Source: Aestuariispira ectoiniformans (lineage in GTDB: Bacteria; Pseudomonadota; Alphaproteobacteria; UBA8366; Aestuariispiraceae). From it: a DNA stretch of 64,000 bases. The DNA lies in contig NZ_CP062788.1 of the NCBI RefSeq assembly GCF_025136295.1, positions 1,519,001 to 1,583,000 of the forward strand. Direction: 5' to 3'. The first letter of the stretch is position 1. The number at the start of each line of letters is the position of its first letter. The notes below the pieces were generated by a model. It had not been told where the DNA came from. It saw only the letters and a program-made list of their open reading frames with translations, and searched no databases. The translations under genes were made by a program, and so were the position numbers. Below are positions 1 through 64,000 of this stretch, in pieces.

Positions 1-361
1 GGCAGGTTCGCAGGCGTTCAATATCCCGGCGCGTACGCGGGCGTGGGTCCAGCAGGCCGATCTGTTCGGCCAGCGCCATCCTGAATTTGTACACTTCTTC
101 CAGAGCCTTGAAATCCACATCGGTGACAAAGGTGCCGACGCCATGGCGGCTTTGGACAAGTCCTTCGACTTCCAGGCGGTTCAGGACACTGCGGATTGGT
201 GTACGGCTGACGTCAAAATCCTCCGCCAGTTCGTCTTCCGACAGGCGTTCGCCCGGCTGATAGTCCAGCAGGCAGATCCGGTCGCGAATTTCGCCATAGA
301 TTCTATCGAACCTTTCCTGGGCTTTGCTGCGGCGCTGTCTTGGCGTGACGTTATTTGGCAT
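1..361 (-). CDS. GntR-family transcriptional regulator (N-terminal part, runs off the window)
   Basis: The reading frame opens at an ATG on the minus strand and continues past the left edge, giving about 120 residues. It begins MPNNVTPRQRRSKAQERFDR and then carries a GntR winged helix-turn-helix, with SEDELAEDFDVSRTPIRSVL as the recognition region and VEGLVQSRHGVGTFV as the wing. The next stretch (KALEEVYKFRMALAEQIG) looks like the start of an FCD ligand domain, so this resembles the FadR/VanR group rather than the MocR-type EnuR regulator known from other ectoine loci. It is divergent from eutB, with TGTATACA-type sites between them. Control of the ectoine operon is inferred from position. 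Confidence 0.85.
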   Translation of the reverse strand, partial: MPNNVTPRQRRSKAQERFDRIYGEIRDRICLLDYQPGERLSEDELAEDFDVSRTPIRSVLNRLEVEGLVQSRHGVGTFVTDVDFKALEEVYKFRMALAEQIGLLDPRPRTRRDIERLRTC

Positions 362-383
362 TTTTTGTCGCTTTTAAGATAGA

Positions 384-458
384 AGTATACATTGTGAGTG
401 ATTTTGGAAGAAAATCGCGTAGAAAATGGTTGAATACGGATAATGATGTATACATCAT
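384..458. promoter_or_regulatory. Probable GntR operators between the regulator and eutB
   Basis: A perfect 16-base palindrome, ATGATGTATACATCAT, lies at 443-458. A second related site, AGTATACA, lies at 384-391. TGTATACA-like cores are common in operators of FadR-type GntR proteins, and the divergent gene encodes one. The two sites are about 60 bases apart, allowing autoregulation and operon control. Binding is inferred. Confidence 0.6.
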
Positions 459-487
459 GCGTCCGTCACAGCCAAGAGGGTCGGGCG

Positions 488-1462
488 ATGATTACCTTGC
501 AGTCTGTTTTTTCGGCGCGGGAACGCATTCGGGATGTCGCGGTTCAAACACCGCTGACGCCGGCGCATAGTCTTTCAGTGAATGGACGGGATGTTCGGCT
601 CAAGCTGGAGACGACCCAGCCGATCGGCGCCTTTAAAATTCGCGGCGCAGCGAATGCAATCGCCTGTCTTAATGATAAAGAGCGCGCCGCCGGGGTTGTC
701 TGTACCTCCACGGGTAATCATGGACGTGCCGTTGCCTATGCCGCCGCCCGGATGGGGATCAAGGCAACCATTTGCATGTCTTGTCTGGTGCCCCAGAACA
801 AACTGGATGCGATTGCGGCGCTGGGCGCGGAAATTTCCATTATCGGTAACAGCCAGGACGAAGCGCAATTAGAGGTCAATCGCCTCGTGGCCGAAGAAGG
901 TATGACGGAAGTCCCGCCCTTCGACCATGCCGATGTGGTGGCCGGGCAGGGCACGATTGCCCTGGAAGTTATGGAGCAATTTCCTCAGGTCGACACCTTT
1001 CTGGTGCCGTTGTCGGGCGGTGGATTGCTGGCGGGGATCGCGATTGCGGCCAAGGCGATCAATCCGGATATCCGGATCATTGGCATTTCGATGGAACGCG
1101 GCGCGGCGATGGCGGCCAGCCTGAAGGCCGGAAAGCCCGTGGAAGTACGGGAAGAGGAAACGCTGGCAGACTCGCTTGGCGGCGGCATCAACCTGAACAA
1201 CGCCCATACATTTGAGCCGGTTCGCCGCCTTGTCGATGATGTGGTCCTGTTGAGCGAGGCGCAGATTGCCTATGCCATGGGGCATCTCTTCTGGAAGGAA
1301 GGCTGGGTCACCGAAGGGGCAGGGGCCGTGGGCGCCGCCGTCCTGCTGGACGAATTAAGTGATAAGATGGGTGGGAATGTTGCCGTCATCCTCTCGGGCA
1401 AGAATGTGGATATGACCGTCTTTCACCGGGTGGTATCGGATTGGGAGGAGCGCAATGCCTGA
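488..1462 (+). CDS. eutB: Hydroxyectoine utilization dehydratase EutB (threonine dehydratase-like)
   Basis: This is a PLP-dependent fold-type II enzyme of the threonine dehydratase family, 324 residues. K50 in GAFKIRGA is the expected Schiff-base lysine. STGNHGRAVAYAA and SGGGLLAG are the substrate- and phosphate-binding loops. An in-frame ATG at 443 is rejected because it lies inside the operator palindrome; the ATG at 488 has AAGAGGG eight bases upstream. EutB and EutC are thought to convert hydroxyectoine to ectoine, but the usual partner EutA is not in the window. The gene overlaps eutC by 8 bases, so the two are translationally coupled. The family is certain; the substrate comes from operon context. 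Confidence 0.88.
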   Translation: MITLQSVFSARERIRDVAVQTPLTPAHSLSVNGRDVRLKLETTQPIGAFKIRGAANAIACLNDKERAAGVVCTSTGNHGRAVAYAAARMGIKATICMSCLVPQNKLDAIAALGAEISIIGNSQDEAQLEVNRLVAEEGMTEVPPFDHADVVAGQGTIALEVMEQFPQVDTFLVPLSGGGLLAGIAIAAKAINPDIRIIGISMERGAAMAASLKAGKPVEVREEETLADSLGGGINLNNAHTFEPVRRLVDDVVLLSEAQIAYAMGHLFWKEGWVTEGAGAVGAAVLLDELSDKMGGNVAVILSGKNVDMTVFHRVVSDWEERNA

Positions 1463-2447
1463 TATTACGATTCTGACCGAAGACCAGCTACGCGAACAGG
1501 TGCATCTGGATCGCAGTCTGGTGGACGTGGTTGCCGGTGCGTTCAGCCGCTTGGCGGAGGGCGGCGTTGTCATGCCCCCGATCCTCAGCATGGAAATCGA
1601 GGAAAAACACGGCGAGGTCGACGTCAAAACCGCCTATGTACCGGGGCTGGATGGCTTTGCCATCAAGGTCAGTCCTGGGTTTTTCGACAATCCAAAACTG
1701 GGCCTGCCGAGCCTGAACGGCCTGATGGTCCTGTTCAGTTCGGAGACCGGCCTTGTGAAGGCGGTCCTGCTGGACAATGGCTATCTGACTGACCTGCGCA
1801 CGGCGGCCGCCGGTGCCGTCGCGGCCCGGGCGCTTGCCCCGGAAAAGATGACGACGGCGGGTGTGATCGGTACGGGCCTGCAGGCGGAACTGCAGATCAA
1901 GGCTTTGAAGCTGGTGCGCGACTTCGACGACCTCGTTGTCTGGGGCCGGGACCGGTCCAAGGCTGAAGATTATGCGAAAAAGATGACCGCAGACCTGGGC
2001 TGTCCTGTTCGTGTGGCGAACAGCGTTGAGGATTGCGTAACATCCTCACAGGTTGTTGTGACGACCACGCCGTCCCGGGAGCCGCTGATCCGGGCCGAAT
2101 GGCTGCATCCGGGGTTGCATATCACGGCCATGGGATCGGATGCGGAGCAGAAAAATGAACTCGCCCCGGAGGTTCTCTCCAAGGCTGACGTTTACGTCTG
2201 CGACCGGCAGAGCCAGTGCAGCAGTCTCGGCGAATTGCATCATGCCGTTGCGGCCGGGGCTATCGCCGCAGACAGGGTTTTCCCCGAATTGGGGCAGGTG
2301 CTGACCGGCCAGAAGGCTGGCAGGACAAATGACGACCAGGTGACCGTTTGTGATCTAACCGGCACCGGCGTTCAGGACACGGCGATTGCGACTGTGGCCT
2401 ATGACCGCTGCGCTGCGGCGCAAGGCGGTACAGTAATAAAAACGTGA
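1455..2447 (+). CDS. eutC: Ectoine utilization protein EutC (ornithine cyclodeaminase/mu-crystallin family)
   Basis: This 330-residue protein belongs to the ornithine cyclodeaminase/mu-crystallin family. It has the N-terminal substrate-binding half (GFAIKVSPGFFDNP) and a central Rossmann segment with GVIGTGLQAELQIKAL, expected to bind NAD(H). LTDLRTAAAGAVAARALAP is a family hallmark. The start overlaps the end of eutB. In ectoine users such as Ruegeria this paralogue sits beside EutB and acts with it on hydroxyectoine. The exact reaction cannot be read from sequence, but the gene order strongly supports the EutC name over a true ornithine cyclodeaminase. Confidence 0.88.
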   Translation: MPDITILTEDQLREQVHLDRSLVDVVAGAFSRLAEGGVVMPPILSMEIEEKHGEVDVKTAYVPGLDGFAIKVSPGFFDNPKLGLPSLNGLMVLFSSETGLVKAVLLDNGYLTDLRTAAAGAVAARALAPEKMTTAGVIGTGLQAELQIKALKLVRDFDDLVVWGRDRSKAEDYAKKMTADLGCPVRVANSVEDCVTSSQVVVTTTPSREPLIRAEWLHPGLHITAMGSDAEQKNELAPEVLSKADVYVCDRQSQCSSLGELHHAVAAGAIAADRVFPELGQVLTGQKAGRTNDDQVTVCDLTGTGVQDTAIATVAYDRCAAAQGGTVIKT

Positions 2448-2482
2448 TTTTGGTAATTGATCTCTAACAGGGAGTGACGGGC

Positions 2483-3670
2483 ATGGCGCAGGAAAATGGC
2501 GTCGAGTTGAACTTCAGCCGTGAAGAATACAAGGCGCGGTTGGACAAAACCCATCGGGCGATGGAAGCTCAGGGGATCGATCTGATGATCGTGACCGACC
2601 CATCCAATATGGCCTGGCTGACAGGGTATGACGGATGGTCTTTTTATGTGCACCAATGTGTCCTCGTCCCGGCAGGCGAAGAGCCGATCTGGTATGGCCG
2701 CGGGATTGACGAGAATGGTGCCAAGCGCACGGTCTATATGGCTGCCGACCGGATCATGGGATATCCGGACCATTACGTACAGTCGACCGAACGTCACCCG
2801 ATAGACCACCTGTCCGGCATTATCGAAGGCAGGGGTTGGGGCAAAGGCACAGTCGGCGTCGAATTGGACAACTATTATTTCAGTGCAGCCTGCTATGAAT
2901 CGCTGAAAACCCATCTGCCGAATGCCACCTTCAAGAACGCCAATGCCCTGGTGAACTGGCAGCGCGCGGTGAAATCCAGCCAGGAAATCGCCTATATGCG
3001 CGTGGCGGCCCGGATTATCGAAAAGATGCATAACCACATCTTCGACATCATGGAACCGGGCATGCCCAAGAATATGCTGGTGGCGGAAATCTATCGCACG
3101 GGCATCGAGGGCGTTGAAGGCTTCGGTGGTGACTATCCGGCGATTGTGCCTCTGTTGCCGACCGGCGCGGACGCCAGTGCGTCCCACCTGACCTGGGATG
3201 ACAAGCCGATCCCGGCCGATACCGGCACATTCTTTGAAATTGCCGGTTGCTACAAACGCTATCACTGTCCGATTTCCCGCACGATCTATCTGGGCAAGCC
3301 GCCGCAGAAGTTCCTGGATGCGGAAAAGGCCCTGATCGAGGGGATCGAGGCGGGCCTGGAAGCAGCCAAGCCCGGTAATTTCTGTGAAGATATCGCGGCT
3401 GCCCTGAATGGCGTTCTGAACAAATACGGTATCGTCAAAGACAACCGCTGCGGCTATCCGATCGGGCTCAGCTATCCGCCGGATTGGGGCGAGCGCACCA
3501 TGAGCTTCCGTGCCGGTGACCGCACCGAACTGGTGCCGGGCATGACCTTCCACTTCATGCCGGGGCTTTGGTTCGACGACTGGGGGCTGGAAATCACGGA
3601 AAGCATTCTGATCACCGAGAATGGTGTGGAATGCCTGGCAAACCTGCCGCGTAAGCTTTTTGTGAAATAG
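2483..3670 (+). CDS. doeA: Ectoine hydrolase DoeA (M24 creatinase-like)
   Basis: This 395-residue protein has the two-part creatinase/aminopeptidase-P layout: an N-terminal creatinase-like domain (MIVTDPSNMAWLTGYDGWSF) and a C-terminal pita-bread M24 domain. Known DoeA proteins (about 400 residues) open the ectoine ring to N-acetyl-2,4-diaminobutyrate. The ATG at 2483 is chosen over a GTG at 2474 because AGGGAG sits eight bases before it. It is followed by doeB after 33 bases. Its place between eutBC and doeB and its length fit DoeA better than a prolidase. The enzyme should be cytoplasmic. Confidence 0.92.
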   Translation: MAQENGVELNFSREEYKARLDKTHRAMEAQGIDLMIVTDPSNMAWLTGYDGWSFYVHQCVLVPAGEEPIWYGRGIDENGAKRTVYMAADRIMGYPDHYVQSTERHPIDHLSGIIEGRGWGKGTVGVELDNYYFSAACYESLKTHLPNATFKNANALVNWQRAVKSSQEIAYMRVAARIIEKMHNHIFDIMEPGMPKNMLVAEIYRTGIEGVEGFGGDYPAIVPLLPTGADASASHLTWDDKPIPADTGTFFEIAGCYKRYHCPISRTIYLGKPPQKFLDAEKALIEGIEAGLEAAKPGNFCEDIAAALNGVLNKYGIVKDNRCGYPIGLSYPPDWGERTMSFRAGDRTELVPGMTFHFMPGLWFDDWGLEITESILITENGVECLANLPRKLFVK

Positions 3671-3703
3671 CGGGGCTATCCCGTCAGTAGAGAGGGTGTC
3701 ACC

Positions 3704-4696
3704 ATGCGTCCTTCACCAGTTGTAGCCACTGTTGATTTTGATCAGGAGGGCGTCCAGCACGGCTTCCTGCAGCTTCCCTATTCCCATGACGGCTCCGCCT
3801 GGGGCTCGATCATGACGCCGATTACCGTCGCCAAATCCGGCGACGGTCCGACGGCCCTGATCACCGGGGGTAACCATGGCGACGAGTATGAAGGGCCAAT
3901 CAGCCTGTTCAAACTCGCCGCCGAAATTCAGGCCTCCGATATCAATGGTCGTGTTATCATTGTTCCGGCAATGAACTATCCGGCCTTCCGGGCGGGAACG
4001 CGTACCTCGCCCATCGACAAGGGCAACATGAACCGCAGCTTCCCGGGTGATCCCGAAGGAACCGTGACGGACAAAATTGCGGACTATTTCCAGCGTGAAT
4101 TACTGCCCATGGCGGATTACGTGCTGGACCTCCATTCCGGTGGCAAGACACTGGATTTCGTGCCTTTCGCAGCCGTCCATGAGTTGGAAGACAAGGAACA
4201 GCAGGCCCGCTGTGAGGCGGCGATGCTGGCCTTTGGTGCGCCCTATTCCATGATCATGCTGGAGATGGATGCGGTCGGCATGTATGACACTGCCGCCGAG
4301 GATATGGGCAAGGTCTTCGTGTCCACAGAGCTTGGCGGCGGCGGTTCGGTGACCGCCCGTTCCGTGCGGATTGCCGACCGTGGGTTGCGAAACTTCCTCG
4401 CCCATGCTGGTATCCTGAAGGCTGACGTCATCCAGAGCCCGACCATGCACCTGGATATGCCCGACCCGGATTGTTTCATCCTGTCGGTCAATGCGGGGTT
4501 GGTAGAGTTTTGTGTCGATCTGGGGGAATCCGTCAAAGAGGGGGATGTGATCGCCCGGATTTATGATTGTGAACGCATCGGCGGCTGGGCCTATGAATAT
4601 CCGGCCAAGCGCGATGGCATCCTGGCGACACGGCATTTCCCCGGGCTGATCAATACGGGGGATTGTATCGCTGTGGTTGCGGTGCCGGTAGATTAA
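3704..4696 (+). CDS. doeB: N-alpha-acetyl-L-2,4-diaminobutyrate deacetylase DoeB
   Basis: This 330-residue protein belongs to the succinylglutamate desuccinylase/aspartoacylase zinc peptidase family. GGNHGDEYEGP carries the H-x2-E zinc ligands near the N-terminus, VLDLHSGGKTLDF provides the third histidine, and STELGGGG is also typical. A small beta-barrel follows at the C-terminus. DoeB removes acetate from the DoeA product to give 2,4-diaminobutyrate. The ATG has AGAGGG upstream. The gene ends nine bases before doeX, consistent with one transcript. Order and length agree with known doeAB pairs. Confidence 0.92.
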   Translation: MRPSPVVATVDFDQEGVQHGFLQLPYSHDGSAWGSIMTPITVAKSGDGPTALITGGNHGDEYEGPISLFKLAAEIQASDINGRVIIVPAMNYPAFRAGTRTSPIDKGNMNRSFPGDPEGTVTDKIADYFQRELLPMADYVLDLHSGGKTLDFVPFAAVHELEDKEQQARCEAAMLAFGAPYSMIMLEMDAVGMYDTAAEDMGKVFVSTELGGGGSVTARSVRIADRGLRNFLAHAGILKADVIQSPTMHLDMPDPDCFILSVNAGLVEFCVDLGESVKEGDVIARIYDCERIGGWAYEYPAKRDGILATRHFPGLINTGDCIAVVAVPVD

Positions 4697-4705
4697 GGGG
4701 AAGCA

Positions 4706-5179
4706 ATGATCAAACTGGACGAGCGTGATATCAAGATCCTGGCAACTTTGCAGCGGGATGGACGTATCACCAAAGCGGCGCTGGCAGATGAGGTCAACCT
4801 GTCGCCAAGCCCCTGTTGGGAGCGGTTGAAGCGGCTGGAAGAGATTGGCCTGATCGAGGGCTATCATGCTCGTCTGGATCTGGGCAAGCTGACCCGGTTT
4901 ACGACGGTGCTGGTGGAAGTAACCCTGCAACGCCATCAGGCCGAGGATTTCGAGAAATTCGAGACCTATATCAAGGATCGGCCCGAGGTGTTGGACTGTT
5001 GGGCGACCGGCGGTGGAATCGACTATATGTTGCGGGTCGTGGCAAAGGATGTCGACGCCTATCAGCGCATCATCGTGGCCATGCTGGAGGATGATATCGG
5101 TATCGACCGCTACTTCACCTATATCGTCACCAGCCGGGTGAAGGAAGCGACCGAAATTCCCCTCGATCAGCTTCTGTAA
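4706..5179 (+). CDS. doeX: AsnC/Lrp-family regulator DoeX
   Basis: This 157-residue Lrp/AsnC protein has an N-terminal winged helix (ITKAALADEVNLSPSPCWER, then LKRLEEIGLIEGYHARLD) and a C-terminal ligand-binding RAM domain (VLDCWATGGGIDYMLRVVAKD). DoeX proteins are encoded inside ectoine operons and probably sense a pathway intermediate such as a diaminobutyrate derivative. It follows doeB by nine bases with AAGGGGAAGC as the ribosome binding site. With the divergent GntR gene, the locus would have two dedicated regulators. Targets are not visible directly, but the doeC leader just downstream is a candidate. Confidence 0.88.
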   Translation: MIKLDERDIKILATLQRDGRITKAALADEVNLSPSPCWERLKRLEEIGLIEGYHARLDLGKLTRFTTVLVEVTLQRHQAEDFEKFETYIKDRPEVLDCWATGGGIDYMLRVVAKDVDAYQRIIVAMLEDDIGIDRYFTYIVTSRVKEATEIPLDQLL

Positions 5180-5261
5180 TCCGGCAGAAGAAGATTCTGC
5201 ATTTAACCTTTGTCTGTAAAGACGATCCCACCTAACTCACCCATGCCTTCGAAAACACATT

Positions 5262-5320
5262 CTCCTTATCTTCCTTTAGGTTAATGCCCAATCTAAGAAA
5301 CCTTAAAAGAGGATAAGGAG
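5262..5320 (+). promoter_or_regulatory. Long hairpin overlapping the doeC ribosome binding site
   Basis: Bases 5262-5282 pair with 5299-5320. CTCCTTATC (5262-5270) is an exact complement of GATAAGGAG (5312-5320). The stem continues inward with one wobble, one C/A mismatch and one bulged T to TAGGTT/AACCTT, leaving a loop of about 16 bases. The 3' arm contains the AAGGAG of the doeC ribosome binding site, seven bases before its ATG, so folding would hide it. There is no U-run, so it is not a simple terminator. A short weak hairpin (GCAGAA/TTCTGC, 5184-5200) precedes it. It could also act as a DNA operator. Confidence 0.6.
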
Positions 5321-5326
5321 GGCGTC

Positions 5327-6820
5327 ATGGCGGTGCTGCGTGCCAAGCATGAGGATTTCGAACCGCGGTTAAGCGGTCTGCGCGATCCGCGCCTTTTGCG
5401 AGACCTGGCTTATGTGAATGGTCGGTGGATTGCGGCTGATAGCGGCCGATCCGTTGCCGTTACCAATCCGTCCAATGGACAGCTTTTGGGCTATGTACCT
5501 GACCTGGGCGTGGCGGAGACGCGTGTGGCGATTGACGCCGCGCAGGATGCGTTTGATGGCTGGCGTTCCCTGCTGCCGCAGGAGCGGGCCGGTTATCTGC
5601 GCCGCTGGTATGACCTGATCCTTGAAAACAAGGAAGACCTGGCGCTGATCATGACCCTGGAACAGGGTAAGCCGCTTTCTGAATCGCTCGGCGAGATCGA
5701 CTACGCGGCCAGCTTTGTCGAATGGTATGCGGAAGAGGCCAAACGCGTGAATGTCGAAGGCATCACGCCGCATCTGCCGGATCGCGCCATGACCGTGCGA
5801 CGGGAACCGATCGGCGTGAGTGCGGCCGTTACCCCCTGGAACTTCCCCTGTGCGATGATTACCCGCAAGGCGGCGGCTGCATTGGGGGCCGGATGCCCGA
5901 TGGTGGTTCGCCCGGCTAACGAAACCCCGTTTTCCGCAACGGCACTGGCAGAACTGGCGGAGCGCGCCGGAATTCCGTCCGGTGTTTTCTCTGTTGTAAC
6001 CGGTGACGCCCGCACTATCGTGGGAGAGCTTTGCGGCAACAGACTGGTTCGCGCCGTTAGTTTCACCGGTTCCACCGAAGTGGGCCGTATCCTGCTGGAG
6101 CAGGGCGCGCAGACGGTTAAGAAAATGTCCATGGAACTGGGCGGCCATGCCCCCTTCATCCTCTATCCGGATGTGGATCTGGACGAGGCGGTGACAGGCG
6201 CGATCGGGGCGAAATTTGCCACCACCGGCCAGGACTGCCTGGCGGCGAACCGCATCTATGTGCATCGCGATGTTTATGATGAATTCGTAGAGAAATTCAC
6301 GGCGGCAACCGCAGCCCAGAAAACCGGCGACGGTCTGGAAGATGGCGTTGTCCTGGGGCCGCTGATGCATGAGCGCGCTGTTGATAAATGCGTAAGTCAG
6401 GTTGCCGACGCCAAAGCCAAAGGCGCGCGGGTGACAACGGGCGGCAAGGCCCATGCGCTGGGCGGCCTGTTCTATGAACCGACGGTCCTGGCGGATGTTA
6501 CGCCGGAGATGGCGATCTACCGCGAGGAAACCTTTGGCCCGGTGGCAGCGATCATCCCCTTTGACGATACCGATGACGTGGTTGCCATGGCCAACGACAG
6601 TGAATATGGCTTGGTGGCCTATCTCTACAGCAATGACCATCGCCGGGTACAGCGTGTGTCCGCCGCATTGGAATACGGCATGGTTGCTGTGAATACGCCC
6701 AAGATTACCGGGGCGCCGATCCCCTTTGGCGGCGTCAAGCAGTCCGGGTTGGGACGGGAAGGAAGCCGTCATGGCCTGGAAGAGTATACCGAACTGAAAT
6801 ACGTCTGCATGGCGGTTTGA
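5327..6820 (+). CDS. doeC: Aldehyde dehydrogenase DoeC (aspartate-semialdehyde dehydrogenase of ectoine catabolism)
   Basis: This 497-residue NAD(P)-dependent aldehyde dehydrogenase is of the succinate-semialdehyde type. E270 in MELGGHAP is the general base and C304 in TTGQDCLAAN is the nucleophile; TPWNFPCAMITRKAAAALG is the cofactor-binding stretch. In the doe pathway it oxidises aspartate semialdehyde, made by DoeD, to aspartate. Known loci call the same gene ssd. The ATG has AAGGAGGG five bases upstream, inside the hairpin described separately. Succinate semialdehyde is an alternative substrate that sequence cannot exclude. Confidence 0.88.
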   Translation: MAVLRAKHEDFEPRLSGLRDPRLLRDLAYVNGRWIAADSGRSVAVTNPSNGQLLGYVPDLGVAETRVAIDAAQDAFDGWRSLLPQERAGYLRRWYDLILENKEDLALIMTLEQGKPLSESLGEIDYAASFVEWYAEEAKRVNVEGITPHLPDRAMTVRREPIGVSAAVTPWNFPCAMITRKAAAALGAGCPMVVRPANETPFSATALAELAERAGIPSGVFSVVTGDARTIVGELCGNRLVRAVSFTGSTEVGRILLEQGAQTVKKMSMELGGHAPFILYPDVDLDEAVTGAIGAKFATTGQDCLAANRIYVHRDVYDEFVEKFTAATAAQKTGDGLEDGVVLGPLMHERAVDKCVSQVADAKAKGARVTTGGKAHALGGLFYEPTVLADVTPEMAIYREETFGPVAAIIPFDDTDDVVAMANDSEYGLVAYLYSNDHRRVQRVSAALEYGMVAVNTPKITGAPIPFGGVKQSGLGREGSRHGLEEYTELKYVCMAV

Positions 6821-6849
6821 GACACAAGAAACGAGAAGGATAACGCGAG

Positions 6850-8232
6850 ATGACCGAACATCGTATGAATGACCTGCACGCGATGGACCGTGCATATGTT
6901 TTTCACCCGTCGACCCATATGAAGGCGCACGCCCATGGTGAGACGCCGAACCGGATCATCACCGGTGGTGAAGGCTGCTACATCTGGGATGACGAAGGCG
7001 TTAAGACCCTTGATGCCTTTGCCGGGCTCTATTGCGTCAACGTCGGCTATGGCCGTCAGACCATTGCGGATGCCATCCATGAGCAGGCCAAACAGCTCGC
7101 CTATTATCACACCTATGTCGGTCACGGGAACGAACCGATCATCCGCCTGTCCGAGCGTATCGTGACCAAAGCGCCGAAAGGCATGAAGCGCGTCTATTAC
7201 GGCATGTCCGGGTCGGATGCCAACGAGACCAACATCAAGCTGATCTGGTATTACAACAACATCCTGGGCCGTCCGGAGAAGAAGAAAATCATCTCCCGCT
7301 GGCGCGGTTACCACGGTTCCGGGATCATGACTGGTTCCATGACCGGCCTGGCTGCCTTCCACAACGCCTTTGATCTGCCCAAACCGCCGGTTAAACATAC
7401 CATGACCCCGCATTTCTACTGGAATGCCGAGGCCGGTGAAACCGAAGAGCAGTTCTCCAAACGTTGTGCGGACGAGTTGGAAAAAATGATCGTGGCCGAA
7501 GGTCCGGAAACCGTTGCGGCCTTCATCGGCGAACCGGTTCTGGGCACGGGCGGGATCGTTCCGCCGCCGGCCGGCTACTGGGCTGAAATCCAGAAAGTCC
7601 TGAAGAAATACGACGTCCTGCTGGTAGCAGATGAAGTTGTCACCGCCTTCGGTCGTACCGGCAGCTATTTCGGCAGCCAGCATTACGATATGGAACCCGA
7701 TCTGATCACCATCGCCAAGGGTGTCAGCTCCGGCTATCTGCCGCTGTCCGGCGTGATCGTCGGTGAGCGCGTCTGGAACGTTCTGGAACAGGGTTCCGAG
7801 CAGATGGGCCCGATCGGCCATGGCTGGACCTATTCCGCACATCCGGTTTGCGCCGCTGCGGCCAATGCCAACCTGGATATTGTCGATGGCGAAAATCTGA
7901 CCGGCAATGCGGCAGAGACCGGTGCCTATTTCCAGAAACGCCTGCAGGAAACCTTTGCGGATCACCCGATTGTCGGTGAAGCGCGCGGCGTTGGCCTGAT
8001 GGCGGCTCTGGAATTCGTTGCAGACAAGGATAAGAAAGAGCGTTTCGATCCGAACCTGAAGGTCGGTCCGCAAATCTCGGCTGCCTGCCTGGAACGCGGC
8101 ATGATCGCGCGTGCAATGCCGCATGGCGATATCCTGGGCTTTGCACCGCCGCTGGTCGTTACCCCGGCGGAAATCGACAAGATTGTCGATATTGCCAAAC
8201 AGGCTGTCGATGCGGTTGCCGAGAAACTGTAA
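6850..8232 (+). CDS. doeD: Diaminobutyrate aminotransferase DoeD (class III)
   Basis: This 460-residue class-III PLP aminotransferase has K290 in TIAKGVSSGYLPLSG as the PLP lysine, with LLVADEVVTAFGRTG upstream holding the cofactor-contacting aspartate. GMSGSDANETNIKL is the phosphate-binding loop. In the ectoine pathway it converts 2,4-diaminobutyrate to aspartate semialdehyde, the substrate of DoeC encoded 29 bases upstream. Related omega-aminotransferases use taurine or polyamines, so the specific assignment rests on the complete operon. The gene closes the operon before a strong terminator. Confidence 0.88.
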   Translation: MTEHRMNDLHAMDRAYVFHPSTHMKAHAHGETPNRIITGGEGCYIWDDEGVKTLDAFAGLYCVNVGYGRQTIADAIHEQAKQLAYYHTYVGHGNEPIIRLSERIVTKAPKGMKRVYYGMSGSDANETNIKLIWYYNNILGRPEKKKIISRWRGYHGSGIMTGSMTGLAAFHNAFDLPKPPVKHTMTPHFYWNAEAGETEEQFSKRCADELEKMIVAEGPETVAAFIGEPVLGTGGIVPPPAGYWAEIQKVLKKYDVLLVADEVVTAFGRTGSYFGSQHYDMEPDLITIAKGVSSGYLPLSGVIVGERVWNVLEQGSEQMGPIGHGWTYSAHPVCAAAANANLDIVDGENLTGNAAETGAYFQKRLQETFADHPIVGEARGVGLMAALEFVADKDKKERFDPNLKVGPQISAACLERGMIARAMPHGDILGFAPPLVVTPAEIDKIVDIAKQAVDAVAEKL

Positions 8233-8290
8233 TACTTCAAGAATCCCTCGACCCTGCGGTCTGTCATAGACTGTTCAGGCAAAAACTTAA

Positions 8291-8331
8291 AAGTCCTGCA
8301 AGGAACCACCCTTGCAGGACTTTCTTTTTTT
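8291..8331 (+). terminator. Rho-independent terminator of the ectoine operon
   Basis: A perfect 13-base-pair stem (AAGTCCTGCAAGG, 8291-8303, with its complement at 8310-8322) and a six-base loop are followed by a T-rich run at 8321-8331. It lies 58 bases after the doeD stop. Confidence 0.93.
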
Positions 8332-8351
8332 GTCTCGATGACAGCGTGTGA

Positions 8352-9476
8352 CTAGTCGGTTGACGGGTTGTTCATTTCCGGGAAGTCGCTCAACGGGCCC
8401 AGCGCATCCTTGTCACGGTCGAAGAGGGCAGGGCTGCGCATGTAATTGAGCAGCAGCGTCGATAACGCCATCAGCGAATCCATATGGACCCGTTCATGCC
8501 CATGGGAGGCATCCAGGCCGAAACAGACAAGGGCGGTGCGGATATCGTTACCCGCCTCAAGGGCCGCTGCCGCATCGCTTCGATAATAGTTGAAGACGTC
8601 GCGGGAATGTTCAATCCCGTTGTCCCGGCAAAGGTCGATCAGATGGCGCGTCAGATGCCAGTCGAAGGGGCCGGTCATATCCATCATGGAAATGGTTACA
8701 CCATATTCGCTGGTATTCTGTTCCGGGGCGAAGGTGCCGTTGTCGACAGAGACCAGTTCGGCCACATCGCCATGCAGGACATGGGATGCCCCGGCCCCCA
8801 CTTCTTCCGTGATGGTGAACAGCAGATGGCAGTCCATGGGCAGTTCTTCTTTGCCCTCTGCGATTACCTTGGCGGCGGCAAGCATGGCGGCAACGCCTGC
8901 CTTGTCGTCCAGGTGGCGGGCGACGATATGGCCGCTCTCGGTGAATTCCGGCCGGGAATCAACGGATATGGTGTCGCCGATATTTACACCAAGGGCGGCG
9001 GTTTCCTCTGCACTGGAGGTTTTGGCATCCAGCCGCAATTCCACCTGATCCCAGCGGTTTGGCTGGCTGTCCACTTCCTTGTTGTAGACGTGGCCCGATG
9101 CCTTCAGGGGAAGGATTGTGCCGCGAATGGAAACACCGCCATCACAATGCACGGTGCAACGGGCGCCTTCGGCAAAGCGCGACGACCAATGCCCGATCGG
9201 GGCAATCCGCAGGCGGCCGTTGGGCCTGATCCATTTGACCATCGCACCCAGCGTATCCAGATGGCCGACAATGGCACGGTCCGGTGACTTGCGGCGGCCC
9301 GGCAGGTCCGCGCGGATGGCACCCCGGCGGGTCAGTTCATAAGTAATCCCCATGCTGTCCAGCTCGCCACAGACGCGGTTCACAACCCGGTCGGTCATGC
9401 CGGACGGACTGGCCATGGTCAGCAGTTCGTTGAGGATGCCTTTGATATAATCCTGGTCAATTGGACTGTCGCTCAT
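8352..9476 (-). CDS. M42-family peptidase of the NAGGN osmoprotectant system
   Basis: This 374-residue metallopeptidase-like protein resembles the M42 family member normally encoded with the two N-acetylglutaminylglutamine amide (NAGGN) synthesis genes. Visible hallmarks are ELTRRGAIRADLPGR, AIVGHLDTLGAMVKWIRPNG, IGHWSSRFAEGARCTVH, the metal-site stretch ARHLDDKAGVAAMLAA and the catalytic-acid stretch LLFTITEEVGAGASHVLHGD. The ATG at 9476 is preferred over one 22 codons upstream because it has GGGGGAAGAG in front. The synthetase and amidotransferase partners are not within this window. Hydrolysis of the osmolyte or an intermediate is a reasonable but untested role. Confidence 0.82.
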   Translation of the reverse strand: MSDSPIDQDYIKGILNELLTMASPSGMTDRVVNRVCGELDSMGITYELTRRGAIRADLPGRRKSPDRAIVGHLDTLGAMVKWIRPNGRLRIAPIGHWSSRFAEGARCTVHCDGGVSIRGTILPLKASGHVYNKEVDSQPNRWDQVELRLDAKTSSAEETAALGVNIGDTISVDSRPEFTESGHIVARHLDDKAGVAAMLAAAKVIAEGKEELPMDCHLLFTITEEVGAGASHVLHGDVAELVSVDNGTFAPEQNTSEYGVTISMMDMTGPFDWHLTRHLIDLCRDNGIEHSRDVFNYYRSDAAAALEAGNDIRTALVCFGLDASHGHERVHMDSLMALSTLLLNYMRSPALFDRDKDALGPLSDFPEMNNPSTD

Positions 9477-9568
9477 GTCTCTTCCCCCGCATATTTCTTT
9501 TATTACCTGCCGCAATGTGGGCGGCATTTTCGGGGCTTGCAACAGTTATAAGCGATGTCTTGCTGTTG

Positions 9569-10129
9569 TCAGCGCTGGCTATTGTCGTCCAGCAGGTCGA
9601 ACAGACTGGGCGGTTCGGGCGGCAGTGCGCCCTCGATTTCCAGCAACCGGCGTTTGGTGTCAACGCCACCTGCACCTGAAAAGCCACCGAGGCTGCTTCC
9701 CGCCGCCAGCACACGATGGCAGGGGATGATCACGGGGATCGGGTTCCGTCCCATGGCCTGACCGATGGCCTGTGCGCCTTTCGGTTCGCCGACGCGGGCG
9801 GCCACCTCACCATAGGTGGCGGTCTGTCCCGGCGGGATTTTTGATATTTCCTGATAAACGCGCCGGTGGAAGTCCGAAACCCCCGTCAGGTCCAGGGGGA
9901 TGGCGGCAAAGGATATTTTTTCCCCGGCCATGAGCTGTCGCACGAGGTCGATTGCCTGCCGGATGAGAGCCGGTGGTGTGTCGGCCTCAACGGCGTCGAT
10001 GCCTTTCAGAAGTCTGCCCTTGGTGCGGTCGTCATTGCCTTCGGGGAAACAAAAGCGTGCGATGCCCTGCATCGTCCAGGCAATGCCGCAACGGCCAATC
10101 GGGGTTTCGAACAGGGAGAAGGAATACAT
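9569..10129 (-). CDS. ogt: Methylated-DNA--[protein]-cysteine S-methyltransferase
   Basis: This 186-residue protein repairs O6-alkylguanine by transferring the alkyl group to C137 in the IIPCHRVLAAG motif, with the usual GGFSGAGGVDTKRRLLEIEG after it. QTATYGEVAARVGEPKGAQAIGQAM is the DNA-binding helix-turn-helix segment. The protein is suicidal, with one transfer per molecule. The ATG at 10129 opens a typical N-terminus (MYSFSLFETPIGRCGIAW), but its ribosome binding site is weak; a GTG at 10171 or TTG at 10189 is possible. Ogt/MGMT type is clear. No Ada-type regulatory domain is present. Confidence 0.9.
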   Translation of the reverse strand: MYSFSLFETPIGRCGIAWTMQGIARFCFPEGNDDRTKGRLLKGIDAVEADTPPALIRQAIDLVRQLMAGEKISFAAIPLDLTGVSDFHRRVYQEISKIPPGQTATYGEVAARVGEPKGAQAIGQAMGRNPIPVIIPCHRVLAAGSSLGGFSGAGGVDTKRRLLEIEGALPPEPPSLFDLLDDNSQR

Positions 10130-10196
10130 CGCGCCAGACGTGCTTTGTTGGAAAGGCTGAAAGATTGGCACATTCGCCCTGTCAGGCAAAGGGGAA

Positions 10197-10222
10197 AGCC
10201 CGGCGACGGATGCCGCCGGGCT
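10197..10222 (-). terminator. Terminator after ribH
   Basis: Nine-base-pair arms AGCCCGGCG and CGCCGGGCT flank an eight-base loop, followed on the minus strand by TTTCCCCTTTG. It lies just past the ribH stop. Confidence 0.65.
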
Positions 10223-10229
10223 TGGCCGG

Positions 10230-10706
10230 TCAGGCGGCGGCTTTCACAGAAGGCATTGCCGTGATCGCCAGGCAGGCATCGGCGGCCTCACGGCCCTTGA
10301 TCCTGAAATGATCCTGGAAGAACCGGCGATGTTCGTCGGTTTCGTGGAAATGATGGGGTGTCAGGACGGCGCTTAAAACCGGTGTGCCGGTTTCCAGTTG
10401 CACCTGCATAAGACCCTGGATGACGGCCTGCGCCACGAAGTCATGACGGTAGATGCCGCCATCCACCACGAAGGCCGCGCCGACGATGGCGTCATATTGG
10501 CTGGTTTGCGCCAGTCGTTTGGCTTGCAGGGGGATCTCGAACGCCCCCGGTACGTCGATAATGTCAACCGTTGCACCATTGCCTGTCTTTTCGACGATTG
10601 CGGACAGAAATGCCTCGCGGCTGTTGCCCACGATATCCGCGTGCCACTGCGCCTGAATGAAGGCGACTTTCAAGTTTTTAGGCGAATTGGAAGAAATCTG
10701 ATTCAT
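10230..10706 (-). CDS. ribH: 6,7-dimethyl-8-ribityllumazine synthase, RibH2 type
   Basis: This 158-residue enzyme makes 6,7-dimethyl-8-ribityllumazine, the riboflavin precursor. FIQAQWHADIV, DVPGAFEIPL, VGAAFVVDGGIYRHDFVA and LTPHHFHETDEH match the type II (RibH2) isoform known from Brucella and related alphaproteobacteria; the HHFHE segment differs from the short loop of the common type I enzyme. The ATG at 10706 has GGAG six bases upstream, better than an ATG at 10718. An FMN riboswitch lies directly upstream, so FMN should repress it. No other rib gene is adjacent. Confidence 0.93.
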   Translation of the reverse strand: MNQISSNSPKNLKVAFIQAQWHADIVGNSREAFLSAIVEKTGNGATVDIIDVPGAFEIPLQAKRLAQTSQYDAIVGAAFVVDGGIYRHDFVAQAVIQGLMQVQLETGTPVLSAVLTPHHFHETDEHRRFFQDHFRIKGREAADACLAITAMPSVKAAA

Positions 10707-10761
10707 CGAGAACTCCATGAGTTAAACATTTCGAGAATCAGGGCGCACGACGCACCAACAA

Positions 10762-10778
10762 CGCTGCGAAAAGCAGCG
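10762..10778 (-). promoter_or_regulatory. Hairpin between the FMN aptamer and ribH
   Basis: CGCTGC/GCAGCG arms with a five-base loop lie between the aptamer and the ribH start. No strong U-run follows, so it may belong to an expression platform acting on translation, or it may be incidental. Confidence 0.35.
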
Positions 10779-10792
10779 CCAATCAATACGGC

Positions 10793-10937
<145 letters not shown>

Positions 10938-11050
10938 TGTTCTGCCGTATGCAGAACCCGATCTTGATAGCGAAACTGCAGGTGTATGGCTACATCAAAA
11001 GCGCCATGTTTTTGAAAGGTGGCCGACTTTTCAGCTTCGTGTAATGAGAA

Positions 11051-11084
11051 CTATTTGCAATTATCATTGTAATTGCGAATAAGT
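11051..11084. promoter_or_regulatory. Fur-like operator upstream of the imelysin operon
   Basis: GCAATTA (11057-11063) and TAATTGC (11070-11076) form a seven-base dyad spaced by six bases in an AT-rich stretch. The opposite strand reads ACAATGATAATTGCAAAT, which shares the GATAAT hexamer with classic Fur boxes. It lies 114 bases before the first imelysin gene, the expected place for iron control. A related motif precedes the fbpAB-type genes at 39854-39879. Confidence 0.5.
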
Positions 11085-11189
11085 TGCGCTATTAACCTCG
11101 CGAAAGACGGCCCGCCTGGGGCAGGGTTGTCAGAGGAAATTCACCGGTTTGTGGGCTTCAGGCCGGTACATCCAATCAAGGGGTAGCAG

Positions 11190-12452
11190 ATGAAAAAACT
11201 ATTTGCAGGCGTGGCGCTTTCGGTTGTCGCCGCCAATCCGGTCCTCGCCGATACGGTCGACAAGGCTGCGGTTCTGACCAACTATTCCAATATTGCCCAC
11301 GCGGTCTATGAGGATTCTTTGATTACGGCGAAGGCCCTGCAGGTGGCCGTCAACGCCCTGGTGAAAAACCCGAGTGACGAGACCTTGGCTGCGGCGCGCA
11401 AAGCCTGGATCGCGGCCCGTGCGCCTTACCAGCAGTCCGAAACCTTCCGTTTTGGCAATTCCGTCGTCGATGACTGGGAAGGCAAGGTGAACGCATGGCC
11501 GTTGGACGAAGGTCTGATTGACTATGTCGATGCGTCCTATGGCACGGAATCGGATGAAAACGTTGCCTATGTCGCCAACGTTATTGCCAACGAAAAACTG
11601 GTTCTTGGTGGCGAAGAAGTCGACGCTTCCAAGATTACCAAGGAACTTCTGGCGGATAAGCTGCAGGAAGCGGACGAAGTCGAGGCTAACGTGGCAACCG
11701 GTTATCACGCCATTGAATTCCTGCTCTGGGGCCAGGACCTGAACGGCACCGGCCCGGGTGCGGGCAACCGTCCGGCAAGCGACTATGACACCAAGAATTG
11801 CACCGGTGGTCACTGTGACCGTCGTGCGGAATATCTGACCGTTGCGACCGACCTGCTGGTGGACGATCTGCAGGAAATGGTCGATGCCTGGGACAAGGAT
11901 GGCGCGGCGCGCGTCGAGGTCATGGCCAATGTTGACCAGGGGCTGGTTTCCGCCTTTACCGGTATGGGGTCGCTGTCCTATGGCGAACTGGCCGGGGAAC
12001 GCATGAAGCTTGGTGTCATGCTGCATGACCCGGAAGAAGAACATGATTGCTTCTCCGACAACACGCATAACTCCCATTACTATGACGCCAAGGGTATCCA
12101 GAATGTTTATCTGGGCAAATACACCCGCGTTGACGGAAGCGTGGTGCAGGGGCCCAGCCTGTCTGACCTGGTTGCCGAAAAAGACAAAGGCGCAGACCAG
12201 AACCTGCGCGGCAAGCTGGACGCGACCATGGCGGCCATGACGGTCCTTGTCAAAACCGCAGAAGGCGGTGAAGCATACGACCAGATGCTGGCTGAAGGTA
12301 ATGATGCCGGTAACAAGATCATTCAGGATGCTGTTGACGGTCTGACTACCCAGACCAAGGCGATTGAAAAAGCCGTGGCGGCCCTGGACCTGTCCGCGAT
12401 CCAGTTTGAAGGGTCTGACAGTCTGGACAACCCGGACGCCGTTTACAATTAA
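11190..12452 (+). CDS. Imelysin family protein (IrpA-like, M75), periplasmic iron-linked
   Basis: This 420-residue protein has a Sec signal peptide (MKKLFAGVALSVVAANPVLA, cleavage before DT). Imelysins are two-domain helical proteins of the periplasm or outer membrane linked to iron uptake, and despite the M75 label no proteolysis is established. The GxHxxE motif is present at residues 171-176 (GYHAIE), followed by FLLWGQDLNGTGPGAGNRPA, typical of the IrpA branch. It opens a five-gene run with two di-heme oxidoreductase-like genes, a second imelysin and a DUF1513 gene. A Fur-like site lies upstream. Iron binding is inferred from the family and motif. Confidence 0.9.
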   Translation: MKKLFAGVALSVVAANPVLADTVDKAAVLTNYSNIAHAVYEDSLITAKALQVAVNALVKNPSDETLAAARKAWIAARAPYQQSETFRFGNSVVDDWEGKVNAWPLDEGLIDYVDASYGTESDENVAYVANVIANEKLVLGGEEVDASKITKELLADKLQEADEVEANVATGYHAIEFLLWGQDLNGTGPGAGNRPASDYDTKNCTGGHCDRRAEYLTVATDLLVDDLQEMVDAWDKDGAARVEVMANVDQGLVSAFTGMGSLSYGELAGERMKLGVMLHDPEEEHDCFSDNTHNSHYYDAKGIQNVYLGKYTRVDGSVVQGPSLSDLVAEKDKGADQNLRGKLDATMAAMTVLVKTAEGGEAYDQMLAEGNDAGNKIIQDAVDGLTTQTKAIEKAVAALDLSAIQFEGSDSLDNPDAVYN

Positions 12453-12481
12453 TCCCCTTCCGGGATTGGCAGATTTGGGGG

Positions 12482-12509
12482 ACTGGCGGTGCGTTTTCGC
12501 ACCGCCGGT
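12482..12509 (+). promoter_or_regulatory. Intercistronic hairpin
   Basis: ACTGGCGGTGCG (12482-12493) pairs with CGCACCGCCGGT (12498-12509) around a TTTT loop, 12 base pairs with one wobble. No U-run follows. It may stabilise the upstream mRNA or attenuate readthrough between the first imelysin and the di-heme gene. Confidence 0.6.
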
Positions 12510-12534
12510 CCTCCTGCCGTTTGGAGAAGTTTGT

Positions 12535-14001
12535 ATGCGACAGTATTTCGCATCTGTTTTGTTTGCTGCCGGTCTTGCCCTGACCGGTCTTTCGGCGCAG
12601 GCCGAAGTGCTGCCCTGGCCGACGGATTTCGCGAAGGCGCAACCGGGGGAGGATAGTCCCGGCGGCGAGGCATCGCATGGTAAACGGTCTGACCGGAAGG
12701 CCTTTTCCTACCCCGCGGATAATCTGCCGTTCGACCGGCGGCTGGATTTCAAGGTCGGCTTCGGCTTTTTCAAAAGACTTTGGGTTTCCGCACCGGCCTC
12801 GACCCAGGCGGCGGATGGTCTCGGCCCACTGTTCAATACGCGCTCTTGCCTGCGTTGCCATGTGGGCAATGGCCGTGGCGTCGTGCCGAAGAAGGGGGAG
12901 GAGGCAGCATCTCTTTTTTTGCGCCTCAGCATTCCGCCCCAAAACGACGATGACCGCAGGGCACTGGCCTCTCACAGGCTGTCGGTGATACCGGACCCGG
13001 TTTATGGCGGGCAGTTGCAGAACCTGTCGATCCAGGGGCACCGCGCCGAAGGGAAAATGGGGCTGTCCTACACGGCTCTGCCGGTGCGGTTGAAAGATGG
13101 CTCTGTTATCACGCTGTGCAAACCTCACTATGCAATTGAGAACCCCGCCTATGGTCAGCCCCATCCGGATTTGATGATCTCGCCGCGTATCGCATCGCCG
13201 ATGATCGGGCTGGGGCTGCTGGAAGCCATTCCGGAGGAAGACCTTCTGGCCCTGGCCGATCCCGATGACGCGGATGGCGACGGTATCTCCGGCAAGCCTA
13301 ACAAGGTCTGGAGCCGCCACATGAAGAAGGTGGCGATCGGACGGTTCGGCTGGAAGGCGGGAAATGCCACGGTGGACGACCAGAATGCCTCTGCTTTTAG
13401 TGGCGATGTGGGGATTTCCTCGCCGCTTTTTCCCGAAGGTTGGGGTGAATGTACCGCCGCCCAGAAGGATTGCCGCGCAGCCCCGGACGGTAACAGCCCG
13501 CAGTATGACAATGTGGAAGCATCGGCGCAGATCATGGACCTGCTGTTGCTTTACACACGCAATATCGCCGTACCCCGGAGAGTGAATGCGGGTGACCGCC
13601 AGGTGCTTGCGGGCAAGAAGCTGTTCTTTGACAACGGCTGTGCGGCCTGCCATCAACCGGGCTATGTGACTTCGGCAACGGCGGAGAACCCCTACAGCAG
13701 AGGGCAGAAAATCTGGCCCTATACGGACTTGCTGCTCCATGACATGGGAGATGACCTTGCGGATCACAGGCCGGAAGGGGAAGCAACGGGCCGTGAATGG
13801 AGGACGCCGCCGCTGTGGGGGCTGGGACAAACGGCGCTGGTCAGTGATGGCCGGGAAAGTTATTTACATGACGGACGGGCGCGGACCCTGTTGGAGGCCA
13901 TCCTGTGGCATGGCGGGGAAGCGGAGAATGCAAAGAACAACGTTGTTGCCATGAACAAGGCTGACAGGGCGGCATTGATCGCCTTTTTGAAGTCGCTGTA
14001 A
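12535..14001 (+). CDS. Di-heme oxidoreductase family protein (DUF1111), first copy
   Basis: This 488-residue exported protein (MRQYFASVLFAAGLALTGLSAQA signal peptide) carries two c-type heme motifs, C105-LR-C108-H109 and C369-AA-C372-H373. The family is DUF1111, di-heme proteins distantly similar to MauG and cytochrome c peroxidases. Conserved blocks LGPLFNTRSCLRCHVGNG, DADGDGISGKPN and LLLHDMGDDLADH are present. The ATG has GGAGAAG upstream. A redox role in iron handling beside imelysins is suggested by repeated co-occurrence in other genomes, but the substrate is unknown. The genes of the run are co-directional and closely spaced. Confidence 0.88.
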   Translation: MRQYFASVLFAAGLALTGLSAQAEVLPWPTDFAKAQPGEDSPGGEASHGKRSDRKAFSYPADNLPFDRRLDFKVGFGFFKRLWVSAPASTQAADGLGPLFNTRSCLRCHVGNGRGVVPKKGEEAASLFLRLSIPPQNDDDRRALASHRLSVIPDPVYGGQLQNLSIQGHRAEGKMGLSYTALPVRLKDGSVITLCKPHYAIENPAYGQPHPDLMISPRIASPMIGLGLLEAIPEEDLLALADPDDADGDGISGKPNKVWSRHMKKVAIGRFGWKAGNATVDDQNASAFSGDVGISSPLFPEGWGECTAAQKDCRAAPDGNSPQYDNVEASAQIMDLLLLYTRNIAVPRRVNAGDRQVLAGKKLFFDNGCAACHQPGYVTSATAENPYSRGQKIWPYTDLLLHDMGDDLADHRPEGEATGREWRTPPLWGLGQTALVSDGRESYLHDGRARTLLEAILWHGGEAENAKNNVVAMNKADRAALIAFLKSL

Positions 14002-14029
14002 TGCCCAAGGACATAAGAAGGATGAAAAT

Positions 14030-15100
14030 ATGATCACGAAGACAGTCTCTGCGGCAATCATATTGGCCACTTTGGGTGTCGGGGCCCCGGCCTATGCTGA
14101 CATTGCCTATGAAAAGGCCAACCATCAGATCGTCGAGGCGCATATCCTGCCCGGTTACACCGCCTTTGCACAAGCCGGTCAGAGGCTGAAAACCGCGACG
14201 CATTCCTATTGCGGCGAGGGTGAGACTTCCCTTGATGGATTGAAAGAGGTGATGCAGGGGGCGATGGCATCCTGGCAGTCCATTCAGCATATCCGCTTTG
14301 GTCCAATTGCTGAGGAAGACCGTCACTTTCGGATCGAGTTCTGGCCTGACAAGCGGAACATGACCAGCAAGGCGCTTACCTCGCTTCGACAGGATATTGC
14401 CAAGGGCGACACTGTGGATGACGAGCGGATCGCGCAGACCAGTGTGGCCGCCCAGGGTTTTCCTGCGCTGGAGCGATTGTTGTATGGCGATAAGGATATT
14501 CAGCCCGGCAGTGCCGATTGTCAGCTTGCCGAAGTCATCAGCGATAATGTGGCCGGAATTGCAGATGCGACTTTGAAGGCATGGGGTGATGATGGCTTTG
14601 CAGAGCGCAGCCTGAGCGGTTTCGGATACTACCAGGAGCCGAAGGACCTGACCTTTGAACTGTTCAAAGCCTTCAAGACCAGTCTGGAGTGGGTCGAAGA
14701 CAGCAAACTGCGTCGTCCGTTGGGGGACGATATGAAACATGCCCGCAGCCATCGGGCCGAATCCTGGCGGTCCGCCACGTCGGCGGACCATATTCTCCTC
14801 AATATTGACGCAATTGAGGCTTTCTATAGTGCCAACAAGACAGGTGGCTTTGCCGCCCTGTTGCAGGAAACACCGGTAGGGACCGATCTGCATTGGGGCA
14901 TTCTGGGCAAGCTTCATGAGGCACGGGAAGCGATCCGTAAAATTGACGGACCGCTCTACAAGGCCGTCAAGGATCCTGCGGGGCGTGCGCATATGGAAGA
15001 TGCCATAGCCGCGCTGCGCGAAATGCGCGAATGGGTCGATACGGAAATGGCGTCTTTGCTGGAGATGCCGCTGGGTTTTAATAGTTTGGATGGTGACTGA
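14030..15100 (+). CDS. Imelysin family protein, second copy
   Basis: This 356-residue exported protein (MITKTVSAAIILATLGVGAPAYA, cleavage before DI) is shorter than the first imelysin. Where the family has GxHxxE it reads GFPALE at residues 143-148, so the histidine is replaced by proline; the glutamate is kept. This suggests a divergent branch with altered metal binding rather than a redundant copy. The stop codon overlaps the start of the DUF1513 gene by one base (TGATG). It probably works in the periplasm with the other products of the run. Confidence 0.85.
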   Translation: MITKTVSAAIILATLGVGAPAYADIAYEKANHQIVEAHILPGYTAFAQAGQRLKTATHSYCGEGETSLDGLKEVMQGAMASWQSIQHIRFGPIAEEDRHFRIEFWPDKRNMTSKALTSLRQDIAKGDTVDDERIAQTSVAAQGFPALERLLYGDKDIQPGSADCQLAEVISDNVAGIADATLKAWGDDGFAERSLSGFGYYQEPKDLTFELFKAFKTSLEWVEDSKLRRPLGDDMKHARSHRAESWRSATSADHILLNIDAIEAFYSANKTGGFAALLQETPVGTDLHWGILGKLHEAREAIRKIDGPLYKAVKDPAGRAHMEDAIAALREMREWVDTEMASLLEMPLGFNSLDGD

Positions 15101-16221
15101 TGCAATTCTCGATGAACCGCAGAACCTTATTGAAAGCACTGGCGTCGCAGGCTGTATTCGTGCCTTTTGGTGCACGGTTCGGGTTGGCGCAGGATGAGGC
15201 ATTGTTCATCAGCGCCTATGCGGACAAGGACGACCACATGTGGGTTGGTGGCATTGATGTATCCGGCAAGGAGATCTTTCGTCATGCCCTGCCGGCCCGC
15301 GCCCATGGAATGGCCCGCCGTCCCGGCACCCTTGAGGCTGCGGTCTTCGCGCGACGTCCGGGTGACTATGTGGCAGTGATCGACCTGTTCTCCGGCAATA
15401 CGGTTCACGAAGTTAAGGTTCCTGAAAACCGGCGCTTTTACGGGCATGGCGCATTCAGTCTGGACGGGCGCTATCTTTTCACGACCGAGAATGACTTCGA
15501 CGGTGAGAAAGGCGTGATCGGTATCTGGGACGCCAAGGATAACTACAAGCGCATTGGCGAGCATAAGGCCTATGGCATCGGTCCGCACCAGATCGAACTC
15601 ATGCCGGACGGGCAGACGCTGGTGGTGGCAGTCGGTGGTATTCTGACCCATCCGGACGAGGGTCGCCGCAAGCTGAATATTCCGGATATGGAACCGGCGC
15701 TGGTTTATCTGGATGCGCGTAGTGGACAATTGGTAAATCGCCTGACCCTGCCGCATAAATATCACAAGTTGAGCATCCGGCATCTGGCCGTCACACGGCA
15801 GGGACAGGTTTTCGCCGGTCTGCAGAACCAGGGGCCGAAGCATGAGGTCGTGCCCTTGGCGATTACGCATTTCGGGAAAGGCGAACTGACCTTCCTGGAG
15901 GCGGGCCATGATGTCTGGCAGCGTCAGAAAAACTATGTGGGCAGTGTGATTGTCGACAGTGGCAGTGCCGTGGTCGGCATGACGTCTCCGCGTGGCAACT
16001 GCATCGAATTCTGGAATATTGAAGATGGCCGCCATATCGGCAGTACATCCATTCCCGATGTTTGCGGGCTGGCCCCGACGAAGGACCTTGGCGTCTTCCT
16101 GGCAACCAGTGGCGCAGGCGGGGTTTATCGGATCGACGCATATAGCGGTCGCAACATACATGTGCTTGAACCGCGCGATGACTTCCGGCGTTGGGACAAC
16201 CATATGCTGCGCATCATATAA
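15100..16221 (+). CDS. DUF1513 beta-propeller protein, probable Tat export
   Basis: This 373-residue protein starts MQFSMNRRTLLKALASQAVF; the RR followed by a hydrophobic stretch resembles a twin-arginine signal. A start four codons later (MNRR, 15112) is equally possible. The body has repeated beta-rich blades (EAAVFARRPGDYVAVIDLF, GHGAFSLDGRYLFTTENDFD, SIRHLAVTRQGQVFAGLQNQ) as in the WD40/YVTN-like DUF1513 family. DUF1513 genes are frequent next to imelysin and DUF1111 genes. The function is not known. Tat export would imply folding, or cofactor loading, before export. Confidence 0.85.
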   Translation: MQFSMNRRTLLKALASQAVFVPFGARFGLAQDEALFISAYADKDDHMWVGGIDVSGKEIFRHALPARAHGMARRPGTLEAAVFARRPGDYVAVIDLFSGNTVHEVKVPENRRFYGHGAFSLDGRYLFTTENDFDGEKGVIGIWDAKDNYKRIGEHKAYGIGPHQIELMPDGQTLVVAVGGILTHPDEGRRKLNIPDMEPALVYLDARSGQLVNRLTLPHKYHKLSIRHLAVTRQGQVFAGLQNQGPKHEVVPLAITHFGKGELTFLEAGHDVWQRQKNYVGSVIVDSGSAVVGMTSPRGNCIEFWNIEDGRHIGSTSIPDVCGLAPTKDLGVFLATSGAGGVYRIDAYSGRNIHVLEPRDDFRRWDNHMLRII

Positions 16222-16263
16222 GAGCGCTTGATTACCGGCCCATGGGGTCAGTAAAGATAGCCT

Positions 16264-17526
16264 ATGCGTTGGTTTGCAATTCTCTTCCTCTTTCTGATCG
16301 CCGCGAAGGCGGCGGCCACTGACCTGCCCGACGCCTTCGGGCGTGCGCGGGACGGGCTGACTGTGAAACAGCAGGCGATTTTTGCGAAGGGGCGGGCCGT
16401 CTTCAACCGGGACTGGGTGCCCTATCCAGGCTATCGGGATGATCTGGACGGCCTGGGGCCGCTGTTCAACCGGGTTTCCTGCAGCGGCTGCCATTTCGCC
16501 AATGGACGCGGACGACCGCCCCAGACCGAAGACGAGCCTTTTATCTCTATGGTCCTGCGTGTGCATATGGAAAGCAGCCGTAGCAGGAAAATGCATCCCG
16601 TCTACGGCGGGCAGGTCAATGACCGTGCGCTGCCGACCGTCCCTGCAGAGGGCGCGCCGCATGTTTCCTATCATGAACAGGCCGGACGTTATCCCGACGG
16701 TGCAGATTATTCCCTCCAGGTTCCCACGTATCGGGTTGAAGGCGGTGCTTACGGTCCCCTGGATAATGCCGTCTTTTCCCCGCGGGTTGCCCCGCAATTT
16801 GCCGGTGTCGGATTGCTGGCCCGGGTTCCTGCCAAGGTGGTTGAGGCCCTTGCGGACCCTGATGACCGGGATGGCGACGGCATTTCCGGGCGGGTCCGGT
16901 ATATAGGCAAAGGGGGCGTTGAATATATCGGGCGGTTCGGCTGGAAAGCGGCGCAGCCGACGATCCGGGACCAGACCGTCAGCGCGCTCTATGAAGACAT
17001 CGGCATAACAAGTGCGGCCCACTCCAGACAGAATTGCCTGCCATCGCAAACCGCCTGTCGGCTCTCTGCCGCACAGGAGGGGCCGGAAATATCCGAAGAC
17101 GACCTGTCTCATCTGGTGTCCTATCAGATGTGGCTGATGCCTCCGACCGCTGGCACGACCTCTGTGGAGGGCCGTGCGGCCTTTGAGGCGGCCGGATGTG
17201 ATGCCTGCCACAGACCGGCCCTGCCGTTGGAAGATGGAGGAACGGCTGCCGCCTTCACAGATTTGCTGCTGCATGATATGGGCGACGGGCTGTCTGATGG
17301 CGGGGCGAATATCCTGTCACGGGAATGGCGGACGGCCCCGCTCTGGGGGATCGGACATATTGCGCAAGTGAACGGTCATACGCGTCTGCTGCATGATGGC
17401 CGGGCGCGGAATGTGGAAGAAGCAATCCTATGGCATGGTGGAGAAGCCCAGGCCTCCAAGGAGGCTTTCATGCGGTTGCCGTCAATGGACCGCAAGGCCG
17501 TTATCGAGTTTATCGAAGGATTATAA
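16264..17526 (+). CDS. Di-heme oxidoreductase family protein (DUF1111), second copy
   Basis: This 420-residue paralogue of the gene at 12535 has a short signal peptide (MRWFAILFLFLIAAKAAA) and two heme motifs, C73-SG-C76-H77 and C312-DA-C315-H316. It keeps LGPLFNRVSCSGCHFANGRG, DRDGDGISGRVR and LLLHDMGDGLSDG. It is about 70 residues shorter than the first copy, mostly before the second heme. It follows DUF1513 by 42 bases and ends the run at a terminator. Two copies with different spacing suggest separate electron-transfer partners, which is inference. Confidence 0.88.
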   Translation: MRWFAILFLFLIAAKAAATDLPDAFGRARDGLTVKQQAIFAKGRAVFNRDWVPYPGYRDDLDGLGPLFNRVSCSGCHFANGRGRPPQTEDEPFISMVLRVHMESSRSRKMHPVYGGQVNDRALPTVPAEGAPHVSYHEQAGRYPDGADYSLQVPTYRVEGGAYGPLDNAVFSPRVAPQFAGVGLLARVPAKVVEALADPDDRDGDGISGRVRYIGKGGVEYIGRFGWKAAQPTIRDQTVSALYEDIGITSAAHSRQNCLPSQTACRLSAAQEGPEISEDDLSHLVSYQMWLMPPTAGTTSVEGRAAFEAAGCDACHRPALPLEDGGTAAAFTDLLLHDMGDGLSDGGANILSREWRTAPLWGIGHIAQVNGHTRLLHDGRARNVEEAILWHGGEAQASKEAFMRLPSMDRKAVIEFIEGL

Positions 17527-17556
17527 AAAAAGAGCCTGGCGCGAGGCCAGGCTTTT
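17527..17556. terminator. Bidirectional terminator
   Basis: AGCCTGGC (17533-17540) pairs with GCCAGGCT (17546-17553) around GCGAG. TTTT follows on the plus strand, and an A-run precedes it, giving a U-run on the minus strand. It serves the iron operon and the convergent sulfite operon. Confidence 0.8.
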
Positions 17557-17601
17557 GAGTTCTTGCCTGAAGGCAAGCGAGTATTTGGGGGAAGTAGACG
17601 G

Positions 17602-18117
17602 TTACTCCGCAGCGGCGCTGCTTGCTTTGCCGCCGTGGCGTAACCGGTTGGCAGTCAACCGGCCATCGCCGGTCGGCTGATAGAAAACAGAGATTTCCTC
17701 GATGGCTTCAAGCCAGCCTTTTACGGCTTTCTCGTCAGCCACTTCCAACGTATCCACGCCGGAACGGTCGAGGTAGAGATACTGGTCCTGGATGATATGA
17801 CCGGCGGCGCGGATTTCACCGCGGAAACCATGGCGTTCCCGCAGCAGGCGCGCCTGGGAAAAACCACGCCCGTCGGAGAAGGCCGGGAAGGTCACGACGA
17901 CCACGTCCAGTCGATCCAGGTCGGCCACAAGGGCGTCCACTTCGTCACCCGGCTGCAGGACCACGCCATAATTGGTGTTGGTTTCAAGCAGACCTTCGCG
18001 ATGTTCCGCCCATACCGCCAGAGGGATGAGTATCTTGTCACCCGACGTCGGAGCTTCATCTTCCCCCAGATAGCGCCAGCTATCTTCGACGATATGGCCT
18101 TTCTTAATGAGCGGCAT
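17602..18117 (-). CDS. DUF934 family protein of the sulfite reduction cluster
   Basis: This 171-residue protein begins MPLIKKGHIVEDSWRYLGED and contains DVVVVTFPAFSDGRGFSQAR and LRERHGFRGEIRAAGHIIQD, hallmarks of DUF934. These proteins are encoded almost always next to sulfite reductase (and often cysH); an oxidoreductase-associated role has been proposed but no reaction is proven. The start overlaps the end of cysI by 14 bases, implying coupled translation. An upstream in-frame extension is rejected because it lies inside cysI. It is the last gene before the terminator, so no cysH follows. Confidence 0.9.
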   Translation of the reverse strand: MPLIKKGHIVEDSWRYLGEDEAPTSGDKILIPLAVWAEHREGLLETNTNYGVVLQPGDEVDALVADLDRLDVVVVTFPAFSDGRGFSQARLLRERHGFRGEIRAAGHIIQDQYLYLDRSGVDTLEVADEKAVKGWLEAIEEISVFYQPTGDGRLTANRLRHGGKASSAAAE

Positions 18118-19762
18118 AAAGCTTCTCCTTGAACGGGGTGATACCGACGCGGCCATAGGCCTGCAGGAAGTCTTCATCCTTGCTTTCGCGGACTTCCAGA
18201 TAGGTGGCAACGATGGTGTCGATGGCGTCCACCACATCATCATAGGAGAAAGCGGGACCGACGCGTTCACCGAGGGCGGCATTTTCCGTTGCATCACCGC
18301 CAAGCGTGATCTGGTAGTATTCCTCGCCTTTGCGGTCCACACCCAGAATGCCGATATGGCCCACATGGTGGTGGCCGCAGGCGTTGATGCAGCCGGAGAT
18401 TTTCAGCTTCAACTCGCCGATGTCATGCTGACGGTCCAGGCTTTCAAAACGCTGGGCGATCCGCTGTGCCACCGGGATGGAGCGTGCGTTGGCGAGCGCG
18501 CAATAATCCAGGCCCGGGCAGGCGATCATGTCGCTGATCAGGCCGATGTTGGAGGTCGCCAGACCGGCAGCCTTCAACCCTTCCCAGACAGCAAACAGGT
18601 CAGCCTGCTTTACATGGGGCAGGACCAGGTTCTGTTCGTGGGTGGCCCGGATTTCGCCAAAGCTGAATTTGTCTGCCAGGTCGGCGACGGCTTCCATCTG
18701 TTCGGCGGAAATGTCACCCGGTGCCTCGCCGATGTCCTTCAGGGAAATGTCGGCAATGGCATAACCGGCTTTCTTGTGCGGTTTGACATTGCTGCGGACC
18801 CATTGGGCAAACTCGCGATTTTCGAATTTCCTGACCTCGAATTCACGGGACGTGATGTCCAGGTCTTCAAAGTCGGGATCGGCAAAATAGGCGTTGATCC
18901 GGTCCAGTTCCTCTTGCGGCAGTTCAAGGTTGCCGGTGCGGATTTCGGCCCATTCGGCTTCAACCTTCTCGCGGATTTCTTCAATGCCGCGTTCATGGAC
19001 CAGGATTTTGATCCGGGCCTTGTATTTGTTATCGCGGCGGCCGTAGAGGTTATAGACACGCAGGACGGCTTCCAGATAGGACAGGATATCGGTGTAACCG
19101 ACAAAGTCGCGGATCGTTTTGCCGATCATCGGCGTCCGGCCAAGGCCGCCGCCAACCAGGACTTCGAAGCCGACTTCACCGGCATCGTTCTTTTTCGCGA
19201 TCAGGCCGATATCATGGAATTTCACCGCTGCCCGGTCATGGGCATGGCCGGTCACCGCGATTTTGAACTTGCGCGGCAAGAAGGTGAATTCCGGATGCAG
19301 CGAGGACCACTGGCGGATAACCTCTGCCACCACGCGCGGGTCGGCGGCCTCATCGGCAATAGCGCCTGCATAATGGTCGGCGGTCACATTGCGGATGCAG
19401 TTGCCGCTGGTCTGGATCGCGTGCATTTCAACCGAGGCCAACTCGTCCAGAATTTCCGGCACATCCTTCAGGGTCGGCCAGTTATACTGGATATTCTGGC
19501 GGGTGGTGAAATGGCCGAAACCCTTGTCGTATTTGCGGGCGATATGGCCCAGTTTCCGCATCTGGTTGCTGTTGACGGTGCCATAGGGAATGGCCACCCG
19601 CAGCATATAGGCGTGCAGTTGCAGATACAGGCCGTTCATCAGGCGCAGTGGTTTGAACTCGTCTTCGGTCAGTTCACCGTTGAGGCGGCGCTGAACCTGG
19701 CCGCGAAACTGCTTGGTCCGCTGTTTCACAAAGCCATGGTCAAATTCGTCGTAACGATACAT
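18104..19762 (-). CDS. cysI: Nitrite/sulfite reductase hemoprotein
   Basis: This 552-residue siroheme/4Fe-4S reductase has two ferrodoxin-like and two siroheme-binding halves. The cluster cysteines are visible as C415-x5-C421 (CPGLDYC) and C458-x3-C462 (CINAC, within GCINACGHHHVGHIG). The N-terminal half has GFGHFTTRQNIQYNWPTL and the middle GGGLGRTPMIGKTIRDF. Sulfite rather than nitrite is inferred from the neighbours cysG and DUF934; no separate flavoprotein CysJ is encoded here, so a ferredoxin-dependent enzyme is likely. It makes sulfide for cysteine synthesis in the cytoplasm. Confidence 0.9.
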   Translation of the reverse strand: MYRYDEFDHGFVKQRTKQFRGQVQRRLNGELTEDEFKPLRLMNGLYLQLHAYMLRVAIPYGTVNSNQMRKLGHIARKYDKGFGHFTTRQNIQYNWPTLKDVPEILDELASVEMHAIQTSGNCIRNVTADHYAGAIADEAADPRVVAEVIRQWSSLHPEFTFLPRKFKIAVTGHAHDRAAVKFHDIGLIAKKNDAGEVGFEVLVGGGLGRTPMIGKTIRDFVGYTDILSYLEAVLRVYNLYGRRDNKYKARIKILVHERGIEEIREKVEAEWAEIRTGNLELPQEELDRINAYFADPDFEDLDITSREFEVRKFENREFAQWVRSNVKPHKKAGYAIADISLKDIGEAPGDISAEQMEAVADLADKFSFGEIRATHEQNLVLPHVKQADLFAVWEGLKAAGLATSNIGLISDMIACPGLDYCALANARSIPVAQRIAQRFESLDRQHDIGELKLKISGCINACGHHHVGHIGILGVDRKGEEYYQITLGGDATENAALGERVGPAFSYDDVVDAIDTIVATYLEVRESKDEDFLQAYGRVGITPFKEKLYAAH

Positions 19763-19802
19763 CGCGTTGGTCCCCAGTAATACTCGTCTTGTGCCTTAAG
19801 GC

Positions 19803-20105
19803 TTAAGCGGCTTTGTCGGCCTGTTTTCCATGGTGCAGGTGGGTGCTCGGCCCCAGACAGCGCAGTTGTTCCCGGTATTTGACCGGGAAGGGCTTGCCGT
19901 CGGTGATCGTCACGTCAATCAGTTGCGGGTCGATAATGACGTTGCCGTCCAGGGCGGCCTGCCCCTGTTCCGACAATGTTGCTTCTGAAGTCTCGTCAGT
20001 GGCGACAACAGCTTCTTCGACCCAGCGGGTCCAGGTGCCATCTGCGGCCAGGAAAACAACATCGCCTTCGATCAAGGCATTTGCGATCAGGATTTTTGCG
20101 GACAT
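19803..20105 (-). CDS. DUF2849 domain-containing protein
   Basis: This 100-residue protein begins MSAKILIANALIEGDVVFLA and contains GTWTRWVEEAVVATDE, the pattern of DUF2849, a small family found between cysG and sulfite reductase genes in alphaproteobacteria. No signal peptide, membrane segment or known catalytic motif is seen. It lies 23 bases after cysG and 40 bases before cysI, so it is part of the same transcript. A supporting role in siroheme or sulfite metabolism is inferred from that fixed position only. Confidence 0.85.
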   Translation of the reverse strand: MSAKILIANALIEGDVVFLAADGTWTRWVEEAVVATDETSEATLSEQGQAALDGNVIIDPQLIDVTITDGKPFPVKYREQLRCLGPSTHLHHGKQADKAA

Positions 20106-20128
20106 CTTCTAAAACTCTCCAATCCAGG

Positions 20129-21541
20129 TCAGGCGCCGGTGGCGAATGCTGCGGTCAGGCCCGCAGGGGCCGTTTGTTGTTTGGCGTAGGCAGCGACATC
20201 TCCCACCACGATCAGGGATGGCGCGTCAATGCCATTTGCCAGGACCATGGCTTCCAGTCCGGCAAGGCTGCCCTTGACGGTGCGCTGGTCGATCCGTGTT
20301 GCGTTTTCCACGATTGCTGCGGGCGTATCCGCTGGAAGGCCCGCTTCCATCAGCTTGGCGGAAATTCGACCGGCATTGCCGAGGCTCATATAGAAAACCA
20401 GGGTCTGGTTGGATGCGGCCAGGCCGTTCCAATCCGGTTCCACGCCGCCGTCCTTGCTGTGGCCGGTGACGAAGGTCACGGCAGAGGCATGATCGCGGTG
20501 GGTGAGGGGAATGCCCGCAGCAGCACCGGCGCCGATGGCGGCCGTAATGCCGGGGATGACTTCCACCTGGACACCACGCTGTTCGAGGAATTCCATTTCT
20601 TCACCGCCACGACCGAAGATGAACGGATCGCCGCCTTTGAGACGGACAACCTTTCTGCCACGGTTGGCGGCATCGCCCAGGACACGGTTGATGATGGTCT
20701 GGTGAACCGTGTGTTGGCCTTCCTTCTTGCCGACATAAAGGCGTTCGGCGTCGCGGCGGGCCATGTCCAGCACACGTTCGTCGACCAGACGGTCGTAAAC
20801 AATCAGGTCGGCTTCCTGCAGGGCACGCAAGGCACGCAGGGTCAGCAGGTCCGGGTCGCCCGGACCGGCACCAACCAATGTGACCTTGCCCGCGTCGGAC
20901 TGACCGAAGGCCGGGTTGTTGACGGCGGCCAGCATGGCCTCATTGGCCTTGCCTTCATCGCCTTGCAAGACGAGACCGGCAATCGGGCTTTTGAAAAAGC
21001 CTTCCCAGAATCGGCGCTTTTCGGTGTCCGTGTGGAACATGGCCTTCACGGCACTGCGGAAGCGATCCGCAAAGCGGGCGAGCTGTCCCAGGCGGGAGGG
21101 CAGGATGCTTTCAATCTGTGCCCGGATATTGCGCGCCAGAACCGGTGCGGAACCGCCGCTGGACACAGCCACTACGATTGGCGAGCGGTCAATAATCGCG
21201 GGCATGATGAAATCGGAATGGGCCGGGCGGTCGACCGCATTGACGGTCACACCCGACTCGCGCGCCCAGGAGGCGACTTTCACGTCGATGTCTTCCAGGC
21301 CGGTTGCGGCAAAGACCAACCTTGCGCCTTCGATATCGGCTTTCTCAACCGGACGGTTGACCCAGGTGATTTCGCCGGCGTCCGCCTGATCCAGAAGCTC
21401 GCTGCACATGGACGGAGCAACCACGCACAGGCGCGCCTGTGCTTTATGCAGCAGGCGAATTTTGCGGGCGGCCAGTTCTCCGCCACCCACAACCAGAACC
21501 GGTTGGTTCTGCAGCGTCATGAAGATCGGAAAGTGATCCAT
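20129..21541 (-). CDS. cysG: Siroheme synthase CysG (fused precorrin-2 dehydrogenase/ferrochelatase and SUMT)
   Basis: This 470-residue fusion makes siroheme from uroporphyrinogen III. Roughly residues 1-205 are the dehydrogenase/ferrochelatase, with the NAD loop PVLVVGGGELAARKI. The rest is the methyltransferase, with VTLVGAGPGDPDLLTLRALR, KGGDPFIFGRGGEE and IPGITAAIGAGA. The ATG at 21541 has AAAGGAG eight bases before it; an alternative seven codons upstream is less likely. It heads the operon supplying siroheme to the reductase encoded downstream. A perfect inverted repeat lies just upstream and is a likely operator. Confidence 0.95.
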   Translation of the reverse strand: MDHFPIFMTLQNQPVLVVGGGELAARKIRLLHKAQARLCVVAPSMCSELLDQADAGEITWVNRPVEKADIEGARLVFAATGLEDIDVKVASWARESGVTVNAVDRPAHSDFIMPAIIDRSPIVVAVSSGGSAPVLARNIRAQIESILPSRLGQLARFADRFRSAVKAMFHTDTEKRRFWEGFFKSPIAGLVLQGDEGKANEAMLAAVNNPAFGQSDAGKVTLVGAGPGDPDLLTLRALRALQEADLIVYDRLVDERVLDMARRDAERLYVGKKEGQHTVHQTIINRVLGDAANRGRKVVRLKGGDPFIFGRGGEEMEFLEQRGVQVEVIPGITAAIGAGAAAGIPLTHRDHASAVTFVTGHSKDGGVEPDWNGLAASNQTLVFYMSLGNAGRISAKLMEAGLPADTPAAIVENATRIDQRTVKGSLAGLEAMVLANGIDAPSLIVVGDVAAYAKQQTAPAGLTAAFATGA

Positions 21542-21555
21542 GTGGGTTGCTCCTT

Positions 21556-21577
21556 TTAACACTATAAAAAGTGTTAA
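21556..21577. promoter_or_regulatory. Inverted-repeat operator upstream of cysG
   Basis: TTAACACT (21556-21563) and AGTGTTAA (21570-21577) form a perfect eight-base inverted repeat with an ATAAAA spacer, starting 15 bases before the cysG ATG. The position just ahead of the ribosome binding site suits a repressor. The regulator is not identifiable from this window. Confidence 0.6.
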
Positions 21578-21632
21578 TTTGATCTATATCCGCATATATA
21601 AGTGTAGATAGTAAATTTGTCCATAAAAAATA

Positions 21633-21685
21633 CCAAAAAAAAGAAGGGCCCGGTTCTCTACAAACAGGCAGAAAACCGGGCCCTT
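21633..21685 (-). terminator. Terminator after the nitrilase gene
   Basis: AAGGGCCCGGTT (21644-21655) and AACCGGGCCCTT (21674-21685) form a perfect 12-base-pair stem. On the minus strand it is followed by a long U-rich run (21643 down to 21633). It lies 63 bases past the nitrilase stop. Confidence 0.93.
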
Positions 21686-21748
21686 ATGGCGATGTTGTTA
21701 ATTTACGTTGTGTTTTTCTTATTCCACACAAACGTCATGTGGTGTGAT

Positions 21749-22705
21749 TTAAATATGATCGAATGGGCCAAAGACTTCTTCGTCCAGGTCTGAGACAAAT
21801 TCTTCATCACGATCCTGGATTTTGAGCTGGAAGATATCCGGACGGGAATAATGCCCCACGACGTCCAGGTCGAACTTGCCTTCGGCGATTTCGCCTAAGT
21901 CAATATCGGCGGTCAGCAGAGTGGATTCATTGTAGACCGGCCCGGCGAGAACGTCACCCAGCGGGGAGATGATAGTACTGCCGCCCCGGATCAGAACGGT
22001 GTCGGGATCATCCCCCTGGATGGGGGTGAGGTCCTCGGGCATGCCGGCGCGGGTCAGATACTGGCAGCTTGAGAAAACGAAACAGCGCCCTTCCAGCGCG
22101 ATATGGCGTATACTGTGCTGCCAGTTGTCACGGTCATCGACGGTTGGCGCGCAATAAAGCTCCACCCCTTGTTCATACATGGAGGTGCGATAAAGCGGCA
22201 TATAGTTTTCCCAGCAAATCGCCGTACCGACCCGGCCCAGGGCCGTGTCCATGACCGACATGGTCGTCCCGTCGCCAAATCCCCAGATGCAGCGTTCCAT
22301 TGCGGTGGGCATAAGCTTGCGGTGAATACCGGTCATATCGCCGTGATTGTCGAAGCTCCAGGTCGCGCAATGCAGGGTGCCGCCCAGACGTTCCAGAACG
22401 CCGACCACCATATGCAGGTCATAGTCGGCGGCGATATTTGCAAGACGGATTGCCGGTTCTGTGTCCAGCTCAATCGATCCTTCGAAATACCGGCGATAGA
22501 CTTTGCGCCCTTCTGCGGATCGCATCCCCAACCGGATGCCGAAATCAATGCCTTTCGGATACCCACCGACAAATACCTCGGGAAAAACGACGAGAGAGGC
22601 GCCTGCCTCTTTGGCCTGTCTGGCCCAGTATTCGACTTTTTCTACTGCGGCAGCCGGGTCAAATAATACGCCTGCATCCTGAACAACAGCAGCCTTGAAA
22701 GTCAT
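21749..22705 (-). CDS. Nitrilase (carbon-nitrogen hydrolase superfamily)
   Basis: This 318-residue enzyme has the Glu-Lys-Cys triad: E43 in VFPEVFVGGYPKG, K130 in HRKLMPT and C164 in AICWENYMPL. FPEVFVGGYPKG plus CWENYMPL places it in the true nitrilase branch (nitrile to carboxylate plus ammonia) rather than amidases. The natural nitrile is unknown; members act on aliphatic nitriles, arylacetonitriles or cyanide. It is transcribed alone, divergent from cox15 and closed by its own terminator. The 117 bases between the two genes hold no repeat I can interpret. Confidence 0.88.
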   Translation of the reverse strand: MTFKAAVVQDAGVLFDPAAAVEKVEYWARQAKEAGASLVVFPEVFVGGYPKGIDFGIRLGMRSAEGRKVYRRYFEGSIELDTEPAIRLANIAADYDLHMVVGVLERLGGTLHCATWSFDNHGDMTGIHRKLMPTAMERCIWGFGDGTTMSVMDTALGRVGTAICWENYMPLYRTSMYEQGVELYCAPTVDDRDNWQHSIRHIALEGRCFVFSSCQYLTRAGMPEDLTPIQGDDPDTVLIRGGSTIISPLGDVLAGPVYNESTLLTADIDLGEIAEGKFDLDVVGHYSRPDIFQLKIQDRDEEFVSDLDEEVFGPFDHI

Positions 22706-22823
22706 GAGTTCCCCCTGATTAATATGTTTCCTTCCAGGAACCTAACAGCGTAAGGGGGCTTGCGACTATCTGTCTATCGTCAAAAGACTTGTGTTCGCAT
22801 CGGCAGTGGATAAATTCCAACCT

Positions 22824-23882
22824 ATGACAGGATACATACCCGATACAAATGCCCGCAAAGTCGGGATCTGGCTGGCGCTTTGTGCGCTGATGGTGTTCAT
22901 GATGATGCAGATCGGGGCAATCACGCGATTGACCGAATCCGGGTTGTCGATGGCCGAATGGCGTCCGCTGATCGGGTGGATACCGCCAATGACTGATGCG
23001 GAATGGGCGCGGATTTTCGACCTCTATCAGGGGACCAGCCAATATTCGCTTGCGAATTCGGGTATGTCCGTTGAGGAATTCAAGACCATATTCTGGTGGG
23101 AATATATCCACCGTGTCTGGGGGCGGACGATCGGTCTGGTTTTTGCGCTGCCCTTCTTCTGGTTCCTGCTTCGCCGCCAGATACCCAGTGGACTTGGGCG
23201 GCATCTGGCGGCCCTGCTCGGCCTTGGGGCTGTGCAGGGTGTTATCGGCTGGTGGATGGTCAAAAGCGGCTTTGTCGACCGCACGGATGTCAGCCAGTAT
23301 CGGCTGGCGGTGCATCTGGGCATGGCGTTCTTCATTCTGGGCTATCTGGTTTGGGTCTCGGTTTTCCTGCTGAAACCGGTGGAGGAAGCGCGCGCCGCCG
23401 TGTCCCGCGGTTTCAGGCGGCTTGGCGCGATGGTGCATGCGATTATCTTCTTCACGGTTCTCAGCGGGGCTCTGGTAGCCGGGCTGAACGCAGGTTTCGC
23501 CTATAACGACTGGCCCTTCATGAACGGTAATTTTATCCCGGAAAACTATTTCTGGCTGAAGCCGTGGTGGCTGAACTTCTTCGAGACCATCCAGGCTGTC
23601 CAGTTCAACCACAGGACCTTTGCCTATGCCACGGCGGCTGTTGTGGCATCGCTGTGGCTTTGGTCGCGCAAGAAGGATCTTGCGCCGCGCGCACGCCTGT
23701 CAATCAATGCGCTGGCAACCATGCTGGTGATCCAGCTATCGCTTGGCATTTCCACCCTCATGCTGGTGGTGCCAACGCCGCTGGCGGTGGCCCATCAGGC
23801 GGGGGCCGCGCTGACCTTTGTCATCTCTTTGTGGGTGATGATCGAGTTGCGCGGCCATCGCAAGTCCGTCTTCCGGGACTGA
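22824..23882 (+). CDS. ctaA: Heme A synthase Cox15/CtaA
   Basis: This 352-residue membrane protein oxidises heme O to heme A for cytochrome c oxidase. It shows about eight hydrophobic segments and the family motifs GAITRLTESGLSM, WWEYIHRVWGRTIG, GWWMVKSGF, VSQYRLAVHLGMAF, QFNHRTFAY and VAHQAGAALTF, with the histidines expected to bind heme. The ATG at 22824 precedes the conserved N-terminus; GTG at 22806 or a start at 22791 would add 6 to 11 residues. No other oxidase assembly gene is next to it, as is common in alphaproteobacteria. Confidence 0.93.
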   Translation: MTGYIPDTNARKVGIWLALCALMVFMMMQIGAITRLTESGLSMAEWRPLIGWIPPMTDAEWARIFDLYQGTSQYSLANSGMSVEEFKTIFWWEYIHRVWGRTIGLVFALPFFWFLLRRQIPSGLGRHLAALLGLGAVQGVIGWWMVKSGFVDRTDVSQYRLAVHLGMAFFILGYLVWVSVFLLKPVEEARAAVSRGFRRLGAMVHAIIFFTVLSGALVAGLNAGFAYNDWPFMNGNFIPENYFWLKPWWLNFFETIQAVQFNHRTFAYATAAVVASLWLWSRKKDLAPRARLSINALATMLVIQLSLGISTLMLVVPTPLAVAHQAGAALTFVISLWVMIELRGHRKSVFRD

Positions 23883-23910
23883 TCGGGCCGCGCGCTTTCC
23901 CGATAACCTG

Positions 23911-24270
23911 TTAGTGATAGGTTGCCTGTTCCGGCCTGCGGTTTCGCCGCCGTGCCGGAACCGCAGGCGCGTTTATCACCTGCCGCAACAGGTCCAGCAA
24001 TTCCTGCTGACTGGATGATGCGGTTTCCCTGAGCCAGTCACTGTAAGTCTTGAGAACCTGCCCGGCGGCTTCCTGGGGCGATTGCCTGCCCGGCAGTGCC
24101 ATCACCCATAACAGCAATGTGTCCCGCGCGCATGGCGCATGCGCCGGATCGGCAAAAAACTGCCAGATCACGGACTGTGGATCGCTCGCGCACAGGGGTG
24201 GGGTTGAGGTCGTGCTCAGGTTGCTTGAAGCAGGGGAGGCGTCGGAACGCCCTTGTGTCGATACCGTCAT
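23911..24270 (-). CDS. Uncharacterized small protein downstream of a cobalamin riboswitch
   Basis: I do not recognise this 119-residue protein. Its N-terminus is Ser/Thr-rich (DASPASSNLSTTSTPP), the middle is helical (SVIWQFFADPAHAPCARDTL, LLLWVMALPGRQSPQEAAGQ, VLKTYSDWLRETASSSQQEL) and the tail is basic (PARRRNRRPEQATYH). There is no signal peptide or clear membrane span. Expression evidence is good: AAGGAG six bases before the ATG and a cobalamin riboswitch ending 48 bases upstream on the same strand. A role in cobalamin or cobalt metabolism, or as a replacement for a B12-dependent step, is inference from that switch alone. Confidence 0.7.
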   Translation of the reverse strand: MTVSTQGRSDASPASSNLSTTSTPPLCASDPQSVIWQFFADPAHAPCARDTLLLWVMALPGRQSPQEAAGQVLKTYSDWLRETASSSQQELLDLLRQVINAPAVPARRRNRRPEQATYH

Positions 24271-24318
24271 GTCGTCTCCTTCCGGGGCACCCCGCCCGGT
24301 CAGCTAGAGTTAATTTTT

Positions 24319-24494
24319 CGACAACGGCAGGTCTCCTGGCTCGCGCTTCTTCGCCTTTGATCCTGATCTTCCCGGTTGCCCAGTGATACTGACGGATCGG
24401 GCTCCGCGCCTACAGTTGCGGGGGCAGCTTCGGAATAGGTCGAAAAGACCGCACCGAATTCCCTATTGTTCCCATGATCGGGGAACCGTTATCG
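24319..24494 (-). ncRNA. Cobalamin riboswitch
   Basis: On the minus strand the segment reads through AATAGGGAATTCGGTGCGG, CTGCCCCCGCAACTGTAGGC, CAGTATCACTGGGCAACCGGG and GCGCGAGCCAGGAGACCTGCC, the conserved blocks of the B12 aptamer. CGATAACGG at the 5' end and CCGTTGTCG at the 3' end form a nine-base-pair closing stem. It precedes the 119-residue ORF, with no known B12 gene nearby. Confidence 0.95.
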
Positions 24495-24565
24495 GCAGCG
24501 ACAGTAGCAGATAAATGATGCTTCGCAACGATCAAAACGCCTCAGGAAGATGTTTTCGCGACACG

Positions 24566-25321
24566 TTATTTGATCGCCGTCAAATGCCCCCACTGGAAAT
24601 GCCCCTGTGCCAGGTATTTCAGGATGGCGGCATAGGCGATGGCGACGCGATTGGCATAGCGATAGCCGATGCGGCTGGGCACGAAGTCCTGCGGCGTGAT
24701 GGGCGTGGCGACATCCTCCCAGGCGGGGCTGAGCGCGGCGGAAACGCCATGGGCCAGAAGGGTCGCCGCCACGCGCCTTGTATGAACCGCATCCGTCGCG
24801 ACCACCGGCCGGGAAAGGCCGTTCTGTTTCATGATTTCAACAAAGGCGTCGACATTCTGGGCCGTGTTCATTGCTTTCTGGTCCAATATAACCTTGTCGG
24901 CTTCCAGTTGAACCGCTTTCACGGCGATGGCGCTTTCGGATGTGCCAATGCCTTTCACGTCGCCGCCTGAGACGATCATCGGGATTTGAAGGACGTCCTG
25001 CAGGTGCTTGGCATGGGTTATCCGAGCCATTGTGTGTTCCTTCGGGACATAGTCGGCGTCACCGACCTGCCTTACGCCCCCCGTTGGCACCAGAATGACG
25101 TCCGGACGGCTGTCGATAATCTCAACCAGGCTTTGTCCGTGGACCAGAAGAGGGAGAACCAGCAGTTTGGACGTGACCGGAAAGGCCAGGAAGACAAGGA
25201 TCGCCATCCCGAGGCCCGTACAAAAGGCGCGGCCCCGGCCCTTCAGAAACCCCAGTCCCAGAATCAGCAGGAAAACACCCGGTATCGGGAAAAACAGAAA
25301 GACAAGGGAGTAGAAATTCAT
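24566..25321 (-). CDS. YdcF family protein (DUF218), membrane-anchored
   Basis: This 251-residue protein has two hydrophobic segments at the N-terminus (YSLVFLFFPIPGVFLLILGL and a second around residues 33-60), then a DUF218/YdcF domain: DVILVPTGGVRQVGDAD, PMIVSGGDVKGIGTSESAI, NTAQNVDAFVEIM and RPVVATDAVHTRRVAATLLA. The family includes ElyC-like proteins linked to envelope polysaccharide metabolism, but the biochemical role is unclear. It is transcribed toward the riboswitch, with about 70 bases between them. The 195 bases upstream to the next gene hold AT-rich sequence, probably promoters, and no repeat I can interpret. Confidence 0.85.
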   Translation of the reverse strand: MNFYSLVFLFFPIPGVFLLILGLGFLKGRGRAFCTGLGMAILVFLAFPVTSKLLVLPLLVHGQSLVEIIDSRPDVILVPTGGVRQVGDADYVPKEHTMARITHAKHLQDVLQIPMIVSGGDVKGIGTSESAIAVKAVQLEADKVILDQKAMNTAQNVDAFVEIMKQNGLSRPVVATDAVHTRRVAATLLAHGVSAALSPAWEDVATPITPQDFVPSRIGYRYANRVAIAYAAILKYLAQGHFQWGHLTAIK

Positions 25322-25516
25322 TTGCCGGTTGCGCCTTATGTGGAGGGTACGTTTATAGATAGTATTCTTAAAAGATTTTTATGCATTCTTCTAGAGAATC
25401 GCCCCATAATGCTGCGCAAATCAAAAATAAATTGCTATACAGTCAGTGCTTACTTGGTAATGCCCAAGAAGCCAGGGTCAGTATGTTGAAACAATAAAGT
25501 AAATGCAGGACGCAAT

Positions 25517-27196
25517 ATGGGGCTTAGTGTCACCGCCGATACCATTGCGGTGGAAGCGTTGGAGGCTGCGGGAGATGTGGCATTTGTCTGGGACTTTGTC
25601 TCGGATGAAGTAATTTGGGGTGGAAACATCTCGTCGCTGGTGGGCGACGGCCCGAGTAATGTTTTCCAAAGCGGAGAGACCTTCATTACCCGGATTCACG
25701 ATGCCGACCTTCCCGGGCGGCTGCGGGTTCTGGATGGCAATCTGGGAAATGACGGGCACTATGAGTGTGAATACCGCCTTCGTTTGAGCGGTCAGGATTT
25801 TACGTGGGTTCATGAAAAGGGCCGCGTGATGCGCAACGATGACGGGATGCCGCAACGCACGGTCGGTGTCCTGCGCATAATCGAAGGGCGCAAACGTAAT
25901 GAACGCCTGATAGAACATTTCAGCAATTACGATGTGCTGACCGGCCATCTCAGCCGCAACCGTTTACGCGATGCGCTGGAAAATGCCTTCCAGTATGGAG
26001 AACGCTTCAATATTGACGGGGCATTCCTTCTGATCGGTATAGACGGCCTGGGCGAAATTCGCGACCGCTACGGGATGGATGCGGCGGATAATGTCATTAT
26101 TTCGGCCGGCCAGATTCTGGAACATATGCTGCGGTCAATCGACGTGATCGGCCGTCAGGGCGCGGACCGATTTGGCATCGTGACGACAAACTGCAAGCAG
26201 GATGACCTCAACGTCCTGATTGAACGATTGCTCCACGCCTTTCAGACAACGCCCGTCAGGGCGGGCGATGCGGAAGTAACCCTGCGCGTGAGCATTGGTC
26301 TGTCGCGGTTCCCGGAAGATGTACATACGGTGCCGGAGATTCTGGCGCGTACCGAGCAGGCCTTGCAATATGCCCGGGACCTGGGTGGCGATCAGGCGCA
26401 TGTCTACCACCCGTCGGACGAGGATCGCACCCGTGTCCGTAACAGTCTTGCCATCGCGGGCCAGATTGAACGGGCCCTGGAAAACGATTGTCTTGAATTT
26501 GCCTTTCAGCCGATCGTCAGTTGCCGAACCCGTCGGATATCCTATTACGAGGCATTGGTGCGGATGCGGGACAATGGTGAAGTCCTGCCGGCAAGCGTTT
26601 TTGTGCCGGTGGCGGAGCATTGCGGCCTTATTCGTGACTTGGACCGGTGGGCTCTTCAGGCCTGTCTGGAACGCCTGACAGAACATCCGGGCCTGACGCT
26701 GTCCCTGAACCTGTCCGGAATGACGGTGACCGATCCGTCCTGGCTGCGCCTTCTGGCAAGCCAGCTTCGCGGGCGTGAGGATATTGCCAGTCGGTTGATT
26801 CTGGAAATTACCGAGACCGTCGCGTTGGAAGATATTGAGATTACCGGCCACTTCATAACAACGGCGCGGGATCTGGGATGCAAGGTGGCACTGGATGATT
26901 TTGGCTCCGGCCATACCTCCTTCCGGCATATGCGCTCGTTGATTGTCGATGTGGTGAAGATCGACCGCATTTTCGTGCGGGACTGGCACCAATCCGGCGA
27001 CAGGGCGAATTTCATTGGCAAGCTCATGACCATTGCCAGGGAAACCGGCTTTGAAATCGTCGCGGAAGGGGTTGAAGACAAATTCACCGCAGAAATGCTT
27101 GCTTCCGAAGGCGTGGATTACCTGCAGGGCTGGTATTTGGGTAAACCTATGCTTGAGCAGGAATGGCTGGCCTATTACAAAGCAGATGCGTCTTAG
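25517..27196 (+). CDS. PAS - degenerate GGDEF - EAL protein, probable cyclic-di-GMP phosphodiesterase
   Basis: This 559-residue soluble protein has a PAS-type sensor at about 15-125 (DVAFVWDFVSDEVIWGGNIS), a GGDEF-fold domain at about 145-305 and an EAL domain at about 325-550. The cyclase signature is lost: residues 214-218 read QGADR instead of GGDEF. The EAL domain looks active: E345-A-L in YYEALVRM, NLSGMTV, EITETVALED, ALDDFGSGHTSFRHM and AEGVEDKF. It therefore probably degrades cyclic-di-GMP, with the GGDEF fold as a regulatory module. The PAS ligand is unknown. It is a single gene. Confidence 0.9.
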   Translation: MGLSVTADTIAVEALEAAGDVAFVWDFVSDEVIWGGNISSLVGDGPSNVFQSGETFITRIHDADLPGRLRVLDGNLGNDGHYECEYRLRLSGQDFTWVHEKGRVMRNDDGMPQRTVGVLRIIEGRKRNERLIEHFSNYDVLTGHLSRNRLRDALENAFQYGERFNIDGAFLLIGIDGLGEIRDRYGMDAADNVIISAGQILEHMLRSIDVIGRQGADRFGIVTTNCKQDDLNVLIERLLHAFQTTPVRAGDAEVTLRVSIGLSRFPEDVHTVPEILARTEQALQYARDLGGDQAHVYHPSDEDRTRVRNSLAIAGQIERALENDCLEFAFQPIVSCRTRRISYYEALVRMRDNGEVLPASVFVPVAEHCGLIRDLDRWALQACLERLTEHPGLTLSLNLSGMTVTDPSWLRLLASQLRGREDIASRLILEITETVALEDIEITGHFITTARDLGCKVALDDFGSGHTSFRHMRSLIVDVVKIDRIFVRDWHQSGDRANFIGKLMTIARETGFEIVAEGVEDKFTAEMLASEGVDYLQGWYLGKPMLEQEWLAYYKADAS

Positions 27197-27254
27197 CTGA
27201 CTGTTGCGTAAGCTAAGGCATCTATAGGGCCATGCATGTGGGGAAGCGATTGCT

Positions 27255-27995
27255 ATGAGCATCTGGGGTAAGATAGTTGGCGGCGTTGGCGGGTTTGCCA
27301 TCGGCGGACCGATCGGTGCCTTGATTGGCGCCTTGGGCGGTCATGTTGTCGACAAACTGCGTTCCGAAGAAGAAACGCGGAGCCGTGCCAGTGCTGATGC
27401 AACCAAATCCGTTGCCTTCACAATCGGTGTTATTGCCCTTGGAGCCAAGATGGCAAAGGCGGACGGGGTGGTCACCGATGACGAGGTCCGCGCCTTCAAG
27501 CAGGTCTTCCATATTCCCCAGCATGAAGTGAAGAATGTGGCCCGGGTCTTCAATCAGGCCCGCAAGGATGCCCGTGGTTTCGAACCCTATGCACAGCAGA
27601 TGGCGGACATGTTCCGCAATGAGCCTCAGGTTCTGGAGGAATTGCTCTACTGCCTGACCCATATCGCCATGGCCGATGGCAGCATGCATCCGCAGGAACT
27701 GGAATATCTGCAGAAGGTCGCGCAGATCTTTGGATTTGATGCCGCGACCTTTGAACGTGTGACCGGCCGCAGTCCGGCGGGGGACAAGGCAGACCCCTAT
27801 ACGATTCTGGGTGTCTCCCCCAATGCCGACGATGCGGCTATCAAGGCGGCGCATCGCAAGCTTGTTCTGGAACATCACCCGGACCGCCTGGTCTCGCAGG
27901 GGATGCCGGAAGAGTTCGTCAACATGGCCAACGAAAAGCTGGCCGAGATCAATGCCGCCTATGATGCGATCAAGAAACAGCGCGGCATTAACTGA
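27255..27995 (+). CDS. TerB-like plus J-domain co-chaperone (DjlA-like)
   Basis: This 246-residue protein starts with a glycine-rich hydrophobic segment (GGVGGFAIGGPIGALIGALG), probably a membrane anchor of the glycine-zipper kind. Residues about 55-170 form a TerB/DjlA-type helical domain (KMAKADGVVTDDEV, THIAMADGSMHPQELEYL). Residues about 185-240 form a J domain with H208-P-D210. The same order occurs in DjlA co-chaperones that stimulate DnaK at the inner membrane. It is transcribed alone, 59 bases after the EAL gene. Confidence 0.9.
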   Translation: MSIWGKIVGGVGGFAIGGPIGALIGALGGHVVDKLRSEEETRSRASADATKSVAFTIGVIALGAKMAKADGVVTDDEVRAFKQVFHIPQHEVKNVARVFNQARKDARGFEPYAQQMADMFRNEPQVLEELLYCLTHIAMADGSMHPQELEYLQKVAQIFGFDAATFERVTGRSPAGDKADPYTILGVSPNADDAAIKAAHRKLVLEHHPDRLVSQGMPEEFVNMANEKLAEINAAYDAIKKQRGIN

Positions 27996-28103
27996 CCCAT
28001 AGAAGGCACGGTCTTTCTTCGCCCTGTCTTATCCTCTATATCCTACCATCGGATAAACCGGCGTCTTGCGTCCGGTGCTTCATGTTGTTTGAGGAGAACA
28101 GGA

Positions 28104-29909
28104 ATGGCCAAGGGGCCTGAGTTGTTAGCATTGCGCAATGCCCGTGCCGGTTTCGGGACGCCGCCGGTGATTGACGGCGGAACCATCTCGATTGCCAAAG
28201 GCGATCGGTTGGTGCTGGTCGGGCGTAACGGCAGCGGCAAGTCTACCCTGATGGCCGCCCTGGAAGGGCGTCTGGCCCTTGATGATGGCGAACGTTATGT
28301 CATGCCGGGGGTGACGGTTGCCCGCCTGCCGCAGGACCCGGTGCCGCCGAAATCGGGAACCGTAATGGAATTCGTGACCGGTGAGGGCGCGGAAGACTAC
28401 CGGGCGGAGGCCATGATCTATGCTTTGGGCCTGGAACCGGACATGCAGGCGGCAACCATGTCCGGCGGGCAGATCCGTCGTGCGGCGCTGGCGGCAGCAC
28501 TGGCGCAGGACCCGGATGTCCTGCTGCTGGACGAGCCGACCAACCACCTCGACCTGCCTTGCATTGAATGGCTGGAAACCGAACTGGCAAATTTCCGCGG
28601 CGGCATTCTTGTGATCAGCCACGACCGCGCCTTCCTGAACAAGATGGCCAATGGCATTGTCTGGCTCGATCGCGGAACGTTGCGCCGGCTGGATGCCGGT
28701 TTTGACAAATTCGAAAGCTGGGTAGAGGAAGTCGAGGCGACGGAAGAAGCGGAACTGAACCGCATCGACCAGCATATCAAGGCGGAAACCCGTTATCTGA
28801 ACTATGGGGTGACCGCCCGGCGTAAGCGTAATGTCCGCCGTCTGGAAAAACTGGCGACGTTGCGTCAGGAGCGGAAGAACCGCACACGCGGCGATACGAC
28901 GGCAACCCTCAAGGCGCAGGCCGCCAACCAGGGTGGCAAGGTCGTGCTGGAAGCCGACCATATTTCCAAAACTTTTGGCGATCGGACAATCATCCGTGAT
29001 TTCTCCACCCGCGTGATGCGCGGGGACCGGATCGGTATCCTCGGCCCCAATGGTGCGGGCAAGACGACCCTGTTGAAAATGCTGATAGGTGAGTTGGCCC
29101 CGGATAGCGGTGTGGTGGAACGCGGCGCCAATATCGACCTGGCATGGTTCGACCAGACACGGGAGCAACTGGATCTGGAAACGACGCCCTGGGATGTGAT
29201 CGGCGAGGGCACAGACCGCGTGACTGTAGGAGAGCAGACACGTCATGTGGTCGGCTATCTGCGCGACTTCCTGTTCGATGAAAAGCAGGTGCGCGGCAAG
29301 ATCAGCACCCTGTCCGGCGGGGAGCGAAATCGCCTGCTGCTGGCAAAAATCCTGATGAAACCGGCCAATCTTCTGGTGCTTGACGAACCGACCAACGACC
29401 TGGATATGGAAACGCTTGACCTGTTGGAGGAGATGCTGGGCGATTACGACGGCACCCTGGTCCTGGTCAGCCACGACCGTGATTTCCTCGACCGTCTGGT
29501 GACAAGTGTGATTGCCGTCGAGGGCGATGGGGAGGTCCGAGAATATGTCGGTGGGTACTCCGACTATCGCCGTGTGAGGGCTCAGGAAAACGCCGTTGAG
29601 GCCGCGCCGGTCAAGAAGGCGGTCAAAACACCTGAGAAGGAAAAGCCAAAGACATCTTCCTTGCGCCTCAGCTATAAGGACAAAAGGGATTTGGACCTTT
29701 TGCCCGGCAGAATGGAAGAGCTGGAGGCGGATATCGCAGCATCGGAAGAAAAGCTGGCCGCACCGGATTTCTATACCAAGGACCCTGAAGGATTTCAGAA
29801 AACTGCCGATCGTCTCGATGCACTCAAGGCGGAACTGGCGGAGGCGGAAGAACGCTGGTTGGAACTGGAAATCCTGCAGGAGGAATTGGACGCCGCCAAA
29901 TCCGGATAG
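28104..29909 (+). CDS. uup: ABC-F family ATPase, Uup type
   Basis: This 601-residue soluble protein has two ATPase domains: Walker A GRNGSGKST at 40-48 and GPNGAGKTT in the second half, signatures MSGGQIRRAALAAALAQ and LSGGERNRLLLAKIL, and Walker B LLLDEPTNHLD and LVLDEPTNDLD. A charged coiled-coil tail (from about 505) distinguishes Uup from Ettl-type members. Uup affects transposon precise excision and ribosome or replication functions. The ATG at 28104 follows GAGGAG; an earlier start is less likely. It is followed by the transporter gene after 18 bases. Confidence 0.93.
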   Translation: MAKGPELLALRNARAGFGTPPVIDGGTISIAKGDRLVLVGRNGSGKSTLMAALEGRLALDDGERYVMPGVTVARLPQDPVPPKSGTVMEFVTGEGAEDYRAEAMIYALGLEPDMQAATMSGGQIRRAALAAALAQDPDVLLLDEPTNHLDLPCIEWLETELANFRGGILVISHDRAFLNKMANGIVWLDRGTLRRLDAGFDKFESWVEEVEATEEAELNRIDQHIKAETRYLNYGVTARRKRNVRRLEKLATLRQERKNRTRGDTTATLKAQAANQGGKVVLEADHISKTFGDRTIIRDFSTRVMRGDRIGILGPNGAGKTTLLKMLIGELAPDSGVVERGANIDLAWFDQTREQLDLETTPWDVIGEGTDRVTVGEQTRHVVGYLRDFLFDEKQVRGKISTLSGGERNRLLLAKILMKPANLLVLDEPTNDLDMETLDLLEEMLGDYDGTLVLVSHDRDFLDRLVTSVIAVEGDGEVREYVGGYSDYRRVRAQENAVEAAPVKKAVKTPEKEKPKTSSLRLSYKDKRDLDLLPGRMEELEADIAASEEKLAAPDFYTKDPEGFQKTADRLDALKAELAEAEERWLELEILQEELDAAKSG

Positions 29910-29927
29910 GAACCGGAAGGATGACGG

Positions 29928-30830
29928 ATGCAGTTTCGGGATGTGGCGATCGCCCTCTTTGTGATGGTGATCTGGGGCGGTAACTTTTCCGTCGCCAAAT
30001 TTGGGCTGGCGCAGATACCTCCGCTGACCTTCATGGCCATGCGTTTTGCCGTCGTGGCGGTCTTGCTGGTGCCCTTCGTGCGCCTGCCAAGGGACAAGAT
30101 CGTCCCCGTATTCTGGTATTCGGTCACGCTGGGCGGTATCCATTTCGGCCTGATGTTCTGGGCATTGACCCAGATTGATGCCGCAACAGCGGCACTTGCC
30201 AGTCAGATGGGCGTTCCCTTCGCCACCATCCTGTCCGCCTTTGTCTTTAAGGATTATCCCAAATTCTGGCGTGTCCTGGGAATCATGATTGCCTTTTCCG
30301 GCGTCGTCGTGATTGCAGGTGAGCCTCGTTTCGAAGGTGGTTTGCTTCCCTTGTTGACGGTTGTCGCAGCAGCATTCGCCTGGGCAATGGGGGCAGTGCA
30401 GGCGAAGGCCATGGGCAAGGTGAACGGCTTTGCGTTGAACGGCTATATGGCGCTCTTTTCCGTACCACAATTGATGATCTGGTCCTTCTTCTTTGAAGAG
30501 GGGCAGATTGATGCGCTGCTGTCGGCCGACTGGATCGGCTGGGGTTCGATCTTCTATCAGAGCCTGATGGTCGTCATCGTCGGTTATGGAATCTGGTACA
30601 AGCTTTTGGGTAAATACCCGGTCAGCCTGACCATGCCCTTCACCCTGTTGATGCCATTTTTCGGTGTATTGTTTGCCGTTTGGCTCTTGGGTGAGGAAGT
30701 AACCGTGCCCATGATAATTGGCGGCAGCCTCACTATCCTGGGCGTTGCGGTGATTGTACTGCGCAGCTCCCAGCCCAAGCATATTTCCCAACAGGCAGCC
30801 ACGGTGGAATGCAGTGGAAGGTTACAGTGA
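29928..30830 (+). CDS. EamA family (DMT) transporter
   Basis: This 300-residue inner-membrane protein has about ten hydrophobic segments in two EamA repeats (VMVIWGGNFSVAKFGLAQIP in the first, PVSLTMPFTLLMPFFGVLFA in the second). DMT exporters carry amino acids, nucleobases or other metabolites, and the substrate cannot be read from sequence. It lies between uup and a small YHS-like gene, whose start overlaps its stop by one base. Topology and family are clear; function beyond small-molecule transport is not. Confidence 0.9.
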   Translation: MQFRDVAIALFVMVIWGGNFSVAKFGLAQIPPLTFMAMRFAVVAVLLVPFVRLPRDKIVPVFWYSVTLGGIHFGLMFWALTQIDAATAALASQMGVPFATILSAFVFKDYPKFWRVLGIMIAFSGVVVIAGEPRFEGGLLPLLTVVAAAFAWAMGAVQAKAMGKVNGFALNGYMALFSVPQLMIWSFFFEEGQIDALLSADWIGWGSIFYQSLMVVIVGYGIWYKLLGKYPVSLTMPFTLLMPFFGVLFAVWLLGEEVTVPMIIGGSLTILGVAVIVLRSSQPKHISQQAATVECSGRLQ

Positions 30831-31006
30831 TGCGTAGGCAAGATGCGGTTAACAGCCTGTGCCCATGGTCCGGCAAGCCGGTGCAGGAGGATTCCCTGAC
30901 GGAATACCGGGGCAAGGTCATCGGGTTCTGTAATCCGGGATGCCGTGATAAATTTGCAGCAGCGCCTGAAGACTATCCGGAGGTGCTGAAACTCTTGGGG
31001 GAGTAG
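30830..31006 (+). CDS. Small YHS/TRASH-like cysteine protein
   Basis: This 58-residue protein starts at an ATG overlapping the transporter stop (TGATG) with GGAAGG eight bases upstream. It carries C11-P-W-S-G-K-P-V and, further on, FCNPGCRDKF, so three cysteines arranged as in short YHS/TRASH metal-binding proteins. Homologues of this shape are often mislabelled glutathione S-transferase; there is no GST fold here. It may bind a metal or be a redox-sensitive accessory. The hydrolase gene starts six bases downstream, so the pair is probably co-translated. Confidence 0.75.
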   Translation: MRRQDAVNSLCPWSGKPVQEDSLTEYRGKVIGFCNPGCRDKFAAAPEDYPEVLKLLGE

Positions 31007-31011
31007 TCGCC

Positions 31012-31905
31012 ATGTTTGACGGTTTTATTGGTAAGAAGATCAAAGCGCAGGGCCTGACCCATGCTGTTTGGGTTGGGGGCGAGGGGCCACCCGTCCTCCT
31101 GCTGCACGGTTATCCGCAAACCCATGTGATCTGGCATCATATTGCCCCTGTACTGGCAAAACAGTTCACGGTTGTGCTGCCTGACCTGCGCGGATATGGC
31201 GACAGTGACGCACCGGCTGATGATGCAGGCCATACCGTCTATTCCAAACGCGCAATGGCAGCGGACCAGGTCGCCATCATGGCCGAACTGGGGTTTGAAA
31301 AATTCGCAGTCGTCGGCCATGACCGTGGTGCCCGCGTGACTTACCGCATGGCTCTCGACCATCCGCAGAATGTGACGCGGATGGTTTCACTGGATGTGGT
31401 GCCGACCTATGAGATTTGGGAGGCGTTTGACCGGGAGGCCAGCCTGGCGGCTTTCCACTGGCCCCTCCTGGCGCAACCAGCCCCACTGCCTGAGGTGATG
31501 ATCGGTCATGACCCTTCCTATTTCCTGCATTGGATTCTGCGCAGTTGGGCCGCGTCCGGATTTGCCTTCGATCCTGAGGCGTTTCGTGAATATGAGCGGC
31601 ACTTTACCCGCTCGGAAGTGATTGCCGCGACCTGCGGTGACTATCGTGCCGGCGCGACAACCGATGTTGCCCATGATGCGGCTGACCGGAAGGCCGGGCA
31701 CAAGATCACTTGCCCGTTGATGTGTTTGTGGGGGGCGGAGGAAGGTTTCGCTGAGCAGGGAGGCCGTTCCCCGTTGGAGGTTTGGGCGGATTGGTGCGAT
31801 GGTCCGGTAAGCGGTGCGCCGATCCAGAGCGGCCATTTTCTGCCGGAAGAAGCCCCCGAGGCGGTCCTAAACCACTTGATTCCTTTTCTCCGTGAGGGCA
31901 AATAA
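31012..31905 (+). CDS. Alpha/beta hydrolase, haloacetate dehalogenase-like
   Basis: This 297-residue hydrolase has the nucleophile D104 in VVGHDRGARVTYRMALDHP, an aspartate rather than serine as in haloalkane and fluoroacetate dehalogenases and epoxide hydrolases. H275 lies in QSGHFLPEEAPE. The segments AAFHWPLLAQPAPLPE and CGDYRAGATTD place His-Trp and Tyr where fluoroacetate dehalogenases bind halide. LHGYPQTHVIWHHIAP contributes the oxyanion region. A dehalogenase with 2-haloacetate substrates is likely; epoxide hydrolase is the alternative. It shares a transcript with the genes on both sides. Confidence 0.82.
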   Translation: MFDGFIGKKIKAQGLTHAVWVGGEGPPVLLLHGYPQTHVIWHHIAPVLAKQFTVVLPDLRGYGDSDAPADDAGHTVYSKRAMAADQVAIMAELGFEKFAVVGHDRGARVTYRMALDHPQNVTRMVSLDVVPTYEIWEAFDREASLAAFHWPLLAQPAPLPEVMIGHDPSYFLHWILRSWAASGFAFDPEAFREYERHFTRSEVIAATCGDYRAGATTDVAHDAADRKAGHKITCPLMCLWGAEEGFAEQGGRSPLEVWADWCDGPVSGAPIQSGHFLPEEAPEAVLNHLIPFLREGK

Positions 31906-31910
31906 CGCCC

Positions 31911-32576
31911 ATGCAGTTGATCCGCTATCCATCGCCGAATTTCGGAGACCGTCGGGGTGACGGTCCGGTGGATATGCTCGTCCTGCATTATACCGATATG
32001 GTCAGCGCGCAGGAGGCCCTGGACCGGCTCTGTGATCCGGCGGCGGAGGTCAGTGCCCATTACCTGATCGATGAGGATGGGCGCGTCTACCAGATGGTGG
32101 ATGAGGACAAACGCGCCTGGCACGCGGGCGTCAGCTTCTGGCGTGGCTGCCGGGACGTGAATTCGCGTTCCATTGGCATCGAACTTGCCAATCCCGGCCA
32201 TTTGAACGGTTATCGCCCGTTCCCGAGTGCGCAGATGGAAAGTCTGGCCCGGTTATGCCGGTCCATCCTGTCACGCCATCCAATCGAACAGCGCAATGTG
32301 ATTGCCCATTCGGATGTTGCCCCCGGTCGCAAGAAAGACCCCGGCGAATTGTTCCAGTGGCGCTGGTTGTCGAAGGAGGGGGTTGGACGCTGGCCGGAAC
32401 TGGTTCGTGCGTCGGACAGGGACCTGATCGGGTCCCTGGCAGAAATCGGCTATTGTGTTGATGACGAGGCGGCGGCGATTGAGGCCTTCCAGCGTCATTA
32501 CCGCCCCGACGCCATCACCGGCGAGGCAGACGAGGAAACGCGCCTGCTGGCCGCAGGGCTGCTTGAAACCCTTTAG
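31911..32576 (+). CDS. N-acetylmuramoyl-L-alanine amidase (Ami_2, AmiD-like)
   Basis: This 221-residue protein has an amidase type 2 domain: LHYTDM (first zinc histidine), VSAHYLIDEDGRVYQMVDED, RAWHAGVSFWRG, SIGIELANPG and IAHSDVAPGRKKDPG (second histidine and the catalytic lysine/zinc aspartate region). A short C-terminal peptidoglycan-binding-like helical part follows (EAFQRHYRPDAITGEADEET). No signal peptide is visible at the chosen ATG, so a cytoplasmic murein-recycling role (AmpD-like) is possible. The ribosome binding site is weak (GAGGG 12 bases upstream), suggesting coupling to the hydrolase gene. Confidence 0.9.
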   Translation: MQLIRYPSPNFGDRRGDGPVDMLVLHYTDMVSAQEALDRLCDPAAEVSAHYLIDEDGRVYQMVDEDKRAWHAGVSFWRGCRDVNSRSIGIELANPGHLNGYRPFPSAQMESLARLCRSILSRHPIEQRNVIAHSDVAPGRKKDPGELFQWRWLSKEGVGRWPELVRASDRDLIGSLAEIGYCVDDEAAAIEAFQRHYRPDAITGEADEETRLLAAGLLETL

Positions 32577-32653
32577 GCAGGGACTCACCACAGGATTGTT
32601 TGCAGGTCTTGGCAAATGATCCGATCTGAATTATTTTAAGGTTAAAATATGTG

Positions 32654-32668
32654 CCGGTCTTTGACCGG
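32654..32668 (+). promoter_or_regulatory. Small hairpin in the kynU leader
   Basis: CCGGTC/GACCGG with a TTT loop lies 19 bases before the kynU start. It is small and of uncertain meaning; it could affect ribosome access. Confidence 0.3.
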
Positions 32669-32686
32669 TTCGGTGAGGAAAACAAT

Positions 32687-33931
32687 ATGACGACATTCAC
32701 CCGTGACGACGCGCTCGCTTTGGACAAACAGGATAAGTTGGCGGGGTTCCGAGATCGCTTCCAGTTGGAAGAGGGATTGATCTATCTGGACGGCAACTCT
32801 CTGGGGCCGTTGCCCAAGGCGACCATGGAACGCATGCAGTCCGCCATTGCCGTTGAATGGGGGCAGGACCTGATTACCAGCTGGAACAAGCATGGCTGGA
32901 TGGACCTGCCGCGCAGCCTGGGCAACAAGATCGCACCGCTGGTCGGGGCAGAACAGGACCAGGTTGTGGTCGGGGACAGTACCTCCGTCAATGTGTTCAA
33001 GCTTTTGGCGGCGGGCCTGAAGATGAATCCGGGCCGCAAGGTGATCCTGTCCGATCCGGGCAACTTCCCGACCGACCTCTATATGATCCAGGGCCTGCGG
33101 GAATTCCTGGGCGACGATCAGGTGGAAATGCGTCTGGCGGATGAGACCGAGGTTGTCGATGCGGTTGACGAAAATACCGCCGTCGTGCTGCTGACCCAGG
33201 TGAACTTCCGCTCTGGCCGCATGTATGACATGAAGGCCGTCACGGAAGCGGTGCAGGCAAAAGGGGCGCTGATGGTCTGGGACCTGTGCCACAGCGCCGG
33301 TGCCGTTCCGGTGGACCTGGCCGGGTGTAACGCGGATATGGCGGTCGGCTGCTCCTATAAATATCTGAATGGTGGACCCGGTGCACCGGCCTTCCTTTAT
33401 GTGGCTCCCCGTCATCAGGATAAGGTCGTGCAGCCGCTTTCCGGCTGGCACGGTCACGCCCATCCCTTCACCTTCGATCTTGGCTATACCCCGTCGAATA
33501 CGGTCAGCCGCTATCTCTGCGGTACGCCGTCTGTCTTGAGCATGCGTGCGTTGGAAGTGGCGCTGGATATGTGGAGCGAGGTGGACATGCAGATGGTGCG
33601 TGAGAAATCCATCAAGCTTTGCGACATGTTCATCGACCTTGTGGAAAGCCGCTGCGCCGGTCATGGTTTTGAGCTTGCCTCGCCACGGGATGCCTCCCAG
33701 CGCGGCAGCCAGGTTTCCTTCGGTCACGAGGAAGGCTATGCCATTGTGCAGGCCCTGATTGCCGATAAGGTTGTCGGTGATTTCCGCGCGCCGAATATCA
33801 TGCGCTTTGGCTTCACGCCGCTTTACACTTCTTATGTTGATGTCTGGGATGCGGTGGACCGGCTGGTCCGGATCATGGACGGGAAAGTCTATGACCAACC
33901 TGAATTCAAGGTCCGCGCGGCGGTGACCTGA
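32687..33931 (+). CDS. kynU: Kynureninase
   Basis: This 414-residue PLP enzyme cleaves kynurenine (or 3-hydroxykynurenine) to anthranilate and alanine in tryptophan breakdown. YLDGNSLGPLPKATMERMQS is the family's N-terminal hallmark, VWDLCHSAGAVPVDLAGCNA holds the PLP-contacting aspartate, and K225 in GCSYKYLNGGPGAPAFLY is the Schiff-base lysine. The ATG at 32687 follows GTGAGGA. No other kyn gene lies within the window, so its products must feed pathways encoded elsewhere. A compact terminator follows. Confidence 0.95.
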   Translation: MTTFTRDDALALDKQDKLAGFRDRFQLEEGLIYLDGNSLGPLPKATMERMQSAIAVEWGQDLITSWNKHGWMDLPRSLGNKIAPLVGAEQDQVVVGDSTSVNVFKLLAAGLKMNPGRKVILSDPGNFPTDLYMIQGLREFLGDDQVEMRLADETEVVDAVDENTAVVLLTQVNFRSGRMYDMKAVTEAVQAKGALMVWDLCHSAGAVPVDLAGCNADMAVGCSYKYLNGGPGAPAFLYVAPRHQDKVVQPLSGWHGHAHPFTFDLGYTPSNTVSRYLCGTPSVLSMRALEVALDMWSEVDMQMVREKSIKLCDMFIDLVESRCAGHGFELASPRDASQRGSQVSFGHEEGYAIVQALIADKVVGDFRAPNIMRFGFTPLYTSYVDVWDAVDRLVRIMDGKVYDQPEFKVRAAVT

Positions 33932-33944
33932 TCGCAATATGGAT

Positions 33945-33976
33945 GAGGCGGCCCCGGGGCCGCCTCTTCTTCTTTA
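33945..33976 (+). terminator. Terminator after kynU
   Basis: GAGGCGGCCCC (33945-33955) and GGGGCCGCCTC (33956-33966) form a perfect 22-base palindrome, followed by TTCTTCTTTA. The stem must leave a few central bases as loop. Confidence 0.8.
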
Positions 33977-33986
33977 TGCCTGAGGC

Positions 33987-34937
33987 TTATTTTTTGATCC
34001 GGCTGATCCGGTCGAAGAGCAGGTCGTAGAAGGCCTGGTCATTCATGTTCAACATGACTTTGACGTTGGCGGGTTGGCCGGTGACCGCCAGGCCATCCAC
34101 CGTGGTCCTGCCAAAATTGGCGGAGGAGGAACAGTCCACCTCGACAAAATAGTCCTCGCCCTCGAAGATCGTTGGATCAATCAGATAGGCGATGGTGCAG
34201 GGATCATGCAGGACGCCCTGACGGGCGCCGCCGGTTTTTTCGATGACCATCTTGCGATAGGCCGACAGCATTTCAGCCACGGCGTGGCTGACGGCAGAGG
34301 GCAACTCGCGGAAATACCGCAGGCGGTCTTCGGTGATGATTGCCTGCTGTGTGACGTCCAGGCCCATCATGACCTGTGGAATACCGCTCTTGATGACGAT
34401 TTCCGAGGCGTGGGGGTCAGCATAGATGTTGAATTCCGCGGCGGGCGAGGTATTGCCGGGGCCAAAGGCGACGCCCCCCATGAAGACAATCTCGTTGATC
34501 TTCGGTTTGATATCCGGAGCCTTGATCAGGGCCAGGGCGACATTGGTCATCGGCCCGACCGGGCAGATGGTCACGCCTTTGTCCGGGGCATTCCGGCAGG
34601 TTTCGATAATGAAGTCGACCGCATGCTGTTCCTCTACCGGTGCGGTGGGGGCAGGCAAAGGCACGCCGCCGATGCCGTCTGCGCCATGGACTTCCTCTGC
34701 GCGGGCACCTTCGCTCATGATGGCGCGGGCGCAGCCCTCAAATACCCGAACCTCCGGGCAGCCTGCCAATTCGACCAGCGCACGGGCGTTCCGGTATGTA
34801 TGATACAGCGACACATTGCCTGCGACCGTTGTGATCCCGGCAAGATCGAAGTTTTCCTGAGAGGTTAAAGCCAACAGGATGGCGACGGCATCATCCAGTC
34901 CCGGATCGCAATCCAGAATGACGGTCTGCTTGGTCAT
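33987..34937 (-). CDS. Inosine/uridine-preferring nucleoside hydrolase
   Basis: This 316-residue nucleosidase has the calcium-binding DCDPGLDDAVAILLAL at the N-terminus, ITTVAGNVSLYHTYRNARAL, and the ligand stretch EFNIYADPHASEIVIKSG. GVLHDPCTIAYLI carries the C-terminal aspartate of the active site. It splits nucleosides to base and ribose for salvage. The base preference cannot be read safely from sequence. It is transcribed alone, convergent with kynU. Confidence 0.92.
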   Translation of the reverse strand: MTKQTVILDCDPGLDDAVAILLALTSQENFDLAGITTVAGNVSLYHTYRNARALVELAGCPEVRVFEGCARAIMSEGARAEEVHGADGIGGVPLPAPTAPVEEQHAVDFIIETCRNAPDKGVTICPVGPMTNVALALIKAPDIKPKINEIVFMGGVAFGPGNTSPAAEFNIYADPHASEIVIKSGIPQVMMGLDVTQQAIITEDRLRYFRELPSAVSHAVAEMLSAYRKMVIEKTGGARQGVLHDPCTIAYLIDPTIFEGEDYFVEVDCSSSANFGRTTVDGLAVTGQPANVKVMLNMNDQAFYDLLFDRISRIKK

Positions 34938-35375
34938 TGAGTCCTATCCGCGCGTTATTATTGTTTTCAGGTTGAGCCCACAGGACCGACAGCGCAACAA
35001 AGTCTCACGATGAGCCTGCGAAAAAGCAGGGTTTGATCCCCGGGCAGTCTAATTGGAAAACATATCTGCGCTTCCATCATTCATTGCAAGCCCGCAATAC
35101 CAATTTTGTCGGGTATTGCGTCAGAAATGCTGTCTTTTTCGGCGGGAACTCGGTGATTTTGAGTTGAGCATAGCATTCTAATTTTTCAACTGAAATGACC
35201 TGAAAAATAGAACGAAAGATCATCTCAAGGCCCTCTGTTTATCACTTCCTTGCGTTTTTATGGGCGGCGTATTTTTGCCATTTGAGAAAGCAAATTCCGG
35301 GTCTATATCTATTAACAGAGTAATAAAATTACAAAGCTCCGAATGGGGCACTGATTAGATCGAGGGATAGCTGCA
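34938..35375. other. Intergenic region, nothing recognised
   Basis: These 438 bases separate the divergent nucleoside hydrolase and the dehydrogenase genes. The stretch is AT-richer than its surroundings from about 35100 on and must hold both promoters. I see no ORF with a ribosome binding site, no long repeat and no RNA gene. Confidence 0.6.
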
Positions 35376-36407
35376 ATGTCTGTGTTTGAGTCTCCCAGTT
35401 TTGACAATCATGAACAGGTTGTCTTCTGCCGTGACGAGAAAAGTGGCCTGAAAGCCATTATCGCACTCCACAATACCAATCGCGGTTTTGCCCTTGGTGG
35501 CTGCCGCATGTGGAACTACGACAGTGAAGAAGAAGCCATCACTGATGTGCTGCGCCTGTCTCGTGGCATGACCTATAAGAACGCGCTGGCCGACCTGCCC
35601 TGGGGCGGCGGCAAGTCGGTCATCATCGGCGACAGCCACAAGGATAAATCCCCTGAGCTGATGCAGGCCATGGGCCGCTTTGTGGAGCGCCTGGGCGGCA
35701 AATATGTGATCGCCGAGGATGTTGGCACTTCGCCTGCCGATATGGCGGAGATCGCCAAAGAAACGACATTCGTCAAAGGCATTGAAGGCGAGGGCGGTGA
35801 TCCGTCGCCGGGCACGGCCTATGGCGTTTTCTGCGGTATCCAGGCCAGCGTCCAGGAACGCCTCGGCAAGAATACGCTGGACGGTGTGTCCGTTGCGGTT
35901 CAGGGACTGGGCCATGTAGGCTTTGATGTGGCGAGCCAGCTTCACAAGGCAGGCGCCAGGCTTTGGGTCACCGACATGGATGCCGATGCCGTTCAGAAGG
36001 CCAAGAACGAGCTGGGTGCCGAGGCTGTTGATCTCGACCGGATCTATGATGTGGATGCGGACGTCTATGCGCCCTGCGCGCTGGGCGCGACCGTCAACGA
36101 CGAAACCATTCCGCGCCTGAAGGTGAAGGTCGTTGCCGGTGCCGCCAATAACCAACTGGCCGAAGACCGCCATGGTTACGATCTGGTGGAACGCAATATC
36201 CTTTATGCCCCGGACTATGTGATCAACGCGGGCGGCGTGATCCATGTTTATCATCAGGGGCCGGATTTCGATGAGAAAACCACATTCGATCATGTGGCCC
36301 GGATCGGGAATACATTGTCGGAAATCTATGCCCGCGCCAAGGTCGATTCCGTGCCGCCGCATGTGGCGGCCGACCGCCTGGCGGAAGAACGGTTTATGGC
36401 CGCGTAA
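35376..36407 (+). CDS. Leucine/phenylalanine/valine-type amino acid dehydrogenase
   Basis: This 343-residue Glu/Leu/Phe/Val dehydrogenase family protein has the substrate-side motif MTYKNALADLPWGGGKSVII, which includes both conserved lysines, and a Rossmann segment (VAVQGLGHVGFDVASQLHKAG). Length and motif match leucine dehydrogenase-type enzymes that deaminate branched or aromatic amino acids with NAD, rather than the larger glutamate dehydrogenases. It may feed branched-chain breakdown together with mmsA encoded at 43241. GAGGGA precedes the ATG and a terminator follows. Confidence 0.88.
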   Translation: MSVFESPSFDNHEQVVFCRDEKSGLKAIIALHNTNRGFALGGCRMWNYDSEEEAITDVLRLSRGMTYKNALADLPWGGGKSVIIGDSHKDKSPELMQAMGRFVERLGGKYVIAEDVGTSPADMAEIAKETTFVKGIEGEGGDPSPGTAYGVFCGIQASVQERLGKNTLDGVSVAVQGLGHVGFDVASQLHKAGARLWVTDMDADAVQKAKNELGAEAVDLDRIYDVDADVYAPCALGATVNDETIPRLKVKVVAGAANNQLAEDRHGYDLVERNILYAPDYVINAGGVIHVYHQGPDFDEKTTFDHVARIGNTLSEIYARAKVDSVPPHVAADRLAEERFMAA

Positions 36408-36455
36408 GGTCGAGGGATAGACCAAAGCATATAAGCGCCAAAACCGGCTTCTTGT

Positions 36456-36496
36456 CTCTCCCGGCACAGTTCCTGTCGCCGGGAGAGATCGTTTTA
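36456..36496 (+). terminator. Terminator after the amino acid dehydrogenase
   Basis: CTCTCCCGGC (36456-36465) and GCCGGGAGAG (36478-36487) form a perfect ten-base-pair stem, followed by ATCGTTTTA. It ends 48 bases before the next gene. Confidence 0.8.
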
Positions 36497-36543
36497 GGGC
36501 GCGTTTGCGGGCAGACTTCTCCCCACGAAGCAGGGAGAATAAA

Positions 36544-36948
36544 ATGACAAATGATGACCAGACCATCCGGACCGGAAGCTGCCTTTGCGGGGCGGTTGCC
36601 TACGAGGTTCGTGGCGAGATGCGGGCGGTGATCGGCTGTCACTGCAGACAGTGTCAGAAGACCAGTGGCCATTTCGTTGCCGCGACGGCCTGCCGCGATG
36701 ATCAGCTTGTCCTGACCCGGGACCGGGGCTTGAAATGGTTCCAATCCTCACCTGAAGCCAAACGTGGCTTTTGCTCCGAATGTGGCGGCAATCTCTTTTA
36801 CAAACGCCTGGACCGCGACCAGACCAGTATCATGACGGGCACGCTGGACCATCCGACGGGGCTTGCCATGAGCCACCATATCTTCGTGGACGATAAATCC
36901 GATTATTACGAGATAACCGACGGCCTGCCGCAGACAGACAGCGCCTGA
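36544..36948 (+). CDS. GFA family protein (CENP-V/GFA zinc domain)
   Basis: This 134-residue protein has the GFA zinc-site cysteines: GSCLCGAVAYEVRG, GCHCRQCQKTSGHF and GFCSECGGNLFY. The family is named after glutathione-dependent formaldehyde activation, but most members have no proven activity. The ATG at 36544 is chosen because the upstream part of the frame lies in the terminator region; GGGAG precedes it. It ends seven bases before the stop of the convergent iron permease gene. No substrate is suggested by context. Confidence 0.88.
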   Translation: MTNDDQTIRTGSCLCGAVAYEVRGEMRAVIGCHCRQCQKTSGHFVAATACRDDQLVLTRDRGLKWFQSSPEAKRGFCSECGGNLFYKRLDRDQTSIMTGTLDHPTGLAMSHHIFVDDKSDYYEITDGLPQTDSA

Positions 36949-36954
36949 TGCCGG

Positions 36955-38637
36955 TTAATGGCCGGGGCGTGAGGTGCGAACCGCCTTGGATAGCAGGATC
37001 ACAGGTAGGATTCCCGCCAGCACGATAGTGAGTGCGCCCAAAGCGCATTCCTCAAGCAATTCGTCGGAGGCATATTGGTAGACATAGGTCGCCAGCGTGT
37101 CGAAATTGAAGGGCCGCAGGATCAGTGTTGCGGGCAGTTCCTTCATGGAGTCCACGAAAACCAGGATCGCCCCGCCCAGAATGCCGCCGCGGATCATCGG
37201 CAGATGCACATGGCGCAACACGCCCAGGGGACGCTGCCCCAGGGTTCGTGCTGCGTCGTCCATATTGGGCGTGACTTTTAACAGGGCCGTTTCCACCCCG
37301 CCAAAGCCAACCGCCAGGAAACGAACCGTATAAGCAAAGATGATCGCGGTTGCCGTGCCGGACAAAAGCAGGCCGGTGGAAATACCGAAGTGGGATTTCA
37401 TGAAGGCGTCGAAGGCGTTGTCGAAATTGGCGAACGGAATCAGGACGCCGATGGCAAGCACTGCGCCGGGCATCGCATAGCCGACACTGGCCAGTCTTGT
37501 GGCGATCTTCAGTTTGCGGCCCTTGTTGAGGCGCAGGGCATAGGCCAGGAAGACGCCGATTGTGACCGAAATCGCCGCTGCCCCACCGGACAGCAGGATG
37601 GAATGCTTTGCATAGGTCAGGAATTCCGGCGTCCAGGAAATCTCCCAATGACCGATGGCGTAATAGGTCAGGACGATAGCGGGGAGGATAAAGCCGAGAA
37701 TGACCAACGCACTGCACAATACGACTGCGCCGATTTTCTTCCACCCGGTCAGCAGATAACCGGGCAGCGCCTGATATTTCGTGCTGGTGCTGTGATAACG
37801 CTGTCCACGTCGCGACGCGCGTTCAATCCACAAAAGGCCAATCACGAAGACCAGCATGACCAGTGAGATCTGCGCCGCACCGCCCAGATTGTTCATGGAC
37901 ATCCAGACATCGAAAACACCGGCGGTCAGCGTGTGGACTGCAAAGAAGTCGATGGTGCCGAAGTCGTTCAGGGTTTCCATCATGGATAGCGCCAGGCCGA
38001 CGACGACCGCCGGGCGGGCCAGCGGCAGGGCGATGGACCAGAAACATTGCCAGGGCGTGCGGCCCAACACGCGACCTGCCTCCAGCACACAGACCGACTG
38101 TTGCAGGAAAGACGCGCGCGTCAGCATATAGACATAAGGGTAAAGCACCAGTGACAGCATAGCGATTGCGCCGCCTGCGGTCCGGATTTCCGGGAACCAG
38201 TATTCGCTTTTCAGCTTCCATCCGAACAGGGCGCGCAGGCCTGTCTGGACCGGCCCGGCATATTCTATCAGATCGGTATAGACATAGGCCACCACATAGG
38301 CAGGCATTGCCATCGGCAGCAGCAGGGCCCATTCGAAAAGGCGCTGTCCCGGAAAACGGCACATGGTGACAAGCCAGGCCGCCGAGATCCCCATCAGGAA
38401 CGTGCCTGTCCCAACACCCAGCATCAGGATCAGGGTATTCTTGATATAGCGGGGCAGCATGGTGCTGACCAAATGGGGCCAGATGTTTTCTTCCGGTGAA
38501 AAAGCGAGGACGATAATGGCAGCGATCGGCAGGAATACAAAGGCGGCAACAGTGAAAGCGCCGCCTGTCCACCAGGTCGAATGCCGACGGTGACCTTTGG
38601 GCGATTGGGTAATATCCTGATTGGTCGCCGTTGTCAT
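36955..38637 (-). CDS. Ferric iron ABC transporter permease (FbpB type)
   Basis: This 560-residue membrane protein has about twelve hydrophobic segments in two halves, each with a permease loop (EAGRVLGRTPWQCFWSIALP in the first, DDAARTLGQRPLGVLRHVHL in the second). This fused arrangement is typical of FbpB/SfuB ferric permeases. The binding protein gene lies 90 bases upstream and no ATPase gene is encoded next to it, so the ATPase must come from elsewhere. The ATG at 38637 is preferred over 38676 because a GAGAAGG lies just ahead. Confidence 0.9.
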   Translation of the reverse strand: MTTATNQDITQSPKGHRRHSTWWTGGAFTVAAFVFLPIAAIIVLAFSPEENIWPHLVSTMLPRYIKNTLILMLGVGTGTFLMGISAAWLVTMCRFPGQRLFEWALLLPMAMPAYVVAYVYTDLIEYAGPVQTGLRALFGWKLKSEYWFPEIRTAGGAIAMLSLVLYPYVYMLTRASFLQQSVCVLEAGRVLGRTPWQCFWSIALPLARPAVVVGLALSMMETLNDFGTIDFFAVHTLTAGVFDVWMSMNNLGGAAQISLVMLVFVIGLLWIERASRRGQRYHSTSTKYQALPGYLLTGWKKIGAVVLCSALVILGFILPAIVLTYYAIGHWEISWTPEFLTYAKHSILLSGGAAAISVTIGVFLAYALRLNKGRKLKIATRLASVGYAMPGAVLAIGVLIPFANFDNAFDAFMKSHFGISTGLLLSGTATAIIFAYTVRFLAVGFGGVETALLKVTPNMDDAARTLGQRPLGVLRHVHLPMIRGGILGGAILVFVDSMKELPATLILRPFNFDTLATYVYQYASDELLEECALGALTIVLAGILPVILLSKAVRTSRPGH

Positions 38638-38727
38638 TGCCTTCTCAAAAATTTCGTATCCGGTCCAAAAAAACAAAGGGCGGCAGACATGGAAGCCCCC
38701 CGCCCCGTCGCTCGTTTAATAACGCGC

Positions 38728-39744
38728 TTATTCGTTATAGCCAACCTTGTCGACAAGCTTGGATGCCTTGCTGCGGTTTTTCGCAACCACGTCCAGGCCA
38801 AGCTGGTCGACCTTGAAGGTTCCCCATGTTTCGAGCAGCTTGGACCAGGGCACACCCGCCTTGACCGGATATTCGAAATTCTGCTCCGCATAGATCCCCT
38901 GTGCCTCGTCGTCGGACAGGAATTCCATAAGCTGGATGGCTTCTTGTTTGTTCGGTGAATATTTGGTCAGCGCAACGCCGGAGATATTCACATGAGTGCC
39001 GCGATCTTCCTGATTCGGAAAGATCATGTTGACGGACTGCGCCCAATCGGCCTGCTCCTTGTCGGCCAGCATCTTGCCCATATAGTAGCTATTGCCGACG
39101 GCCAGGTCGCATTCACCCTGCCAGATCGCCTTGACCTGGGCACGGTCATTGCCCTGTGGTTTGCGCGCCAGATTGGCCTTCAGGCCGCGCAGCCATTCCT
39201 CTGCCTTTTCTTCGCCGTGATGGGCGATCATGGAGGCGATCAGTGCTACATTGTAGGAGTGGCTGCCACTGCGGGTGCAGACACGGCCCTTCCATTTCGG
39301 GTCGGCCAGGTCTTCGTAAGATTGGATTTCACCCGGCTTCACGCGGTCCTTGGAGGCATAGATAATGCGTGCGCGGGTGGTCAGGCCGAACCAGTTGCCC
39401 TCCGGGTCGCGCAGATTGGCCGGAATGTCGGCGTTGAGCTTGTCGCTGTGAACCGGTTGGGTGAGACCCTTGTCGACGACGCTCTGCAGGCGGCCAATGT
39501 CGACGGTAAAGATCAGGTCCGCCGGGCTGTTTTCGCCTTCCTGGCGCAGGCGTTCTTCCAGACCGCGCTTGGCAAAGACAACATTCACCTTGATACCGGT
39601 TTCCTTTGTGAACCTGTCGAACAGCGGCTGGATCAGGAAAGGCTGACGGTAGGAATAGACATTCACTTCTCCCTCCGCGTGGGCGGCGGTGCCGACCATG
39701 GCGATGGTGGAGGCGAGAACGGCGGTCGACAATATCTTTTTCAT
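38728..39744 (-). CDS. Ferric iron ABC transporter substrate-binding protein (FbpA type)
   Basis: This 338-residue periplasmic protein has a signal peptide MKKILSTAVLASTIAMVGTA (cleaved after AHA). The mature part begins EGEVNVYSYRQPFLIQPLFD and contains VVFAKRGLEERLRQEGENSP and VGNSYYMGKMLADKEQA, where the tyrosine pair matches Fe(III) ligands of the FbpA/FutA class. The ATG at 39744 opens the signal peptide; an upstream extension is not credible. Fur-like dyads lie upstream. It delivers ferric iron to the permease encoded downstream. Confidence 0.92.
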   Translation of the reverse strand: MKKILSTAVLASTIAMVGTAAHAEGEVNVYSYRQPFLIQPLFDRFTKETGIKVNVVFAKRGLEERLRQEGENSPADLIFTVDIGRLQSVVDKGLTQPVHSDKLNADIPANLRDPEGNWFGLTTRARIIYASKDRVKPGEIQSYEDLADPKWKGRVCTRSGSHSYNVALIASMIAHHGEEKAEEWLRGLKANLARKPQGNDRAQVKAIWQGECDLAVGNSYYMGKMLADKEQADWAQSVNMIFPNQEDRGTHVNISGVALTKYSPNKQEAIQLMEFLSDDEAQGIYAEQNFEYPVKAGVPWSKLLETWGTFKVDQLGLDVVAKNRSKASKLVDKVGYNE

Positions 39745-39797
39745 GCGGCTTGGGTCCTTTTGGTCTTTTGCCAAGTCGTGTTGTTAATTTTCGCAAA

Positions 39798-39879
39798 TGC
39801 AAGTAACTCGCATCAACGATTATGCCCCGGTGGTACCCGAAGTCTCTCATGAATGCAAGTCAGTCGCAATTACTGCGAC
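39798..39879. promoter_or_regulatory. Clustered Fur-like sites upstream of the iron transporter
   Basis: TGCAAGTAACTCGCA (39798-39812) is a near-perfect dyad. TGCAAGTCAGTCGCA (39854-39868) is almost the same sequence. An overlapping dyad, GTCGCA/TGCGAC with an ATTAC spacer, lies at 39863-39879. Overlapping dyads are usual for Fur, and the gene is an iron importer. The GCAATTA element is shared with the site before the first imelysin. Confidence 0.55.
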
Positions 39880-39882
39880 AAT

Positions 39883-41292
39883 TTACTGCAATGTCTTTTT
39901 TCCCATGACTATACCAATCATGTTTTCAAGGATCGTCTGTCGCAAAGAGGGCTGGCTGTTTCCTGCCGGTTTGCCCGGAATGCGGCCGATCCGGCCATAG
40001 GCGACAATACCCGCAATCAGGCCGAAAATGACCATCCCGGCAGCCTGTCCCATGAGGACACCCGGCGCGCCGACGAGGCTTGCCCCCAGATAGACGAGCG
40101 GGATAACGCCCAGCAATTCCTTGCCCAGATCGAATGCCGTTGCCAGGGGGGCGCGGCCCGTCACGTTCAGCGATGCATGGGCGACATTCTGCAGCCCCAT
40201 GAAGATGTAACAGGGGGCGACCCAGGTGCAGAACTGGGACAGGAGAGCGGCGGTCTCACCATCAATTCGCAGCATGCCGATGAGTACACCCTGGCCCAGG
40301 GACAGGGTCAGCGCAACGATGGCCGCATAGAGGACAACCAGCAGGATGGCCTTACGCCAGATTTCGCTGACGCGGTCAAACAGCTTGGCACCGAAATTCT
40401 GGCCGATGATGGGACCAATGGCCTGTGGCAGGGCGCTTAACCCTACATAGGCAAAGGGCACGATACGTTCGATAATCGTACTGGCCGCAACCGCGCTATC
40501 GCCGAAATGAGCCATGGTGGCAATGACGAAGGCGCTGCCCAGCGGCGGGCCTGCCTTGGCAAAGCTGACCGGAAGCATGACTGTAAGTGTCTGACGGAAG
40601 TCTCCCAGGAAACGCCGCCAGTCAAAACCGCCGATCATGCGATGGACGAAGAAGGCACCGTGAAAGGCGACGGCCAGAATGGCGATCCGGGAGAGGAAAG
40701 TCGCCCAGGCGGCCCCTTCCAGGCCGTAGTCAAATCCGAAGATCATGATGGGGTCGAGCACCGCGTTGAGCAAGGCACCGGCCATCTTGGCCGCCATGGC
40801 GCGCTTCTTCGCCCCGACCGCACGCAGCAAGGCACCGGAAGACATGCTCACGCACATGATCGGCAGGCCGAGCAGGACGACCTGCAGGTATTTGACGGCA
40901 AGCGCCTGCGCCGGACCGGTTGCACCGATCAGGGTCATGATGACGGGGGAGGCAAACCACAGGCTTGCCGTCATCAGCGAGGACAGGCCGATCCCGTATA
41001 GCAGGATGTGGAGGGCATATTGCCGTGCGCGGTCGCGGTCGCCTGCGCCTTCCGTGCGGGAGACAAGTGCGGTCATCGCCGCCGACAGGCCCAGGGTGAT
41101 GGAGACAGCGAGGAACATGACCGGCCAGGCATAGCCGAGGGCTGCAACAATCTGGACATCGCCCAGCAGGCCCAGCCAGAACAGATCAATGACATCGACC
41201 AGCAAAACCGCCAGAAGCGCCAGCATGCTGGTCCAGGCCATGCCAAGGATATGCTGAATAGGAGAACCGGAGATGAATGTTTGCTTTTGCAT
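39883..41292 (-). CDS. MATE family efflux transporter
   Basis: This 469-residue membrane protein has about twelve hydrophobic segments in two MATE repeats. Typical stretches are NGA-like LLVDVIDLFWLGLLGDVQIV near the N-terminus, LGLPIMCVSMSSGALLRAVG, and ALPQAIGPIIGQNFGAKLFD in the second half. MATE proteins export organic cations or other metabolites against Na+ or H+. The ATG at 41292 has AAGGA eight bases upstream; the longer reading is rejected because it runs into the upstream gene. It starts 14 bases after an unrecognised 447-residue protein, so the two probably share a transcript and perhaps a substrate. Confidence 0.9.
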   Translation of the reverse strand: MQKQTFISGSPIQHILGMAWTSMLALLAVLLVDVIDLFWLGLLGDVQIVAALGYAWPVMFLAVSITLGLSAAMTALVSRTEGAGDRDRARQYALHILLYGIGLSSLMTASLWFASPVIMTLIGATGPAQALAVKYLQVVLLGLPIMCVSMSSGALLRAVGAKKRAMAAKMAGALLNAVLDPIMIFGFDYGLEGAAWATFLSRIAILAVAFHGAFFVHRMIGGFDWRRFLGDFRQTLTVMLPVSFAKAGPPLGSAFVIATMAHFGDSAVAASTIIERIVPFAYVGLSALPQAIGPIIGQNFGAKLFDRVSEIWRKAILLVVLYAAIVALTLSLGQGVLIGMLRIDGETAALLSQFCTWVAPCYIFMGLQNVAHASLNVTGRAPLATAFDLGKELLGVIPLVYLGASLVGAPGVLMGQAAGMVIFGLIAGIVAYGRIGRIPGKPAGNSQPSLRQTILENMIGIVMGKKTLQ

Positions 41293-41306
41293 GTGACTGA
41301 TCCTTC

Positions 41307-42650
41307 TTAGGCGTTGGTGGCGGTGATGTGGGAGTGCAGCGGTGCGGAAAGCCGCTGAACGGCGTGCCGGATGCCTTGCTGTATTTTTCGGGAAAGACCA
41401 CACAGGGCCTTTGTCCAGGTGGTGCGGGGCTGGCTTTTCTCCAGCTTCCAGCGCGCTGCTGTCACGTGGTCATGGCTTGGGTTCAACTGGTCCAGCTGAT
41501 TCCGGATTTTGCCGATGACGTCCTTGTTTTCCGGGAAGGCCCGGTCGGTCCAGAAACGACGGTCGGGATCGAAGTAACCGGCCTCTTCAAGGAAGGAGAC
41601 GCCGAAATAATAGGCGGCCTCCTGGGAGTTGTAGAATTTGCTGTCCATATGAAAGCGCCCTTCATCGTCCATCGAACGATCGAGGCAATAATCCAGCATA
41701 TGTTGAATTTCCGTGCTGGCGCGGGTCCGTTCCGCCGCCGTCATTTGCGGCCAGCCAAAACGGAAGATTTTGGCTACGTCGTAATTGTTGTGGTTGTTGT
41801 ATCGCCCGTCATGCAGCCAGCCGCGGGGATAGCTCTTCGCCTTGTTGGCAAAGGTTGTGTCGATGATTTCGGGCCAGTGGTTCACCTGGCCCTTGCGATA
41901 GGAGATAACATGGAAGGTAAAGCTCAGATCGTCGTAGCGGTGGATGCGCCCGTTCGACTTGTACCAGGGCCCCCAATAGCCGGTTTCCGGATTCTGTGAC
42001 TGGTCCAGAAACTCCCGGAAGCTGTCGATATAATCCTGATCGAGGTCAATGCCTTTGACATGCTGCTGCACATAGTTGCGAAGGCCCGATTTGAAGCATA
42101 TCTGTCCCAGACAGGTCAGTACGGCCCCGAATTCATCGCGCTGGTTCCGCCCGGTCGCGGCGATATCGGAAACGCGCAACCTTTCCAGGTATTCAATCAT
42201 CTTGTTGCGTGTTGAGACCGGCTCCAGGAAGTCGAGTGCGAACTGGGGGGCTGCCTGGCGTTCCTCCAGTTCATGCAACCTGCCGATTGTTGCGTCGAAC
42301 TTGTGGTGGAACTCCTTGTAATGCCAGCCCCAGGAACCGTCATAAGGCGACTGGTTGGCAACATAGTCCTGGTCGAATTCCAGGAAGCTGCTTTCCAGCC
42401 TTTCCAGAAGTGCGTCCAGCCGTGACCAGTAGGCGGTATATTTGCTCAGCCATTTCGCGTGGATGAAAAGCTGTTGGGAAGCGTGGGTCGCAATTCCGGC
42501 TTCGTCCAGGCGCTGGATGTTCCTCGCGGCGCGCTGCAGCTTTTCCAGATAACCGGATAACCGTTTGCTGTAATGCTGATCATAGGAGGCAAAGTCAGAG
42601 CTGACGACGCAATGGGCAAGCGCGCCGTGGGCGGCAGGGGTCTGTAACAT
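41307..42650 (-). CDS. Unrecognised 447-residue protein upstream of a MATE exporter
   Basis: I do not recognise this protein. It has no signal peptide or membrane span. It is rich in tryptophan, tyrosine, histidine and acidic residues; the middle reads as helical repeats with conserved-looking turns (NQSPYDGSWGWHYKEFHHKF, NPETGYWGPWYKSNGRIHRY, GWLHDGRYNNHNNYDVAKIF). This pattern recalls alpha/alpha-barrel folds of glycoside hydrolases or terpenoid-cyclase-like proteins, but no catalytic motif is certain. GGAG lies six bases before the ATG. It is followed by the MATE gene after 14 bases, so it may make or modify the exported compound. Confidence 0.75.
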   Translation of the reverse strand: MLQTPAAHGALAHCVVSSDFASYDQHYSKRLSGYLEKLQRAARNIQRLDEAGIATHASQQLFIHAKWLSKYTAYWSRLDALLERLESSFLEFDQDYVANQSPYDGSWGWHYKEFHHKFDATIGRLHELEERQAAPQFALDFLEPVSTRNKMIEYLERLRVSDIAATGRNQRDEFGAVLTCLGQICFKSGLRNYVQQHVKGIDLDQDYIDSFREFLDQSQNPETGYWGPWYKSNGRIHRYDDLSFTFHVISYRKGQVNHWPEIIDTTFANKAKSYPRGWLHDGRYNNHNNYDVAKIFRFGWPQMTAAERTRASTEIQHMLDYCLDRSMDDEGRFHMDSKFYNSQEAAYYFGVSFLEEAGYFDPDRRFWTDRAFPENKDVIGKIRNQLDQLNPSHDHVTAARWKLEKSQPRTTWTKALCGLSRKIQQGIRHAVQRLSAPLHSHITATNA

Positions 42651-43240
42651 GCATATCTCCGAGTCATTCGCCCCCGCGAACGAAATGTTCGAAGATGATC
42701 GCGCCGCAATCTGTTGAGCCCCCGCATTGCGCCTTTGCGCAATGTCCCCCGTCGGCGATGGATATTTCCCCCACCTTCTAACGATTTCGTATCGCTAGGG
42801 GCCCTGGTTAGCCAACCATAGGTTACTAATAATACACGTGTAGATTCTTATCTTTAAACAATAAAGCAACTTGAGCGTGATCAATTTTTAGATTGGTTTT
42901 TGCGCGTATTGCACGTAACGGGGGATTTTTCTGCCGGTAGAGACCTTTACCCGGCTCTACATTGCGAAGTGCTGCGGCGAGTATGGTAGGTATCAGGCAG
43001 GTTGGAACGCGCTGGCCCTGGCAGAGGCTGACATAATGGCCGTGGTGGCGTCTGCGCACTTCTCTGCCACACGGGGGCACTGCGATTGGTGCGTGGCCTT
43101 TCTTTTTGGCATAATGGCGGCGAACAGATCGCTTGACGAATTACCATACGGGTGCGTATGGTTCTGGCAGAAAAAAACACCAATAATTTGTTCGGACCAT
43201 CTCCACCATACGGTGGCGAATGTTACAGGAGAGCCATGCA
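42651..43240. other. Intergenic region with several small dyads
   Basis: These 590 bases lie between the 447-residue protein gene and mmsA and must hold both divergent promoters. Visible elements are CATTGCGC/GCGCAATG around CTTT (42725-42744), CGAAC/GTTCG (42677-42691), a perfect TACACGTGTA palindrome (42833-42842), and the larger dyad at 43143-43162. Bases 42820-42950 are AT-rich. No ORF with a good ribosome binding site is seen. Confidence 0.55.
43143..43162. promoter_or_regulatory. Dyad upstream of mmsA
   Basis: ACCATAC (43143-43149) and GTATGGT (43156-43162) are a perfect seven-base inverted repeat separated by GGGTGC, 79 bases before the mmsA ATG. The size and spacing fit a repressor operator. 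A smaller CCACC/GGTGG repeat follows at about 43202-43215. Confidence 0.5.
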
Positions 43241-44740
43241 ATGACTGAAGAATTGAAACACTGGGTCGGCGGGAAAAAGGTCGCAGGGGAAAGCGGTCGT
43301 TTTGCCGATGTTTTCAATCCGGCAACGGGCGAAGTGATCGCCAGGGTGCCGCTGGCCAGCCGCGCGGAAGTCGACAAGGTCGTCAAGAACGCGCAGGAAG
43401 GGTTCGAGGTCTGGTCGGAGATGGCTGTGCCGAAACGCGCCAGCATCATTTTCCGCTTCCGTGAGCTGCTGGTCCAGAACCAGGACAAGCTGGCGGAAGT
43501 TCTCGGTCGTGAGCATGGCAAGACCATCCCGGACGCCAAAGGAGAAATCCAGCGCGGTATTGACGTGACCGAATTCGCCTGCGGTGTGCCGCATCTGATC
43601 AAGGGTGAGTTCAACCAGAATGTCGGTGGCAACATCGACCTTTATTCCATCCGCGAACCCCTGGGTGTTGTTGGCGGCATCACGCCGTTCAACTTCCCGG
43701 TCATGATCCCGCTCTGGATGGGTGTGATGGCAGTTGCCTGCGGCAATGCTTATGTGAACAAGCCGTCCGAACGTGATCCGTCCTCTGCGGACTTCCTGGC
43801 GGAATTGTGGACCGAGGCCGGTTTGCCGGATGGTGTGTGGAACGTCGTTCACGGTGACAAGGAAGCGGTTGACGCGCTGCTGGAACATCCGGATGTCCCG
43901 GCAATTTCTTTTGTCGGTTCCACCGGTGTTGGTGAATATATCTACCAGCATGGTTGTGCGAATAACAAACGGGTCCAGGCCTTCTGCGGTGCGAAGAACC
44001 ATATGGTCATCATGCCGGATGCGGATATGGATCAGGCAGCCGACGCCCTGATCGGTGCCGGTTTCGGCTCGGCAGGCGAGCGTTGCATGGCGATTTCCGT
44101 TGCCGTACCGGTGGGTCAGGCAACGCAGGATGCCCTGATCGAACGTCTGGCGCCGAAGGTCGAGGCATTGAAAATCGGTGCCTATAACGACCCGGAAGCA
44201 GATATCAACCCGCTGATCACCGTGCAGGCGAAAGAGCGTGTTGAAAGCCTGATTACCAAAGGTGTTGAAGAGGGGGCGGACCTGCTGGTCGATGGCCGTG
44301 GGGCACGTCTGCAGGGCTATGAAGGTGGCTTCTTCGTCGGGGCGACGCTGTTCAACAACGTCTCCCGGGAAATGGACATCTACAAGACCGAAATCTTCGG
44401 TCCGGTTCTGTCTGTAACCAAGCCGCAGAGCTTCGATAGCGCCGTGCAGATGATCAATGATCACGAATACGGCAATGGCGTTGCGATCTTCACCCGTGAC
44501 GGCGACAGTGCCCGTGCCTTCTCAAAGCGCGTTGATGTTGGCATGATTGGCGTGAACGTGCCGATCCCGGTGCCGATGGCCTTCCACAACTTTGGCGGCG
44601 CGAAGCGTTCCAAGTTTGGCGACACGCAGATGCATGGCCCGGAATCGATCCGCTTCTTCACCAAGATGAAAACGATCTCCAGCCGCTGGCCGAGCGGCAT
44701 CAAGGAAGGGGCGCAACTGGCGTTCCCGACCAACGACTGA
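43241..44740 (+). CDS. mmsA: CoA-acylating methylmalonate-semialdehyde dehydrogenase
   Basis: This 499-residue enzyme converts methylmalonate semialdehyde to propionyl-CoA in valine and thymine catabolism. C282 in GSAGERCMAISVAVPVG is the nucleophile; ITPFNFPVMIPLWMGVMAVA and SFVGSTGVGEYIYQHGC bind cofactor. The glutamate general base of hydrolytic aldehyde dehydrogenases is absent (GAKNHMVIMPDADMD replaces the ELGG block), as expected for the CoA-dependent branch. The ATG at 43241 lies seven codons inside a longer frame and follows GGAGAGCC. No other valine pathway gene is adjacent. Confidence 0.93.
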   Translation: MTEELKHWVGGKKVAGESGRFADVFNPATGEVIARVPLASRAEVDKVVKNAQEGFEVWSEMAVPKRASIIFRFRELLVQNQDKLAEVLGREHGKTIPDAKGEIQRGIDVTEFACGVPHLIKGEFNQNVGGNIDLYSIREPLGVVGGITPFNFPVMIPLWMGVMAVACGNAYVNKPSERDPSSADFLAELWTEAGLPDGVWNVVHGDKEAVDALLEHPDVPAISFVGSTGVGEYIYQHGCANNKRVQAFCGAKNHMVIMPDADMDQAADALIGAGFGSAGERCMAISVAVPVGQATQDALIERLAPKVEALKIGAYNDPEADINPLITVQAKERVESLITKGVEEGADLLVDGRGARLQGYEGGFFVGATLFNNVSREMDIYKTEIFGPVLSVTKPQSFDSAVQMINDHEYGNGVAIFTRDGDSARAFSKRVDVGMIGVNVPIPVPMAFHNFGGAKRSKFGDTQMHGPESIRFFTKMKTISSRWPSGIKEGAQLAFPTND

Positions 44741-44765
44741 TCATCCTGTCTCAGGACTGCTTACA

Positions 44766-44796
44766 GGGAGGAAGCTGTTGGCTTCCTCCCTTTTCT
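44766..44796 (+). terminator. Terminator after mmsA
   Basis: GGGAGGAAGC (44766-44775) and GCTTCCTCCC (44781-44790) form a perfect ten-base-pair stem with a TGTTG loop, followed by TTTTCT. Confidence 0.92.
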
Positions 44797-44861
44797 ATTG
44801 CGTTGTTAGGTTTCCCTCTTTAGTGGAAAAGGGCTGTTCGGTTTCCTGAAAGGCGGGGAAG

Positions 44862-45833
44862 ATGACATCAACCATTCACATTCGCTGTGGTAGTGACTTG
44901 GAGAGGGCCTTGCCGTTGGCCGGGTATGACGGGGATTTCCTGGAATGGACGGATCCTGTCTGCCAAGGGCCGGTCACCGGTCCCGTCGCGGACGACCGTT
45001 ATTTCGATGCCCGCGCGCGATTTATTGCCGATGACTGGGGCTATGACTACGACGAAACCATCGCCCTGTTGCGGGAGCAGACCCGGCGGCTGGATGCATT
45101 GGACGGTTACGATCGGGTGATCCTCTGGTTTGAACATGACATTTTCGATCAGGCGATCCTGATGAGGCTTTGCGCCGAGTTACAGGGGCGGCCTGGGTTA
45201 CACGACCGCCTGTTCATCCAGACGATCAACAACTTCCCCGGAGAAGAGCGCTTTGTCGGATTCGGTCAGTTGTCACCGGAACAGATTGCCACGCTGAAGG
45301 GCCAGGAAAAGCCCGTCACTGCAGATATGCTGGATTTTGGGGCAAAGGCCTGGCGGGCCTATAGTGACAGCGATCCCATGATGTTCTGGCAGCTTTCACA
45401 GGCCGCGCCGGAGACTTTTCCTTTCCTGACAGCGGCAGCCAAACGCTTCTTTCAGGACTATCCCTGGACCGGCGACGGGCTGAGCCTGTCGGAGAGGCAT
45501 TGCCTTCGTGTGATTGCCGGTGGTGTGGAAAAGGCGGGGTATGTGTTCCGCGATACACAGTCGATTCACGAACCGCAGCCCTTTATGGGGGATGTGATGT
45601 TCTGGGCGATCCTCAAGCATCTGAGCGCCGCCGACGCGCCAGCAATAACGTGGATTGAGGGGTGGACGGATGCTGTTGAACTCACACCCTTCGGGGAAGA
45701 TTTGCTGGCCGGGGAGGCCGACTGGACAGCCCGCAACGGTATCGACCGCTGGTTTGGTGGTGTCCACCTGACGGGTAAATCACCGGCCTGGCGTTGGGAT
45801 GAGGCCGCGCAATCGCCCGTGGCAACGGCCTAG
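44862..45833 (+). CDS. DUF1835 domain-containing protein
   Basis: This 323-residue cytoplasmic protein begins with a DUF1835-type domain: STIHIRCGSDLERALPLAGY, GDFLEWTDPVCQGPVTGP and YDRVILWFEHDIFDQAILMR. The family often has a second helical DUF3658-like half, which the C-terminal part here may correspond to (SLSERHCLRVIAGGVEKAGY). No enzymatic role is established. It is transcribed alone; its stop overlaps the stop of the convergent cation transporter gene by three bases (45830-45833), so neither has room for its own terminator between them. Confidence 0.82.
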   Translation: MTSTIHIRCGSDLERALPLAGYDGDFLEWTDPVCQGPVTGPVADDRYFDARARFIADDWGYDYDETIALLREQTRRLDALDGYDRVILWFEHDIFDQAILMRLCAELQGRPGLHDRLFIQTINNFPGEERFVGFGQLSPEQIATLKGQEKPVTADMLDFGAKAWRAYSDSDPMMFWQLSQAAPETFPFLTAAAKRFFQDYPWTGDGLSLSERHCLRVIAGGVEKAGYVFRDTQSIHEPQPFMGDVMFWAILKHLSAADAPAITWIEGWTDAVELTPFGEDLLAGEADWTARNGIDRWFGGVHLTGKSPAWRWDEAAQSPVATA

Positions 45834-46744
45834 TCATGTGCTCCCTTCGGGAACTGATGAACCATTACTTCCGCCATCGGGTAGGCGGCCTGTATGTCCT
45901 TGGTAACGCAATCGGCAATATCGTGAGCGACCTGCAGGCTCAGTTCCGGGGATAATTCCAGGTCCATCTGGATGAAGACGGTCGTTCCGGCCTGACGGGT
46001 TCGCAAGTCTCGCACGGCGATTACCTGCGATTGGCTCATCGCCCGTTGGAATATGGCCTCACGATCCGTATCGGGGAGTTCGTGATCCATCAGGACCCTC
46101 AGCGCCTCCCGGACGATCCGCCAGGCGTTGAACAGTAGATAGACGGACACCGCCAGCGCAAAGGCCGGGTCCAGATAGGTCCATCCCATCGGTCCGGCCA
46201 GCCACAATGTCGCGATGACGCCGATATTGGGAAGCAGGTCCCCGAGGTAATGCAAGGCATCCGCCTTGATCGCGACGGAATCCGTACGTTTCAGGACCAT
46301 CTGCTGAAAACCCAACAGGCATAGCGTGATGATGATGGATGCAATCATCACTGCCGTCCCGACATCCGAGCTTGTCACCGGTTTGGGTGAATAGAACCGG
46401 TTGCTGGCCTCAATCATCAACAGGATCGCGGATGCGGCAATGAAGGCGGATTGGGCCAGCGCGCCAAGGGATTCCGCCTTGCCATGACCGAAACGATGTT
46501 CCTTGTCCGCCGGGGTCAGGGCGTGGGCCACGGTTGTCAGGGTGACCAGTGAGGCAAAACAGTCCATCAGAGAGTCAATCAGGCTGGACATCAGCGCCAC
46601 GGAAGAGGTGACATACCAGGCCCATGTTTTTATCAAAATCAGGATGACGGCTGTCGTGACCGAGGCATAGGTTGCCCAGCGCATCAGTTTCTGATTGCGG
46701 TGGTTGCTGTTCTGATTGGTAGGGCTGTTTGCTTCATGCGTCAT
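45830..46744 (-). CDS. Cation diffusion facilitator (FieF-like)
   Basis: This 304-residue membrane protein has about six hydrophobic segments and a C-terminal cytoplasmic domain. The transport-site ligands are visible: SSLIDSLMDCF (Asp-x3-Asp) in the second segment and ADALHYLGDLLPN (His-x3-Asp) in the fifth. This D-D-H-D pattern is that of FieF/YiiP, which exports zinc or ferrous iron by proton antiport. The C-terminal domain (DLELSPELSLQVAHDIADCV, MVHQFPKGAH) is the usual metal sensor. A histidine-containing HRFGHGKAESLGALAQ loop is also conserved. Confidence 0.92.
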   Translation of the reverse strand: MTHEANSPTNQNSNHRNQKLMRWATYASVTTAVILILIKTWAWYVTSSVALMSSLIDSLMDCFASLVTLTTVAHALTPADKEHRFGHGKAESLGALAQSAFIAASAILLMIEASNRFYSPKPVTSSDVGTAVMIASIIITLCLLGFQQMVLKRTDSVAIKADALHYLGDLLPNIGVIATLWLAGPMGWTYLDPAFALAVSVYLLFNAWRIVREALRVLMDHELPDTDREAIFQRAMSQSQVIAVRDLRTRQAGTTVFIQMDLELSPELSLQVAHDIADCVTKDIQAAYPMAEVMVHQFPKGAHD

Positions 46745-46769
46745 GACGGCGAAGATCCTGCAAAATCAT

Positions 46770-47636
46770 CTAGCTGGCAAGCCGTTCTGCAATCCGTAGG
46801 AACGCGCGGATATTGGCCAGGCGTTTTCGGTCCTTCAGGCAGACGACAAATTCGCCGACGATAAGTTCCTTGTCACGGATAGGCAGGGGGACGAGGTCCG
46901 GATCGCTGCCGAATTCACTTTCAAAGACCACACCAATACCAAGACCTGCGGCAACTGCCTCGCGGCAGGCTTCCCGGCTTTGGATTTCCAGAATGCCGCC
47001 CGGTCGAACCCCTGATTCCTCAATGGCATTTTCAAAGATTTCACGGGTCACGGACCCCCGTTCCCGCAGGACCAGCTCTTGCCCGTTCAGGTTGGACAGG
47101 CTGATGCGGCGTCGTTCGACCAGGGGATGCCCTCTCGGAACAAAGACGACAAGGCGTTCCTTGCGAAAGGGCTGGCTGTGCAGGCGGGGGTCTTCACCCA
47201 CATTGGCAAGGACGGCGACATCGGTCCGGTATTCCAGGAGGTCTCTCAGGACGGTATCGGCGTTGCCCATGCTAAGCGACAGACGCAACCCCGGATGTTC
47301 CTGTTTGATGGCGGCCAGGATCGACATCACATGATGGGGGCTGTCGGTCCCGACGGACAAATGTCCGCGGGTAAGGTCACGCGCCCCGGCCAGCAGGGCC
47401 TCGGCCTCTTCTTCCATGCTGAACAGGCGGTTGGTGATTGCCAGCAGGGAATGGCCGAGCTGTGTCGGGACGACCCCGCGGCCGCGCCGGTCGAACAGGC
47501 GCACGCCGTAGGCTTCTTCCAGTTCCTTCACCTGGGCGGACAGGGTCGGTTGGGAAACGCGCAGGGCGCGCGCCGCACGCGTGAAACTGCCTTCTTTTGC
47601 GACCCTGTGAAAGGCGCGTAACTGGCTGTAGTTCAT
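46770..47636 (-). CDS. LysR-family regulator, probable activator of phnWAY
   Basis: This 288-residue protein has the LysR winged helix at the N-terminus (MNYSQLRAFHRVAKEGSFTR, AARALRVSQPTLSAQVKELE) and a periplasmic-binding-like effector domain. It is divergent from phnW, 131 bases away. In the space between, ATCATA (47678-47683) and TATGAT (47704-47709) form an inverted repeat that could be part of a LysR site. LysR genes are often beside 2-aminoethylphosphonate genes. The effector would be the phosphonate or an intermediate; this is inferred from position. Confidence 0.88.
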   Translation of the reverse strand: MNYSQLRAFHRVAKEGSFTRAARALRVSQPTLSAQVKELEEAYGVRLFDRRGRGVVPTQLGHSLLAITNRLFSMEEEAEALLAGARDLTRGHLSVGTDSPHHVMSILAAIKQEHPGLRLSLSMGNADTVLRDLLEYRTDVAVLANVGEDPRLHSQPFRKERLVVFVPRGHPLVERRRISLSNLNGQELVLRERGSVTREIFENAIEESGVRPGGILEIQSREACREAVAAGLGIGVVFESEFGSDPDLVPLPIRDKELIVGEFVVCLKDRKRLANIRAFLRIAERLAS

Positions 47637-47767
47637 AGCGATTTCCCTGTCCGGTTTAATATAGGTGTAAGCTATTTATCATATAACGAATATCAATTTG
47701 ACTTATGATTGTCGAGAGAACATAGCTTTTATAACGTAAAATTCTACCGCCTTTATGGAGAAACATT

Positions 47768-48919
47768 ATGACGGTACGTCCCGCAGCCAGCGAAACAGGT
47801 GATCCCCTTCTCTTGACGCCCGGACCTTTGACCACGTCCAAGGCTGTGAAGGAGGTGATGGTTCATGACTGGGGCTCTCGCGATCAGGCCTTTATCGACA
47901 TTAACCAGGCCGTCCGCGACGGTGTCGTTAAAGTGGCCGGTGGCGAGCGTACGCATACATGCGTGCCCATGCAGGGCAGCGGCACTTTCTCTGTTGAGGC
48001 GATGATTACCAGCTTTGTTCCGCGTGACGGCAAGGTCCTGATTCTGGTGAATGGGGCATACGGCAAACGCGCAGGAAAAATTTGCGATTATCATGCACGT
48101 GCCTATGTCACCTACGAAACGCCGGAAGATACCCCGCCGTCGGTCGAGGAAATCGGGCGCTTGCTGGACGAAGACAAGGAAATCACCCATGTCTTTGCAG
48201 TGCATTGTGAAACCACCAGCGGCATTTTGAACCCGATCAAGGCAATCGCGGATATGGTTCAGGCCAAGGGCCGTCGCCTGCTGGTCGATAGCATGAGTGC
48301 CTTTGGCGCGCTGCCGATCGATGCCAAGTCCGTTCATTATGATGCTTTGGCGGCATCCTCCAACAAATGCCTGGAGGGGATCCCGGGCATGGGGTTTGTT
48401 GTCTGCCGCCTGAGTGCCCTGGCAGAGACCGAGGGCAATGCCAACGCGTTGACCCTGGACCTGTTTGACCAGTGGAAATCCATGGAGGCCAACAAGCAGT
48501 GGCGCTTTACCCCGCCGATCCATGTGATCGTGTCCCTGGACCAGGCCATCAAGGAATTTTTCGCTGAAGGTGGCGTGGAAGGCCGTGGCGGACGTTATGC
48601 CAACAACTGCCGTGTGCTGGTTGAGGGAATGCGTGACCTGGGCTTCGAGACCCTGCTGCCTGACGATCTGCAGGCACCGATCATTATTACCTTCCACAAA
48701 CCGGCTGATGCGAATTTCCACTTCGAGACTTTCTACAACATGCTCGCCGAACGTGGCTATCTGATCTATCCGGGCAAACTGACCGTCGCGGACAGCTTCC
48801 GCATCGGCTGCATCGGTCGTCTGCATGAAAGCCATATGCAAGGCGCGGTGGATGCCGTGCGTGAGGTGCTCCGTGAAATGGGCGTGTCCAACTGTGCACC
48901 CGCACGGGCCGCAGAATAA
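47768..48919 (+). CDS. phnW: 2-aminoethylphosphonate--pyruvate transaminase
   Basis: This 383-residue class-V aminotransferase has K200 in ALAASSNKCLEGIPGMGFVV as the PLP lysine, and LLLTPGPLTTSKAVKEVMVH at the N-terminus is the PhnW hallmark. HCETTSGILNPIKAIAD and LLVDSMSAFGALPID complete the active site. It moves the amino group of 2-aminoethylphosphonate to pyruvate, giving phosphonoacetaldehyde and alanine. GGAG precedes the ATG. phnA starts 11 bases downstream, so the three genes form an operon. Confidence 0.95.
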   Translation: MTVRPAASETGDPLLLTPGPLTTSKAVKEVMVHDWGSRDQAFIDINQAVRDGVVKVAGGERTHTCVPMQGSGTFSVEAMITSFVPRDGKVLILVNGAYGKRAGKICDYHARAYVTYETPEDTPPSVEEIGRLLDEDKEITHVFAVHCETTSGILNPIKAIADMVQAKGRRLLVDSMSAFGALPIDAKSVHYDALAASSNKCLEGIPGMGFVVCRLSALAETEGNANALTLDLFDQWKSMEANKQWRFTPPIHVIVSLDQAIKEFFAEGGVEGRGGRYANNCRVLVEGMRDLGFETLLPDDLQAPIIITFHKPADANFHFETFYNMLAERGYLIYPGKLTVADSFRIGCIGRLHESHMQGAVDAVREVLREMGVSNCAPARAAE

Positions 48920-48930
48920 GAAAGGGTGAC

Positions 48931-50163
48931 ATGATGATTGAAGTGAATGGTCGCCAATATGCAAAACCGGAAAATCCGGTTGTCGTAGTCTGCGTTGACG
49001 GTTCCGAGCCGGGGTATATCGAAGAAGCGGTGAAGACGGGCGATGCGCCTTTCTTTGCCAAGGTAATCGAAGGCGGCACAAACCGTTTGGCCAAATGTGT
49101 GGTTCCCAGCTTCACGAACCCCAACAACCTGTCCATCGTCACGGGCCGCCCGCCGGAAGTGCATGGCATCTGCGGTAACTTCTTCTATGACACGGAAAGC
49201 GATTCCGAGATCATGATGAATGACCCGTCGCTGCTGCGGGTGCCTACCATCTTCAAGGCCTTTCAGGATGCCGGTGCCAAGGTAGCGGTGATTACCGCCA
49301 AGGATAAATTGCGCCGTCTTCTGGGCAATGGCCTGACGATGAAAAAGGCAGAGGCCTGCAGCTTTTCGTCTGAGAAATCGGACCAGTGCACCCTGGACGA
49401 ACATGGTATCGAAGGGGTCAATGCCCTGGTCGGCATGGATGTGCCGTCGGTCTATTCCGCGGAACTGTCCGAGTTTGTCTTTGCCGCCGGTGTGAAAATC
49501 ATGGAACGGGACCGTCCGGACCTCATGTATCTGTCCACCACGGATTATATCCAGCACAAGCACGCACCGGGCACGCCGGTCGCCAATGCCTTCTATATTA
49601 TGATGGATAAATATCTGGGCCAGCTCGATGCCATGGGCTGCACCATCATCATCACGGCCGACCATGGCATGAATGCCAAACATAAGGCCGATGGTCAGCC
49701 GGATGTGATCTTCCTGCAGGATGTGCTGGATGAATGGTATGGCAAGAACCGCACGCGCGTGATCTGCCCGATCACAGACCCCTATGTGGTTCATCATGGT
49801 GCGCTTGGTTCCTATGTCACGGCCTATCTGCCGGAGGACCTGAGCCGGGATGAGGTTCTGGACCGTATCCGTGCCATGGATGGAATCGAAGTGGCGCTGA
49901 CCCGCGAGGACGCCTGCAGCCGGTTCCAACTGCCACAGGATCGTGTCGGCGACATCGTGGTGGTGTCCAATCAGAATAAGGTGTTGGGCACCAGTGCGGA
50001 CCGCCATGACCTGAGCCAGTTGAAGGAGCCTCTGCGCTCCCACGGCGGGATTTCCGAACAGAATGTGCCGCTGATGTCCAACAAGGTGACGGACCTGCCG
50101 GATGATGCCGCATTGCGTAATTTCGACGCCTTCTTTGTCGGGCTTAATCATACAAAAATCTAA
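48931..50163 (+). CDS. phnA: Phosphonoacetate hydrolase
   Basis: This 410-residue enzyme belongs to the alkaline phosphatase superfamily. [20 protein letters not shown] holds the first metal aspartate, [20 protein letters not shown] the threonine nucleophile, [13 protein letters not shown] a metal Asp-His, and [11 protein letters not shown] a further histidine. It cleaves phosphonoacetate to acetate and phosphate using zinc. An ATG three bases later is an equal start. It lies between phnW and phnY, as in the phnWAY set of Sinorhizobium. It should not be confused with the unrelated zinc-ribbon PhnA of Escherichia coli. Confidence 0.95.
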
Positions 50164-50180
50164 GGATCAGGAGAGAAACG

Positions 50181-51614
50181 ATGGTCGGGCATATTCGCCA
50201 CGAAACCATGCGGATTGCGGGTAAGAAGGTCGACACCGAAGGTCGCATCGAAGTCCATTATCCCTACACCAATGAAGTGATCGGCACTGTGCCGCGCGGC
50301 ACCGCGGAACACGCGCGTGAGGCCTTCGAGATTGCCGCCAATTACAAATCCACGCTGAGCCGCTATGAACGTCAGCAGATTTTGTTCCGGGTGGCTGAAA
50401 TCCTGGAAAGCCGCAAGGACGAGATTTCCGATCTGATCACCCTGGAATCGGGGCTGTGCAAGAAGGATTCACTCTACGAAGTGGGGCGCGCCTATGACGT
50501 CTATACGCTCACGGCGCAGATGTGCATCCATGATGATGGGGAGATTTTCTCTTGCGATATCACGCCCCAGGGCAAGAAGCGCAAGATTTTCACCCAGCGT
50601 GAACCCTTGAAGGCGATTTCGGCCATCACACCGTTCAATCATCCGCTGAATATGATTAGCCACAAGATCGCGCCCGCGGTGGCAACCAACAACTGCATCG
50701 TCTGCAAGCCGACTGAAAAGACGCCGCTGACGGCGCTGTTGCTGGCGGATGTGCTTTATGAGGCTGGTCTGCCGCATGAGATGCTATCCGTAGTCACCGG
50801 CTTGCCGGAAGATCTGGGCGATGAGTTTATCACCAACCCGAATATCGAACTGGTGACCTTCACCGGTGGCGTGCCGGTCGGTAAATATATTGCAGAGCGT
50901 GCAGGCTACCGCCGGACGGTCCTGGAGCTGGGTGGCAACGCGCCGCTGATCGTCATGGAAGATGCCGATCTGGACAAGGCCGCCGAACTGGCCGTAGCCG
51001 GTGCGACCAAGAATTCCGGTCAGCGTTGTACGGCGGTCAAGCGTATCCTTGTGGTCGATAGTGTCGCCGACGAATTTTCCGCCCTTGTCGTGGAAAAGGC
51101 GAAGAAGTTGACGGCTGGCGATCCGATGGACCCGAACACCGATGTGGGAACCGTAATCGACGAACCTTCCGCCAAGATGTTTGAGCGTCGTGTGAATGAT
51201 GCCGTCAAGGTGGGCGCAAAGCTGTTGCACGGTAACAACCGCGAAGGTGCGCTGTTCCCGCCGACAGTGGTGGATCATGTTCCTTTTGATTGCGAACTGG
51301 TGCGTGAGGAAACCTTCGGCCCGGCGATCCCGATCGTCCGCTGCCGTGACATTGACCACATCATCGAAGTGGCGAATTCAACCGCCTTTGGCCTGTCGTC
51401 CGGTGTGTGCACCGACAATATGAAATATATCCAGCGTTTTATTGCCGAACTGGTGACCGGTACGGTGAACGTCTGGGAGGTTCCAGGCTATCGCATTGAA
51501 ATGTCGCCCTTTGGCGGGATCAAGGATTCCGGCCTGGGCTACAAGGAAGGTGTGATCGAGGCGATGAAGTCCTACACCAATGTGAAGACTTTCTCGCTGC
51601 CCTGGCAGCTTTAA
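50181..51614 (+). CDS. phnY: Phosphonoacetaldehyde dehydrogenase
   Basis: This 477-residue NAD-dependent aldehyde dehydrogenase has E249 in [20 protein letters not shown] and C283 in [35 protein letters not shown] binds cofactor. Its position after phnA and its length match PhnY, which oxidises phosphonoacetaldehyde to phosphonoacetate, the PhnA substrate. The three enzymes therefore turn 2-aminoethylphosphonate into acetate, phosphate and alanine, releasing carbon, nitrogen and phosphorus without C-P lyase. It ends at a strong hairpin. Confidence 0.93.
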
Positions 51615-51634
51615 GTCAGCTTCAGGGAAAAATG

Positions 51635-51663
51635 AAACCCCGCATCGGGGTGATGCGGGGTTT
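51635..51663. terminator. Bidirectional terminator between phnY and the EF-hand gene
   Basis: AAACCCCGCATC (51635-51646) and GATGCGGGGTTT (51652-51663) form a perfect 12-base-pair stem with a GGGGT loop. The minus strand continues CATTTTTCCC, a U-run for the EF-hand gene; the plus strand has only a short T-run. Confidence 0.85.
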
Positions 51664-51703
51664 CTGCTGCATGTCGTAATAAGGTGCGTGTGAGGGAGCT
51701 GTA

Positions 51704-51931
51704 TTACGACATCAGAGCTTTGAATTCTTCAGCGTTCAGCTGACCGTCTTTGTCAGCGTCTGCTGCGATGAATGCTTCTTCGGTAACGTCGGTGTTAACC
51801 GCGCTCAGTTCTTCGAAGGAAACCAGGCTGTCGGCGTTGGCGTCGACAACTTCGAAGGAAACGTCAGCAGCATAAGCAGATGCAGCGGACAGAACGATTG
51901 CAGCAACAGCGGCGATGTTGAAGGTCTTCAT
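51704..51931 (-). CDS. Small exported EF-hand protein
   Basis: This 75-residue protein has a signal peptide (MKTFNIAAVAAIVLSAASAYA) and a mature part of about 54 residues with two calcium loops, DANADSLVSFEE and DADKDGQLNAEE. The second is canonical; in the first the loop glycine is replaced by serine. Such small periplasmic EF-hand proteins are widespread in alphaproteobacteria and mostly unstudied. Calcium binding is inferred from the loops. The gene has its own terminator and a long upstream region with repeated TGTGACA elements. Confidence 0.88.
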   Translation of the reverse strand: MKTFNIAAVAAIVLSAASAYAADVSFEVVDANADSLVSFEELSAVNTDVTEEAFIAADADKDGQLNAEEFKALMS

Positions 51932-52328
51932 GACACTCTCCTAAATCTCAATAAAAGTAACCCTGGCATTGGAGGGCGGTTACCGTCTTGGCCCGTCCTT
52001 CCGATGACTTGGACTATCGAGTTCAATTGCGGCTGAAAATGTCATGCTTTATGGCTACCCCAAGGCGAAATGGGGCAAAGTTAAGGCATACTATAATACC
52101 GTGATTTTACTGTGACACCAAGAAATCAATTGTGACAATTTTGTGCCGCATCTGGAAGTGCGGAAAGACAGGATTGTCACAGGGGCAGTGAGGGTGGTCC
52201 GAAGCCCCCGGAGCAAATTGCACCCCATCGTTCCGTAAAGTAGTATTTTCTGATATCATCGGCGTCGATATTGAACGCTGATTTTGGGGGAATTCGGGCA
52301 ATATTGGTTGATGATGAGGGAGGCCAAT
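51932..52328. other. Divergent intergenic region with TGTGACA repeats
   Basis: These 397 bases separate the EF-hand gene from the exported peptidoglycan-binding protein. TGTGACA occurs at 52111-52117 and 52131-52137, 20 bases apart, and TGTCACA at 52175-52181. TGTGACAAT (52131-52139) and ATTGTCACA (52173-52181) are a nine-base inverted repeat enclosing a smaller CCGCA/TGCGG stem. The elements recall Crp/Fnr-type half sites. No further ORF is supported. Confidence 0.5.
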
Positions 52329-54281
52329 ATGCGAGTTTGTCTCACGGTAATCGCACTGTTGTTTGCTTTAAGCACCGCCTATGCCGGGTTTTTTGATAAT
52401 GTGGTCAACCAGGCTGAGCAGGCCACCGGTAAAATCATAGAAGACACCGTGGACTCGGTTATCAACGGTGACAAACAGAAAGCAGATGAGCAAGCGCAGC
52501 CGGTTGAGGACAGCCAGCCCACCCCTGCGAACCAGCCTCCACCCCCCGTAAACGACAGGCAATTGGTCAGGGACATACAGACCGAACTTAACAATCATGG
52601 CTATAATGCCGGTAAGCCTGACGGACTGTATGGTCCGGGAACGCGAAAAGCGATTGCCGCCTACCAAAGAGACAAGGGACTGGCGGTTGACGGTCAGCCC
52701 AGTTCTGCCCTGCTGACAAGCCTGCGGCAGACGCCAAAAACGGAAGTTGTCAGCAAGCCGACACCGGCGCCAGCGGTTGCTGAAGAAGCGAAGCAGAGTG
52801 ACAATTTGCCAGCCCCCATACCCGTCTCGGCGGCGACGCCCGATGCGTTCACGTTACCCGGCTGCGATGCTATGCAACCTTGGGTTGCAAGTTACAAACG
52901 TGGCGAGATGGTGCAGGTGACGCCCCGGGTCGAGGTAGCCTCTCTGCTTCGCCCTGACCTTACCACACCGCTGTTCGGCCTGCCGGCGGAACGCTGGACA
53001 CATGACCAGTTCTCCTCCGTTTACAAGAAGATGATAGACTGCCGTAACGAAGCCGGAAAAAAGGACAAAACAGCCTTTAACCAGTTTCATCAGGCGGCAA
53101 GAGGGGTCAGTAAAGGCGCCAGTGCGATGACGAGGGTTGATCGCTTCCGCAACCGTGCGGCGAAGACGGTGGACAAAATCCTGGATCACCCGGCCTCGCC
53201 GGAGTTGCCCAAACTTGTTGATGCCGCCCAGACCGCGCTGCGGGGAGAGGACCCGAGCGAGGCTCTCGCCGTTGATCCGAAACTTGCCTATGTGGCCGGT
53301 GACGTGAAGAATTTGCAAAGCTATTGCGATTACCTGACTGACGAGGACCGCGATGCTCTGATTGCCCGCCTTGAGGCCGGTAAGGGGGATGTGATCGCCG
53401 CAAGTGCGGCGATCGAGAAGGAGTTGGCTGATGCACGCAAGGCGGTTGCCGAAGCGCCTGCGACACCCGGCGGATTGCAAAGCCTTCAGCAACTGTCCCA
53501 GGCACCGGTCCTTGATAAGATCGGCATGGACGAGGCCGCAGCCTTCCGCGAGGAGGTAGCACAGCGCCAACGGGAAATTCGTGCCGAACTTAGCCGCCAG
53601 GAGGCAGAGGCCCGGGCGCAAGCGCAGGCAGAGGCAAAACGCCCGATTGATCTGGGGCAGAGGCTTGCCCAACTGATCCGTGGTGAGGATCTGGATGAAC
53701 TAAGCATCGGTGGTCTCGCCTTGGAAATGCCTGAACAGCAGGCTGTTTCAACCTTGGAACGCGACTGGAAGTTCGAATACAAAGGCGGCCTGAGCATCAA
53801 TAATGATTTTGTTGCGACAAAGCCGATATTTCCCCTGCTCAAGAAAGAAAGGCGTAACGGTGGCAAGGTTCACTTAGGCATCATGGATGATGGCACACTG
53901 GGGCAGGTCCATTATGTCGAATACTACAAGGCAATGATCGTCAGTACGACACCACAGGCCTGGCTGACCAAATATCTTGGGGAGCCCGACAAGGTGAGCG
54001 GTGCCAATGGTGGTCGGTTGCTGACCTGGAATCAGGGCGATTTGCATTTCCAGGTGCTGGCGACGAACCAGATCGAAACGGTCTGGCGGTTTGCCGACTA
54101 CGAAGGGCAACTCACGATTGCCTTGTGGAGCGACGACTATGAGGAGCATCTGGCCGACGTGGGGAAACGTTGCGACAAGCTGCTCGAGGAAAAACGCGGC
54201 AAGGGAACGATGAGTGAATCGATTTGGTTCGGTCTGAACTGCGGCCTGGCCGGCGGGGCCAAGGACCACGCCGGGCTATAG
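52329..54281 (+). CDS. Exported protein with a peptidoglycan-binding domain and unknown C-terminal part
   Basis: This 650-residue protein starts with a signal peptide (MRVCLTVIALLFALSTAYAG), preceded by GGGAGG five bases before the ATG; an earlier ATG is rejected. Residues about 80-140 are a PG_binding_1 domain (LVRDIQTELNNHGYNAGKPD, GLYGPGTRKAIAAYQRDKG). Proline/glutamine-rich linkers lie on both sides. The centre is helical and rich in Ala, Glu and Arg (EAEARAQAQAEAKR). The last 170 residues, with several tryptophans (MIVSTTPQAWLTKYLGEPDK, LLTWNQGDLHFQVLATNQ), are unrecognised. It is probably periplasmic and cell-wall-associated. Confidence 0.82.
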   Translation: MRVCLTVIALLFALSTAYAGFFDNVVNQAEQATGKIIEDTVDSVINGDKQKADEQAQPVEDSQPTPANQPPPPVNDRQLVRDIQTELNNHGYNAGKPDGLYGPGTRKAIAAYQRDKGLAVDGQPSSALLTSLRQTPKTEVVSKPTPAPAVAEEAKQSDNLPAPIPVSAATPDAFTLPGCDAMQPWVASYKRGEMVQVTPRVEVASLLRPDLTTPLFGLPAERWTHDQFSSVYKKMIDCRNEAGKKDKTAFNQFHQAARGVSKGASAMTRVDRFRNRAAKTVDKILDHPASPELPKLVDAAQTALRGEDPSEALAVDPKLAYVAGDVKNLQSYCDYLTDEDRDALIARLEAGKGDVIAASAAIEKELADARKAVAEAPATPGGLQSLQQLSQAPVLDKIGMDEAAAFREEVAQRQREIRAELSRQEAEARAQAQAEAKRPIDLGQRLAQLIRGEDLDELSIGGLALEMPEQQAVSTLERDWKFEYKGGLSINNDFVATKPIFPLLKKERRNGGKVHLGIMDDGTLGQVHYVEYYKAMIVSTTPQAWLTKYLGEPDKVSGANGGRLLTWNQGDLHFQVLATNQIETVWRFADYEGQLTIALWSDDYEEHLADVGKRCDKLLEEKRGKGTMSESIWFGLNCGLAGGAKDHAGL

Positions 54282-54321
54282 AGCCGCTTAGTCTTTGGCC
54301 GGTGGTGTGGTCTGTGGTCCC

Positions 54322-55671
54322 TCAGACCTCCTTAATCAGGTCAGCGGCTTTCTTAGAATGTTGCTGTTGAAGCTCTGTCAGGTCCAGTCCCGGAATCTCG
54401 CCGTCGATGACCCGCCATTGGCCGCCAACCATAACGCGGTCTGCGCGATGTGCCCCGCAAAGAAGCAGGGCTGCCAGCGGGTCGCCCGCCCCGGAAAAGC
54501 GTAACTCGTCCAGTTTGAACATCGCCAGGTCCGCCTGTTTGCCAGCCTGGATTGTCCCGATATCGTCCCGGCCCAGGCAGCGGGCAGAGCCTTTGGTCGC
54601 CCAGCGTAGCGCGTCCCAGTGGGTTACTCTGGATGCACCATATTTCAGCCGTCCAATCATCAATGCCTGACGTATTTCCTGTATCAGATTTGAGCCATCG
54701 TTGGAGGCGGAACCATCCACGCCCAGTCCGACCGGCGCACCGGCGGCTTCCAGGTCCAATGTTGCTGCAATGCCGGAGGCAAGCACCATATTCGACGAGG
54801 GACAATGGCAGATGCCAACCCCCGCACGGCCCAGCCGCGCGATTTCCTGTTCGGTGAAATAGATACCATGGGCCAGCCAGACATCTCCTGCCATCCAGTC
54901 GACGCTTTCCAGATAATCCACCGGCCGCATGCCAAAGACCTGCTGGCAGAATTCATTCTCGTCTTCTGTTTCCGAAAGATGGGTATGCAGGCGAACACCC
55001 TTGGAACGCGCAAGGTCCGCCGAGGCGCGCATGAGGTCCGGTGTGACGGAAAAGGGAGAGCAGGGGGCGAGTGCGATCTGCACCATCGCGCCTTCGCGTG
55101 CGTCGTGATAGCGGTCAATCAGGCGGAGGCTGTCGGTCAGGATCGTGTCATCATCCTGCACGGTTGATTGCGGTGGCAGGCCACCATCCTCTTCGCCCAG
55201 GCTCATGGAACCACGGGTGAGGGTCACGCGCAGGCCCAGCCTGGCAGCCTCCTCTACCTGAATATCAATGCCGTTGGTGAGGCTGGCCGGGAACAGATAG
55301 TGATGGTCACTCGCCGAGGTACAGCCTGACAGCAATAGTTCCGCCATGGCAACGCGGCTCGCCAGTGCCATATGTTCCGGCGTCAACCCGGCCCAGATCG
55401 GGTAGAGCGCCTTCAGCCAGGGGAACAGTTCCTTGTTCAGGGCAGGCGGGCAGGCCCGTGTCAGCGTCTGGTAAAAATGATGATGAGTGTTGATAAGGCC
55501 GGGCAAAACCACATGCTCGCTGGCATCCACTACGTCCATGCCGCCGGAATAGACCGGTTGTTTTCCGCGGCGGACTGTTTCCACAATGCGGTCGTCCTTC
55601 ACGACGATGCCGCCTTCCGCATTGTCCGCCAGTATTGCCAGCGGGTTTTTGATCCAGAGTGCCTGCGTCAT
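54322..55671 (-). CDS. Amidohydrolase, probable 8-oxoguanine deaminase
   Basis: This 449-residue metal-dependent hydrolase has H63 and H65 in GLINTHHHFYQTLTRACPPA, a histidine in RLHTHLSETEDENE, another in WLAHGIYFTEQE and an aspartate in GLGVDGSASNDGSNLI. These are the zinc ligands of the TrzN/AtzB/guanine-deaminase branch. The N-terminal block matches 8-oxoguanine deaminases more closely than chlorohydrolases, which are the alternative. The ATG at 55671 has GAGGA upstream; an ATG at 55686 is less likely. It follows a LysR gene by 63 bases on the same strand, which may regulate it. Confidence 0.8.
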   Translation of the reverse strand: MTQALWIKNPLAILADNAEGGIVVKDDRIVETVRRGKQPVYSGGMDVVDASEHVVLPGLINTHHHFYQTLTRACPPALNKELFPWLKALYPIWAGLTPEHMALASRVAMAELLLSGCTSASDHHYLFPASLTNGIDIQVEEAARLGLRVTLTRGSMSLGEEDGGLPPQSTVQDDDTILTDSLRLIDRYHDAREGAMVQIALAPCSPFSVTPDLMRASADLARSKGVRLHTHLSETEDENEFCQQVFGMRPVDYLESVDWMAGDVWLAHGIYFTEQEIARLGRAGVGICHCPSSNMVLASGIAATLDLEAAGAPVGLGVDGSASNDGSNLIQEIRQALMIGRLKYGASRVTHWDALRWATKGSARCLGRDDIGTIQAGKQADLAMFKLDELRFSGAGDPLAALLLCGAHRADRVMVGGQWRVIDGEIPGLDLTELQQQHSKKAADLIKEV

Positions 55672-55734
55672 ACTTAAAATCCTCATCTTTCGACGGAATT
55701 CAATATAGCGGCGGAATGTGTTGCGGAATATTGC

Positions 55735-56694
55735 TTACATTTGTACAGGCTGTTGCAGAAAATCGAACAGGCGTTGTTCAACGCGCCTGAGGTCACGGCC
55801 AATGCGGGGGGCCAGTATTTCTTCCACATGACTGTGATCGCGGTGGGCATTGACGCAAAGCCTCAGATGCTCCGTCAACTGGATGTTACTCTCGATCGGG
55901 TGAAAGCACAGGAGATTCCGTGTCACCTCGTCGTAGACGTCCAGGGCAGTAAGAAAGGTGATACCTGTGCCGTTTCGCGCGAGTGTCTTCAGGCTTTCGA
56001 TGGAGTTGGCGACAATGGCCGGGTGTAAGCGGATTCCAGCGGTAGCCGCGACATGTTCCAATGTCTGAAACAGGCCGAAGCTTTTTTCCGGCAACAGCAG
56101 GTCCTGCTTGAGGCAGTCGGACAGCGGCGGGAGCCGGTCGGCGGTGGCAAGGGCATGACTGGGTGAAAATACCAGACCGACAGGAATGTGATAGTCGGCG
56201 ATGGTCCGGAACTCGGGGAATTCCGGCAGGTCAAAACCCAATGCCAGATCGATCGTTCCTGCCAACAGCTTTTCCGTCAGGACTGAATTGCGTTCAATGT
56301 GAACGTCGATCGAAAGCCCGGGAAAATCACGCCGAAGCTCTGTCAGGATTTCCGGCAGAAATTCCCGGCCAAAGCATTCCACGACACCGATGGAAATATG
56401 GCCCTGTTTCAGGCCCTTGAGGCTGTCGATGTCGTTTGCGAGCCGGGCAAATCGTTGTTCTGCGGTCTGCAACTCCGCGACGAGCAGCTTGCCTGCATCT
56501 GTCAGCCGCATCCCCGTCGGGACGCGGTCGAACAAGGGCGTGTTCAAATGCCATTCCAACTGTTTGAGATGGCGATTGACGGAAGACGCCGACAGGTTGA
56601 GCCGGCCCGCGGCCTTGCGGATCGACCCTGCCTCGGCAATGGCGAGGAAACAGCGGGCTGCCTGTGTCATAAGTTGCATGCCCGCCAGCTTCAT
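55735..56694 (-). CDS. LysR-family transcriptional regulator
   Basis: This 319-residue protein has a LysR winged helix (ARCFLAIAEAGSIRKAAGRL, NLSASSVNRHLKQLEWHLNT) and an effector domain (IGVVECFGREFLPEILTELR). Several starts are possible: ATG at 56694, 56679 or 56670, and TTG at 56715; I chose 56694. It is co-directional with the deaminase gene and ends 63 bases before it, an arrangement unlike the usual divergent LysR pair. Its target is unknown; the purine deaminase is a candidate by proximity. Confidence 0.87.
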   Translation of the reverse strand: MKLAGMQLMTQAARCFLAIAEAGSIRKAAGRLNLSASSVNRHLKQLEWHLNTPLFDRVPTGMRLTDAGKLLVAELQTAEQRFARLANDIDSLKGLKQGHISIGVVECFGREFLPEILTELRRDFPGLSIDVHIERNSVLTEKLLAGTIDLALGFDLPEFPEFRTIADYHIPVGLVFSPSHALATADRLPPLSDCLKQDLLLPEKSFGLFQTLEHVAATAGIRLHPAIVANSIESLKTLARNGTGITFLTALDVYDEVTRNLLCFHPIESNIQLTEHLRLCVNAHRDHSHVEEILAPRIGRDLRRVEQRLFDFLQQPVQM

Positions 56695-56758
56695 ACGCGA
56701 TCTGTTTTCGCGCAAGAAAAATCAGTCGGCCCGGCGGGCAAGTGGCTGTATTGCCGCC

Positions 56759-57478
56759 TTATTTGAAACGGTCGGGATAGTCCGTGAAAACGGATTCAAC
56801 GCCCCATTCGAACAGTTCGGCGGCACGTTCGGGATCGTTTACCGTGAAGACGCGCACGGGATATCCGGCGTTGGTGAAGGCCGTGCACTGGCGATGCGTC
56901 AGGTTCTCCTGGTCACAGTGGACTGCGGTTGCCTTCAATGCGCCCAGACGGTCCTGCCAGTCATCGGGAACGTCTTCGAACAACAAGGCGTGTTCCACTT
57001 CCGGAATAACCGCGATTGATGCCTGCAGGGCTTCTTCGGAGAAGCTGGACACAACCGGCGGCGGCAGGATCTTGGGCCAATGTTTCAGAATCTGCTCTGC
57101 AACCAGTTTGCCGGTCTCCACATCCTGGCCCTTGGCCGGTTTGACCTCGACATTGGCGCCGACGCCCAAGGCCGCCAGCAGGGAAATGGTTTCCTGGAAG
57201 GTCGGAAGCTTCTCGCCGTCGAACTCCGCGCCGAACCATTTGCCGACTTCCAGTGCCTTGATTGCAAAAAGCGGTGTTTCGCTGACAAGGCGTTCGACAC
57301 CGGCGGTGCGCGCCATGCTGTCGTCGTGATGGATGACCACTTCCTTGTCGGCTGTGAGCGTGCAGTCGAATTCAACACATTTCGCACCCAACTGGGCCGC
57401 TTTGGCAAAAGCCGCCAGGGTGTTTTCCGGCGCGTAACCGCTTGCGCCGCGGTGTGCAATGATTTTGGGAAGTGCCAT
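56759..57478 (-). CDS. ugpQ: Glycerophosphodiester phosphodiesterase
   Basis: This 239-residue enzyme hydrolyses glycerophosphodiesters to glycerol-3-phosphate and an alcohol. The GDPD motif is complete: IIAHRGASGYAPENTLAAF, CVEFDCTLTADKEVVIHHDD, NVEVKPAKGQD and VRVFTVND. No signal peptide is visible, so it is cytoplasmic and UgpQ-like. The start at 57478 matches the family's N-terminus. It lies downstream of the phosphonate transporter operon on the same strand but beyond a strong terminator, so it probably has its own promoter. It fits the phosphorus theme of the region. Confidence 0.93.
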   Translation of the reverse strand: MALPKIIAHRGASGYAPENTLAAFAKAAQLGAKCVEFDCTLTADKEVVIHHDDSMARTAGVERLVSETPLFAIKALEVGKWFGAEFDGEKLPTFQETISLLAALGVGANVEVKPAKGQDVETGKLVAEQILKHWPKILPPPVVSSFSEEALQASIAVIPEVEHALLFEDVPDDWQDRLGALKATAVHCDQENLTHRQCTAFTNAGYPVRVFTVNDPERAAELFEWGVESVFTDYPDRFK

Positions 57479-57564
57479 GACGAACCTGTCCGGTATTACA
57501 AAGTCAACTCTCAAGTATTCCTGGGCGGTTTTGTAAGGCTTTTGCCTGTTGACCGCAAACTGAA

Positions 57565-57596
57565 AAAAGCCCCGGAGCAGGTACTCCGGGGCTTTT
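57565..57596. terminator. Terminator of the phosphonate transporter operon
   Basis: AAAAGCCCCGGAG (57565-57577) and CTCCGGGGCTTTT (57584-57596) form a perfect 13-base-pair stem with a six-base loop. A-runs and T-runs on both sides let it work on either strand; the minus-strand operon stops 12 bases before it. Confidence 0.93.
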
Positions 57597-57608
57597 CTTC
57601 GCTTGGTA

Positions 57609-59309
57609 TCAGCGTCGGCGCCATGCGTCCGACTTTTTCTGAATGCCGCGTGTCAGGATCGCATGCAGGATGCGCGCGCCCAGACAGGTATAGGCAATCA
57701 TCATGGCCATGGCTGCCGCCGGTGCGATGTCACCTGCATCGTCCATGTTCAACACGGCGATGGACGCCAATGCCGTATCTGTCGAATACAGGAAGACCAC
57801 GGCAGAGACCGTCGTCATGGCATTCATGAACAGATACATGCTGATGTCGAGCATCGCCGGGGCACAGACCGGAACCGTCACCCGCCAGAAGGTCTTGTAG
57901 AATGGCGTCTTCAGGCTGGCCGATACGGCCTCGAACTCCCGGTCCATCTGTTGCAGGGCTGTGACTGCCGTCAGGTGGCTGACGGTGTAGAAGTGCGTGA
58001 TGGTCACGACCACCAGGATTGCCATGGTCGCATAGATGAAGTTCAGCGGGTTGTCCGGGTGGTTGAAGAAGAAGATATAGGACAGACCCAGAACCATGCC
58101 CGGTACAGCCAGCGGCACGATTGCCAGCGCCTGCAGGGTTGCGCGACCCCGCTGGAAACCCCGGCCCTTTTCCACCAGATAGGCCCCGAAGAAGATGATG
58201 ATGGTGCCGAAGAAGGCGGAATAGAGCGCCAGTTTGATGGAGTTGAAGAAGGCATCCCAGCCGCCCCCGTCCATCAGGTCGAAGTTGTAGTTGTTCAGCG
58301 ACAATTCCAGATTATACGGCCAGAATTTGATGAGGGCCGCATATTGGGCCATGCCGATCATGCCGAGAATGATGATGGCGATTACGCTGCAGAAAGCAAA
58401 GCAGGCGAGGTCGCGGCCACGGTCCGGTTTCGGGATGAGCGGAACGGCCTTGGCGGACAACAGGGCGATCTGCTTACGTTGAACAATGCGGTCAACGGCA
58501 AAGGCCGCGACGGCGGGCAGCAACAGGACGACGGAAACGACCGCACCCATCTGGAAGTTCAACTGACCGATGACCTGTTTATAGATATCGGTGGCCAGAA
58601 CGTTATAGTTTCCGCCGATCACCTTGGGCACGCCGAAGTCGGTGAAGACCAGTGTGAAAACCACAAAGCCTGCGGAAATCAGACCGTATTTTGCCCCCGG
58701 CAGCGTTACCGTGAAGAACGTTCTGAGCTTGCTGGTGCGAAGCGCGTCGGCGGCCTCGTAAAGGCGCGCATCGGCGATACTTAACGCGGTGATGACGATC
58801 ATCAGGGCATGCGGGAAAATCCAGTAGCTTGACCCGAAGACAATCCCGATCGGCCCATAGATGGATTCACCCAGAAGAACCTCTTTTGCAACACCCTGGT
58901 TGCCAAACCAGTAGACAAGCGAAATCCCCGACAAAAGCGACGGTGCGAGCAGGGGAACCATCGCGACCAGCCGGAAGAATTTCTTGAACGGCATGCAACT
59001 TCGCGTCAGCGCATAGCCATAAAAGAAGGCGGTCACCAATACGATGAACGTCGCAAGGACTGATATGAACAGACTGTTGAAGATGGAACTGAAGAGGACC
59101 GGGGTCGAGAAGAACTCCACATAGTTGGCCAGGCCGATGAAGTTACCGTCGCTGTCTTCCAGCGATTTGGACATCATGGAGTAAAGCGGCAGCACGACGG
59201 CAACGACGAGGAACAGGCCGATCAGCACCATGCAGGTCCGCATGATCCAATCGTCCCGGCTTAGCTTCGGTTTGACGATATCCGCCTTGTTGATGGTGAT
59301 ATCCGACAT
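57609..59309 (-). CDS. 2-aminoethylphosphonate-type ABC transporter permease (fused)
   Basis: This 566-residue membrane protein has about twelve hydrophobic segments and two permease halves; the coupling loops are ADALRTSKLRTFFTVTLPGA in the first and FEAVSASLKTPFYKTFWRVT in the second. Fused permeases of this size, encoded with the ATPase and binding protein in this order, are the PhnU-like part of a putative 2-aminoethylphosphonate importer. It starts three bases after the ATPase stop. The substrate is inferred from subfamily resemblance and from phnWAY elsewhere in the window. Confidence 0.88.
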   Translation of the reverse strand: MSDITINKADIVKPKLSRDDWIMRTCMVLIGLFLVVAVVLPLYSMMSKSLEDSDGNFIGLANYVEFFSTPVLFSSIFNSLFISVLATFIVLVTAFFYGYALTRSCMPFKKFFRLVAMVPLLAPSLLSGISLVYWFGNQGVAKEVLLGESIYGPIGIVFGSSYWIFPHALMIVITALSIADARLYEAADALRTSKLRTFFTVTLPGAKYGLISAGFVVFTLVFTDFGVPKVIGGNYNVLATDIYKQVIGQLNFQMGAVVSVVLLLPAVAAFAVDRIVQRKQIALLSAKAVPLIPKPDRGRDLACFAFCSVIAIIILGMIGMAQYAALIKFWPYNLELSLNNYNFDLMDGGGWDAFFNSIKLALYSAFFGTIIIFFGAYLVEKGRGFQRGRATLQALAIVPLAVPGMVLGLSYIFFFNHPDNPLNFIYATMAILVVVTITHFYTVSHLTAVTALQQMDREFEAVSASLKTPFYKTFWRVTVPVCAPAMLDISMYLFMNAMTTVSAVVFLYSTDTALASIAVLNMDDAGDIAPAAAMAMMIAYTCLGARILHAILTRGIQKKSDAWRRR

Positions 59310-59312
59310 CGA

Positions 59313-60392
59313 TCAACCCTCCGCCGGGAAAAGCCGAATGTGGCTCGCCGGTACGCGCAGGTTCATTTCGCGGCCATTTTCCAACGATACACGGCGCGAA
59401 AGGTTGATGGAGAAATCAGCCTGGATTGTGCGTTGACCGATGTCGCCGCCGCTCAGGTCCGCACGGAAGAAGGAGCCGAGGAATTCCATGTCCTTCAGAT
59501 TGACGTTGATTGCGTTTTCCGTGTTGCCGTCTTCGATGGCAATGAGGTCTTCCGGCCGGATTGCGACCTGGACGGAATCACCCACTTTGTAGCCGTTGGT
59601 CTCGCAGGAAAGCTTGTGTTGGCCTACCTGGACCGCGTTGCCGTCGACGATAACCCCGTCGATGAAATTCATCTGACCGATGAAATCGGCAACGAAGGCT
59701 GTCTGCGGTGTGCGGTAGATTTCCATCGGTGTGCCGACCTGTTCGATCACCCCGTGGTTCATGACGACGATACGGTCGGCCATGGTCAGGGCTTCTTCCT
59801 GGTCATGGGTCACCATGATGGTGGTGATGCCCAGTTTGCTCTGCAGTTCCTTGATCTCGTGGCGTAGATGAACGCGGACCCGTGCGTCCAGTGCCGACAG
59901 CGGCTCGTCCAGCAACAGCAGGCCGGGATTGGTCGCAATCGCGCGCGCGAGGGCCACGCGCTGTTGCTGCCCACCGGAAAGCTGGGCCGGGTATTTGTTG
60001 CCCTGATCCGGCAGTCCGACCGTTGCGAGCAATTCCTGTACGCGGTTGTCGATGTCTGCTTTTTTCATTTTCCGGTTTTCAAGGCCATAAGCCACATTCT
60101 TGGCTACGGTCATATTCGGAAACAGGGCGTAGGACTGGAACACAATCCCGAAATCGCGTTTGGACGGGGGCAGGGCGGAGATATCCTTGCCACCCTGGAA
60201 GATTTTACCGGCAGTCTGGATATCCAGACCCGCAATTGCGCGTAGCAAGGTTGTCTTGCCGCAACCCGACGGCCCGAGGAAGCAGACGAATTCACCCTCT
60301 TCCACGGTCATCGAAACATCTTTCAGTGCGGTGAAATCGCCAAATTGTTTCACCACATTCTGAATTTGCAAATAGGAGTCCTGGCTTGACAT
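59313..60392 (-). CDS. 2-aminoethylphosphonate-type ABC transporter ATPase
   Basis: This 359-residue ATPase has Walker [18 protein letters not shown], signature [16 protein letters not shown], Walker [17 protein letters not shown] and a switch histidine in [20 protein letters not shown]-like regulatory domain follows ([17 protein letters not shown]). It belongs to the spermidine/ferric/phosphonate (MOI-type) importers and here powers the fused permease downstream. It is separated from the binding protein gene by 170 bases with a hairpin, which probably lowers its expression relative to the binding protein. Confidence 0.92.
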
Positions 60393-60508
60393 AGTCTTGT
60401 CCTTCCATGCGCAAGTTACTGGCTGTGATGCGGGCAGGGAGGCCGGTGGAGCGGTCCCGTGCTTAAGGGCGAAACACAGCGAAATTACGGAATTACAAAC
60501 GGGAAAGG

Positions 60509-60536
60509 CGGCCCGGGATCATGCAATCCCAGGCCG
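60509..60536 (-). promoter_or_regulatory. Intercistronic hairpin in the phosphonate transporter operon
   Basis: CGGCCCGGGAT (60509-60519) pairs with ATCCCAGGCCG (60526-60536) with one wobble and a six-base loop. On the minus strand GCCTTTCCCGTTTG follows, a weak U-run. It lies just after the binding protein stop, where partial termination or mRNA protection would favour the binding protein. Confidence 0.65.
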
Positions 60537-60562
60537 TCTCTTATCTCGCGGTGTCGCGTGGA

Positions 60563-61588
60563 TTATTTCGCTTCCGACTTGCTGTCGTAGCGCTTGGTCC
60601 ACTCGTCAAGGATCTTGTCACGATTGACAGCCGCCCATTCGAAGTCGTTGTTGATCATCGCCTCGGTAATGCCTTCCGGGAAGTATTTCACCGGCTTGGC
60701 AACGCCCGGATAGGCAACAACGGCATAGCCTTTGTTGTACATCACGTTGGCGTCTTTGGTGATGGTGAAGTCAACCAGCTTTTTCGCGGCTTCCAGTTTC
60801 TTGGTGCCTTTCACGATTGCGGTGGCTTCCATGTCCCAACCAACACCTTCGGTCGGGATAACGATTTCGAGCGGAGCGCCCTTGGCTTTGGACTTGGCGC
60901 CACGGAAGGCAAAGCTTACACCGATCGGCACTTCACCGGCCGCAGCCTGCTTGCAGGGCTTGGAGCCGGAGTGGGTGTACCAGGCGATGTTTTCATGCAG
61001 ACCGTCCATGAACTTCCAGCCGCCGTCTTCACCGAATATCTGCAGCCAGGAGGAAACGTCCAGGAAGCCGGTGCCGGAAGAAGCCGGGTTCGGCATGGCA
61101 ACATGGCCTTTGTAAACCGGCTTGGTCAGGTCTTCCCAGGAGGTCGGCATCGGCAGGCCTTTGGCCTTGGCTTCAACGGTGTTGACGCAAACTGCGGCAA
61201 CCCAGGCATCCATACCGGTCCAGGTCGGCGGGGTGGCTTTGTCGACAAACTGGGCGTCCAGCTTTTCAACGCCAGCCGGGGCATAGCCTTCCAGCATGCC
61301 CTCGGATTTCAGTTTCATCAGCGAGGTTGCGGCCAGGCCCCAGACAACGTCAGCCTGCGGGTTGTCTTTTTCCGCCAGCAGTTTCGCCGTTACGACGCCG
61401 GTGGAATCGCGAACCCATTTGATGTGGATGTCAGGATTGGATTTGTTGAATTCTTTTGCGTAACGCTTAAGGTCTTCTGCCTCGACCGCAGTGTAGACCG
61501 TCAGTGTTTCCGCCATGGCAACGTTGGCATAAACAGCCGCCAGCGATACGCCAAGAAGGCCCAGTTTCAGCTTTTTCGTAAAGCCCAT
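60563..61588 (-). CDS. 2-aminoethylphosphonate-type ABC transporter substrate-binding protein
   Basis: This 341-residue periplasmic protein has a signal peptide (MGFTKKLKLGLLGVSLAAVY, cleaved after AMA). The mature part starts ETLTVYTAVEAEDLKRYAKE and includes ADVVWGLAATSLMKLKSEG and MPNPASSGTGFLDVSSWLQI, as in the PhnS-like group of iron/phosphonate-type binding proteins. The ATG at 61588 follows GGGAGC at eight bases; a start five codons earlier is less likely. It heads the importer operon. Phosphonate as ligand is inferred; ferric iron is the main alternative for this fold. Confidence 0.88.
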   Translation of the reverse strand: MGFTKKLKLGLLGVSLAAVYANVAMAETLTVYTAVEAEDLKRYAKEFNKSNPDIHIKWVRDSTGVVTAKLLAEKDNPQADVVWGLAATSLMKLKSEGMLEGYAPAGVEKLDAQFVDKATPPTWTGMDAWVAAVCVNTVEAKAKGLPMPTSWEDLTKPVYKGHVAMPNPASSGTGFLDVSSWLQIFGEDGGWKFMDGLHENIAWYTHSGSKPCKQAAAGEVPIGVSFAFRGAKSKAKGAPLEIVIPTEGVGWDMEATAIVKGTKKLEAAKKLVDFTITKDANVMYNKGYAVVAYPGVAKPVKYFPEGITEAMINNDFEWAAVNRDKILDEWTKRYDSKSEAK

Positions 61589-61770
61589 TGTGAATGCTCC
61601 CAATTAAGTTCCCCAGATAAGGAAATGCCCGTTGCTTCCCCGCGGGTTTCATTCCCTATACGGAAGCAGCAGCGAACGAGGATCTTGGAGCCCTTTACGC
61701 AACACTGCTGCATGGTCCCAAGATGTAAGCACATATCTGGAACAGGAAGGAGACGTTTTTGTTACAGAAA

Positions 61771-61834
61771 TAAAAAAAATATAAGAAAACGGCACGAGAT
61801 ATAGATAATATCTATCCAATCCATAGCCCGTTTT
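61771..61834 (-). terminator. Probable terminator of the Ca/Na antiporter gene
   Basis: On the minus strand AAAACGG (61834-61828) pairs with CCGTTTT (61792-61786), enclosing an inner hairpin (ATAGATA/TATCTAT, 61801-61815). It is followed by CTTATATTTTTTTT, a strong U-run. It lies 85 bases after the antiporter stop. The rest of 61589-61918 holds the promoter of the binding protein gene and nothing else I can name. Confidence 0.6.
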
Positions 61835-61918
61835 TATATTGGACGACCATTCAATAAAGAAAACTAATAACAGCGAAGAGCCCGTGCGGGGAATGCCGAA
61901 TCTTGTGACCGTTTTTGG

Positions 61919-62875
61919 TTAAATCGGTAGTCGGGTCGCCAGGCTGCCTATGTAAATGACATATCCGGCAAGCAAAATTGCCGCGTCCCGGCGGCAGATT
62001 TTCAGGTCGCCGAAGAGCATGGGAACCAGTGCAAGAGAGGCGGCCAGCATGACCCACATGTCGATCTGGCGGATATCGGGAACGATCTCCAACGGGTGGA
62101 CCATTGCGGTCAGGCCCAGAATGGACAGAATGTTGAACAGGCAGGAGCCCATGACATTCGCAACGGCCACATCGGCATGTTTGCGGCTGGCTGCAACAAT
62201 GGTGGCGGCCAGTTCCGGCAGCGACGTGCCCAGTGCCACAATCGTCAGGCCGATAATCGACTCAGGCACGCCAAAGTCGGTTGCGATGTTGACCGCACCT
62301 TCCACCAGCAGCCTTGCGCCGCCGACAAGGGCGCCCAGGCCCAGAAGCAGATAAAGCGTAATGACGGCGGGGTTGTCCGGCACATTCTGTAATTCGTCAA
62401 CTTCACGTTCGTGCAGGTCCGCAACTTCGCCTTCCCGGCGGTCCTGGATATAGGACCAGGCAAGATAACCGACCAGAACGGCAACCATAATGGCGCCCTG
62501 CCAGAAGACGATTTTCCCGGTCATGCCCAAAATGACCAGCAGGACCATCGAGGCCTGCATCATCAGGCCATCGCGGCGCAGGGCCTTGGGGTCACAGACC
62601 AGCGGTGTGATCATGCCGCCGACACCGACTATCAGCAGAATATTGGAGATATTGCTGCCGACCACATTGCCAATGGCAAGGGCCGGTTGGCCGTCAATCG
62701 CGGCCTGCATGGTGACGACTAATTCCGGAGCCGAAGTACCAAAACCGATAACCGTCAGACCGATCATGGCTGGAGAGACGCCCAGTTTTTTTGCCAATGC
62801 AATGGCGCCGCGCAGGGCTCCCTCACCACCGACAAACAGCAAGACGAGGCCGACCAGAATTAGAAGTGCATCCAT
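61919..62875 (-). CDS. Calcium/sodium antiporter (CaCA family, YrbG-like)
   Basis: This 318-residue membrane protein has ten hydrophobic segments and the two Na_Ca_ex repeats: GLTVIGFGTSAPELVVTMQA with GNVVGSNISNILLIVG in the first, and GLTIVALGTSLPELAATIVA with ANVMGSCLFNILSILG in the second. These alpha-repeats bind the cations. It exchanges Ca2+ (or K+) for Na+ or H+. The ATG at 62875 opens MDALLILVGLVLLFVGG. It is divergent from the Na/Pi cotransporter gene. No partner gene is needed. Confidence 0.93.
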   Translation of the reverse strand: MDALLILVGLVLLFVGGEGALRGAIALAKKLGVSPAMIGLTVIGFGTSAPELVVTMQAAIDGQPALAIGNVVGSNISNILLIVGVGGMITPLVCDPKALRRDGLMMQASMVLLVILGMTGKIVFWQGAIMVAVLVGYLAWSYIQDRREGEVADLHEREVDELQNVPDNPAVITLYLLLGLGALVGGARLLVEGAVNIATDFGVPESIIGLTIVALGTSLPELAATIVAASRKHADVAVANVMGSCLFNILSILGLTAMVHPLEIVPDIRQIDMWVMLAASLALVPMLFGDLKICRRDAAILLAGYVIYIGSLATRLPI

Positions 62876-63281
62876 GAAAACTACGACCAACCCCGAAGGG
62901 ATCGGCTAACCCCAAAAATAATGAACCGTGAATTTGTTCCCCTCATATGCGGGCTTTACGCCGAAATGCAAGGGTGAAGTTTCCAATCAGGCGTGATGTG
63001 GCGGTGCTGTCTGGAGGCGGAAACATAGAGTAATGCCGCAGTTGACCATAGTGTTTATCTATACCGACGTCCAAAATACGGTTGTTCGGTTCCAATATTA
63101 CTTTTAGGTAGTCCTTGACGTATGTAATATTTCTGTAACATTACGAATTAAATGGCTCCCTAATGTTTGTCTTGATGGCAAGAATTAAGGAGTCCTATCA
63201 TTGCCGGTCGGTCCCGGATCGGTTGAACAGGTGAACGACCCGTCGTTTTGACGGGATAAAAACAAAAAGAAAGGTGGGGAC
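62876..63281. other. Divergent intergenic region with promoters
   Basis: These 406 bases lie between the antiporter and the Na/Pi cotransporter genes. The part nearest the cotransporter has TTGACG at 63115-63120 followed by the PHO-box-like repeat. The remainder shows no ORF with a ribosome binding site, no long repeat and no RNA gene. Confidence 0.5.
63122..63139 (+). promoter_or_regulatory. PHO-box-like site upstream of the Na/Pi cotransporter
   Basis: ATGTAAT (63122-63128), four bases, then CTGTAAC (63133-63139) reproduce the seven-plus-four-plus-seven direct-repeat layout of PhoB sites (CTGTCAT repeats), matching most positions. It lies 142 bases before the start of a phosphate transporter gene. 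Confidence 0.5.
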
Positions 63282-64000
63282 ATGTCTGCGACAATGCTGT
63301 TGCTTAATCTGATTGGTGCGGTTGCTTTGCTGCTCTGGGGAATGCGGATGGTCCGCACCGGTGCACAGCGTGCATTCGGTGCCCGGCTGCGTCATTTCAT
63401 GCAGCGCTGGCTGACCAACCGTTTCGCGGCCTTCGGGGCCGGGCTTGGGGTTACGGGCCTTCTGCAAAGCAGTACGGCGGCCTGCCTCATGACTGCGGAT
63501 TTCGCCGCGCAGGGCGTGGTGGCGCTTTCCGTGGCGCTTGCCATCATGTTGGGCGCAGATGTCGGGACCAGTCTTGTCGCGCAGGTGTTCAGTTTCGATT
63601 TCTCCTGGGCCTCGCCTTTGCTGATCCTGGTTGGCTTCGCTACCTTCTCCAGCAGCCCGAAGAAGCGCCGGCGCAGCATTGGCCGCATTTTCCTGGGACT
63701 GGGGCTGATGCTGTTGTCGCTGAAGCTGATCGTCGCCAGTTCGGCCCCGCTTCGCTCGTCCGACACCATGCTGGTCGTGATCCGTGCGCTGGAAGGTGAA
63801 CCGTTGCTTGCGGTCCTGATCGCAGGGGTTTTGACCTGGCTGGCGCATTCCAGCCTTGCCACTGTTCTGCTGGTGGCGTCCTTGGCCGCATCAGGCTCCA
63901 TTTCCGAACAACTGGCTTTGACGCTTGTCATCGGGGCGAACCTGGGCGGGGCCTTGCCGCCGATCATGGCAACCTTGCACGGGGCGCGTGCGGGGCGCTG
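63282..64000 (+). CDS. Na/Pi cotransporter family protein (N-terminal part, runs off the window)
   Basis: The frame is open to the right edge, giving 239 residues. It starts MSATMLLLNLIGAVALLLWG and contains TGLLQSSTAACLMTADFAAQ and, in the second repeat, LTWLAHSSLATVLLVASLAA with GANLGGALPPIMATLHGARA. The paired Q-S-S and H-S-S motifs are the inverted repeats of the NptA/PNaS family, which moves phosphate with sodium. The full family protein is usually over 500 residues with a C-terminal PhoU-like part, which lies outside. A PHO-box-like site upstream supports phosphate-starvation control. GGTGGGG precedes the ATG. Confidence 0.9.
   Translation, partial: MSATMLLLNLIGAVALLLWGMRMVRTGAQRAFGARLRHFMQRWLTNRFAAFGAGLGVTGLLQSSTAACLMTADFAAQGVVALSVALAIMLGADVGTSLVAQVFSFDFSWASPLLILVGFATFSSSPKKRRRSIGRIFLGLGLMLLSLKLIVASSAPLRSSDTMLVVIRALEGEPLLAVLIAGVLTWLAHSSLATVLLVASLAASGSISEQLALTLVIGANLGGALPPIMATLHGARAGR

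Follow-up and report, generated by a model that had tools for sequence, protein, structure and literature searches.

A complete cobalamin riboswitch precedes a 119-codon gene of an unnamed protein family in the stretch of DNA analysed here (the window, 64,000 nucleotides in its full length), and riboswitch and gene recur together across that family. We propose, with a probability of roughly 0.4, that the protein is a non-enzymatic small adaptor or accessory of B12/cobalt supply, which would be made when adenosylcobalamin is low and would work with or alongside CobW at the cobalt-insertion stage. The unit in the window consists of the following features.

24309..24505, minus strand: complete cobalamin riboswitch aptamer (Rfam RF00174, 115.4 bits, E 3.3e-28, gathering score 31.5, model positions 1-189, all 189)
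24413..24428, minus strand: L5 region of the aptamer (GCTGCCCCCGCAACTG), the aptamer half of the proposed kissing loop
24282..24299, minus strand: P13-like hairpin of the expression platform (CCGGGCGGGGTGCCCCGG), whose loop could pair with L5
24276..24283, minus strand: Shine-Dalgarno sequence GGAAGGAG, read from the sequence, overlapping the 3' edge of the P13-like hairpin
23911..24270, minus strand: 119-codon gene of the unnamed family, with an ATG start, an acidic predicted-helical core, an invariant Trp (W55) and an Arg-rich C-terminal tail

The original prediction of a complete aptamer followed by a gene with a good ribosome binding site was borne out; the Shine-Dalgarno sequence stands before the ATG, which lies 38 nt past the aptamer end. 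Set against the known RF00174 regulons, the RNA itself is ordinary: it is full-length, and its start site is arranged in the L5/L13 manner (compare the description in PMC9600662, after which L5 and L13 are named here). In the window, CCCCGC of L5 is complementary to GCGGGG of the start-site hairpin, with the Shine-Dalgarno sequence adjoining, as far as the letters themselves can tell. The L5 region is identical in all 19 riboswitch-linked members compared (of 41 linked), and the L13-like loop reads CGGGG in 37 of the 41 and CGG(C/T)GG in the other four. The stem of the hairpin varies among lineages with pairing still possible (CCGGG/CCCGG in the window, CCGAC/GTCGG in genome G021). An in-frame start lies directly behind the L13-like hairpin in 38 of the 41 linked members, where the layout of L195, L057 and L061 was judged by eye from the sequence letters; strand and spacing of riboswitch and gene were verified for all 41 (19 + 22). 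Since single-sequence folding makes the window hairpin no more stable than shuffled sequence (z 0.80), the hairpin is supported by its conservation and not by its energy. In the three exceptions, L014, L205 and L206, the start codon directly behind the Shine-Dalgarno sequence is out of frame with the conserved open reading frame. The out-of-frame start of L014 opens a 25-codon frame that ends just before a GTG start, and this may be a leader peptide or a frameshift.

According to the account in PMC9600662, the L5-L13 kissing loop of this riboswitch class responds to the binding of ligand and acts on the expression platform. Because the L13-like hairpin overlaps the Shine-Dalgarno sequence, we infer translational repression, and repression by adenosylcobalamin is the most likely direction of switching by analogy with the class. 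When adenosylcobalamin is plentiful, its binding would favour the kissing loop of the L5 region with the hairpin, and translation of the gene would be blocked. When the cofactor is low, the start site would be free and the protein would be made. The protein would then act with or beside CobW, which is described as the cobalt metallochaperone of the late-insertion route (PMC7895991, PMC10206600), at the stage where cobalt is inserted.

Profile searches delineate a family of small, predicted-helical alphaproteobacterial proteins of about 90-125 residues. A single-sequence search of 59 genomes with the window protein gave weak relatives and many chance matches (30 loci), and only loci recovered again by profile were retained; the RNA scan covered 17 of the 30 loci and found a riboswitch with a homologous open reading frame behind it at 12 of these. 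When a profile of these 12 members was run against the 43 genomes of the order with a limit of E 0.001, only the 12 genomes they came from were recovered. Family f1, to which the window's genome belongs, counts 14 genomes, and in 11 of them the gene stands behind a riboswitch. Of the three that lack the gene, G006 showed no cobalamin riboswitch, and those found in G002 and G008 belong to different genes. Class-wide, the profile matched 23 of 385 genomes at E 0.05, and a second class-wide search with the stricter limit of E 0.001 matched 20 of 384. When the phylum was sampled, 17 of 398 genomes matched, all 17 in the window's own class, and two orders searched in full carried the family in 13 of 31 and 49 of 61 genomes. 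Several candidates were set aside: L011 (G057), which by eye overlaps a mazG-like gene on the opposite strand; L023, L025, L026 and L030, which have no riboswitch and were not recovered by profile; and the six loci L064-L069 (E 0.011-0.046, no riboswitch found in them), dropped before counting.

Could the riboswitch be a relic in front of a meaningless open reading frame? The lack of an annotated domain and the weak single-sequence homology would suit such a reading, but a profile made without the member from genome G297 finds that member at E 1.5e-20, and dN/dS values of 0.11 (L004/L009) and 0.17 (L057/L059), from the two pairs with usable dS (0.66 and 0.70; the other six pairs had dS above 1.4 or were saturated), indicate purifying selection on the family. 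The Trp that corresponds to W55 is invariant in all 75 aligned members (the 78 members minus three f26 rows), and D30 is kept in 73 of them. The window protein, itself one row of the family profile, has all of the conserved marks: the profile match, the invariant Trp, the DP and P..AA positions, and the basic tail. The outcome that had been named as fatal to the original prediction, an open reading frame with neither homologues nor conservation, thus did not occur, and we reject the relic as extremely improbable because the family and its start-site layout are conserved.

A cobalamin riboswitch lies directly upstream, on the same strand, in 41 of the 78 distinct members whose flanks were scanned, in several families and orders; this linkage in homologues was the test that the original prediction had named. 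The linkage was found in 12/12 members of the window's order, 7/13 of the class-wide set, 11/12 new loci in the order of G273, 11/27 new loci in the order of G297, and 0/14 further loci of the class- and phylum-wide searches (14 being counted from 16, as two repeat earlier ones); 19 more genomes matched in the search that gave 49/61 lie outside the count of 78. By eye, the riboswitch-gene unit holds together as its neighbours change, these being variously chemotaxis-receptor, Mn-riboswitch, MarR, MATE, murI, serC and ctaA. Because it recurs in every homologue of the order and in so many members overall, the pairing is more than chance.

Two neighbour contexts are informative, and the first of them is cobW. 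In the order of G273 it lies directly downstream of the gene in 11 of 13 member loci, or 11 of the 12 with enough downstream sequence to tell: the region of G786 extends only 242 bases downstream and cannot show cobW either way, and the part of G787 that was read contains none. The gap between the gene and cobW was 4-28 nt in the 10 regions measured in this order. Two of the CobW proteins, at 520 and 502 bits, exceed the equivalog cut-off of 332 bits for CobW, and the same two are 57-60% identical to the CobW of cobU-cobW-cobN operons recognized by eye. For one cobW-linked copy (G796), a limit relaxed to E 1 still gives no riboswitch. In G799, a TauE/SafE-like permease gene, assigned by eye (L237 1960-2850, plus strand), comes after riboswitch, open reading frame and cobW. 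No cobW was found near the gene in the other 65 member loci, the window's genome included, where in most cases about 1.5 kb was available to either side. A role in cobalt or B12 supply is what the cobW operons favour, and we infer that role and any contact with CobW.

The protein itself is not a CobW. Its link to CobW (TIGR02475) is that of a direct operon partner in the one order, whereas the small protein lacks a P-loop and any conserved Cys, and none of the CobW models recognizes it. CobW and the other COG0523 GTPases have a P-loop GTPase domain and a metal-binding Cys motif, and the window protein, with 0 Pfam/NCBIfam families and no conserved Cys, does not belong among them. More generally, it was described at the outset as an uncharacterized 119-residue protein without known motifs, and no Pfam or NCBIfam match was indeed found up to E 10. 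Ten other members gave three stray matches to these libraries, all under cut-off. The 21 alignment rows gave only two stray Pfam matches (the better one LcrG, in one member, at E 0.0065) and none among the PHROGs at E 0.01, and a profile search of PDB sequences yielded nothing up to E 10. Two AlphaFold models from four-row alignments are of low confidence (pLDDT 62.3 and 59.4) and disagree in the number of helices; the first has four, and its Foldseek comparison with the PDB gave 41 matches, all of them weaker than E 0.001. Literature searches found no paper about the family in titles and abstract openings, where an unnamed mention in full texts or supplementary regulon tables is possible. The family is thus without a name or a model in the libraries searched.

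Which functions do the sequences argue against? In the alignment of 75 members every Cys and His column stays under 45%, and apart from D30 and D64 no acid column reaches 70%. The window protein was predicted to be cytosolic, and its most hydrophobic 19-residue stretch averages only 0.77; a transmembrane-like stretch is absent in all 36 members measured. With no conserved Cys or His, few conserved acids and no membrane-like stretch, a role as an enzyme, metal carrier or transporter appears unlikely, and an adaptor or a regulator is what remains. B12-binding proteins have a conserved His in their cobalamin-binding motif, and the family has no His column above the level just given. Distant kinship to cobalt chelatase or cobalamin-processing subunits, the relationship that the original prediction had proposed to look for, did not materialize: no curated family model of known B12-pathway enzymes or cobaltochelatase subunits was matched by the window protein or the members searched. 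Nor did the window protein, with only 119 residues, match a model of the B12-independent isozymes (MetE and the like) up to E 10. A regulon survey sorts the targets of these riboswitches into four categories, namely B12 synthesis, transport of B12 and its precursors, cobalt transport, and isozymes of B12 enzymes (PMC3766115). Unlike the targets in the categories given there, the gene controlled here fits none of the four on present evidence.

Riboswitch-free members, 37 of the 78, bear on the question from another side. In family f26, glnE lies directly upstream at 14/14 loci (the identity of one glnE was confirmed by a model) and no riboswitch was found at any of these 14. Our guess is that f26 is the Rhodobacteraceae. 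Of the 17 riboswitch-free members in the order of G297, 15 have a SAM-methyltransferase-like gene upstream, usually no more than about 40 nt away, its family assignment scoring under cut-offs. The other riboswitch-free members have other neighbours (L054, L055, L056, L062, L102, L201 and two of the order of G297). Profile-profile comparison confirmed that the groups are homologous: riboswitch-linked against f26, 97.5% probability, E 6e-12; riboswitch-linked against the other riboswitch-free group, 99.1%, E 5.5e-19; and the latter against f26, 98.9%, E 3.3e-17, where the f26 set included L104, from another family. The f26 proteins share the Trp motif and the basic tail with the riboswitch-linked ones but differ in being shorter and in their setting. 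A tree of 36 rows, with 9 of 33 inner branches well supported, splits riboswitch-linked from glnE-linked rows (93/91), with six unlabelled rows, left uncounted, intermixed. Four riboswitch-bearing copies (L053, L211, L212, L215) also have this methyltransferase gene upstream, at a distance of 221-285 nt; the same locus is thus found with and without the riboswitch, so that riboswitch control has been gained or lost in place.

With so many members lacking the riboswitch and 29 of these standing behind glnE or the methyltransferase gene, the activity need not be B12-specific, and the ancestral activity of the family may be unrelated to cobalt. The tail is a further consideration. It was predicted to be basic in the window protein, and the last 16 residues do carry a net charge of +4 (the remainder -3); the charge of this segment is +3 to +9 in 35 of the 36 members measured, and an RRGG tail is common among the riboswitch-free ones. 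The riboswitch-free relatives and the Arg-rich tail together favour a general effector of B12 status, a generic small regulator that would bind RNA, the ribosome or an enzyme through its tail, would have been placed behind a riboswitch in some lineages, and would there reshape metabolism at low B12. The gain or loss of control in place and the isolated position of the gene in the window agree with such an effector, but cobW adjoins the gene in most loci of the order of G273, and no RNA-binding domain was recognized by Pfam/NCBIfam in the members searched. We consider the general effector nearly as likely as the accessory of B12/cobalt supply. The claim that the protein is a riboswitch-governed member of the B12 pathway is supported by the linkage and by the cobW operons of one order, with the qualification that 37 of the 78 members lack the riboswitch, so that the activity may not be B12-specific.

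In the window, the end of the gene lies 28 nt from the end of the convergent ctaA on the opposite strand, so that the gene is probably transcribed alone; a DUF218 gene lies upstream of it on the same strand. The original prediction had placed no B12 gene nearby, which is nearly right, but cysG (21562-20129; CysG equivalog), a sirohaem gene and the nearest tetrapyrrole gene seen on the gene's strand, lies beyond ctaA (other strand) and a nitrilase-family gene. Two other features of the window were observed. An FMN riboswitch (RF00050, 118 bits; 10789-10941, minus strand) precedes an open reading frame at 10718-10230 that is by eye a lumazine synthase (ribH2-like), and a cluster of imelysin-like, di-haem cytochrome-like and DUF1513-like genes, also assigned by eye, occupies 11190-17526 (plus strand), about 6 kb from the riboswitch gene. 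A by-eye comparable imelysin-like/di-haem cytochrome-like/DUF1513-like cluster lies near the riboswitch-gene unit of G021 (L083 7420-12001, minus strand).

The unit of G021 also bears on an explanation by methionine or methyl-group metabolism, in which the protein would be made when B12-dependent methionine synthesis fails and would partner MetE, betaine-dependent routes or a SAM methyltransferase. This is the second informative context: a full-length metE follows the gene by 17 nt in G021 (1123 bits, cut-off 930). The case is weak, as the G021 member sits on the tree's longest branch and has an acidic tail and a start codon behind the Shine-Dalgarno sequence that is out of frame. The methyltransferase-like gene of the order of G297, with the sub-threshold assignment already mentioned, would suit the same explanation, as would two more riboswitches of the window's genome, of which one precedes a gene with a homocysteine-methyltransferase domain and the other, by eye, a Rieske betaine-demethylase-like gene. 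Full-length metE was found, however, in only one of the 30 genomes checked, 20 of which have the family, and the operons of the order of G273 hold cobW. We regard a methionine factor as improbable. Matches to the metH and NrdJ models occurred in all 30 chosen genomes, and the co-occurrence of metH, metE and class II ribonucleotide reductase separated nothing. The distance between nrdJ and the gene is about 8-11 kb in G004, G009, G011, G012 and G013; proximity to nrdJ was left unused as evidence because the distance is at least 240 kb in G000 and G003.

Cobalamin riboswitches also stand before other genes. At G000:C1:1707446-1708109 (L031, L038) two divergent cobalamin riboswitches lie 240 nt apart, one before a gene with a homocysteine-methyltransferase domain and the other before a gene that is by eye like glutathione-independent formaldehyde dehydrogenase. 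Cobalamin riboswitches at L035, L144, L159, L160, L162, L165 and L177 precede genes resembling, by eye, the Rieske subunit of glycine-betaine demethylase. The Rieske-like and homocysteine-methyltransferase targets could represent a B12-independent use of betaine that is turned on when B12-dependent betaine demethylation, of the kind described in PMC12478193, would fail.

Returning to the accessory of B12/cobalt supply, a more specific version can be formulated, in which B12 supply by the aerobic route (late cobalt insertion) has an undescribed, non-catalytic part in this protein. As a small helical adaptor, turned on at B12 shortage, it would help CobW or cobaltochelatase; it occurs in several orders and would have been recruited from small alphaproteobacterial proteins of an older family with Arg-rich tails. 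In this detailed form we consider it less likely than not. The combination of riboswitch and cobW operon makes a concrete, testable prediction on B12 supply. The riboswitch-free relatives, some of them at the same locus as linked copies, offer a route to the basic activity of the protein and a chance to follow a gene as it enters and leaves B12 control. It is probable that the gene supplies a missing piece in the response of these bacteria to B12 shortage.
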